From an uncultured Saprospiraceae bacterium (GTDB taxonomy: Bacteria; Bacteroidota; Bacteroidia; Chitinophagales; Saprospiraceae), in the NCBI GenBank assembly GCA_937944245.1, contig CALDYY010000123.1, positions 1 through 35,831 of the forward strand: 35,831 nt of DNA, given 5' to 3'. A program made the position numbers and the translations under genes. Below the pieces are notes generated by a model. It was not told the DNA's origin. It saw only the letters and a program-made list of their open reading frames with translations, and did not search any database. The stretch's first letter is position 1; each line of letters starts with the position of its first letter. This document shows, in pieces, positions 1 through 35,831 of the stretch.

Positions 1-138
1 TAATTACTGAAAACCAATATTTTATGAACCTGACTTCAGTAAGGCTTAGTCATTTAGCCCGCTAAATTCCCTCGCCTTCCTATTGTCAGAACCACAAACT
101 ATTGATTTTCACCTAAAGAAAATTTTTAAACAAGCTCT
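1..138. mobile_element. MITE-like repeat, copy 1 (left end cut by window)
   Basis: These bases match 23899-24036 with only three differences (positions 52, 102 and 113), so about 98% identity over 138 bp. The right end, TTTTTAAACAAGCTCT, is the inverted counterpart of the left end seen in the complete copy. The left terminal repeat lies outside the window. No intact transposase frame is present, so this is a non-autonomous element or deletion derivative of an insertion sequence. The family is not identified. Confidence 0.75.
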
Positions 139-283
139 AAAATCAATAAATGATGGAAAACGGTCAAAAATGAAAAATTTGCTTCACATTACTTTAATAT
201 ATGCTATATTTTTGCTTAACTTGCAGAATGTATATTTACTAAGAATCATAAAATCGCTAATTGCTCACTAATTAATTTACAAT

Positions 284-2599
284 ATGCAAAATTTTACAAA
301 CTTTTTAATGAAAAGTGCGCTATTACTATCTTTAGTAATGGCTTTATCTGGGCTGCAAGCCCAAACAGTTACCGTAGTAAAAGATGGTACAACGCTTGGA
401 CCTTTCGCACTTGTACCAGCGGCTTTTGGTACTCCTTTTCAGCGTTGTACATCTGCCTCCGCTGAGGCAGCTACTGGTGTTTCTGTTACTGGAACGACTT
501 TGGCTTGCGATTCTGTGGTCACTAACCTTACTGGCAAAATTGCCATCATTGACCGAGGTGTTTGTGAATTTAGCATCAAATGCTTGAATGCACAACGCGC
601 AGGTGCTGACTACATTATAGTAGTCAATAATAGTCCTGCTGCACCTATTACTATGGGAGTAGGCTCAGTAGGTACTCAAGTAACGGTACCTTGCTTTATG
701 GTTTCACAGGCAAATGGCGCAATTTTAAAAGCCAATGTAGAAGGTGGAATCTATACAATAGATAATTCCCCAACAGCTAAATTTGATACCACTGATGTGG
801 TGTTGTGGGGTGCAAATGGTGAAGGTGGCTTTGGCGGAGGATTAAATGACTGGACTGCTAACCCTATTTCTGCTGGCATTGGTTCTTTGGATTCAGCAAG
901 ATGGGTATGGTCTAGTGGTTCATCATCTGCACAAGGGTCTGTTATCAATTCACCAACTTCTTGTGATGGTGCTGCTTTGTTTGATGCTTTTGCACTCCAA
1001 GATTTAACTGCAAATCCTCCCTATCCGGATTTTACCACAGAACTTATTTCTCCTGTAATTGATGCGAGTAGCTTTGTAGGTAGTCAATTAAAATTTTATC
1101 AGTATTACATACGATTAAATGGTTCTGCCTTCTTGTCCTATAGTCTTGATGGGGGAGAAACATATAGCAACCCTATTCTAGTAACTACGGAAAATGTACT
1201 TACTGCACAGCAAAACAATGTAATTGGTACAGAAATAAAGAGAATTAATCTTCCACAGATTGATGGTCAGTCAAGTGTAAGAATCAAATTTACATTTGAT
1301 GGTGATTTTTACTTTTGGATAATTGATGACGTACAAATCATTCAAAGAGAAGCTAATAACTTAAGTGCCAACAGTTTTTTTGCTGTACCTATCAATGCAG
1401 TTACACCAATCAGTCAAGTAGAGCCTATTATTTTTCAAATAGATGTTGAAAATATTGGAGCGGTAGCACAGCAAAATGTGAATATAAACGTAACTATTTT
1501 TGACGTTACTATACCTGGAAATCCAGTGAGGGATACTGTATTTACTGCTAACTTAGCAGCCGCAACAATCGCTCCAGATTCTTTATTTGAGAATATTCCA
1601 TTTAGTGCAACTTTCACACCTACGAAAGTAGGAAACTACTTAGGCGTTTATACAGTAACAAGCGATGCAGAGGATTTTGACTTTTCGGATAATCAAAGAA
1701 CGTTTACATTCTCTGTGTCTGATTCTACTTTCTCAAAAGAATTTAGAGCTACTAGTTTAAATCGCCCTTCTAATGCTAACTGGGGTCAAAATGAACCGCG
1801 TTCTTGGGCTTACGGCAATTACTACTATGTAACTGATGGTAATTATTTCGCCACTAGTACAAGTTTCATAATTGGAGGTTCTGCTGAAAATAAGGGATTA
1901 GACTTAGCAGCAATTTTATACAAATGGACAGATACAAATCAAAATGGAAATGCAGAACCTGAAGAAAGAGAGTTTGTAGGTTTCGCACCTTATACTATTC
2001 AGGGTACTGAAACAGGTAACACGCTCGTAACAGTTCCTTTATTAGATTTAGATGATGAGCCAGTAAAATTAGAAGATAATACTGCCTATATAATGATGCT
2101 AGAATATCAAGTTGATAGAGTAGATGCTCCAATCGTTAACTTTGGTTTCAGTAATTTAATTGATTATAATTCTGCTGTATTCACAAGCCAAATAATTGGA
2201 AATCCTCGTTATGCAGCAATGTTGGGAATTGCTGGTAATCTTAGTGATGCAACTTACGGTTCAGTTGGTTTTGGACGTGGTACTGTTCCAGTAGTGAGGC
2301 TAAACATTCAACAAGCAGTGAATACTAAGAACTTAACTTTAGCTGAAAATAGCGTTCAAGTTTTTCCTAATCCAACGAGTGATTATGTAATCGTTGATTT
2401 AAACCTTGAGCAAAGCGCAAAAGAAGTAAGTATCTTGATTTTCGACATAACAGGAAAAGTAGTAAGCAGCAGAAAATACCAAAACTTAACAAAAGAAAAA
2501 TTGGAACTATCTGTTAATGAACTTGCTAATGGCGTTTATTTCTTAAATGTTTTCACGGAAGCAGGAAGAAAGACACAAAAATTAGTCATTCAACGTTAA
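284..2599 (+). CDS. Secreted PA-domain protein with T9SS sorting domain
   Basis: A 771-residue exported protein. Residues 1-26 form a signal peptide ending LSGLQAQ; an in-frame ATG at 308 would give a shorter but still functional signal. Residues about 50-155 resemble a protease-associated (PA) domain, with LTGKIAIIDRGVCEF and AGADYIIVVNN. A central beta-rich part follows, with a possible jelly-roll segment ending FWIIDDVQI and a CARDB-like stretch. The last about 85 residues are a type A T9SS C-terminal domain (VQVFPNPTSDYV ... GVYFLNVFTEAGRKTQKLVIQR). It is therefore predicted to cross the outer membrane by type IX secretion. No catalytic protease domain is visible, so PA here is probably an interaction module. 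Substrate unknown. A strong terminator follows the stop. Confidence 0.9.
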   Translation: MQNFTNFLMKSALLLSLVMALSGLQAQTVTVVKDGTTLGPFALVPAAFGTPFQRCTSASAEAATGVSVTGTTLACDSVVTNLTGKIAIIDRGVCEFSIKCLNAQRAGADYIIVVNNSPAAPITMGVGSVGTQVTVPCFMVSQANGAILKANVEGGIYTIDNSPTAKFDTTDVVLWGANGEGGFGGGLNDWTANPISAGIGSLDSARWVWSSGSSSAQGSVINSPTSCDGAALFDAFALQDLTANPPYPDFTTELISPVIDASSFVGSQLKFYQYYIRLNGSAFLSYSLDGGETYSNPILVTTENVLTAQQNNVIGTEIKRINLPQIDGQSSVRIKFTFDGDFYFWIIDDVQIIQREANNLSANSFFAVPINAVTPISQVEPIIFQIDVENIGAVAQQNVNINVTIFDVTIPGNPVRDTVFTANLAAATIAPDSLFENIPFSATFTPTKVGNYLGVYTVTSDAEDFDFSDNQRTFTFSVSDSTFSKEFRATSLNRPSNANWGQNEPRSWAYGNYYYVTDGNYFATSTSFIIGGSAENKGLDLAAILYKWTDTNQNGNAEPEEREFVGFAPYTIQGTETGNTLVTVPLLDLDDEPVKLEDNTAYIMMLEYQVDRVDAPIVNFGFSNLIDYNSAVFTSQIIGNPRYAAMLGIAGNLSDATYGSVGFGRGTVPVVRLNIQQAVNTKNLTLAENSVQVFPNPTSDYVIVDLNLEQSAKEVSILIFDITGKVVSSRKYQNLTKEKLELSVNELANGVYFLNVFTEAGRKTQKLVIQR

Positions 2600-2620
2600 G
2601 CGACAATAATTTAACGAGCT

Positions 2621-2667
2621 AAAAAGGAAAGGTGGTCAGTTTTAAACTGACCACCTTTCCTTTTTTA
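2621..2667 (+). terminator. Strong intrinsic terminator after the PA-domain gene
   Basis: A perfect 20-bp stem (2621-2640 with 2646-2665) encloses a 5-nt loop. It is A-rich on the left and ends in a T run on the right. It starts 21 bp after the stop of the T9SS protein. The A/T symmetry means it could also act on the opposite strand. Confidence 0.9.
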
Positions 2668-3177
2668 TACTATTTGATTAAAAGGTTTAATTGTAAAGTA
2701 TTGACAATGAATGCTTTATTAAGTAAAAGTATTTAATAGCAATATTATTCTAGGTTCTTGAATCCATGTAGATTGTGCTTGAGTAGGGTTATTGATTGGG
2801 CTACATTTGCATTGTATTTAATGAGAAGCTAAAGATGCACTACAGCAGACTTTAATGTTAAACGGATATAAGGGCTTTTCCCACTTTTCTCAAAAAACGA
2901 CAAAGATATTTAAGATGCACTACAGCAGACTTTAATGTTTCGTGGATTGAAAAAGCCCTTAATCCTTTTTTTATTTGCAGACTTTATTGTTAATGGATAT
3001 TAACTTCCACAAAGATAGTTTTTCCTTTGACTTTCGCAAGGGAAAGGCTGATTTATTTGTATTTATATAGAGATAGATTAACACTGTTAAAAAAATGAGT
3101 TCATAAAATCTTATAATTCGTCTATCTACAAATAAATTATTGAGTGCAGATTTAAAGCAACCAAAACACCAAAACAA
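2668..3177. other. 510-bp gene-free stretch with a local repeat cluster
   Basis: No convincing gene lies here. A minus-strand frame at 2971-3177 has no family signature and sits downstream of a terminator. The stretch holds the 28-bp direct repeats described separately, plus an imperfect inverted pair (2870-2880 AAGGGCTTTTC with 2949-2960 GAAAAAGCCCTT). A weak GGATT/AATCC hairpin before a T run lies at 2944-2972. The remainder shows nothing I can name. Confidence 0.5.
2832..3000. repeat. Intergenic direct repeats, 28 bp, 80-bp period
   Basis: The 28-mer beginning AAGATGCACTACAGCAGACT occurs identically at 2832-2859 and 2912-2939, exactly 80 bp apart. A degenerate third copy of its right half (GCAGACTTTATTGTTAATGG) begins at 2977. 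It shares the following GGATAT with copy 1, so copies 1 and 3 are similar beyond the core. Too few units and unequal spacing for a CRISPR. The origin could be local duplication or a dispersed genomic repeat. Confidence 0.7.
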
Positions 3178-3218
3178 AAAAGTCCCTACAAATTACATAT
3201 CAATTTATAGGGACTTTT
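3178..3218 (-). terminator. Intrinsic terminator of the coiled-coil membrane gene
   Basis: A 17-bp stem (3178-3194 with 3202-3218) with one mismatch and a 7-nt loop. On the minus strand it is followed by a T-rich run (TTTTTGTTTT). It lies 21 bp beyond the stop of the minus-strand gene at 3239. Confidence 0.8.
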
Positions 3219-3238
3219 GCTTTATAATTGAAAGCAGA

Positions 3239-4228
3239 TTATTTCAATTCAAAGTTACCTGCACCCGCTAAGAAGCCTTTGTTGTAAATCTGTACTTCAT
3301 ATTTGCCTTTCTCGAAAGGAATATTAGGTGTCCAATTCACACAAACATTTTCCTCTGATTTTGCATAATCTACTTGTGCAGATTTGGTGTAGCGCACTTT
3401 TTCTTTCGTTTCTTTGTTATCTAACATTCCTGAACCCAAATCTTCAACCGCTAAAGTTTCACCAATAGGATTGATAATGCGTACATAAAAGTTTTCTCTA
3501 CCACCATTAACTATATTGTTCACTGTGGTGTTAAAACAAATTTGCAAGTTATCAATGTCTTTAGCTTTATTCTGTTTTACTGCTTTACCACTACCTTTAG
3601 TTTTGTAGCCAGTAACTTGCAAACCTTGCACTTTAATGACCGATGCGATATCCACTTTTTCAGCTAGTTTTGTGTTTTCCATCGCTAATGCTTCACGCTC
3701 AGAAGACAAGGCGGCTTTTGCTGTACTTAGTTCTTCGGCTTCAAAAGATTTTTCTTGGAGAGAAATTCTTAAGGAGTCTGCCTTGCGGGATAGATTTACC
3801 GTTTGTCCTTTCAACGCCTCGTTCTCTGCTTTCAACTGATTAATTTGTGCCACATATTCTTGTGCTTGGTTTTTCAAACGTTGTGTCTCAGTTCTAGCTT
3901 GTGATAAGCTGCCATTGTCTCTCAAAAGACGGTCAATTCTGTTTTTTTGTTCTTGTAACTGATTTTTTTGTTCTTCGATAAGTGCATTTAGCTCATCGTT
4001 TGTTCCTTTCATTTGTTCTAGTTCGGATAATGCTTCGTAGTAGTCTTTTTCCAACTGCACTTTCAATTGCTCTGCCTCAGAAAGTTGAGTAGTTAGCTGC
4101 TGATTCTTTGCATCTTGCTTGGTTTTGTTGATTAACAAGAAGATATTTGTACCTAGTAGAAGCGCAATCACCACTGCTGCAATAGCGATTAATCGTTGTC
4201 TTGAGTTGCTTGAATTGTCTGTTGCCAT
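3239..4228 (-). CDS. Single-pass membrane protein with long coiled coil, unknown function
   Basis: 329 residues from the ATG at 4228. An upstream in-frame ATG at 4426 would overlap the divergent gene and add 66 low-complexity residues, so I reject it. Residues about 13-35 are a transmembrane helix (LIAIAAVVIALLLGTNIFLL) after a short polar N terminus. Residues about 40-200 form a charged, glutamine-rich coiled coil. The last about 110 residues are a beta-rich globular domain (ICFNTTVNNIVNGG ... VCVNWTPNIPFEKGKYEVQI). The topology suggests an inner-membrane anchor projecting a stalk and a binding head into the periplasm. I do not recognise the family; coiled-coil hits to SMC or ParA-like proteins would be misleading. 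Confidence 0.8.
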   Translation of the reverse strand: MATDNSSNSRQRLIAIAAVVIALLLGTNIFLLINKTKQDAKNQQLTTQLSEAEQLKVQLEKDYYEALSELEQMKGTNDELNALIEEQKNQLQEQKNRIDRLLRDNGSLSQARTETQRLKNQAQEYVAQINQLKAENEALKGQTVNLSRKADSLRISLQEKSFEAEELSTAKAALSSEREALAMENTKLAEKVDIASVIKVQGLQVTGYKTKGSGKAVKQNKAKDIDNLQICFNTTVNNIVNGGRENFYVRIINPIGETLAVEDLGSGMLDNKETKEKVRYTKSAQVDYAKSEENVCVNWTPNIPFEKGKYEVQIYNKGFLAGAGNFELK

Positions 4229-4382
4229 TTGAATTTGAAAATTTGAATTATCCTTAATTAATATATTTTCTTGATGCAAAAGTAGTATAAACCTAGCTAC
4301 AATGCTAGGGGTGTAAAGTAGGATTGAGTGAAAAGAGCCTTCTTGTCGTTGATTGTTTATTTTCATTAGGTAAATTACAAAA

Positions 4383-5129
4383 ATGGTAGAGCATATAGAC
4401 TTGTCAAAAACGTTATTCTTGGACATAGAAACAGTCTGTGAACAACCAGACTATTCGGCGTTGAGTGAAACTTTCCAAGAACTTTGGAAATTGAAGTGTC
4501 GCCAACTTGCTAGGCAGTATGATGTGCCAGTTGAAAACGAGCAAGCCGCTGAACTTTACATAGACAAAGCCGCCATATTTGCCGAATTTGGTAAAATCAT
4601 TTGTATTTCAGTGGGTGTACTACATAGAGATCATGAAGGGAAACTGGTGGTACGTTTAAAATCATTTGCTGGCGATGATGAGCGCAAGTTACTCTATGAT
4701 TTTGCGCAGCTCTTGCAGCAGCATTATGATAACCCTGCTACGCATAATCTTTGTGGACACAATATCAAGGAGTTTGATATTCCTTACATTTGTCGAAGAA
4801 TGATTGTTAACCAAGTGGCGTTACCACAGGCATTAAATTTGGCAGGAAAAAAACCTTGGGAAACCAAGCATTTGATAGACACTTTGGAACTTTGGAAGTT
4901 CGGTGATATGAAGCACTACACTTCTTTAAGTTTATTGGCTGCCGTACTTAACTTTCCCAGTCCCAAGAGCGATATTGATGGCAGTAAGGTAGGTAGAGTG
5001 TTTTGGGAGGAAGGCAATGTCGAAAGAATAGCTGCCTACTGCGAAAAAGATGTTGCAGCTACAGTGCAATTACTTTTGCGTTACAAAGGATTGCCTATTT
5101 TGGAAGAGGAACAAATCATCTCTGTATAA
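4383..5129 (+). CDS. DEDDy-type 3'-5' exonuclease related to the PolB exonuclease domain
   Basis: 248 residues. The three exonuclease motifs are visible: Exo I LFLDIETV (D14, E16), Exo II GHNIKEFDIPYI (N127, D132) and Exo III YCEKD (Y219, D223, the Y-x3-D form). These acidic residues bind two metal ions and remove nucleotides from 3' ends. It matches the predicted PolB-like 3'-5' exonuclease family (DNA_pol_B_exo2 type). That family is a stand-alone nuclease without a polymerase domain, and the length is typical. It is transcribed divergently from the coiled-coil membrane gene, with 154 bp between the starts. Its stop codon lies in the loop of a 14-bp hairpin. Role presumably DNA repair or nucleic-acid turnover; this is inference. 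Confidence 0.9.
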   Translation: MVEHIDLSKTLFLDIETVCEQPDYSALSETFQELWKLKCRQLARQYDVPVENEQAAELYIDKAAIFAEFGKIICISVGVLHRDHEGKLVVRLKSFAGDDERKLLYDFAQLLQQHYDNPATHNLCGHNIKEFDIPYICRRMIVNQVALPQALNLAGKKPWETKHLIDTLELWKFGDMKHYTSLSLLAAVLNFPSPKSDIDGSKVGRVFWEEGNVERIAAYCEKDVAATVQLLLRYKGLPILEEEQIISV

Positions 5130-5143
5130 AGATGATTTGTTCC
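5108..5143. terminator. Hairpin between convergent genes, overlapping a stop codon
   Basis: A perfect 14-bp stem (5108-5121 GGAACAAATCATCT with 5130-5143) has an 8-nt loop containing the exonuclease stop codon. There is no clear T run, so termination efficiency is uncertain. It separates two convergent genes 20 bp apart and may serve both strands. Confidence 0.6.
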
Positions 5144-5149
5144 AATGAA

Positions 5150-7969
5150 CTATAAACGTTGAATCAGTAGGACTAAAGAAAGCACGGTAGTTACTTGCGC
5201 TAAAGTGTCTCTCACGACTTGGCCCCAATTTACTGGTTCTCTTTCTGCCTCTAAAATGTTATCTTCCTCTTTAGGTGGCTTCACGCCAACCTTAATAATA
5301 GAACCGCGTTGCACTTTTGGATATATTCTTGCAATACCTAAATCAACTGTTCTTTCAATTCTTCCGTTAGGTTGCTCGACAGTAATTAAACTTCGCTTAC
5401 CATTATCGCTAATACCTGCCGCGTACTTATTCACATAGAACATAGCGCGCTTGCTAGCATGGTAAGGTACATCAATTTTACCGTCTAGCAAACGTTCAGG
5501 GTATAATTCTGGAGCCTTAGTCGCCCCTATAATACCAACGAGGTCTCTTTGCTCTGGAATAGTGATGATGTCGCCTTCTTTTAAGATTAAGTTCGACCTA
5601 GAGTTCTTATCTTTCATTACTTCATCAAGCTGGAAAATAACAAAACCGACATTATCCTCTTGACGGAAAAGTGTAGCTCCTTCTATGAATGCTCTATTGG
5701 TCAAACCACCAGCACGTTCGATGACAGAAAAAATACGTTCGTTGTAATCAAGTAAGGCGTAAGTTCCTGGAAACTTCACTTCGCCATCCAAACGAATGGT
5801 TTTAAATAGTTCAAAATTTGGCTTCCTACGAACGACAATCAAATCAAAAGGCTCAAGCCCAAAATCTATACCTGAAGTTAGTTCTAAATTTTCATTGATT
5901 TCTACCTGAGCCACCATAGTACGTGTTTCTTCTTCGCCAATAATTAAGCGAAAAACTTCAATTTGATTGGCGGCAGCCGATACCTTTAACCCACCTACTA
6001 AGGTGAGCGCATCTCTAAGTGTAAGACTTTTGTCATATTTTATAGTGCCTGGTGAGCGTACTTCACCTTGCACTTGTATTTGAAATTCATCCGTAAAAGT
6101 AGGATTTGCTAGAACCGAAATAGCATCAAAAGGCATAAGTGAAATGTTCTCTGCCGAGTTAGGACGCTCCATCACCTGCCGAACATTTACCCTGATATAG
6201 TCCACCTGCTTTAGATTGGTACGATTTTTCCTAATCAAGTACGCATAGTCGTTAGCTTCTGGGTCTAAGCCACCTGCCAGTAAAATAGCATCTTCTACTT
6301 TTAAATTTTCGCTGATATCGAAAGGAAATTCTATTGGATTACGCACTGCACCTGAAACACTTACTGTACCAAAATCAGCGTACTTGCTTTGCAAAAATAC
6401 AGTTACCTCATCTTCTGGTTGCAAGAGTAAATTATTTGCATCATTAGGATTAGCAACAGCTTCATCCAGATTTACTCTAATGTATTGTCTATTGCTATCC
6501 GTTCGTCTTCTTTTCACAAAAATGACATCTGTTCTAGCTTCTTTTTCGAGCAATGCCATTTTTACTAAGTCCAAAATGCGCATAGAATCTAACAATTCGT
6601 AAGTATTTGGTAACTGTACCGCTCCATTAATCTTAACGAAATTGTCAAATTCTTTTGGAATGACATTAATTATGATTTCATCGTTGTCTAAAATCGGGAA
6701 GTCTTGCTTTTTATCTTCTAGTTCTCTTAAATTAACATTGATAATGCGTTGGCGGTCATTCTCAAATCGCTTGATTTGAATGTTAGAACGATAAGCATTA
6801 GCATTTAAACCACCTGCATAATCAATCAATGCAAGCAGATTTTCTTTGTCGAGCAGTTCATATCTTAAAGGACGTTTTACTGCACCTCTTATACTTGCCA
6901 CTTTTCTAGCAGTTGGAATATATAAGAAATCATTTTGCTCCATAAAGAAATTATAAGCGATGGAAGGATTTTGCAAATATTCATACAAATCCAGCTTTTG
7001 GCGTTTGCCATCGGATTTGATGAGTTCAATATTTCTAAGGCTTCCAATATCGCTAGGTCCACCAGCGAATCGCAATGCACTAACTGCGTTATAAGTTGCT
7101 GGAATAGTAAAACTTCCTGGACTTATAACTTCCCCAACAATATTAATCGTAATTGTTCTCGCTACATCAAGCACTAATGAAAATTGACCTGGCGTAAATT
7201 GATACCGTTGTTGATAGTTTCTGATGAGTATTTGCTCTGCTTTTTCAATGGAAATCCCTTTCAGAAAGATAGGTCGCATGTAGGGCGGACGAATAAAACC
7301 ATCTGAAGCAATTTCGTATTTTTCATTCAATAAAGAATTACCAAAAATAGAAACAGTAACTTCATCTCCTACTCCTAAAATATAGGACTTAGGGGGCTTC
7401 ACATCATAGGATTTATTGATTTGTGGACTGTCTTTATCTCTGAACAATTGCTGTCCATAGATAACAGGTGGTGGTAATTTTTCTACATTGTTCTCCGCAA
7501 TTTTCTCCGCTACAGCTACCTCTACGGACTCTCCCTCGCGCACACTTTGCTCAATATCTTCGATAGCTTCGTCCACAATTTTTTCTATCTTTTGCTCGGA
7601 AGCATTAGTGTTGTCTAACTTATTTTGAATGGCTTCGGTAGGTGTTTTTGTTGAGGAAGGAGCATTATTAGACGTCGTTGTTGGTGGACTCATACGCTCC
7701 AACTCTGCAATTACTTCTTGAAAAATGCGTTGTATGCGAAGAGGGTCTTCATTGATAATAGTAGGGCTATTCAAATCAACGCCTTTCTCTTTCATTTTTG
7801 TAATTACTGTCGCTTCACTTAATCCTTTAGCTTTAATTTCTGCTCTTGCATTTTGTATAGCAGTATTAATTTGTTGTTGCTTGGAAAGGTCGGCAGCGGA
7901 AGGCGTTTGTGCATTTACCAACGTTACTGTTAAGCAAAAAAGCAACAGAAAAGAAATAATAATCTTCAT
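5150..7969 (-). CDS. Polysaccharide export protein, Poly_export plus multiple SLBB domains (Wza-like)
   Basis: 939 residues from the ATG at 7969, which places a good signal peptide (IIISFLLLFCLTVTLVNA) at the N terminus; longer in-frame starts add an unlikely leader. Residues about 20-165 are low-complexity and polar. A Poly_export domain starts near residue 195 (YILGVGDEVTVSIFG). About six SLBB-type repeats follow, each with an INGAV / VSGAVRNP / VQGEVRSPGT / LDGEVKFPGTYAL-like strand and an AGGL turn. A hydrophobic helix closes the protein (LAQVTTVLSLVLLIQRL). This is much longer than Wza (about 380), but such long multi-SLBB forms are usual in Bacteroidota. It should form or line an outer-membrane/periplasmic exit path for exopolysaccharide. 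It is the last gene of an operon with the epimerase and aminotransferase; no Wzc/Wzz partner is in view. Confidence 0.92.
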   Translation of the reverse strand: MKIIISFLLLFCLTVTLVNAQTPSAADLSKQQQINTAIQNARAEIKAKGLSEATVITKMKEKGVDLNSPTIINEDPLRIQRIFQEVIAELERMSPPTTTSNNAPSSTKTPTEAIQNKLDNTNASEQKIEKIVDEAIEDIEQSVREGESVEVAVAEKIAENNVEKLPPPVIYGQQLFRDKDSPQINKSYDVKPPKSYILGVGDEVTVSIFGNSLLNEKYEIASDGFIRPPYMRPIFLKGISIEKAEQILIRNYQQRYQFTPGQFSLVLDVARTITINIVGEVISPGSFTIPATYNAVSALRFAGGPSDIGSLRNIELIKSDGKRQKLDLYEYLQNPSIAYNFFMEQNDFLYIPTARKVASIRGAVKRPLRYELLDKENLLALIDYAGGLNANAYRSNIQIKRFENDRQRIINVNLRELEDKKQDFPILDNDEIIINVIPKEFDNFVKINGAVQLPNTYELLDSMRILDLVKMALLEKEARTDVIFVKRRRTDSNRQYIRVNLDEAVANPNDANNLLLQPEDEVTVFLQSKYADFGTVSVSGAVRNPIEFPFDISENLKVEDAILLAGGLDPEANDYAYLIRKNRTNLKQVDYIRVNVRQVMERPNSAENISLMPFDAISVLANPTFTDEFQIQVQGEVRSPGTIKYDKSLTLRDALTLVGGLKVSAAANQIEVFRLIIGEEETRTMVAQVEINENLELTSGIDFGLEPFDLIVVRRKPNFELFKTIRLDGEVKFPGTYALLDYNERIFSVIERAGGLTNRAFIEGATLFRQEDNVGFVIFQLDEVMKDKNSRSNLILKEGDIITIPEQRDLVGIIGATKAPELYPERLLDGKIDVPYHASKRAMFYVNKYAAGISDNGKRSLITVEQPNGRIERTVDLGIARIYPKVQRGSIIKVGVKPPKEEDNILEAEREPVNWGQVVRDTLAQVTTVLSLVLLIQRL

Positions 7970-8057
7970 AAACTCAGTATTTGCTAATGTTCTATTTGAT
8001 TTTGGATAATCATATTTTCTTGGATGGACAACATAAGACATTGCCCATCCAAGATTA

Positions 8058-9011
8058 TTAAGCATTTTGAGGTACTTTCACCTCTTCTTTAAAATATTCA
8101 AATGTTCGTTTTAAGCCTTCTGCTCTTGGTACTTTTGGTTCCCAACCTAGAATGGCTCTAGCTTTTGTAATATCGGGTTGACGAATTTTTGGGTCGTCAA
8201 TAGGCAAAGGTTTGTAAATAACCCTAGCTTTTGGATTTCCTACCAATGCGATTACTTCTTCTGCAAATGCTCCAATGGTAATCTCATCGGGATTGCCAAC
8301 ATTTACGGGCTGTGTGTAGTCGCTTAATAATAAGCGATAAATACCTTCTACCAAATCATCTACATAGCAAAAAGAGCGCGTTTGACCGCCATCACCAAAA
8401 ACAGTTAATCCTTCTCCACGAATCGCTTGCGAAAAAAATGCAGGTAGCACCCGTCCATCTTCCACGCGCATTCGAGGTCCGTAGGTATTGAAGATTCTAA
8501 CGATTCTCGTATCTACCTTATGGAAAGTATGATAAGCCATAGTAATGGCTTCCAAAAATCGTTTTGCCTCGTCATATACGCCTCTTGGTCCGATAGGGTT
8601 AACGTTGCCCCAGTATTCTTCGTATTGTGGATGCACCAATGGGTCGCCATAGACTTCCGAAGTAGAAGCCACTAGGATTCTAGCCTGCTTTGATTTCGCT
8701 ACGCCTAGCACGTTATGCGTACCTAAAGCACCTACTTTAAGCGTCTGAATAGGCATTTTTAAATAATCAATAGGGCTAGCAGGAGAAGCAAAGTGAAGAA
8801 TGTAATCTAGTTCGCTTGGAATGTGAATATACTTGGTAATGTCGTGGTAATAAAATTCAAATTCTTTCAGCGGAAATAAATGTTCAATGTTTTTCAAGCT
8901 GCCAGTGAGTAAGTTATCCATGCCAATTACATGATAACCCTCTTTAATCATGCGGTCGCAAAGATGCGAACCTAAAAAACCTGCTGCTCCTGTAATAAGT
9001 ACTCTTTTCAT
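8058..9011 (-). CDS. UDP-glucuronate decarboxylase-like NAD-dependent epimerase (SDR)
   Basis: 317 residues, an extended short-chain dehydrogenase. The NAD-binding glycines are in GAAGFLGSH (G8, G11, G14), with catalytic T117/S118/E119 in STSEVYGDP and Y146-x3-K150 in YDEAK. The segments [20 protein letters not shown] and [10 protein letters not shown] match UDP-xylose synthase, which oxidises and decarboxylates UDP-glucuronate to UDP-xylose. The S/T-E pair and ASPASP are the best family markers seen. It overlaps the upstream aminotransferase by 4 bp (ATGA), indicating translational coupling. With the SLBB exporter downstream, it likely supplies a pentose-type nucleotide sugar for a surface polysaccharide. 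A dTDP-glucose dehydratase is the main alternative and less likely. Confidence 0.88.
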
Positions 9012-10132
9012 AGGAAGTAGTCTTTAATGTGTTGGATTATAAAATGTTGTGTTTCTTCTGTTAATTCCGTGTGCATGGGTAGTGAGAGTACTTTTTGAGC
9101 TAATTCTTCTGAAACAGGATAATCGCCTGCTTTATATTGACCATTATTGTAGGCTTCTTGCAAATGTAATGGAATTGGATAATAAATTCCTGTCGGAATA
9201 CCTACACTGTTTAAATAATTGGATAAACCATCTCTATCTCTTTCTATCAACAAGGTATATTGATGAAAAACATGGGTAGAATAGCGTGCTAATTTAGGTA
9301 TAGTAATATTTGGAATATCTTTCAAATGAGCCGAATAATAGGCTGCTGCTTTTTGTCGAGCGGCACTGAACTGGTCTAATTCCTTCAGCTTAACATCGAG
9401 GATAGCCGCTTGAATGGCATCCAATCTTGAATTTACACCAACTTCGGAATGATGATACCGCACTGCTGACCCATGATTGGCAATGATGTTTAGTTTTTTT
9501 GCTAAATGATCATCATTGGTGAACAATGCCCCACCATCGCCATAGCAACCCAAATTTTTAGAGGGAAAGAACGAAGTGCAGCCTATTTCACCTATCGTGC
9601 CTAGCTTTTGTCGTTTGCCATCGCTAAAAATATAATCTGCTCCAATCGCTTGTGCGTTATCTTCGACTACGGGTATGCTGTGCTTTTTCGCAATGCGCAT
9701 AATCGCCTCCATGTTGGATGCCTGTCCAAAAAGATGTACAGGGATGATAGCTTTTGTTTTGGGGGTGATTGCCTGCTCTAGTAAGTATTCGTTCAGCACA
9801 AAAGTACAGGGGTTAACATCCACAAAAACTGGCTTTAGTCTTAGTAAAGCAATAACCTCTACTGTGGCGACAAAAGTAAATGGAACTGTTATCACTTCAT
9901 CATCAGGCTGAAGGTCAAGTGCCATAAGGGCTATTTGTAAGGCGTCTGTTCCGTTAGCACAGGGAATAACATGCTTCACATTTAGGTAATCCGCCAGATG
10001 TTGGGAAAAATCCTTGACGGCTTGCCCATTGATAAATTGGCAAGAATGCAACACTGCTTCGATAGCTTTATCCATAGCTGGTTTTAGCTTTTGATACTGC
10101 GTTTGAAGATCAACCATTGCGATGTTGGGCAT
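9008..10132 (-). CDS. DegT/DnrJ/EryC1/StrS family sugar aminotransferase
   Basis: 374 residues, standard length for these PLP-dependent aminotransferases. Visible markers are [12 protein letters not shown] for phosphate binding (about 58-69), [11 protein letters not shown] with D158 for the pyridine nitrogen, and [15 protein letters not shown] with the Schiff-base lysine K192. It transfers an amino group from glutamate to a keto-sugar nucleotide. The wording of the motifs ([19 protein letters not shown]) resembles WbpE/WlbC-type enzymes that make 2,3-diacetamido uronates, but the substrate cannot be fixed without partner genes. It is the first gene of the operon. The start at 10132 is preferred; a second ATG five codons in is possible. 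Confidence 0.92.
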
Positions 10133-10155
10133 ATTACTTTTTTTGTTTTCGGGAT

Positions 10156-10163
10156 CAAAGATA
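10156..10163 (-). promoter_or_regulatory. Candidate -7 element of the polysaccharide operon
   Basis: On the minus strand this reads TATCTTTG, an exact match to the Bacteroidota -7 consensus TAnnTTTG. It sits 24 bp upstream of the aminotransferase start. The expected -33 TTTG is not well conserved (TTAC at the usual distance), so this is tentative. Confidence 0.3.
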
Positions 10164-10251
10164 ATTGAAATATCTGCAATAAGTAATGTGTAAATGCTTT
10201 TAACGTTGGCTTATTTCGGAAAATGTTTAGACCTTTGGAAAAAATGCGGGT

Positions 10252-10995
10252 ATGAAAATTTGCTTATTCATCATATTGTTCAGCGGCACGACTCTTCAAA
10301 TGCTTTTTGCGCAAAAGGAAACAAAACCTTTGATTCAAACCCATTTTGCTTATGGCTTCTATCTACCTTTTGCTGATTTGAGCAATGATTTTGCTAATCA
10401 TTCAGAACTAAACATTAGTATGGATTATATGTCGCCAAGACAATTTATATTTGGTACACAAGGTAGCTTTTTTTTTGGTGAGATAGTAAAAAACGACGTA
10501 TTGGCGAATTTGAGGACTGCCGAAGGATTTATTATTGGTAATGATAGAAACGTAGCGGATATTCAGTTGCGTCAACGTGGTAATTATATTGGTATTTATT
10601 CGGGTAAATTATTTTCAATAGTAGAAAGCAATCAACGTTCGGGCATACGAGCAACTTTAGGACTGGGGGTTTTGCAGCACAAAATTAGAATACAAGATGA
10701 CCCACAAAGAATAGTGCCTCAACTTTCTGCTGAATATAAAAAAGGATATGACCGGTTGACAAACGGCTTAGCGATTCATCCATTTTTTGGTTATCAGCAT
10801 ATTGATAAAGAAAATAACTTTGACTTTATAGCAGGTATTTCCTATATCCATGCTTTTACGCAAAACCGAAGAAGCCTAAATTTTGATACACAACAAAAGG
10901 ACAATCGCCAAAGGACAGATGTTGTGTTGGGCATTCGTATAGCTTTTAGCCTTACTTTTATTCTTAATCCCTCGACGAGTGAAATTATTTATTAA
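10252..10995 (+). CDS. Outer-membrane beta-barrel-like protein
   Basis: 247 residues with a cleavable signal peptide (MKICLFIILFSGTTLQMLFAQ). The rest alternates polar and aromatic residues in likely amphipathic strands (HFAYGFYLPF, FIFGTQGSFFFGEI, GIYSGKLFSIV, ATLGLGVLQHKI, FDFIAGISYIHAF, DVVLGIRIAFSLTF), as in small outer-membrane barrels. No named family is recognised and no enzymatic motif is visible. Its TAATG stop/start overlap with the Kdo transferase gene indicates an operon and translational coupling, so a role in envelope or LPS assembly is plausible but unproven. Confidence 0.8.
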   Translation: MKICLFIILFSGTTLQMLFAQKETKPLIQTHFAYGFYLPFADLSNDFANHSELNISMDYMSPRQFIFGTQGSFFFGEIVKNDVLANLRTAEGFIIGNDRNVADIQLRQRGNYIGIYSGKLFSIVESNQRSGIRATLGLGVLQHKIRIQDDPQRIVPQLSAEYKKGYDRLTNGLAIHPFFGYQHIDKENNFDFIAGISYIHAFTQNRRSLNFDTQQKDNRQRTDVVLGIRIAFSLTFILNPSTSEIIY

Positions 10996-12254
10996 TGCAG
11001 GTACTTTACAATTTAGGAATATACTTTTACGGAGTTGCTATTTGGCTAGCAGCTTTTTTTCATCCAAAAGCAAAGCAATGGATAAATGGGCGAAAGAATA
11101 TTTGGAAAGTTTTAGCTAATAATATTCCCAATAATCGAACGGTAATTTGGGTGCATTGCGCTTCATTAGGTGAATTTGAGCAAGGCAGACCCATCATTGA
11201 AGCCATAAAAAAAAAATATTCGACACCATATATATTACTTACTTTTTTTTCGCCTTCGGGCTATGAAATTCGCAAGCATTATCCACAAGCAGATTTTGTC
11301 AGCTATCTGCCATTGGATACACCTACTAATGCCCGGCGTTTTTTGAAAATAGTACAACCTAAATTAGTCGTTTTCGTGAAATATGAATTTTGGTACAACT
11401 ATCTAAAAATCCTTCAGCAGCAGCAAATTCAAGCTATTCTCATATCAGCTGTTTTTCATCTGAAGCAGCCTTTTTTTGGCAAATGGTATAGCCCTTTTTT
11501 CCAAAAGATATTGCATAGTTTTAATCAGATTTTTGTGCAAGCGCAGTCTTCCGCCAGTTTGTTGGCGAAGATTAATATTTTGCACTACACGGTTGCGGGC
11601 GATACACGCATTGACCGCGTTGTTAATATTGTAAACACTGCTTGTGCTTTTCCTTTGGTAGAAAATTTTGTAGGTGATGCTCCAACGCTGGTTTGCGGAA
11701 GCACTTGGCAAGCCGATGAAGCTATTATTTGCTCTTTCATTAACCGAAATGAGTCCAACTGGAAGTTTATCATTGCACCACATGATGTGTCGGATAATCA
11801 CATTCAGCAAATTAAAAAACAACTTCAAGTACCTCATTTCTGCTATTCAGAAGCTGGCTTAGTGGAGGACTTTAGTTTGCAAAAAGTGCTCATTATTGAT
11901 TCGATAGGTATGCTATCTCAACTCTATCAATACGGTAAGGTCGCTTACATTGGAGGAGGCTTTGGTAAAGGTATTCACAATACACTTGAACCTGCGGCTT
12001 TCAATTTGCCTATCTTGATTGGAACTAATTACGAAAAATTTGAAGAGGCTACACAACTCATTCGTATAGGTGGAATGTTTGTGGTGAACGACGTGGAGAC
12101 ATTAGCGCAACACATGAAAACACTAGAAGATAAAAAGTATTACACAGAAGCAGTTGAAAAAATAAAACAATTTATCTCTGATAATCAAGGTGCTACAAAG
12201 AAAGTAATGGATTATTTGGAAGAAAATCAGTACATGAAACAACTACTAAATTAA
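10995..12254 (+). CDS. waaA: 3-deoxy-D-manno-octulosonic acid (Kdo) transferase
   Basis: 419 residues, normal length for WaaA/KdtA. An N-terminal hydrophobic helix (GIYFYGVAIWLAAFF) anchors it to the inner membrane. The GT30 N domain carries WVHCASLGEFEQGRP, with E60 as the expected catalytic base. LLTFFSPSGYE, LPLDTP and FVKYEFWYNYL follow. The C domain shows GSTWQADE, FIAPHDV and AYIGGGFGKGIHNTLEPAAFNLPILIG, the donor-binding signature of the family. It transfers Kdo from CMP-Kdo to lipid A precursor, the first core LPS step. The start overlaps the stop of the barrel gene by one base. Confidence 0.95.
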   Translation: MQVLYNLGIYFYGVAIWLAAFFHPKAKQWINGRKNIWKVLANNIPNNRTVIWVHCASLGEFEQGRPIIEAIKKKYSTPYILLTFFSPSGYEIRKHYPQADFVSYLPLDTPTNARRFLKIVQPKLVVFVKYEFWYNYLKILQQQQIQAILISAVFHLKQPFFGKWYSPFFQKILHSFNQIFVQAQSSASLLAKINILHYTVAGDTRIDRVVNIVNTACAFPLVENFVGDAPTLVCGSTWQADEAIICSFINRNESNWKFIIAPHDVSDNHIQQIKKQLQVPHFCYSEAGLVEDFSLQKVLIIDSIGMLSQLYQYGKVAYIGGGFGKGIHNTLEPAAFNLPILIGTNYEKFEEATQLIRIGGMFVVNDVETLAQHMKTLEDKKYYTEAVEKIKQFISDNQGATKKVMDYLEENQYMKQLLN

Positions 12255-12313
12255 ATTTCAACAAACCTTCCCACGCTTTGCTCGTTAGGCAAGTAAACTA
12301 AAAGAAAAACGTT

Positions 12314-12865
12314 ATGGCATTCAAGATATACACAAAAACTGGTGATAAAGGAGAAACCTCTCTTTTTGGTGGAAAGCGATTACCCAAGAACCATATCCGT
12401 ATTGAAGCCTATGGCACTATTGATGAACTCAACGCCTACATTGGTTTGGTGCGTGATGCCATTGAAGATGAGGCTTCTCGAAGCATACTCAAACAAGCTC
12501 AAGACCGACTTTTTACGATTGGTGCCCTTCTAGCTACCGATCCTGATAAACCTATGCCACTTCCAGATATTAAGGAAATTGATTTGGAACTACTTGAAAA
12601 TGAAATGGATAGAATAGAAGAAGTGCTTGAGCCTCTCAAAAATTTTATTCTTCCAGGTGGACATATTATCGTTTCTTATTGTCATGTTGCACGATGTGTA
12701 TGTAGGCGAGCGGAGCGCAATGTGGTTGCGTTGAAACAAGAAAGTCCAGTAGCGGACATCATCCCACAATACATCAATCGCTTATCTGATTATTTGTTTA
12801 TGTTAGCACGCTATCAGTCGAAGTTGCTGAAAGTAGAAGAAGTGATTTGGTTGCCGAGAAAGTAG
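12314..12865 (+). CDS. Cob(I)alamin adenosyltransferase, PduO type
   Basis: 183 residues, a full-length PduO/MMAB-type ATP:cob(I)alamin adenosyltransferase. The ATP-binding N terminus is YTKTGDKGETSLFGG (6-20), followed by RIEAYGTIDELNAYIG. The C-terminal helices show ILPGG, HVARCVCRRAERNVV (124-138) and NRLSDYLFMLAR (155-166), all family hallmarks. It makes adenosylcobalamin, probably from salvaged corrinoid, for B12-dependent mutases. Ribonucleotide reductase is another possible user. No other B12 genes are in the window. It lies 59 bp after waaA on the same strand, so it may share that transcript, and a strong hairpin follows. Confidence 0.95.
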   Translation: MAFKIYTKTGDKGETSLFGGKRLPKNHIRIEAYGTIDELNAYIGLVRDAIEDEASRSILKQAQDRLFTIGALLATDPDKPMPLPDIKEIDLELLENEMDRIEEVLEPLKNFILPGGHIIVSYCHVARCVCRRAERNVVALKQESPVADIIPQYINRLSDYLFMLARYQSKLLKVEEVIWLPRK

Positions 12866-12873
12866 TTTGGATT

Positions 12874-12928
12874 TTTTGGACAGAATGGACAGGATAGCCA
12901 CTGCAAATCCTGTCCATTCTGTCCAAAA
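12874..12928. terminator. Perfect 22-bp hairpin between convergent genes
   Basis: The arms 12874-12895 (TTTTGGACAGAATGGACAGG...) and 12907-12928 are perfectly complementary with an 11-nt loop. T runs flank it on one strand and A runs on the other. It lies 8 bp after the adenosyltransferase stop and 30 bp before the end of the convergent gene, and should be a bidirectional terminator. Confidence 0.85.
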
Positions 12929-12958
12929 GAAAAGTATGCTATGCTATTTAGGGAAGCA

Positions 12959-14350
12959 CTAAGCCTCTGCCTTTTTCTTCTTTGTTTTGAAAAGTTCGAC
13001 AATTTCTTTTTCCTTCAAAAAACCTAAAGCAGGAAAATTGTTTGCTACGAATTTCTTGATGTCTTGATAATCTTTACCTCTTTTATCCGTGTACTGTTTT
13101 AATAGTTTTTTCAAATAAACCATTGAAACTTCTTTTAAATCCTGATTAAATTGCTGGTTAGCAAAAATGTGCATATACTTTCGGAACATTTCTACAATTT
13201 CCATATATTCTGGATAATCAGTAGCTTTGAATTGTTGAATAAGTGGTTTGAAATAAGCAAAAATAGTTCTACGTACAGCCTCTACCTCTAGTGAACGCCC
13301 CATGTGCTTATTATCAAATAGCTTAACGGCTTCTTGCGTCTCACTGTGCATGTAACCTTTGTTATGAATAATATCCATTAACTGATAATATTCTGAAAGC
13401 ACATCATCTTGCGATTTATCCAACACCGCAGACATGTTCAAATCTGCTTTTGCGTCTAAAATACTGCTTTTATGTTTGTGTAACTCTAAGAGAAATGCAA
13501 AATATTGAGGCATAAAGTCTGGCTTTTCTTCGCGTAAGTGTTGGAACAAAGATTTGACTTCTTCAAGAATATCGCCTTTCAATTCAAAATAACTAGCAAA
13601 AATAACAAGCATTTGAAGATGCTCATTAGTGCCGATAAACTCCTCATTGCGAATGAATTGCACTATAGAATCAACAAGACTTTTGTTGTCGTATTGTTTC
13701 TCAATTCGGTAGATTAGAAAATTTTTCAGTGCGGAGAACATAATTTTCAATTCGGAAGCGGTCTCTGGAAATTCTGCACTTTGATAATTATCTGACCTAA
13801 ATTGCAGCCTAAAACGAGCTAATGCAATACGGCGTTCGTCTTCTATGCGATATTTAGATAACTTGTTACCAATCAAATAGTTTCTGATACGTTTATTTTC
13901 AAATTCATTAACTAGGTTAGTAATCCAAATATCACTACTCAGCGCAAATCCAATTTGCATAGACTGTCCAACGCGCTGTTTTAAAATCTCAAAATTAGAA
14001 GAATTACATATTGTCCTAATGGCATCCGCAAAGTGTTCTTGTGGGATAATGTATTTATATTGAGCGCTAACCTCACCTCTTAATACACTGTAACCCAATA
14101 CTTTAGGCATAAACAATCCCTCGAATGCTTCGTGCATGAGCACCTTTTCCAAATGTACCAATTGCAATGGAAATTTGTTAGCCACTTCCTCGTGAACAAT
14201 AGCAATTTTTGGCTCATACATTTCCTTCAAGAAGTTATAATCTTCCTCTTCTTCCGTTTCCAAGTATTTCGCTAATTCATCTGATGATTGAATTTCTTGG
14301 GCAATTAACTCCAACTTGTTCAAATAAATTTCATCCAGTTCCTGCAACAT
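12959..14350 (-). CDS. Conserved-looking helical protein of unknown function
   Basis: 463 residues, soluble, with no signal peptide or membrane segment. The composition is rich in Glu, Lys, Leu, Phe and Tyr, and the protein appears almost wholly alpha-helical. Features include an acidic stretch near residue 50 (LETEEEEDY) and a lysine-rich end (FKTKKKKAEA). No catalytic or nucleotide-binding motif is visible. Good coding character throughout and a long uninterrupted frame support a real gene. Helical-repeat scaffolds (TPR or HEAT-like) are possible but I see no clear repeat register. It stands alone, bounded by terminators on both sides. Confidence 0.85.
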   Translation of the reverse strand: MLQELDEIYLNKLELIAQEIQSSDELAKYLETEEEEDYNFLKEMYEPKIAIVHEEVANKFPLQLVHLEKVLMHEAFEGLFMPKVLGYSVLRGEVSAQYKYIIPQEHFADAIRTICNSSNFEILKQRVGQSMQIGFALSSDIWITNLVNEFENKRIRNYLIGNKLSKYRIEDERRIALARFRLQFRSDNYQSAEFPETASELKIMFSALKNFLIYRIEKQYDNKSLVDSIVQFIRNEEFIGTNEHLQMLVIFASYFELKGDILEEVKSLFQHLREEKPDFMPQYFAFLLELHKHKSSILDAKADLNMSAVLDKSQDDVLSEYYQLMDIIHNKGYMHSETQEAVKLFDNKHMGRSLEVEAVRRTIFAYFKPLIQQFKATDYPEYMEIVEMFRKYMHIFANQQFNQDLKEVSMVYLKKLLKQYTDKRGKDYQDIKKFVANNFPALGFLKEKEIVELFKTKKKKAEA

Positions 14351-14403
14351 ATGCTTTGTTTTTTATGATTTATCCTTGTAGGACAGCATTAAAATTAAAT
14401 AAA

Positions 14404-14437
14404 AACCCGATAATGCTATCTTGAGCATTATCAGGTT
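14404..14437 (-). terminator. Terminator downstream of hisB
   Basis: A 14-bp stem (14404-14417 with 14424-14437) with one C/A mismatch and a 6-nt loop. On the minus strand it is followed by TTTTTATTTAATTTTA. It lies about 110 bp beyond the hisB stop and before the next minus-strand gene. The T run on the plus side makes it look bidirectional. Confidence 0.7.
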
Positions 14438-14545
14438 CATTTTTTACCAATTAATGCAAAGTTAAACTATAATTCGTTAAAGAACAATGCTTAATAAATA
14501 GATTTGAATTTTTTCTCAATAAAATTGTGATGTAGGATATTCATA

Positions 14546-15682
14546 TTAGAGCATTCCTTTTGTGCTAGGTAAAACCAAATGTTCTGGATTTCTATATTTT
14601 GCCATTTTTATTGCCTTTGCGAATGCTTTAAAAATGGATTCAATTTTGTGATGTTCATTTTCTCCTTCGGCTTTGATGTTTAGATTACATTTGGCAGCAT
14701 CTGAAAAGGATTTGAAAAAATGAAAGAACATTTCTGTTGGCATGTCGCCAATCTTTTCACGCTTAAAATGTGCTTCCCAAACCAACCAACTTCTGCCACC
14801 AAAATCAAGAGCAACTTGCGCTAAACAGTCATCCATAGGTAAGCAATAGCCATAGCGTTCAATACCCAATTTATTGCCCAATGCTTTATGAAAAGTTTCG
14901 CCCAACGCAATAGCTGTATCTTCAATAGTGTGATGCTCATCAATATGCAAATCGCCTTTTACATTAATAGCCAAGTCGCAAGCAGAGTGGCGTGCCAGTT
15001 GGTCTAGCATGTGGTCGAAAAAGCCTAAACCTGTATGAATATTGGCGTTTCCATTACCGTCTAGATTGAGTTGAATATTAATATTGGTTTCTTTTGTTGT
15101 TCTATTGACGCTAGCTGTTCTGGTTTCGAGTTTAAGGAAATGATAAATTGCCTCCCAGTCGTTACTAGAAAATGCGATGGTATTTTGCAAGGCATCAATG
15201 TTTGTTTTTAATTCTTCAATAGCAAGTTCGGGATAATTATTTATCCAAATGCCTTTTGCGCCTAAGTTTTTTGCCAGTTCCATGTCCGTCAATCTATCGC
15301 CAATTACATAAGAATTAGGTAAATCGTAATTGCCTTGCATGTATTTGGTGAGCAACCCTGTACCGGGCTTTCGCGTAGGTAGCCCTTCATGTGGAAAAGA
15401 ACGATCAATTAACACATCAGTAAAATTAATACCTTCTCCTTTAAATGCTTGTGCGACTTTGTCTTGCACTATCCAAAAACTTTCCTCCGAGAAAATAGGT
15501 GTACCTAAACCATCTTGATTGGTAATCATAATAAACTCAAAATCAAATTCTTTGGCTATTTTAGAAAGAAATTGAAAGACTTTGGGATAAAATATCAATT
15601 TTTCAAGGCTATCAATCTGTGGATCGTCCTGAGGTTCAATGATTAAGGTGCCATCTCGGTCTAAAATGAGTAATTTCTTCAT
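14546..15682 (-). CDS. hisB: Bifunctional histidinol-phosphatase / imidazoleglycerol-phosphate dehydratase
   Basis: 378 residues, a fusion of two histidine-biosynthesis enzymes. Residues 1-165 are a HAD phosphatase with LDRDGT (D8 nucleophile, D10 acid/base), [18 protein letters not shown] and [12 protein letters not shown]. Residues about 185-378 are the dehydratase, with the metal-binding motifs [21 protein letters not shown] and [11 protein letters not shown] and the family end LPSTKGML. Compared with E. coli HisB, the loop before RKP reads [11 protein letters not shown], so the four zinc ligands (three Cys, one His) are absent from the phosphatase half. The remaining HAD catalytic residues are intact. 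No other his genes adjoin it. Confidence 0.96.
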
Positions 15683-15851
15683 GCAGTATTCCTTTTAAAG
15701 GCAAAAATAGGAACTCAAATCAAAAGAAATGCCTCTAACGTACCAATCTCATAAATTAGGTTAAATATAGTTCCTATAACATTACCTGTAAGTCTGAAAT
15801 CCTGCTTACCTTTCTTTTCCAATTTTTACGATAATAAACGATAAAGAAAAC

Positions 15852-16895
15852 ATGAAACGAATACTTGTTATTGAAGATAATAATGAGGTGAGAGAAAATA
15901 TAGCAGAACTTTTAGAACTGTCTAACTACGAAGTGATTAGCGCACCTGATGGAAAAGTTGGCGTTCAAAAAGCGGTTGAATTTAAGCCAGACCTTATTCT
16001 TTGCGACGTAATGATGCCAGAGCTAGACGGCTTCAGTGTACTTAGAATTTTAGAGAAAAAAGCAGAAACTGCTGATATTCCTTTCATCTTTTTGACGGCT
16101 AGAACAGAAAAAGCAGATTTTAGAAAAGGAATGAGCCTTGGAGCTGATGATTATATCACTAAACCCTTTGATGACGTGGAATTGCTAGACGCTATTGAAA
16201 TGCGCCTAAAAAAAAGCGAACGCATAAAAACTACTTTTGATGGCTCTTTTCAAGGACTAAACGCCTTTATCAATGAGGCTAGAGGGCAAAAAGAATTGGA
16301 AAATCTTTCTAAAGAGCGAGAAATAAAACGCTACCGCAAAAAAGAAGTGATTTACAATGAAGGCGATTACCCTAAACGCCTTTTTTTTGTAGTAGAGGGC
16401 AAAGTAAAAGTCTATAAAACCAATGAATTAGGCAAAGAGTATATTGTAGAGATATTAAAGGAAGGGGACTTTTTAGGGTATCATTCGCTTATCAAAGACG
16501 AGAATTACTTCGATTCAGCAGCGGCAATGGAAGATAGTTTGATTAGCTATATTCCTAAAGAGGATTTTTTTCTACTGCTACATGGCAGCCGCGATTTTTC
16601 GGCACATTTTATTAAAATGTTGGCAGATAATGTCTTAGATAAAGAAGAACGATTACTTAGTTTAGCCTACAATTCCATACGTAAGCGCGTAGCAGAAACT
16701 TTAGTGGAACTACATGAAAAAGAAGGAAAAACCCAATTTTCCATTCTACGCGACGATTTGGCAGGATTAGTAGGCACTGCCAAAGAAAGTGTGATTAGAA
16801 CACTAACTGATTTTAAGCAAGAAAAACTAATTGACATTCAAAATGGTACCATTACAATCTTGAATGTCAATAGATTAGCAAGAATACCCAACTAA
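15852..16895 (+). CDS. Response regulator fused to cNMP-binding and Crp-type HTH domains
   Basis: 347 residues in three parts. Residues 1-120 are a receiver domain with acidic pocket E8/D9, phosphoacceptor D52 (LILCDVMMPELDG), T82 and K104 (ITKPF). Residues about 150-265 are a cNMP-binding fold (IYNEGDYPKRLFFVVEGKVKVYK, ILKEGDFLGYHSL). Residues about 275-345 are a Crp-like winged helix (SIRKRVAETLVELH, ILRDDLAGLVGTAKESVIRTLTDFKQEKLI). Phosphorylation of the receiver probably controls a Crp/Fnr-type DNA-binding module. The canonical cAMP-binding arginine motif is not evident, so the ligand pocket may be degenerate. No histidine kinase lies nearby. It is convergent with the lipoprotein gene, separated by 18 bp. 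Confidence 0.93.
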   Translation: MKRILVIEDNNEVRENIAELLELSNYEVISAPDGKVGVQKAVEFKPDLILCDVMMPELDGFSVLRILEKKAETADIPFIFLTARTEKADFRKGMSLGADDYITKPFDDVELLDAIEMRLKKSERIKTTFDGSFQGLNAFINEARGQKELENLSKEREIKRYRKKEVIYNEGDYPKRLFFVVEGKVKVYKTNELGKEYIVEILKEGDFLGYHSLIKDENYFDSAAAMEDSLISYIPKEDFFLLLHGSRDFSAHFIKMLADNVLDKEERLLSLAYNSIRKRVAETLVELHEKEGKTQFSILRDDLAGLVGTAKESVIRTLTDFKQEKLIDIQNGTITILNVNRLARIPN

Positions 16896-16913
16896 TATGA
16901 GCAGTAGAGATAA

Positions 16914-17816
16914 CTAAAGTGGTACATTGATGTTGCTGATACCAACCCATTGTTGCTCCCAGTTGCCTAAGATGGGATAGCCAAATCGAGGAGGTTTAAC
17001 GCCATGATAATGAGATCGTTGTGCAGTCATTCCTGGTCGTCTGCCATGCATCATTACGTAAGACTCTACGTCTCCATTACTATCCTTTTTTACTTCTGTT
17101 ACTACTCCAATATGCCCAACAATACCTTGCTGACTATAATCAGATTTTGCATAAAGCATTTCTGGTATTAAATTCTCATATTTTTTACCAGATTGCCCAA
17201 AAAACATAACTGAGCCAGGTCGAATTAAATTGCGTTGCGCCAGAGGGTCTTTTATAATGATTAGTGTATTTTTTCTGTGATACCATCCTGCTATGGAACG
17301 ACTATCGCGAACCTCATTCGGTAGTGGATACTGGTATTCCTCGCACCAAGTGCTTACTTTTTTAGCGATTTGATGAAAAATGCCAGAACAATCTTGTAAG
17401 CGTGCGGCATTTTTATTGTCATACATCAAGGAATCTTTTTCCATTTTTTCGGAAAGTAAAGTGAGTCTTAAGCTCAATTCTTGCTCATCAAGACAAATTT
17501 TGCCCGTAGCATCAATCCGAATATCCTCTGTGCGTGTGTTTGGTGTCAATGGTACTGTGGGTTCTGACTGTTCTTGTGTTGATGTTCCCGGTTTACCTTC
17601 GGGTTTATTTTCAGTTTTAACTTCGGTCATTTCTTCTTTTGCTGGTGCAGTAGTGCTTGTATCCTTTTTTTGCATAGCCGTATCAGAAGTTGTGTTAGAA
17701 ATGGAAAGGTCAGTATCCTTTTTTATTCCTTTTCGCTGGCAGCTACACATGACAAGAAAAAGTAATGTAGCAGTAAAAATAATGGTTACACTAATGGACG
17801 AATGAATCGTTTTCAT
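16914..17816 (-). CDS. Lipoprotein with NlpC/P60-like peptidase domain
   Basis: 300 residues. The N terminus is a lipoprotein signal (TIIFTATLLFLVMCSCQRKG), with C24 or C26 the likely lipidated residue. Residues 30-100 are a Thr/Glu/Lys/Pro-rich linker. The C-terminal domain carries QDCSGIFHQI (C143), LIRPGSVMFFG and VGHIGVVTEV (H235), then MMHGRR (H257). This is the order Cys, PG-(D/S)-hydrophobic-FF, His of NlpC/P60 cysteine peptidases, which cut peptidoglycan stem peptides. The domain is divergent: the usual Asp in PGD is Ser here, and the Cys-His spacing (92 residues) is long. Activity is likely but unproven. It could alternatively be a CHAP-like amidase. Confidence 0.75.
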   Translation of the reverse strand: MKTIHSSISVTIIFTATLLFLVMCSCQRKGIKKDTDLSISNTTSDTAMQKKDTSTTAPAKEEMTEVKTENKPEGKPGTSTQEQSEPTVPLTPNTRTEDIRIDATGKICLDEQELSLRLTLLSEKMEKDSLMYDNKNAARLQDCSGIFHQIAKKVSTWCEEYQYPLPNEVRDSRSIAGWYHRKNTLIIIKDPLAQRNLIRPGSVMFFGQSGKKYENLIPEMLYAKSDYSQQGIVGHIGVVTEVKKDSNGDVESYVMMHGRRPGMTAQRSHYHGVKPPRFGYPILGNWEQQWVGISNINVPL

Positions 17817-18013
17817 GCTTTAGGTGTTAACAAGTGAGATAATGATTAAAACTACGCCTAAAGCATTAATCTGCAAAATTATATTTGATGAAATTTTGTA
17901 GATTCTTCAAAGTTATATATATAGTCAAAGATTAGAGGATTTGTAAAATAGGAGGTTTGAATACGCGCTTATCAAGTTTAGTGTAAACTACTTAATTTCA
18001 TTCTCTTTTGTTA

Positions 18014-18778
18014 TTAGCGGGGCTTATACCTTTTCATCTTTGGGTCAATTGTCGCAGAGTTATAACGAACTAATTTTTCCCAATCAATTTCTCCGTTGTC
18101 TTTGCAAAAGTCGTTTGAAAATTCTCTTGTAAACTTGTTTATCATTTGAGAATACGATTTTACAAATTCGTCATTCTTTTCTTTTGCTTTATGTCCGAGT
18201 GGCTCAATTATCTCTGTGTATAGTTCTGTGTCGCCCGAAATAAAAGCCCAAAAACTTTGCCCACAATATTTGAAGTAGTCGCCTTTGTCGGGATTGTTGT
18301 CACGACCATAGCAACAACCATTAACTGCAACTACATTTAGTTGAGAGTTACTTGTCCTTAAAGTCTTTTTTGCAGTCTTGAAGTCGGCAACCATTTTTGC
18401 AATTTGCGAACTGTTGCCCCAATTCGGACCTGATTTTATGGTTACAATATTTCTTGCTCCGTTATTGTCAAACTCCAAGTCAATGCCCGTAATTCCTGAT
18501 TTGTAGCCACCGTAAACTTTGCCATTTATAAAAATTGCAAGTCCTTCAAGCCAATCTCCAAAAATGGTTTCTTCATTTGAAGAAATGTGAGCATCAACGA
18601 TACCCCGAATTATTTGCTCAGCTGTTAAAACGTATTTTGCTTTGAATAGGTATGGGTTTTTGCGTTTTAGAACTTGGGTAAGTTTTAATCCGTCAAGACT
18701 TTGAATACGTTTTTGGTGAAATGTCCCTATGTTTTGTTCAACGTATTGCGATACGTCTTTCAGGTTTAGTTTTTTCAT
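18014..18778 (-). CDS. Type II restriction endonuclease, PmeII-like family
   Basis: 254 residues. I recognise the core GITGIDLEFDNNGARNIVTIKSGPNWGNSSQ, AVNGCCYGRDNNP, YCGQSFWAFISG and IIEPLGHKA as the PmeII-like restriction endonuclease family. The nuclease core resembles PD-(D/E)xK, with D100, E102 and K115 (TIKSG) as likely active-site residues; the usual acidic residue two before the lysine is T113, so the assignment of ligands is tentative. The start lies inside the methyltransferase gene (41-bp overlap), implying coupled translation after the protective enzyme. The recognition site cannot be read from the sequence. It would cleave unmethylated DNA in the cytoplasm. Confidence 0.85.
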   Translation of the reverse strand: MKKLNLKDVSQYVEQNIGTFHQKRIQSLDGLKLTQVLKRKNPYLFKAKYVLTAEQIIRGIVDAHISSNEETIFGDWLEGLAIFINGKVYGGYKSGITGIDLEFDNNGARNIVTIKSGPNWGNSSQIAKMVADFKTAKKTLRTSNSQLNVVAVNGCCYGRDNNPDKGDYFKYCGQSFWAFISGDTELYTEIIEPLGHKAKEKNDEFVKSYSQMINKFTREFSNDFCKDNGEIDWEKLVRYNSATIDPKMKRYKPR

Positions 18779-19625
18779 ATTCTACTTTCGGCTCTAATAA
18801 ATAAAGTTCAACAGGTTTCAATGCCTTTCTTACCATTTCATAGTATTCGGGAACAATCTCAATTCCTATTGAGTTACGTTTCATTCTGTTTGCAACACTT
18901 AAAGTCGTTCCCGAACCCATAAATGGGTCAAGCACTGTGTCATTTTCTTTTGTGAAGAGTTTGATAAACCATTCTGGTAATTCTTGCGGAAATGCAGCAC
19001 TATGATTTTTGTTATTGCACTCTGTCGCTAAATGCAAAACATTTGTTGGATATGCTTTATCTCTGTCAACCCAATTGGAAATGTTTTTGCCAAAGCCACT
19101 TCCAACTTTTGAGTTATCTCTAATTTTGTCAGTGTCAGAAAGTTTTTTAAGTCGGGTTTTTGCCCAATCTCCCATTGGAACCATAACTTCTTCCTGATAC
19201 ATATTGAAATGTTTGGCTTTGTTGAATTGAAGAAGTCGCTCCCAACTGTCTCGAAAACGATTGGGCCATTTTCCTGGATAAGAGTTCTTTTTGTGCCAAA
19301 TAAATTCTTCCGTCCAAAGCCAGCCTTGCTTTCTCATCTCTAAAATGAGTTCCATAACGTAGGTGCTTCTCTCTCCTTTAACAACTTTCTCTTTTATGTT
19401 TAAGACAAAAGTACCTGTCGGTTTAAGCACTCTCAAAAGTTGCTCTGAAATGGGCAAAAACCATTCAACATATTTGTCGGGGTGAATACCACCGTAAGTG
19501 CTTTTACGCTGGTCTGCATAAGGCGGTGAAGTCACAATTAAGTCCACAGAATTGTCTGGAAGTAACTTTAATTGCTCTTTACTATCACCCAAATATAGAT
19601 CCGTTTTTATCTCCATTTTTTCCAT
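18738..19625 (-). CDS. DNA methyltransferase (N4-cytosine or N6-adenine, beta class)
   Basis: 295 residues. Catalytic motif IV TSPPY (32-36) precedes the SAM-binding motif I DPFMGSGTT (233-241), the order of beta-class enzymes. SPPY is most common in m4C methyltransferases, though m6A members exist. LNIKEKVVKG, FIWHKKNSYPGKWPNRFRDSWE and FPQELPEWFIKLFT are further family landmarks. The start could be 19625 or the ATG three codons later. It is the first gene of the restriction-modification pair and ends 41 bp inside the endonuclease gene. The arrangement, methyltransferase first, suits safe establishment of the system. The pair sits between unrelated genes, which suggests acquisition by transfer. 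Confidence 0.93.
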   Translation of the reverse strand: MEKMEIKTDLYLGDSKEQLKLLPDNSVDLIVTSPPYADQRKSTYGGIHPDKYVEWFLPISEQLLRVLKPTGTFVLNIKEKVVKGERSTYVMELILEMRKQGWLWTEEFIWHKKNSYPGKWPNRFRDSWERLLQFNKAKHFNMYQEEVMVPMGDWAKTRLKKLSDTDKIRDNSKVGSGFGKNISNWVDRDKAYPTNVLHLATECNNKNHSAAFPQELPEWFIKLFTKENDTVLDPFMGSGTTLSVANRMKRNSIGIEIVPEYYEMVRKALKPVELYLLEPKVEYEKTKPERRIAIR

Positions 19626-19647
19626 TTTATTGTCCTAAGTCATTTAG

Positions 19648-19655
19648 CAAATTTA
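19648..19655 (-). promoter_or_regulatory. Candidate -7 element of the restriction-modification operon
   Basis: On the minus strand this reads TAAATTTG, an exact TAnnTTTG match 22 bp before the methyltransferase start. No good -33 TTTG is at 19-21 bp. No C-protein gene or clear C-box is nearby. Confidence 0.3.
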
Positions 19656-19745
19656 CCTTTTTTATCCATTTTAGTATTCCGAAAATGTCCCAAAGTTGTC
19701 AAAGGTTTAGCTTTTAGGTTCGAGTTTTTAGCTTTGCGAGTAACA

Positions 19746-20300
19746 CTACTGCCAATCCCACGCTACAATTGCCCAATGCTCGCTGTTGCTGGCAGTGTAT
19801 TCATGGATTACTTTAAAACCTACCTTTTCGTGCGCCCGCAAGGAACGTGGGTTGCGCAAGGAAATTTCTGTGATAAGTAGTTCAAAGTGAGGTTGCATCT
19901 GCTGCTTCATAGCTTGGTATAGCCCATAAAATATACCCTGTCCGCGAAAATCCTTAGCAATACAAATTTGTCCCATAACAAAATAATGATGTTCATTGAT
20001 GGGCTTACCGTTGAAGTGTAAGTTGTCCATTTTCTCAAACATGGCTTGTAGCACAGGAATAAAATATTTGAACTCCTTCAGCATGACCAAAGCGTAACCA
20101 ACTACTTGGTCTTCATGTTTGGCAATAATGTGCGGGTAGGTTTCATTCATTTTAGTCAGCAAATCTAAATTGTGCTGCACGGTTACAAAACCCTGCTCCT
20201 GACTCTCTTGCAAGGAAATGTTTTGCTTAAGATTTTTCTGTTGCAAGTCTAATATCTGTTGTAGGTCTTGGGTGCTAGATGCGTTTGTGTATTGAAGCAT
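19746..20300 (-). CDS. GNAT-family N-acetyltransferase
   Basis: 184 residues from the ATG at 20300. An in-frame start at 20390 would add 30 residues and overlap the RND gene by 8 bp; the GNAT fold begins at LQYTNASSTQDLQQIL, so I prefer the shorter form. The acetyl-CoA site is QICIAKDFRGQGIFYGLYQAM (motif A with RGQGI), followed by ITEISLRNPRSLRAHEKVGFKVI (motif B). The substrate is unknown. It lies 82 bp after the RND pump gene on the same strand and may be co-transcribed with the efflux operon. Confidence 0.88.
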   Translation of the reverse strand: MLQYTNASSTQDLQQILDLQQKNLKQNISLQESQEQGFVTVQHNLDLLTKMNETYPHIIAKHEDQVVGYALVMLKEFKYFIPVLQAMFEKMDNLHFNGKPINEHHYFVMGQICIAKDFRGQGIFYGLYQAMKQQMQPHFELLITEISLRNPRSLRAHEKVGFKVIHEYTASNSEHWAIVAWDWQ

Positions 20301-20382
20301 GAGATGAACAAGGTATTTTTTTATAATGGAGGAAAATTGCTGGAATTTCCCTCCGTTACGTAATTGTAAAATAGTAGTAATC

Positions 20383-23300
20383 TTATACAAGTGCCTCTTT
20401 CTGGCGTTGTGCTTTGTAAGTTTTGCTCGTCAATGTTCTCAACCTGTAGAAAAGCCAATACATGGCTGGCACAACAATAAGTGTTAAGAAAGTGGCAAAG
20501 GTCAATCCGTAAATGACCGTCCAAGCCATTGGTCCCCAGAAATCCGCATTATCGCCACCATAGAAAATTTTAGGGTCGGATTCAGAAATCAACGTAAAAA
20601 AGTTGAAGTTGAAACCAAGTGCAAGCGGTACTAATCCTAGTATAGTAGTAATAGCAGTCAGCAATACGGGACGCAAACGAGTAGAGCCTGCTTTAATGAT
20701 GGCTTCGCGCACTTGGTCTCTGGAGAGTTCCATTTCATCCTTCGCACCAACTTCCTCTACTGTCTTGCTAAGCAGTAAATTGGTATAGTCTAAAAGGACA
20801 ATCGCATTATTTACAACAACCCCTGCTAGGGAAATAATGCCTACTCCTGTGAATACTATAGATACTGTTCCACCGAAAATGGCATAGCCTAATAGTACCC
20901 CAATCGTGCTAAACAAAACGGTCAATAGAATGATAAACGGCACCGAAAAGGAGTTGAACTGCGTAACCAATATCATCAAAATGAGGAATACCGTAATCAA
21001 CAGGGCATTAGAGAGAAAGGCAGAAGTTTCTGCTTGTTGCTCTTGCTCGCCTGTAAATTCGTAAGAAAAGCCATTAGGTAGCTGGTATTTATCCATAGCG
21101 TTTTTGAGTTCGCCCACAATTTCATTGGCATTGTAACCACCCACTACGTTAGAGTAAATAGTAATGACACGCTTCAAGTTTTTTCGCTTAATGGCACTGT
21201 AAGTAGAGGTATAATCCGCAGAAGCCACCGCAGCTATTGGAATTTGTAGCAATTTCCCGGTATTATCTCTAAAAATGAGTTGCTGATTGAGGATATCACC
21301 TACGTTGTTTCGATATTTTTCATCCAATCGAACAAAAATGGGATATTCATCTTCACCATCTTTGTATTTGGAAACTTCTTTACCAAATACGGAAGTACGA
21401 ATAGCGCTAGCAATTTGCCCCGTAGAGAGTCCATAACGTCGAGCAGCCTCGCGGTCAACATTAATAATCAACTCTGGTTTGCCCACTTGAACATCACTTT
21501 TTAGTTCTTCAATACCCGGAATTTTCAGGTTATTAAAGTAATTAATCACATTTTGACTACTGTTGATGAGTTCAACGATATCATCACCTCTTATTTCAAG
21601 GTTAATTGGTTTACCTGTTGGTGGTCCGTTCGCATTTTGATCTACGACAATTTGCAATCCAGGATAACCTTGTAGAGCAGTGCGGATTTTATTCATAATT
21701 TCCACCGTCGAAACGCCGTCCCTATCTTGAGACGGCACGAATTGCACGGTAACACGCGCCTTATTAGGTGATGCGCCCGGTTCGGGTGGCGAATTAGGAT
21801 CAGACGTATTTTCGCCAATTTGTGTTAATACTGCTTCTACAACTGTCCCATAAGGCTCTACCACCGTTTGTATTTTTTGCTCTAGTATATTGATCGTCTC
21901 GTCTGTGGATTCGATGCTTGTTCCTAAAGGCAATTCTACAAAGGCGTTGACGTACAACGGGTCAGAGCTTGGAAACAACTCTATTTTTGGTGGATTTAAG
22001 CTAATAAGATAAAAAGAAAATCCAAGTAGCAGAAATGATATTATCACAATCATAATCGGAACGCGCAATGCGGCACGTACAAAAACATCGTAGCCGTTTT
22101 CGAGAACGGGCAATATTCTATTTTGAAAGAAAAATGAAGCAGGACGAAGCAGGAAGAAATTGACTAAGGTAACAGCGCCTATGGTCAAAAAAATGTTTCT
22201 TGCCCATAGGTAGGAAGTTGCGGTATTAACATCCACAAAGTGAAAGATAACAGCTAGTAATAAGGTGCTAACACCTAAAATTAAAGCATTTCTTCGTCTT
22301 TTATTGCGAACGGCAATATCATCAGCCCTTTCGTTGAGTGTCATGAATCGAGCAGTAACAGCAGGATTAATTGCCAACGCCACGAACAAAGAAGAAGAAA
22401 GGACAATGATAAGCGTGAAAGGTAAATAATACATAAATTCGCCTATCAAGCCGGGCCAAAAAGCAAGTGGTAAGAATGCGGCTAACGTCGTAGCGGTGGA
22501 AGTAATAACTGCAACCGCTACTTCGCCCGCGCCGTAACGGGCTGCTTCTTTAGCAGAAAAGCCTTCTTGCATATAGCGATAAATATTTTCCACTACCACA
22601 ATTCCATTATCCACCAACATTCCTAGTGCTAAAATTAACCCAAAAAGTACCACAATATTTATGCTGACTCCTGTGGCACCCAAGATGATGAAGCCCATCA
22701 ACATAGAAAGCGGTATAGCTAAACCAACAAACAAAGAGTTGCGTAAGCCCAAGAAAAATAATAAAACCAACACTACCAAGATTACACCCGAAATAATACT
22801 ATTTTCCAAGTTGCTTACTTGGTCGCGAGTATTGACAGATTGGTCATTGAACAAGCTGATTTTTAAGTCGCTAGGTAGTAATGGTTTTGCTTCTTCAATT
22901 TTAGCATAAATTTTGTCGGCAGCAAAAAGCAAGTTCTTTCCTTTCCGCTTGATAATATCCAACGAAATAACGGGCAATTGGTCAGAGCGAGCAATGCTGG
23001 TGCGTTCTTTGTAGCCAAAAGTTACTGTGCCAATATCGCGAAGATATATAGGGCGTTGATTTTCACTTTTTACTATCAAGTTTTCTAGGTCTGATACCTT
23101 CTTAAACTCACCTGTTACACGGATGGCACGACGAAAGCCATCGTTGATAATTTCGCCAGCGGAAAGTGTTAAGTTTTCAGCGGAAATAGCATTTTCCACA
23201 TCTCCAAACCCAATTTCATAACTGGACATTTTGAGTGGATTGAGGTCAATTTTGACTTCTCGCTCCAATGCTCCTTTGAGTTGTGCTTCGGAAACTTCAT

Positions 23301-23850
23301 CAATTTCTTCGATTTTATCCTGCAAAAATTCTGCATATTTTCTTAACTGATCTACAGGATAATCGCCAGAAATATTAATCGTTACGATAGGTAATTCCGA
23401 AAGGTTAATATCCAATACAGTGGGTTCTTGGTCTAAATCGTTTGGCAATTCGCTTTTAGATTTATCTACTGCATCCTTCACGCGGCGCAAGGCTTCATCT
23501 AAATTTTCATCTGCCTCAAATTCAACGGTGATGACCGAGAAATCCTGAATGGAAGTAGAACTAATATTTTTTACGCCTTGAACACCTTGCAACTCCTTTT
23601 CAATCGGTCGAGTTACTAAGTTTTCAATGTCGGAAGCGGAATTACCAAAATAGGGCGTATTGATGAAAACTGTTGGAAATTCTACTTCTGGGAATTGCTC
23701 TTTTGCAATATTTTGATAGGTTTGAACACCGAAAATCAAAATAACTATTGCCAAGAGAAAAACTGTGGTTGTATTTTTAACAGACCAAGTGGAAAGGAAA
23801 AAATCCCTTAATTTACTTTTATCTATTGATGGTTGATTGTTATTTTCCAT
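20383..23850 (-). CDS. RND-family efflux pump inner-membrane subunit (AcrB-like)
   Basis: 1155 residues, about 100 longer than AcrB. The N-terminal TM helix is TTTVFLLAIVILIFGV. Two periplasmic porter domains (about 55-345 and in the second half) alternate with TM bundles. TM4 reads LGMLVDNGIVVVENIYR, so only D414 of the AcrB Asp pair remains (N415). TM10 reads GVVVNNAIVLLDY, with Asn where AcrB has its key Lys. This resembles the SwrC/YerP-type relay rather than AcrB. About residues 521-568 add two hydrophobic segments between the halves (NALILGVSTLLLAVIFHFV and LWARNIFLTIGAVTLVNFFLL). It exports hydrophobic compounds with the adaptor and TolC-like genes upstream in the same operon. The MITE lies between this gene and the adaptor. 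Confidence 0.95.
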   Translation of the reverse strand: MENNNQPSIDKSKLRDFFLSTWSVKNTTTVFLLAIVILIFGVQTYQNIAKEQFPEVEFPTVFINTPYFGNSASDIENLVTRPIEKELQGVQGVKNISSTSIQDFSVITVEFEADENLDEALRRVKDAVDKSKSELPNDLDQEPTVLDINLSELPIVTINISGDYPVDQLRKYAEFLQDKIEEIDEVSEAQLKGALEREVKIDLNPLKMSSYEIGFGDVENAISAENLTLSAGEIINDGFRRAIRVTGEFKKVSDLENLIVKSENQRPIYLRDIGTVTFGYKERTSIARSDQLPVISLDIIKRKGKNLLFAADKIYAKIEEAKPLLPSDLKISLFNDQSVNTRDQVSNLENSIISGVILVVLVLLFFLGLRNSLFVGLAIPLSMLMGFIILGATGVSINIVVLFGLILALGMLVDNGIVVVENIYRYMQEGFSAKEAARYGAGEVAVAVITSTATTLAAFLPLAFWPGLIGEFMYYLPFTLIIVLSSSLFVALAINPAVTARFMTLNERADDIAVRNKRRRNALILGVSTLLLAVIFHFVDVNTATSYLWARNIFLTIGAVTLVNFFLLRPASFFFQNRILPVLENGYDVFVRAALRVPIMIVIISFLLLGFSFYLISLNPPKIELFPSSDPLYVNAFVELPLGTSIESTDETINILEQKIQTVVEPYGTVVEAVLTQIGENTSDPNSPPEPGASPNKARVTVQFVPSQDRDGVSTVEIMNKIRTALQGYPGLQIVVDQNANGPPTGKPINLEIRGDDIVELINSSQNVINYFNNLKIPGIEELKSDVQVGKPELIINVDREAARRYGLSTGQIASAIRTSVFGKEVSKYKDGEDEYPIFVRLDEKYRNNVGDILNQQLIFRDNTGKLLQIPIAAVASADYTSTYSAIKRKNLKRVITIYSNVVGGYNANEIVGELKNAMDKYQLPNGFSYEFTGEQEQQAETSAFLSNALLITVFLILMILVTQFNSFSVPFIILLTVLFSTIGVLLGYAIFGGTVSIVFTGVGIISLAGVVVNNAIVLLDYTNLLLSKTVEEVGAKDEMELSRDQVREAIIKAGSTRLRPVLLTAITTILGLVPLALGFNFNFFTLISESDPKIFYGGDNADFWGPMAWTVIYGLTFATFLTLIVVPAMYWLFYRLRTLTSKTYKAQRQKEALV

Positions 23851-23880
23851 AAAATTTGCTTGCTCGCTCTAATTGCACTA

Positions 23881-24036
23881 AGAGCATGTTTAAATTTTTA
23901 ATTACTGAAAACCAATATTTTATGAACCTGACTTCAGTAAGGCTTAGTCCTTTAGCCCGCTAAATTCCCTCGCCTTCCTATTGTCAGAACCACAAACTAG
24001 TGATTTTCACTTAAAGAAAATTTTTAAACAAGCTCT
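23881..24036. mobile_element. MITE-like element, complete copy, inside the efflux operon
   Basis: A 156-bp element. Its left end AGAGCATGTTTAAATTTT and right end AAAATTTTTAAACAAGCTCT are imperfect inverted repeats. The interior is 98% identical to 1-138. There is no transposase frame. The immediate flanks (CACTA and AACAA) show no clear long target duplication; a 2-bp TA is possible if the ends are shifted. It fills most of the 216-bp gap between the adaptor and RND genes. It is therefore likely transcribed within the operon mRNA, where its ends could form a stem. Confidence 0.8.
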
Positions 24037-24066
24037 AACAATGGTAGCGATAGGTGAAACAGATAA

Positions 24067-25224
24067 TTAGTTACTCGCAATTTGAATCGGTGAATTTTCC
24101 ACGAGGCTTTTAGAGCCTTTAAGCACTAATTCTTCATTCCCCGCAAGTCCTTTTTCAATAACAACATTATTTCGGTAGGTCTTTCCTAGTTCAACATACA
24201 CTTTCTTGGCTACTTTATTTTCACCTTCTTGATGCACGATGTAAACGAAATCCTTGCCACTAATTTCTTGCTGTATTAAATCAATAGAAATGACAATGGC
24301 ATCTTTTTTTGTGTATTCCTTTATGAGCATGGTGGCAAGTAGATTGGGTTTTATCATACCATTGCTATTCGGAACTTCGGCTTCTACTTTTAGGGTACGA
24401 TTGTTTTTATCAATCGTTCTAGCAATAGAGGTAATGGCAACTTCTTTTTCCCAATCTAAAGCAGGGATACTAACATTCACTTTTTCACCTTGACGAATCG
24501 AGCGGATGAGTGTTTCAGGAACATCTGCTACAATTTTAACTTTGCTTGTGTTTAGCAATAGCGCAATAGGTGCACCGGGTGCTGCAATTTCACCTGCTTT
24601 CAAATTTAGCACCTCCACAACACCTGAAGCAGGTGCATAAACATTAGATTTGCTCAACTGTAAATCCAAGCTTTCTAGTGCTTTTTCCAATCGCTCTTTC
24701 CCGTTTTTGGCTTGAAGATACTGTACTTCTGAGCCAATTTTTTGTTCCCAAAGGCGTTTTTGACGCTCAAAAAGGTCATTGGCTAATTCTAATTGTTTTT
24801 GCAACTCAGCTTTTTGTTTTTCTATCGCCTCTAAGTCTAGTTTAGCCACTAATTTACCTTTACTCACAGACTGTCCCTCTTTGATGTAAAGTTCGAGAAT
24901 GCGTCCACCTGTTTCGCTGGCAATCGCTACCAAGTCATCTGCCTCAATGTTGCCTTGTACTTCCGTATATTTAACGAAATCTGACTTTCTGATTTTCTCA
25001 GTGGTAACGACCGCAAAATTATTTTGATTATCAGGTTCTAATGTCTTGATTTCTGATTCAAGTTGAGCAACAGTTTTGGAAAGTTCTTGTAATGCTGCCT
25101 GTTTTTCTTTGAGCAACGCTTTTTTACCAGCCAAATCTTCTGGATAAATCGCTTCAGAAGAGGAACCGCCACAGCTAGCAACTAAAAGTGCTAAGACAGT
25201 TAAATAGAAATAGGGTGATTTCAT
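24067..25224 (-). CDS. Periplasmic adaptor (membrane fusion) lipoprotein of the RND pump
   Basis: 385 residues from the ATG at 25224; the longer in-frame start at 25284 would bury the lipobox. The signal LTVLALLVASC places the lipidated cysteine at C18. Residues about 30-65 form a short coiled coil. The biotinyl-lipoyl half GGRILELYIKEGQSVSKGKLVAKLD, a helical hairpin (QKAELQKQLELANDLFERQKRLWEQKIGSEVQYLQAKN) and the second lipoyl half (VYAPASGVVEVLNLKAGEIAAPGAPIALLL) follow. A beta-barrel and membrane-proximal domain complete the protein. This is the standard HlyD/AcrA architecture. It bridges the RND pump and the TolC-like channel. Confidence 0.95.
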   Translation of the reverse strand: MKSPYFYLTVLALLVASCGGSSSEAIYPEDLAGKKALLKEKQAALQELSKTVAQLESEIKTLEPDNQNNFAVVTTEKIRKSDFVKYTEVQGNIEADDLVAIASETGGRILELYIKEGQSVSKGKLVAKLDLEAIEKQKAELQKQLELANDLFERQKRLWEQKIGSEVQYLQAKNGKERLEKALESLDLQLSKSNVYAPASGVVEVLNLKAGEIAAPGAPIALLLNTSKVKIVADVPETLIRSIRQGEKVNVSIPALDWEKEVAITSIARTIDKNNRTLKVEAEVPNSNGMIKPNLLATMLIKEYTKKDAIVISIDLIQQEISGKDFVYIVHQEGENKVAKKVYVELGKTYRNNVVIEKGLAGNEELVLKGSKSLVENSPIQIASN

Positions 25225-25316
25225 ATATTGGTGTGTTTTTGAACAGTGATAATATTCCTTTAAATTTTTAGTGAAGTATAACATGAGTATTTTTTAAATA
25301 ATTGTTTTTCAATGTA

Positions 25317-26648
25317 TTATATTTTGCCAAGTGCCTTGTACAAATCAGTCCTAGCGACAAGTAAATCATACAACGCATTAATATGGTTGCCTTGCGCCTG
25401 ATAAAGTTCCCCCTCTGCTTGTGTTACTTCCAAACTTGAGCCAACGCCTTCTTTGTACTTAGTTTGCGATGTTTCATAAATGCGCGTTGCCAAGTCTAAA
25501 CTTCGTTGTGTGGATTGAATGTTGCGCTTAGCATTATCATAAGCTATTTTTGCATTTTCGTATTCAAACAACGCTGAATGCTCAAAATCAACGAGTTGTA
25601 ATTCTGTTTTTCGTAAATCCACTTCTGCTTGTTGTATTCTACGTTTAGTCGTCATACCATTGAAAATAGGAACATTAATAGTTGCTCCAATGACGGTTGA
25701 CCTAATCCAATCGGGTTGGGTGTCATCGAAAACATCGTTACGCTGCAACGTTCTATTGTGATTAGCAAATGCTCTAGCACTTGGGTAGCGTTCCGCCTCT
25801 TTTGCTTTGATGTTCATTTTATTGAGCGATTCGCCACTTTTAATCACTTGATATTCTGGTCGTTGTTCCACATTCCATACTGCCTCGTCTAGTTCTGCAT
25901 CATTCAGTAGTGCTGTGTTGATAAGTACGTCAATATTATCGGTAAGTACAATTTCTTCATTCAAAGGAAAGCCCATTTGAAACTTCAAAAGGTTAGTACT
26001 CATCACTACAAATTGATTGGCATTTTCAGATTGGCGTTTTAAGTTTTCCAACGACAATTCCAATCGTTCCACATCTAGTTTTTCTACAAAACCTTCCTTA
26101 TAAAAAGCATTAGTTTCCGCTAATGTTTTTTCCAAGTTAGCAATGTTATTGTCCAGCACTTCTTTGTTCTTGGTGGGAATTAATGCACCTAAATAGGCTT
26201 TTGTTACGTTGTAGCGTACTTCAAAACTCGTTTGATTAATTTGTTTAACCACTAAATCGCGGTATAATTCAGCGGACTTAATACCGACAAATACTTGAGG
26301 GTCAAACAATACTGCATTTACATCGAAATTGGCGGAGATACTGTTTTTTAAACCAAAGGTAACGGGAATAAATGTTCCTTCTGGTGCTCCGAAAAACTCG
26401 CCCGGCAATAAACTTTGCGGTAGTTGCGGAAAATGTTGATAGCCAAGCGAAGTGCTTACCTTAGGAATCGCAACGGCGCGTAACTCTTGAATTTGTCCTT
26501 CCGCTGTGGCTGTTTCCAGTTGGGAAAGGCGAATCGTATTGCTGTTCTGAGCAGCGTATTGCAATGCCTCTTCTAGTGAAAAAGACCGTTGCGCTTGCAC
26601 AGCGACATTGATGAAAAGCAATAAAAAAATTAGGTTGGCGTACCTCAT
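25317..26648 (-). CDS. TolC-like outer-membrane efflux protein
   Basis: 443 residues with a signal peptide (LIFLLLFINVAVQAQ). Two OEP-type repeats are visible: SLEEALQYAAQNSNTIRLSQLETATAEGQI near the N terminus and the second half with INVPIFNGMTTKRRIQQAEVDLRKTELQL. The closing helix is YETSQTKYKEGVGSSLEVTQAEGELYQAQGNHINALYDLLVARTDLYKALGKI. These alpha-helices build the periplasmic tunnel of a trimeric TolC channel. It is co-directional, 92 bp before the adaptor start, and provides the outer-membrane exit of the tripartite pump. Confidence 0.95.
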   Translation of the reverse strand: MRYANLIFLLLFINVAVQAQRSFSLEEALQYAAQNSNTIRLSQLETATAEGQIQELRAVAIPKVSTSLGYQHFPQLPQSLLPGEFFGAPEGTFIPVTFGLKNSISANFDVNAVLFDPQVFVGIKSAELYRDLVVKQINQTSFEVRYNVTKAYLGALIPTKNKEVLDNNIANLEKTLAETNAFYKEGFVEKLDVERLELSLENLKRQSENANQFVVMSTNLLKFQMGFPLNEEIVLTDNIDVLINTALLNDAELDEAVWNVEQRPEYQVIKSGESLNKMNIKAKEAERYPSARAFANHNRTLQRNDVFDDTQPDWIRSTVIGATINVPIFNGMTTKRRIQQAEVDLRKTELQLVDFEHSALFEYENAKIAYDNAKRNIQSTQRSLDLATRIYETSQTKYKEGVGSSLEVTQAEGELYQAQGNHINALYDLLVARTDLYKALGKI

Positions 26649-26671
26649 GTTAAAATCGTTTTAAAATTTAT

Positions 26672-27298
26672 TTAAGGATTTGGTGTTTGCTCATTTTCCA
26701 TAGCTAAATGTTGGTCTAGTAACGCCCGACCCTTTGGCGAAACCAGCGCATGAACATGGTAAAGAATGTATTCTTCTACAATTTTATCTTTGGCGAAATC
26801 AGCAATTGGAAAAATTTCTTCTCGTATAATTTGTAGCATAGTAGCTACATGCAATCGCGCAATGATGTCTGCATTCACAGTCGCTCGATATAACCCTTGT
26901 TGTTGCCCATGTTCTATGTTTTCTTTGATTAAATCATAAGCCACTTTGCGCCTTTCTGCTTCCATTTCGCTCCAGTTATCGCGATAGTATTTTTGCAAAT
27001 CATAAATCACAACGGGCGACATTTGGCGAATGGACTCGCCAAGGTATCGGGCAAAAGAAAGCATTTCCTCAATCGCATTGCTGGAATTAGTTTTGATGAG
27101 TTTGAAGTTTTCCACATCAGCTTCTGACTTGGCGAGAATAAGTTCTCGAATAAGGTCGGATTTATTCTTCACTACTTGGTAGATGGTCTTCTTCGATATA
27201 CCTAGTTTACTAGCTATATCGTCCATCGTAACGCTGCGGATACCATACAGGAAGAAAAGTTCTTTAGCCTGCTGAAGAATATTTTGTTTTAAACACAT
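26672..27298 (-). CDS. TetR-family repressor of the efflux operon
   Basis: 208 residues. The N-terminal helix-turn-helix is ILQQAKELFFLYGIRSVTMDDIASKLGISKKTIYQVVKNKSDLI (about 7-50), typical of TetR. The C-terminal part is helical and ligand-binding, not assignable to a named subfamily. It is the first gene of the tetR / tolC-like / adaptor / RND operon, 23 bp before the next gene. An autorepressed pump relieved by its substrate is the usual arrangement (inference). The start at 27298 is favoured by a promoter-like pair just upstream. Confidence 0.92.
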   Translation of the reverse strand: MCLKQNILQQAKELFFLYGIRSVTMDDIASKLGISKKTIYQVVKNKSDLIRELILAKSEADVENFKLIKTNSSNAIEEMLSFARYLGESIRQMSPVVIYDLQKYYRDNWSEMEAERRKVAYDLIKENIEHGQQQGLYRATVNADIIARLHVATMLQIIREEIFPIADFAKDKIVEEYILYHVHALVSPKGRALLDQHLAMENEQTPNP

Positions 27299-27317
27299 CG
27301 GGTGATTTCTTACTATC

Positions 27318-27348
27318 TGAACTTACGAAAAATTCCGTTTTGTTCAAA
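27318..27348 (-). promoter_or_regulatory. Candidate promoter of the tetR efflux operon
   Basis: On the minus strand TTTG (27348-27345) and TAAGTTCA (27325-27318) are separated by 19 bp, close to the Bacteroidota TTTG / TAnnTTTG pattern. The -7 element lies 20 bp before the tetR start. Confidence 0.4.
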
Positions 27349-27363
27349 TTGACTGGGTAACGG

Positions 27364-27393
27364 AAGAAACTACTAAAGAGTTTAAAGTTTCTT
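27364..27393. promoter_or_regulatory. Inverted repeat in the tetR / moxR divergent region
   Basis: The arms AAGAAACT (27364-27371) and AGTTTCTT (27386-27393) are perfect 8-bp inverted repeats with a 14-bp spacer. It lies upstream of the tetR promoter candidate. It could be an operator for TetR or another regulator. The plus-strand T run after it also allows a hairpin role. Confidence 0.25.
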
Positions 27394-27512
27394 ACTTTTT
27401 TTTTACTTTTTCGACGAAATATTTCAACCTTATAAAATGCCTCTAAAAATAAGGTAGTAAAACCCTATCTCCAAAAAAAGTATTACCTTTCGGGCAAGAG
27501 AAATAAGCAGTT

Positions 27513-28538
27513 ATGTCAGACGAATTGTATTATGCAGAGCATTTCAATGAACCCGAAATGCCTAAGACAGAGATACCAACAACAAGAATTGATTTGACCA
27601 AATTACAAGAAACGGTTGGTAGCATCAAACACGAATTGAGAAAAGTGATCGTTGGGCAAGAGCGATTGATGGATTTGTTGCTAGTTGCTATTTTCGCTAA
27701 TGGTCATGTCTTGCTGGAAGGTATGCCTGGCATTGCTAAAACGCTAACTGCCAGAATGATAGCGCAAACTTTGGACGTGCCTTTTTCAAGAATACAATTC
27801 ACGCCTGACCTAATGCCCAGTGATGTGGTTGGTACAACGGTATTCAATATGCAAACGTCGCAGTTTGTGTTTAATGCTGGTCCCATTTTTGCTAATATTG
27901 TATTGATTGATGAAATTAATCGTGCGCCCGCTAAAACCCAGTCGGCGCTATTTGAGGTAATGGAGGAAAATCAAGTAACGGTGGACGGCACTACTTACAT
28001 CATTGAGCAGCCATTTTTTACCATTGCTACCCAAAATCCGATTGAGCAAGAAGGTACTTATCGCTTGCCCGAAGCACAACTCGACCGTTTTTTATTTAAA
28101 ATTCAACTGGACTACCCTAGCCGAGCGGAAGAAAAAATGATTTTGCTACGCTTTCAGAACGACTTTGGGATTCGACAGGTAAAAGAAGTAAAAAAAGTAT
28201 GTACAGCCGCTGATATTTTGGCTTGCCGCGCTTTAATCGAGCAAGTTTTCATAGAGGAGAAACTATTGGATTACATTGCTGATATTGTATATCAAACGCG
28301 CTACCATAGCGACCTTTATTTGGGCGCATCGCCTCGGGCTTCCTTGGCGTTACTGAAATCGTCGAAAGCCTTAGCCGCCATGAATGGCAGGGACTTCGTC
28401 ATTCCTGATGATATACAACGAGTAGCTTATGAAGTGCTCAACCACCGCATTTTGCTCAAGCCCGAACGAGAAATAGAGGGTTACACCACTAAAGATGTTG
28501 TTAATGAGATTTTGCAACAGTTGGAAGTGCCTAGATAG
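27513..28538 (+). CDS. MoxR-family AAA+ ATPase
   Basis: 341 residues. Walker A is GMPGIAKT (70-77), Walker B is VLIDEINRAPAKTQSALFEVMEE (D133, E134) and sensor 1 is FFTIATQNPIEQEGTYRLPEAQLDRF. The C-terminal lid (LYLGASPRASLALLKSSKALAAMNGRDFVIPDDI) is complete. MoxR ATPases act as chaperones for metal-centre or protein complex maturation, usually with DUF58 and VWA-domain proteins encoded next to them. None follows here: the next gene is a small unrelated one. It is transcribed divergently from the tetR efflux operon. Partner proteins may be elsewhere, or the cluster has been broken. Confidence 0.94.
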   Translation: MSDELYYAEHFNEPEMPKTEIPTTRIDLTKLQETVGSIKHELRKVIVGQERLMDLLLVAIFANGHVLLEGMPGIAKTLTARMIAQTLDVPFSRIQFTPDLMPSDVVGTTVFNMQTSQFVFNAGPIFANIVLIDEINRAPAKTQSALFEVMEENQVTVDGTTYIIEQPFFTIATQNPIEQEGTYRLPEAQLDRFLFKIQLDYPSRAEEKMILLRFQNDFGIRQVKEVKKVCTAADILACRALIEQVFIEEKLLDYIADIVYQTRYHSDLYLGASPRASLALLKSSKALAAMNGRDFVIPDDIQRVAYEVLNHRILLKPEREIEGYTTKDVVNEILQQLEVPR

Positions 28539-28723
28539 ATTAGGGGGCATACCTCCCTTGAATTGACTATCCTTCTCCCTAAAAACAAAATATCCCCCCT
28601 TTCTTTTCTCCAACATCAAAAAAACCCTCTTGATTTTGACGCATTTTTTATTTAATTTTTGTATGTAATTAACATCCCATCACCAAAATTGCGAAAAGGG
28701 CAGTTTTGAAAAATTTAAGGTAT

Positions 28724-28975
28724 ATGATAACGCTTAAAACAAGAAGCGAACTTGCTTACGCTTATGGCTATTGGTGTACGCCAACTTTCAAAAGGCATGT
28801 AAAGAAAACAGGTATTATCCTTCCCCGTTACGGCTTGTTAGATGCTGATATTCAACTGATAATTTATGCAAAAATGGGCATTCCTAAAGGATTCTCCATA
28901 GAAGAGCAAGCTATAATAGCGACGCTACTGGAAAGCCATTGCCCAAAACCGTATTTACCCCCCCCCATATTATAG
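28724..28975 (+). CDS. Small basic protein, possible DNA-binding, ends in a poly-C tract
   Basis: 83 residues from the ATG at 28724; a TTG 18 bp upstream is possible. TRSELAYAYGYWCTPTFKRHVKKTGI suggests a helix-turn-helix: a selection helix followed by a basic recognition-like helix. LLDADIQLIIYAKMGIPKGF after it is reminiscent of small Bacteroidota HTH proteins. I do not recognise a named family. The last codons include three CCC prolines made by a C9 run (28958-28966), and the stop comes two codons later. Loss of one C would extend the protein by about 35 residues. No partner gene is evident. Confidence in translation is moderate. Confidence 0.55.
   Translation: MITLKTRSELAYAYGYWCTPTFKRHVKKTGIILPRYGLLDADIQLIIYAKMGIPKGFSIEEQAIIATLLESHCPKPYLPPPIL
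28958..28966 (+). repeat. Homopolymeric C9 tract in a coding 3' end
   Basis: Nine consecutive C in an AT-rich region, encoding Pro-Pro-Pro just before ATA TTA TAG. Such tracts are prone to slipped-strand mispairing and to sequencing error. Confidence 0.9.
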
Positions 28976-29070
28976 AAAGTTAAATATGTTTGATTTTGTT
29001 CAATTTTTGTACTTGCAAAGGCAGGCTGCAATCCCTAATTTTGTATCATATTCTTGTAGCAAGATATTCA

Positions 29071-29102
29071 TTTGATATTGATAGTGCACTTCAATATATT
29101 TT
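29071..29102 (+). promoter_or_regulatory. Candidate promoter of the fibre-like T9SS gene
   Basis: TTTG (29071-29074) and TATATTTT (29095-29102) are separated by 20 bp, near the phylum consensus. The start codon is 76 bp downstream. Confidence 0.3.
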
Positions 29103-29178
29103 TTTGGAAAAGAACTGCTGCTACTGCTTTTGTAGGGTAGGGGTCTAATTATTTTAACTTCTAAAACTATTTAGGATT

Positions 29179-30519
29179 ATGAAAGTAATATTTTGTGCTG
29201 TTATTTTGTTAACTACGAATCCATTAGCACTTCTATCTCAAGGTTGGAATGCTAACACTGCGTCCAATTCTTTGTTTACTATCAACTCTTTAGGGACAAA
29301 TAACAATGTTAACGTAGGCATTGGAACGAATATTCCAGTTGCGCAGTTTCATACTACAGGAACAGTTAGGTTCGCAGGACTAATGAATAATAACTCATTA
29401 ACTAGAGTAGTTGTTTCTGACAATAGTGGCAATTTATCTTTTAGAAATTTAGGTACCATTAGCGATGATATATTGGCGAGTGCATGGAAACTTAATGGTA
29501 ATACTATTAGCTCAACAAATTTTATTGGTACATTAAATAATCAAGATTTTAGGATTAGAACTAATAATACTCAAAGAATGAGTATTGACATAAATGGAAA
29601 TCTTATGATAAACGACCAAATCATTTCTGGGGCTACAGCGAATAAAAAGGTAACTGTTCATACAAACAATAATGTGCAGTATATGGGTTCAGTTAATGTA
29701 ACTAGCAACCTCAATTCTTTGCATGATGGTATTGTAATTGTGAATACCTCTAATAGTCAATTAGACGGTAGAGGCGTAAGTATAGTAATGCAAAGTTCCA
29801 GCGGTACTCCTAATGCATACGGAACAGCTGTTATAAGCGGCGTTACTGTTGCGCCTAATAAAATGGATATAACTTTTCAAGTTGAAACTGATAACTTAAC
29901 AGATATTCAAGGTAAATTCAATGAAGTTAGAGAAGCAATGCGCATAACTAATAATCGCTTTATTGGAATGGGAACATCAACGCCAAGTGCTAGATTACAT
30001 GTTCTATGCCAACCAAATCTTAATGGGAGTGATATTAGGCTTCAGAATCTTCCTACTGGACAAGGCAGTGTGCTTGTAATTGATGCAAATGGTTATATCT
30101 ACAAGTCTACGGCAAATAATAATAATGACTATCAACAAATGAAATCAGCTATTGAAAGCCAAGAACGAGAAATAAAAATACTGAAAGAAGAAATATCACG
30201 CCTTAAAGTGTTAAGTAACATTACATTATTCAAAGATGAGAATGATGATATTTTAAGTTTGCAAAAGTTAGAAGTTTTCCCGAATCCAACAAGCTCAGAA
30301 GTTATTTTCAGGTGGCAAAAAAATGTAGAACAAAAAGTATGGAATACTACCATAAATATTTATAGTATTGACGGCGAATTAAAAAATTCTACTAATCTAG
30401 ACTTTAATCTTGAAAATGAAGTTAAAATAGATACTTATGGATGGATAAAAGGTCAGTATATTTGTACTATTATTACTAACGGAAAGGCAGTAGATACAAG
30501 GATTTTGCTAGTTCAATAG
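29179..30519 (+). CDS. Secreted fibre-like protein with coiled coil and T9SS sorting domain
   Basis: 446 residues. A signal peptide (VIFCAVILLTTNPLALLSQ) is followed by short beta repeats rich in Asn, Gly, Thr and Ser (VNVGIGTNIPVAQFHTTGTVRFAGL, FIGMGTSTPSARLHVL), the style of phage tail-fibre or S74-type stalks common in Bacteroidota surface proteins. A coiled coil lies near residues 320-345 (IESQEREIKILKEEISRLKVL). The last about 80 residues are a T9SS type A domain (LEVFPNPTSSEVIF ... ILLVQ). It is predicted to be exported and anchored or released at the surface. No S74 autoprotease core is visible. It likely functions in adhesion or as a structural fibre (inference). Confidence 0.85.
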   Translation: MKVIFCAVILLTTNPLALLSQGWNANTASNSLFTINSLGTNNNVNVGIGTNIPVAQFHTTGTVRFAGLMNNNSLTRVVVSDNSGNLSFRNLGTISDDILASAWKLNGNTISSTNFIGTLNNQDFRIRTNNTQRMSIDINGNLMINDQIISGATANKKVTVHTNNNVQYMGSVNVTSNLNSLHDGIVIVNTSNSQLDGRGVSIVMQSSSGTPNAYGTAVISGVTVAPNKMDITFQVETDNLTDIQGKFNEVREAMRITNNRFIGMGTSTPSARLHVLCQPNLNGSDIRLQNLPTGQGSVLVIDANGYIYKSTANNNNDYQQMKSAIESQEREIKILKEEISRLKVLSNITLFKDENDDILSLQKLEVFPNPTSSEVIFRWQKNVEQKVWNTTINIYSIDGELKNSTNLDFNLENEVKIDTYGWIKGQYICTIITNGKAVDTRILLVQ

Positions 30520-30557
30520 AAACTCCTATAAAAACTTTTTATCATCAGCAAAGATTG

Positions 30558-30572
30558 CTTTCAAATTGAAAG
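30558..30572. promoter_or_regulatory. Short palindrome upstream of the methyltransferase gene
   Basis: CTTTCAA and TTGAAAG are perfect 7-bp inverted repeats with a 1-nt centre, 62 bp before the start of the next gene. An operator is possible; there is no independent support. Confidence 0.2.
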
Positions 30573-30633
30573 TTGATAGAATTGTATTTATAGACTGTTT
30601 GTATCCATAAAATTATTAGATATTTATTTAGCA

Positions 30634-31620
30634 ATGTCTAATAATTTTAGCAAAACTCAGACAACGTTAGTACATAATATAAAATCTTCGCTTTACGAAA
30701 TAAATAAATCATACAAGATGGAGAGGGAAAAACATTTACTTTTTACGATAAGAGATATTTACGAAAAAGGAGGAAATATTATTGAGTATCTAAAGCAGAG
30801 TAAACAAACAGATATTAACAGTATTGAAGACATTATGATAAGTTACGATTTTCAGGCGGGAACTTACATAAAATATGCAGACCACAATAAAGAGTATGTT
30901 CAAGCCTATACAGGTAATCTTTTCAAGGTAATTAGTAGTTTGGGTAAGTTTGATTCTATTCTGGAAGTAGGTGTAGGCGAGGCAACTACATTAGCTAATC
31001 TTCTTTTATATTTTAGTGATATTCCTAAATATGTTTACGGCTTTGATATTTCTTGGTCTAGAATCAAATATGGATTATACTATTTATCAAAACTAGGCTT
31101 GACCAAAGTGCAATTAGCAACAGGCGATATATTTGCCTGTCCTTTTAGAGATAACTCAATTGATATTGTTTACACGTCTCATTCTATAGAGCCAAATGGA
31201 GGAAAAGAAAAAGAAGCACTTAGAGAATTATTTAGAATTACTAAGTATTATCTAGTACTATTAGAACCTTCTTTTGATTTTGCTGATGAAGAAGGACGTA
31301 CTAGAATGCTTAAAAATGGTTATGTTACTAATTTGTATAAAATAGCTAAAGAGTTAGGATACAATATTATAGAACATAGATTATTTGATGTATCCTCAAA
31401 TAGACTAAATCCAACAGGATTGATAGTTATAAAGAAATCGAATAACAATCAACATAACTTATCTTTTTTATGTTGCCCATTAACTTATACAAATTTAGAT
31501 TTAATTAATGGATGTTACTATAGTAAAGATGCATTTTTAGCCTATCCTGTCATAGATAAAGTTCCTTGTTTGCTACCTCAAAATGCTATTATTGCCACCC
31601 ATTTTTTAGATGAATTATAG
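30634..31620 (+). CDS. SAM-dependent methyltransferase with C-terminal Trm112-like domain
   Basis: 328 residues. The Rossmann methyltransferase domain spans about 90-270: motif I ILEVGVGEATTL (E111), the acidic D138 of VYGFDIS, D165 of ATGDIFACPF and the motif IV region DIVYTSHSIE. An N-terminal helical region of about 85 residues precedes it. Residues 277-316 (LSFLCCPLTYTNL ... AFLAYPVIDKVPCLLPQNAII) resemble a Trm112/UPF0434 domain, but the usual pairs of zinc-binding cysteines are mostly missing (only C280/C281). Substrate unknown: small molecule or sugar are as likely as protein. The stop codon TAG is the outermost part of the large palindromic element that follows. Local AT richness suggests accessory DNA. 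Confidence 0.85.
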   Translation: MSNNFSKTQTTLVHNIKSSLYEINKSYKMEREKHLLFTIRDIYEKGGNIIEYLKQSKQTDINSIEDIMISYDFQAGTYIKYADHNKEYVQAYTGNLFKVISSLGKFDSILEVGVGEATTLANLLLYFSDIPKYVYGFDISWSRIKYGLYYLSKLGLTKVQLATGDIFACPFRDNSIDIVYTSHSIEPNGGKEKEALRELFRITKYYLVLLEPSFDFADEEGRTRMLKNGYVTNLYKIAKELGYNIIEHRLFDVSSNRLNPTGLIVIKKSNNNQHNLSFLCCPLTYTNLDLINGCYYSKDAFLAYPVIDKVPCLLPQNAIIATHFLDEL

Positions 31621-31721
31621 TTATGACGTAGTTGTTCAAGAGGACTCTGCTACGCTAGGTTCTCTTGAACAACGTAACGTGCCCGCGTGCAACACGCGGG
31701 CACGTTATACGTCATAACTAT
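31617..31721. repeat. 105-nt three-way-junction palindromic element
   Basis: The outer stem pairs 31617-31630 with 31708-31721 (14 bp, perfect). Inside are two hairpins. The first is 31631-31642 with 31662-31673 (12 bp, 19-nt loop). The second is GC-rich, 31675-31689 with 31693-31707 (15 bp, loop CAA). Only G31674 is unpaired at the junction. It begins one base before the methyltransferase stop codon and has no T run, so it is not an ordinary terminator. It may be a palindromic mobile repeat (REP/BIME-like) or a structured RNA. Confidence 0.85.
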
Positions 31722-31738
31722 TTACAATATAAAGTACA

Positions 31739-32473
31739 ATGAAAACGACTTTGGTCATTTGCGTCTTTACGATTTCATTTTCTTGTCAAGGGATAGCTCA
31801 AGTAGCTTTTGGCGTAGGGGTTTCCAACCATACTCATTTTTTTCAACACGATGATCGTCGCATTTTTGATAATGCAAGGTATCAGCCTTCCATAGCCAAT
31901 TCACTAGGATTAAATGCTTACTTTGAATGGCAGGGGGAAGGAAGATTTCAATTTCGATTGAATACAGCACTTGGAGAAAAAAAAATCGTTCTAGCTAGTA
32001 AATTTCGTCTGCCTGACACAGGAGGTAGGGTAAAAGCCACGATTAGCCATAGATTAATATTTGCGGATGTCGCTTTCTTGTCCGTTTTTAATTTATCTAG
32101 CACCAAAAACATATTTTTAGATGAAAAGAAAAGTAGTTTTTTTCCCATATTGGGCTTTCACCTTTCTCTTAATCAGTATTTAGGGAAAATTCAAGGAGCT
32201 AAAATTAGTAATAACGGTGTGCTCAATCAAGGAACATTACCCGCAGTTGACTTGACCGTAGAAGATTATCCCTTTGTAATTGGTGCAGGGATTAGTCTAG
32301 GAACATTGTATAAGTTCAACCTAAAAAAACGCCACTTCGCCTTACAAGCCCTCTTGCAACTCTCCCCTTCTGATTTTTTTAGTGATGTGTTTACCGCTAC
32401 ACAACCAAGTGTAAAAGGTAAATATCATTATCTTTCTTTGGGTATGTACATGCCCTTGATTCAAAAGAAATAA
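31739..32473 (+). CDS. Probable outer-membrane beta-barrel protein
   Basis: 244 residues with a signal peptide (TTLVICVFTISFSCQGIAQ). The mature part shows alternating patterns of a small barrel (VAFGVGVSNHTHFF, LGLNAYFEWQGEGRFQFRLNTALG, FADVAFLSVFNL, FFPILGFHLSLNQYL, YPFVIGAGISLGTLYKFNL, HFALQALLQLSP, KYHYLSLGMYMPLI), ending in an aromatic-rich strand. It resembles the PorT / OMP_b-brl_2 type proteins of Bacteroidota but I cannot assign it. A lipobox-like cysteine is absent; C16 within the signal is probably part of the hydrophobic core. It lies just after the palindromic element, separated from the methyltransferase by 118 bp. Confidence 0.75.
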   Translation: MKTTLVICVFTISFSCQGIAQVAFGVGVSNHTHFFQHDDRRIFDNARYQPSIANSLGLNAYFEWQGEGRFQFRLNTALGEKKIVLASKFRLPDTGGRVKATISHRLIFADVAFLSVFNLSSTKNIFLDEKKSSFFPILGFHLSLNQYLGKIQGAKISNNGVLNQGTLPAVDLTVEDYPFVIGAGISLGTLYKFNLKKRHFALQALLQLSPSDFFSDVFTATQPSVKGKYHYLSLGMYMPLIQKK

Positions 32474-32514
32474 ATGACTTTTCATAGCAATCGCCATCAA
32501 ACCGCACAAAATCA

Positions 32515-33489
32515 TTACTGCTTACGCTCTGTCACAAAATTGACCAAATCCTCCATAGAGGCTCTGGCAGGGGAATAAGGGAGTTCGTGCAGCAGTTCAA
32601 AGGCTTCCGCTTTGAAATGGTGCATCTTTTCTTCTGCATAGGCGATGCCGCCGCTTTGCCAAACATATTCAATCACTTCTTGCACTTTTTCGCTGTTATT
32701 ATGATGGCGTTTAATCAAATTGATGATGTATTTGCGCTCTTTGGCTTCACTCCTATCTAGTGCATAAATAAGTGGAAGCGTCATTTTCTTTTCCTTAATG
32801 TCAATTCCTTTCGGCTTGCCGATGTTTTCAGTGCCATAATCCAACAAATCATCTCGAATCTGAAACGCCATCCCAATTTTTTCTCCGAAAAGGCGCATGG
32901 TTTCCACAATTTGGCTATCGTTGGTGGTAGAGGCTGCACCTGCGGCACAAGCCGAAGCAATCAAAGAGGCAGTTTTCCCGCGAATGACATCGTAGTAAAC
33001 ACTCTCTTTAATGTCCAAACGGCGTGCTTTTTCCATTTGCAGCAACTCGCCTTCACTCATAGATTGCACCGCCTCTGACATGATTTCGAGTAACTGAAAC
33101 TGCTTGCTCTTCAAGGAAATGAGTAAGCCTTGTGACAGTAAATAATCGCCGACCAGCACCGCAATTTTATTTTTCCAAAGTGCATTAATCGAAAAAAATC
33201 CCCTGCGCTCATAGGATTCATCCACCACGTCATCATGCACTAGCGTAGCGGTGTGCAGTAGCTCAATCATGGATGCAGCTACATAAGTGGCATCTTTTAT
33301 GCCTCCACTAATCTTGGCTGCCAAAAATACAAACATCGGTCGCATCTGTTTTCCCTTGCGTCGAACGATGTAGTAAGTAATTCTATCGAGTAACGGCACT
33401 TTACTGCGCATGGCATCCCTAAAGTATTTTTCAAATACTTTGAGTTCATCTTCAATAGGGGCTTTTATCGTATGCAGGGAATTAACCAT
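32515..33489 (-). CDS. Polyprenyl diphosphate synthase (long-chain)
   Basis: 324 residues from the ATG at 33489; an upstream in-frame start at 33528 adds 13 residues without homology. Both aspartate-rich motifs are intact: first HDDVVD (D86, D87, D90) and second QIRDDLLDY (D213, D214, D217). GKQMRP and GKTASL are typical substrate-binding segments. The residues before the first motif are small (ATLV), as in long-chain products. It condenses isopentenyl diphosphate to make the isoprenoid tail of menaquinone, probably C30 or longer. Product length is inferred. It faces the next gene, which is divergent. Confidence 0.93.
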   Translation of the reverse strand: MVNSLHTIKAPIEDELKVFEKYFRDAMRSKVPLLDRITYYIVRRKGKQMRPMFVFLAAKISGGIKDATYVAASMIELLHTATLVHDDVVDESYERRGFFSINALWKNKIAVLVGDYLLSQGLLISLKSKQFQLLEIMSEAVQSMSEGELLQMEKARRLDIKESVYYDVIRGKTASLIASACAAGAASTTNDSQIVETMRLFGEKIGMAFQIRDDLLDYGTENIGKPKGIDIKEKKMTLPLIYALDRSEAKERKYIINLIKRHHNNSEKVQEVIEYVWQSGGIAYAEEKMHHFKAEAFELLHELPYSPARASMEDLVNFVTERKQ

Positions 33490-33649
33490 AAATTGTATTT
33501 TTGACACGAATATTAATGTTAAAGACAACTGCTAACTTTCAAAAGTTTCATTAATTATTGAAAATTAAGAATGATTATGATAGAATTTAGCAATTCATGT
33601 GCATCCATTGCAAAATCGAATTACATTTGCTGCACAAAATAAAGGAAAT

Positions 33650-34639
33650 GTGTTAACACTATTTCGCACGAATCAAATTTCTGGCGCACTTTCTTTTCTC
33701 CTCTATCTTTTTATTCTCAGAGGGGTGGATATTCTTTTCCCGTACCAACACGCTTGGCAACCTACGGCCATGGGCGTTGCAAGCGAATGGATATTCCAAT
33801 ACATAGGCGACAATATGAGATTAGACGATATATTGTCGTTTTCGCTATTGTTCATTCAGGCAATACTCATTACAGTTGTGGTGAGGAAGCACCAAATATT
33901 AATGACGGAGATATTGCTGCCTAGTGCATTTTTTATACTGGCATCTTGTGCCATTCCTGCTTTCTTGCATTTGTCGCCGCAAATGTTAGCGAACACCTTT
34001 ATTATTTTGGCACTCGACCAGTTAATTGTTACTTACAGAAAAAATAATTTTGCGCATCACCTCTTTAATGTTGGATTTTGGATAGGTTTGGCGAGCCTGT
34101 TTTACTTTTCCTACATCACGTTTATTTTGTTGGCATTTCTGGGGCTTTCTTCTATTCGGACTTTTAGCGTGAGAGAAATTTTAATGATTCTATCAGGTGC
34201 GCTTGTCGCTTATTTCTTGGCGGGGGCTTATTACTTTTTGATAGATCAATTTCCTTACTTTCTGGAACATCAATGCTATCAGAATTTTGGGATATTAGAT
34301 TTTAAAGGAAGCCTAAGCATAAATACTTTTGTAGAATTAGGTATTTTTACTATTATGCTGATTATGGTTTTGTTTGGTTATGGCAACATGATTTTTCGTA
34401 AAAATATTTCAATTCAAAAAAAAATAGGGATTTTCTATTTTGCATTATTCGTTAGTTTGGGTTCGCTATTCATACAATCGAATGTTGATACAGCACATTT
34501 AGCTATCTTGACTGTACCACTTGGTTTTTTGCTAGGGGTATGGGCAAAAGAAATAAGCCCAAATATGGCGGAAGTATTTCATTTATTTTTGGTTGTTGTT
34601 ATTTTAGTTTGGCAGGCGTTTCCTTTTTGGGGAAATTAA
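33650..34639 (+). CDS. Multi-pass inner-membrane protein, unknown function
   Basis: 329 residues from the GTG at 33650, which is preceded by AAAGGA at good spacing; this is one of the few clear Shine-Dalgarno sites here. A longer frame starts at GTG 33599. The protein begins MLTLFRTNQISGALSFLLYLFILR and has about 9 to 11 hydrophobic helices, including ILITVVV, ILLPSAFFILASCAIPAFL, IGLASLFYFSYITFILLAFLGL, MILSGALVAYFLAGAYYFLI and LAILTVPLGFLLGVWA. It resembles the DUF6427-type proteins of Bacteroidota (N-terminal FF/LF-x-(S/T)N), a tentative assignment. No transporter or enzyme motif is visible. purQ follows 29 bp after its stop. Confidence 0.78.
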   Translation: MLTLFRTNQISGALSFLLYLFILRGVDILFPYQHAWQPTAMGVASEWIFQYIGDNMRLDDILSFSLLFIQAILITVVVRKHQILMTEILLPSAFFILASCAIPAFLHLSPQMLANTFIILALDQLIVTYRKNNFAHHLFNVGFWIGLASLFYFSYITFILLAFLGLSSIRTFSVREILMILSGALVAYFLAGAYYFLIDQFPYFLEHQCYQNFGILDFKGSLSINTFVELGIFTIMLIMVLFGYGNMIFRKNISIQKKIGIFYFALFVSLGSLFIQSNVDTAHLAILTVPLGFLLGVWAKEISPNMAEVFHLFLVVVILVWQAFPFWGN

Positions 34640-34668
34640 CGGCTAAAAAACGCATAAACTTTACAGTT

Positions 34669-35385
34669 ATGAAATTTGGTGTAGTTGTATTTCCCGGTTC
34701 TAATTGCGATGATGATGTCGTTTTTGCCCTTGAGGAAACACTCCAACAAGAGGTAAGAAAAATTTGGCACAAAGAAACTTCACTAGAAGGGTTCTCTACT
34801 AGCGACTGCATCGTTGTTCCAGGCGGATTTTCATATGGCGACTACTTGCGTGCAGGTGCTATTGCTCGATTTGCGCCCATTATGCGTCCCTTAATTGATT
34901 TTGCTAATAGTGGTGGTTATGTGTGGGGTATTTGTAATGGCTTTCAAATACTTTGCGAAGCGCAACTCTTGCCGGGTGTCTTGCTGCGCAACAGCAATCA
35001 GAGATTCATTTGCAAAAATGTCTATCTCAAAACACAAACCAATCAATCTGCAATTACAGCAACTCTACCTAAGGAAAAACCTTTAAAAATTCCAATCGCC
35101 CATGCTGAAGGTCGCTATTACGCCAACGAGACAACGCTAAATGAACTCGTTGCCAATGACCAAATCTTGTTCAAGTATTGCGATTTGCAAGGTAAGATTT
35201 CTTCAGAAATCAATCCTAATGGTGCTTTGCTAAACATAGCAGGTATTTGTAACAAAAGCAGAAATGTATTTGGGATGATGCCTCACCCGGAACGTGCTGC
35301 TGACCCAATACTGGGAAATACAGACGGACGATTACTCTTTGATTCCTTATTAACAATGGATCGCGTGGAGGTGAGAAACGGATAA
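34669..35385 (+). CDS. purQ: Phosphoribosylformylglycinamidine synthase, glutaminase subunit
   Basis: 238 residues from the ATG at 34669. An in-frame start at 34540 would overlap the membrane gene by 100 bp and add 43 residues, so I reject it. The class I amidotransferase triad is intact: nucleophile C89 in [10 protein letters not shown], with H206 and E208 in [23 protein letters not shown] at the N terminus and [18 protein letters not shown] are PurQ hallmarks. It supplies ammonia to PurL for the fourth step of purine synthesis. PurL and PurS are not in the window, so it is separated from them in this genome. uvrA starts 31 bp downstream. Confidence 0.96.
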
Positions 35386-35409
35386 ACTCATTTTCACTTT
35401 ATCCGTTTC
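35375..35409 (+). terminator. Hairpin overlapping the purQ stop codon
   Basis: A perfect 12-bp stem (35375-35386 GAAACGGATAAA with 35398-35409) has an 11-nt loop. The left arm contains the purQ stop. There is no strong T run. It lies only 8 bp before the uvrA start, so partial termination or mRNA processing is as likely as full termination. Confidence 0.5.
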
Positions 35410-35416
35410 ATTCCTT

Positions 35417-35831
35417 ATGAAGGATCACCATAATCTTACAACCAACGACATGATAGCTCCCGATGGCTATATTGAAGTAATAGGTGCGCAAGAGCACAAC
35501 CTCAAGAATGTGAGCGTAAACATACCACGCAATAAATTGGTGGTTATCACGGGTATCAGCGGTAGTGGGAAATCCTCGTTAGCTTTTGATACTATTTACG
35601 CAGAGGGACAGCGACGTTACATGGAAACTTTCTCTTCCTATGCGCGCCAGTTTGTCGGCACAATGGAACGCCCAGAAGTGGAACTCATCACAGGGCTTAG
35701 CCCCGTTATTAGCATCGAACAAAAAACTACGGGGCGCAATCCACGCTCCACGGTAGGTACAATTACGGAAGTTTATGATTTTTTGCGGTTGCTCTTTGCC
35801 CGCATTGGCGAAGCCTATTCCATGAATACAG
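35417..35831 (+). CDS. uvrA: UvrABC excinuclease subunit A, N-terminal part (cut by window edge)
   Basis: The frame opens at ATG 35417 and runs off the right end, about 138 codons. A second ATG at 35450 is also possible. Seen are [21 protein letters not shown], the Walker [38 protein letters not shown] and [34 protein letters not shown], all diagnostic of UvrA. It is the damage-sensing ATPase that dimerises and loads UvrB in nucleotide excision repair. After the RIG motif it reads AYSMNT where many UvrA proteins have a CPxC zinc finger; lineage variants without it are known to me but this needs the full gene. Confidence 0.95.

Follow-up and report, generated by a model that had tools for sequence, protein, structure and literature searches.

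In this study, we characterized a 105-nt, three-armed palindromic element (positions 31617 to 31721, plus strand) that stands flush with the end of a methyltransferase gene in the genome of an uncultured member of the Saprospiraceae. The window, by which we mean the whole stretch of 35,831 nucleotides that was analysed, is the entire contig C123 of this 3.80-Mb, 147-contig genome (G000). We propose, with moderate confidence, that the element is a REP-like, multi-armed palindrome of a gene end that would form a blocking RNA structure between two genes. The relation to REPs is supported by a homologue of one arm in another genus (G034), by a multi-copy set of hairpins that share the tip of that homologue, and by a preference for TAG among the stop codons next to them in two genomes of a further genus. 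On the RNA side, the element probably acts as an intercistronic mRNA structure.

Structure and strength of the element

Direct reading, a repeat finder and folding agree on the architecture that an earlier note had read from the letters of the window, namely a 14-bp outer stem around two hairpins with a single junction base. The outer stem joins 31617-31630 to 31708-31721 in 14 of 14 pairs (100% complementary). The TAG stop codon of the methyltransferase (31618-31620) occupies bases 2-4 of this stem, beginning at its second base as claimed, and the 3′ arm ends in ACTAT, so that a TAG stands at base 2 on the opposite strand too. Hairpin 1 (31631-31673) consists of arms 31631-31645 and 31659-31673, separated by 13 nt, and has 15 pairs, one of which is G.T; the 12 bp reported for it earlier are its uninterrupted Watson-Crick part. 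Its tip core (31649-31655) reads GCTACGC on the plus strand and GCGTAGC on the minus strand. Hairpin 2 (31675-31707; arms 31675-31689 and 31693-31707) is a perfect stem of 15 bp, as the note had it, with the loop CAA, and it holds the GC-rich pairing CCCGCGTG/CACGCGGG that had been remarked upon before. Between the two hairpins lies G31674, which is unpaired in the earlier fold and which the RNA minimum free energy (MFE) optimum moves into a G.U pair. As plus-strand RNA, the element folds with an MFE of -70.5 kcal/mol (z -13.7), a value equalled by 0 of 200 shuffles; the minus strand reaches -65.7 (z -10.5), and folding with DNA parameters gives a z of about -12 on both strands. No T run follows the stem on its 3′ side and the terminator-site search lists no site there, in line with the earlier view that this is not a simple terminator.

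The element has the lowest MFE among 12,350 windows of 130 nt drawn from 311,183 bases of its own genome, the runner-up being at -57.7. A search for three-way junctions with perfect stems covered 660,538 own-genome bases, made up of the window and 39 further stretches and equal to about 17% of the genome, and among the matches listed there was no other compact perfect junction: the summed stem length is 46 in the element vs. at most 38 in the others, each of which spans at least 132 nt. A stricter junction search over 146 loci (1.45 Mb, with many loci overlapping or coming from other genomes) listed 27 matches, 9 of them the same element and 18 of longer range and mostly AT-rich; its shuffled-sequence control gave 8.

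Copy number and the setting of hairpins at gene ends

Near-identical copies elsewhere had been named in the earlier note as the mark of a mobile repeat, and the searches for them found a single copy. BLAST over the whole genome at E <= 1 returned the self-match alone, and a covariance model of the element found only itself in G000 at E <= 10. Among 59 relatives, 22 had BLAST matches, all of a size expected by chance (15-32 nt, E 0.04 to 1), and 394 other genomes of the class gave no match at E <= 0.001. Plasmids gave no match to the element, nor did viral contigs to patterns of its exact arms; a 21-nt match occurs in two records of one Lactobacillus phage.

The position of the element is ordinary for this genome. 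In the 660-kb own-genome sample, a census of long hairpins (stem of at least 13 bp, loop of at most 20 nt) yielded 86, the two arms of the element included. An ORF stop is at most 60 nt away from 52 of the 86 and at most 6 nt away from 17; 15 are contained in ORFs of 450 nt or longer, and a foot with five T or A is seen in only 23. Long hairpins at stop codons without a T run are therefore the norm here, and what is special about the element is its three-armed design, its strength and its arm 1. The window itself has two more long perfect hairpins, at 12872-12930 and 2621-2665, the former starting 6 nt past a TAG stop.

The abundance of such gene-end hairpins, many of them flush with a stop and most without a run at the foot, together with the single copy and the lack of any sign of a repeat in relatives, favours the strongest alternative to our reading: that the element is a lineage-specific barrier or mRNA stabiliser which grew locally, with neither a family nor a transfer behind it, and that its resemblance to a hairpin in G034 is convergence. 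We judge this credible but unlikely. Among the matches listed in the own-genome sample there is no second three-armed case, and the resemblance to G034 exceeds what palindromes of this kind reach by chance, as set out below.

A homologue of hairpin 1 in another genus

When 60 genomes, its own included, were searched with a covariance model that had the element as its sole sequence, one further match was obtained, in G034, which belongs to the same family but to a different genus, with an E of 0.0019, at which about 0.1 such matches are expected by chance across the 60 genomes. Hairpin 1 with the G that follows it aligns to G034 without a gap, 35 of 44 positions being identical. Both sides are changed in two neighbouring pairs, which are thus compensatory. 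Palindrome-preserving nulls, comprising 150 synthetic and 85 real own-genome hairpins run against the same 344 kb, reached a maximum of 29. Keeping the arm and shuffling the loop gave a mean of 29.8 (maximum 34), and keeping the loop and shuffling the arm a mean of 25.4 (maximum 27), indicating that most of the signal resides in the arm and that the tip contributes. This homology, with its compensatory pairs, argues against local growth.

In G034, the homologous hairpin begins a 369-nt block of nested hairpins (L128, G034:C26, about 12250-12620) that folds at -208.6 kcal/mol on the plus strand, relative to a mean of -117.4 (sd 5.5) for 40 shuffles, and at -254.6 on the minus strand, and that is the strongest fold among 11,413 windows of a 344-kb sample of that genome. 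Besides a plain hairpin, the block holds two branched junctions whose arms are separated by a single unpaired base. The order of the arms varies between genomes. By inspection, the block is bordered by an ORF whose end resembles that of a tyrosine recombinase and by another that reads like a Fic protein. Pairing in the block is uneven between strands: the minus strand has 11 G.U and 138 Watson-Crick pairs (149), the plus strand 0 G.U among 137, and in folds without G.U the single mismatches of the plus strand are six A.C and two C.T, with no G.T. Such a wobble bias could be expected either from pairing of a minus-strand RNA or from a strand-biased mutation process. At the one comparable wobble site, the element has G.T on the plus strand and G034 has A.C on the plus strand, which is the opposite direction.

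The tip-hairpin set and its stop codons

A pattern made from hairpin 1 and its G034 counterpart matched exactly only in G000 and G034 among 248 genomes of the family. Matches to the two-hairpin pattern with two mismatches occurred in five other genomes (reversed control, 2) and were rejected as the same hairpin, their contexts showing none. A related pattern was found at 13 places in 6 of 395 genomes of the phylum (control, 0), 8 of the 13 being in G805; the G805 repeats share the tip letters and form another, mosaic repeat, and were likewise set aside. In that genome, which belongs to another class of the phylum, the mosaic repeat is dispersed (L148, L152-L158), has several hairpins and includes the letters CAGGAACTCCGCTNCGCTNCGTACTCTG.

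On one strand, the tip consensus consists of a 4-nt arm, GNA, GCGNAGC, GGA and the complementary 4-nt arm; the GCGNAGC core is that of the DNA mini-hairpins with a GNA loop, which are exceptionally stable. The minus-strand tip of G034 is an exact instance of ACGNAGCGNAGCGGAGTTC. With no more than one mismatch allowed, a search of 396 genomes of the order located this pattern 54 times, in 11 genomes (reversed control, 3), mostly in G1187 (16), G1020 (15) and G1176 (12), and 0 times in G000. The tip of the element, GAAC-CTA-GCGTAGC-AGA-GTCC, keeps the core and differs at 3 of the 17 positions that the consensus fixes. Given this deviation and the miss by the pattern, any membership of the element in the set would run through G034.

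The set was analysed more closely in G1176 and G1187, two genomes of one genus (g7) of this family, using 40 stretches of about 19 kb each; these were partly picked around known matches, so that the density of hits does not stand for a genome average. At up to 4 mismatches, the stretches hold 40 tip hairpins (14 and 26, respectively), of which 33 are distinct. All four pairs beside the tip are Watson-Crick in 26 of the 33; of the other seven, one includes a G.T and six have broken pairs. The intact pairs come in five letter combinations (GAAC/GTTC 20, CAAC/GTTG 2, GACC/GGTC 2, AAAC/GTTT 1 and GAGC/GCTC 1), and the GCGNAGC core is present in 22 of the 33. On the minus strand of one G1187 stretch (L239, G1187:C3, 8398-9354), ten tip hairpins follow one another; of the nine steps between them the first measures 53 nt and most of the others 112-115 nt. 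This row is a tandem array of multi-hairpin units. Exact tip hairpins also occur in two IMG/VR viral contigs (L159 439-461 and L216 5618-5638), in the first of them upstream of ORFs that by inspection resemble terminase subunits.

The stop codons next to the tip hairpins in G1176 and G1187 were examined by the distance from stop to motif, with mechanical six-frame ORFs. Where an ORF of at least 300 nt ends at most 16 nt before the motif, its stop is TAG in 11 of 12 cases, and when the limit is widened to 60 nt, in 14 of 16. By comparison, in these stretches TAG ends 142 of 341 and 131 of 328 mechanical ORFs that are 600 nt or longer, and 66 of 150 stops of convergent pairs are TAG; the binomial chance of 11 in 12, calculated by hand, is roughly 0.0004 to 0.001. 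For 28 of the 40 tip hairpins there is no ORF stop within 16 nt, many of these being inner copies of tandem arrays. One copy (L218) extends exactly from a TAG to the TAG of a convergent gene over 111 bp and is closed by TAGCTTC/GAAGCTA. Its layout is that of the element, which shares the TAG-flush feature through the stop codon in its outer stem.

A stable tip of this kind would also suit a site recognised as folded single-stranded DNA, whether a target or relic of a Y1/HUH enzyme, a recombinase site or a replication start, that became stranded at the gene end. The near-perfect Watson-Crick stems fold on both strands, the tip core is that of the exceptionally stable mini-hairpins, the G034 cluster lies behind the recombinase-like ORF end, the genome has three Y1 genes, one of them flanked by 43-bp hairpins, and the element adjoins an AT-rich island. 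Nevertheless, we hold such a site to be improbable, as G034 has no match to a Y1 transposase, no recombinase or transposase occurs among the window genes scanned (eight window ORFs fall outside that scan), the core motifs of attC sites are absent and the element is single-copy.

The methyltransferase gene and its neighbourhood

The gene upstream of the element (30634-31620, plus strand) encodes a 328-aa methyltransferase (Pfam Methyltransf_25/11/31), and a same-strand gene of 244 aa without a Pfam match (31739-32473) starts 17 nt past the element. The methyltransferase is patchily distributed, being found in 4 of 199 genomes of the family, its own included, and at 39 loci among 84,980 species, these loci coming from Bacteroidota, Firmicutes and a single proteobacterial bin; the best identities (58-59%) are to Firmicutes, and the tree places the gene without firmness. 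Among genomes of the same genus, a recognisable methyltransferase is absent from G002 and G003 and a close downstream gene from G001-G003. GC content is 27-35% from about 28.7 to 31.7 kb and mostly 36-44% in the remainder of 26.0-35.8 kb, with a second dip to 33% at 34.0-34.7 kb. The AT-rich stretch (28700-31700) holds a Por_Secre_tail protein and the patchy methyltransferase, and the element lies at its right edge. This composition is compatible with acquired DNA, without proving it.

It had been suggested in the earlier note that the element might have created or replaced the end of the methyltransferase gene. The proteins of 15 of 37 scanned relatives (L060-L064, L066, L069, L070, L073, L082, L085, L089, L091-L093) terminate at nearly the same position, to within a few residues, so that there is no visible sign of the element having cut the gene. 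Two further loci (L084, L088) end nearby, the C-termini for L081, L095 and L096 are not comparable, and 12 Bacteroidota loci, which form one clade, extend longer. In view of this longer clade and the tree placement, the methyltransferase may conceivably have lost a few residues. At the 37 loci scanned, no branched structure comparable to the element lies 3′ of the gene; what L078 has there is a long but plain hairpin. In G141 (L037 47-1195, 2480-2610), an ORF that by inspection reads like a tyrosine recombinase is followed by a methyltransferase relative and then by an imperfect palindromic stretch.

A structured RNA acting in cis or in trans, such as a 5′ region that regulates the downstream gene, would be in keeping with the nearby start codon, the absence of a TAnnTTTG-type promoter motif from 31401-31745 and the G.U bias of G034 (11 minus, 0 plus), as if constrained as RNA, but it is very unlikely, since the window has 0 Rfam matches at the gathering score (the best below threshold being symR, 23 bits vs. 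61), nothing comparable follows the scanned methyltransferase relatives, and the bias could stem from mutation and is reversed at the shared wobble site. For the undescribed structured RNA considered in the earlier note, no Rfam family reaches its threshold, and conservation amounts to two compensatory pairs between two sequences, those of hairpin 1 and of a homologue that lies at another site.

Proposed origin and role

By the test set in the note, the proposal of a mobile palindromic repeat failed, as the near-identical copies did not materialise; a relation to REPs gained support from the homologue, the tip set and the TAG stops. The REP-like reading also draws on the strength of the fold, on the number of long hairpins close to stops in this genome (52 of 86 at 60 nt or less) and on the reported place of REPs behind genes, to which they often supply TAG. 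Several observations count against the REP-like reading, namely the single copy, the tip that is off consensus, the E of 0.0019 over 60 genomes, the 28 of 40 tip hairpins without a near stop, the broken arm pairs in 6 of 33 and the differing arm order. A transcript-stabilising structure, which the note had also considered, would fit the position and strength of the element.

Taken as a REP-like gene-end element, it would have the following history and role. As DNA, it would be an intergenic palindrome, one arm of which belongs to a patchily distributed set of Bacteroidota hairpins with a conserved tip. It may have arrived by transfer, and it would have settled, or been assembled, flush with the end of a methyltransferase gene that is itself horizontally patchy, so that the outer stem came to hold the TAG. 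As RNA, it would be transcribed as the last part of the methyltransferase message and fold into a three-way junction ahead of the next gene. Its most likely effect would be that of a barrier, protecting the upstream message from 3′-to-5′ exonucleases and reducing read-through into the downstream gene.

It is conceivable, though we put it forward only tentatively and think it doubtful as a whole, that the element is one member of an undescribed class in Bacteroidota: multi-armed palindromes with a GNA mini-hairpin tip and a TAG border that would move as single-stranded DNA, insert directly at stop codons, capture the 3′ ends of genes and build up into branched clusters such as that of G034. The conserved tip, with its co-changing flanking pairs, and the TAG preference make it practicable to look for such elements throughout the phylum. 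The tip set also allows one to ask what spreads these elements, and whether hairpins that end genes of this group but lack a T tract act as barriers to transcription.

Comparison with known systems

Among the open-licence papers searched, none describes such elements in this group by title or abstract, and the papers in which the motif strings appear are, by the same criterion, unrelated. Like an intrinsic terminator, the element is a stable hairpin structure after a stop codon; unlike one, it is branched and lacks a T tract, and the next same-strand gene begins 17 nt later. With neither a T tract nor a called site, a canonical terminator was rejected. The attC sites of integrons are folded palindromes behind an ORF with the core sites RYYYAAC and GTTRRRY; these motifs are absent from both strands by inspection, so that an attC site was rejected, and the pairing of the element is, in contrast to such sites, nearly perfect. 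The T-shaped telomeres of parvoviruses have an outer stem around two small palindromes. They resemble the element in shape only, as it is bacterial, internal and single.

A closer comparison is offered by Y1 transposases and their palindromes. In the part of the literature on these enzymes on which we draw, subclass 2.6 Y1 proteins of Bacteroidetes are flanked by atypical structures (PMC6006769), and these resemble the present case in being Bacteroidetes palindromes with copies away from the gene. However, the three Y1 proteins of this genome bear the signature of subclass 1.2 (Y---Q--HH), and none adjoins the element. A link to a RAYT gained no support, as G034 has no Y1 match. One of the Y1 genes (G000:C12; L170 177-219, 711-753) is flanked by two near-perfect hairpins of 43 bp, for which no further copy was found in the genome; the foot of these hairpins, GTAACGTG/CACGTTAC, is an 8-bp stretch in common with hairpin 2, which may be chance.

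The nearest known elements are the REPs of the GTAG and CGTC super-families (Di Nocera et al., 2013; PMC3733652). In the portions of that account used here, REPs sit behind genes and often supply their TAG, measure 20-40 bp with stems of 5-13 bp, and in tagged form are mainly proteobacterial; for Bacteroidetes these portions name only CGTC types, which they describe as lacking a dedicated transposase (PMC3733652). REPs are present in many copies, and those of the GTAG type have an associated Y1 transposase. The element is present in 1 copy; it is 105 nt long with stems of 14, 15 and 15; it lacks an unpaired GTAG or CGTC tag, its end being a paired ATAG, with a GTAG found internally at 31628-31631; and no transposase flanks it, the three Y1 genes of the genome lying elsewhere. 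As position and TAG border are shared but copy number, size and tag differ, we do not file the element as a REP, although in place and shape it works like a cluster of them. The likeness, as far as the same portions describe REPs, lies in a palindrome directly 3′ of a coding region with a terminus that supplies TAG, in compensatory changes within stems, and in units that stand singly, as here, or in clusters, as in G034 (PMC3733652).
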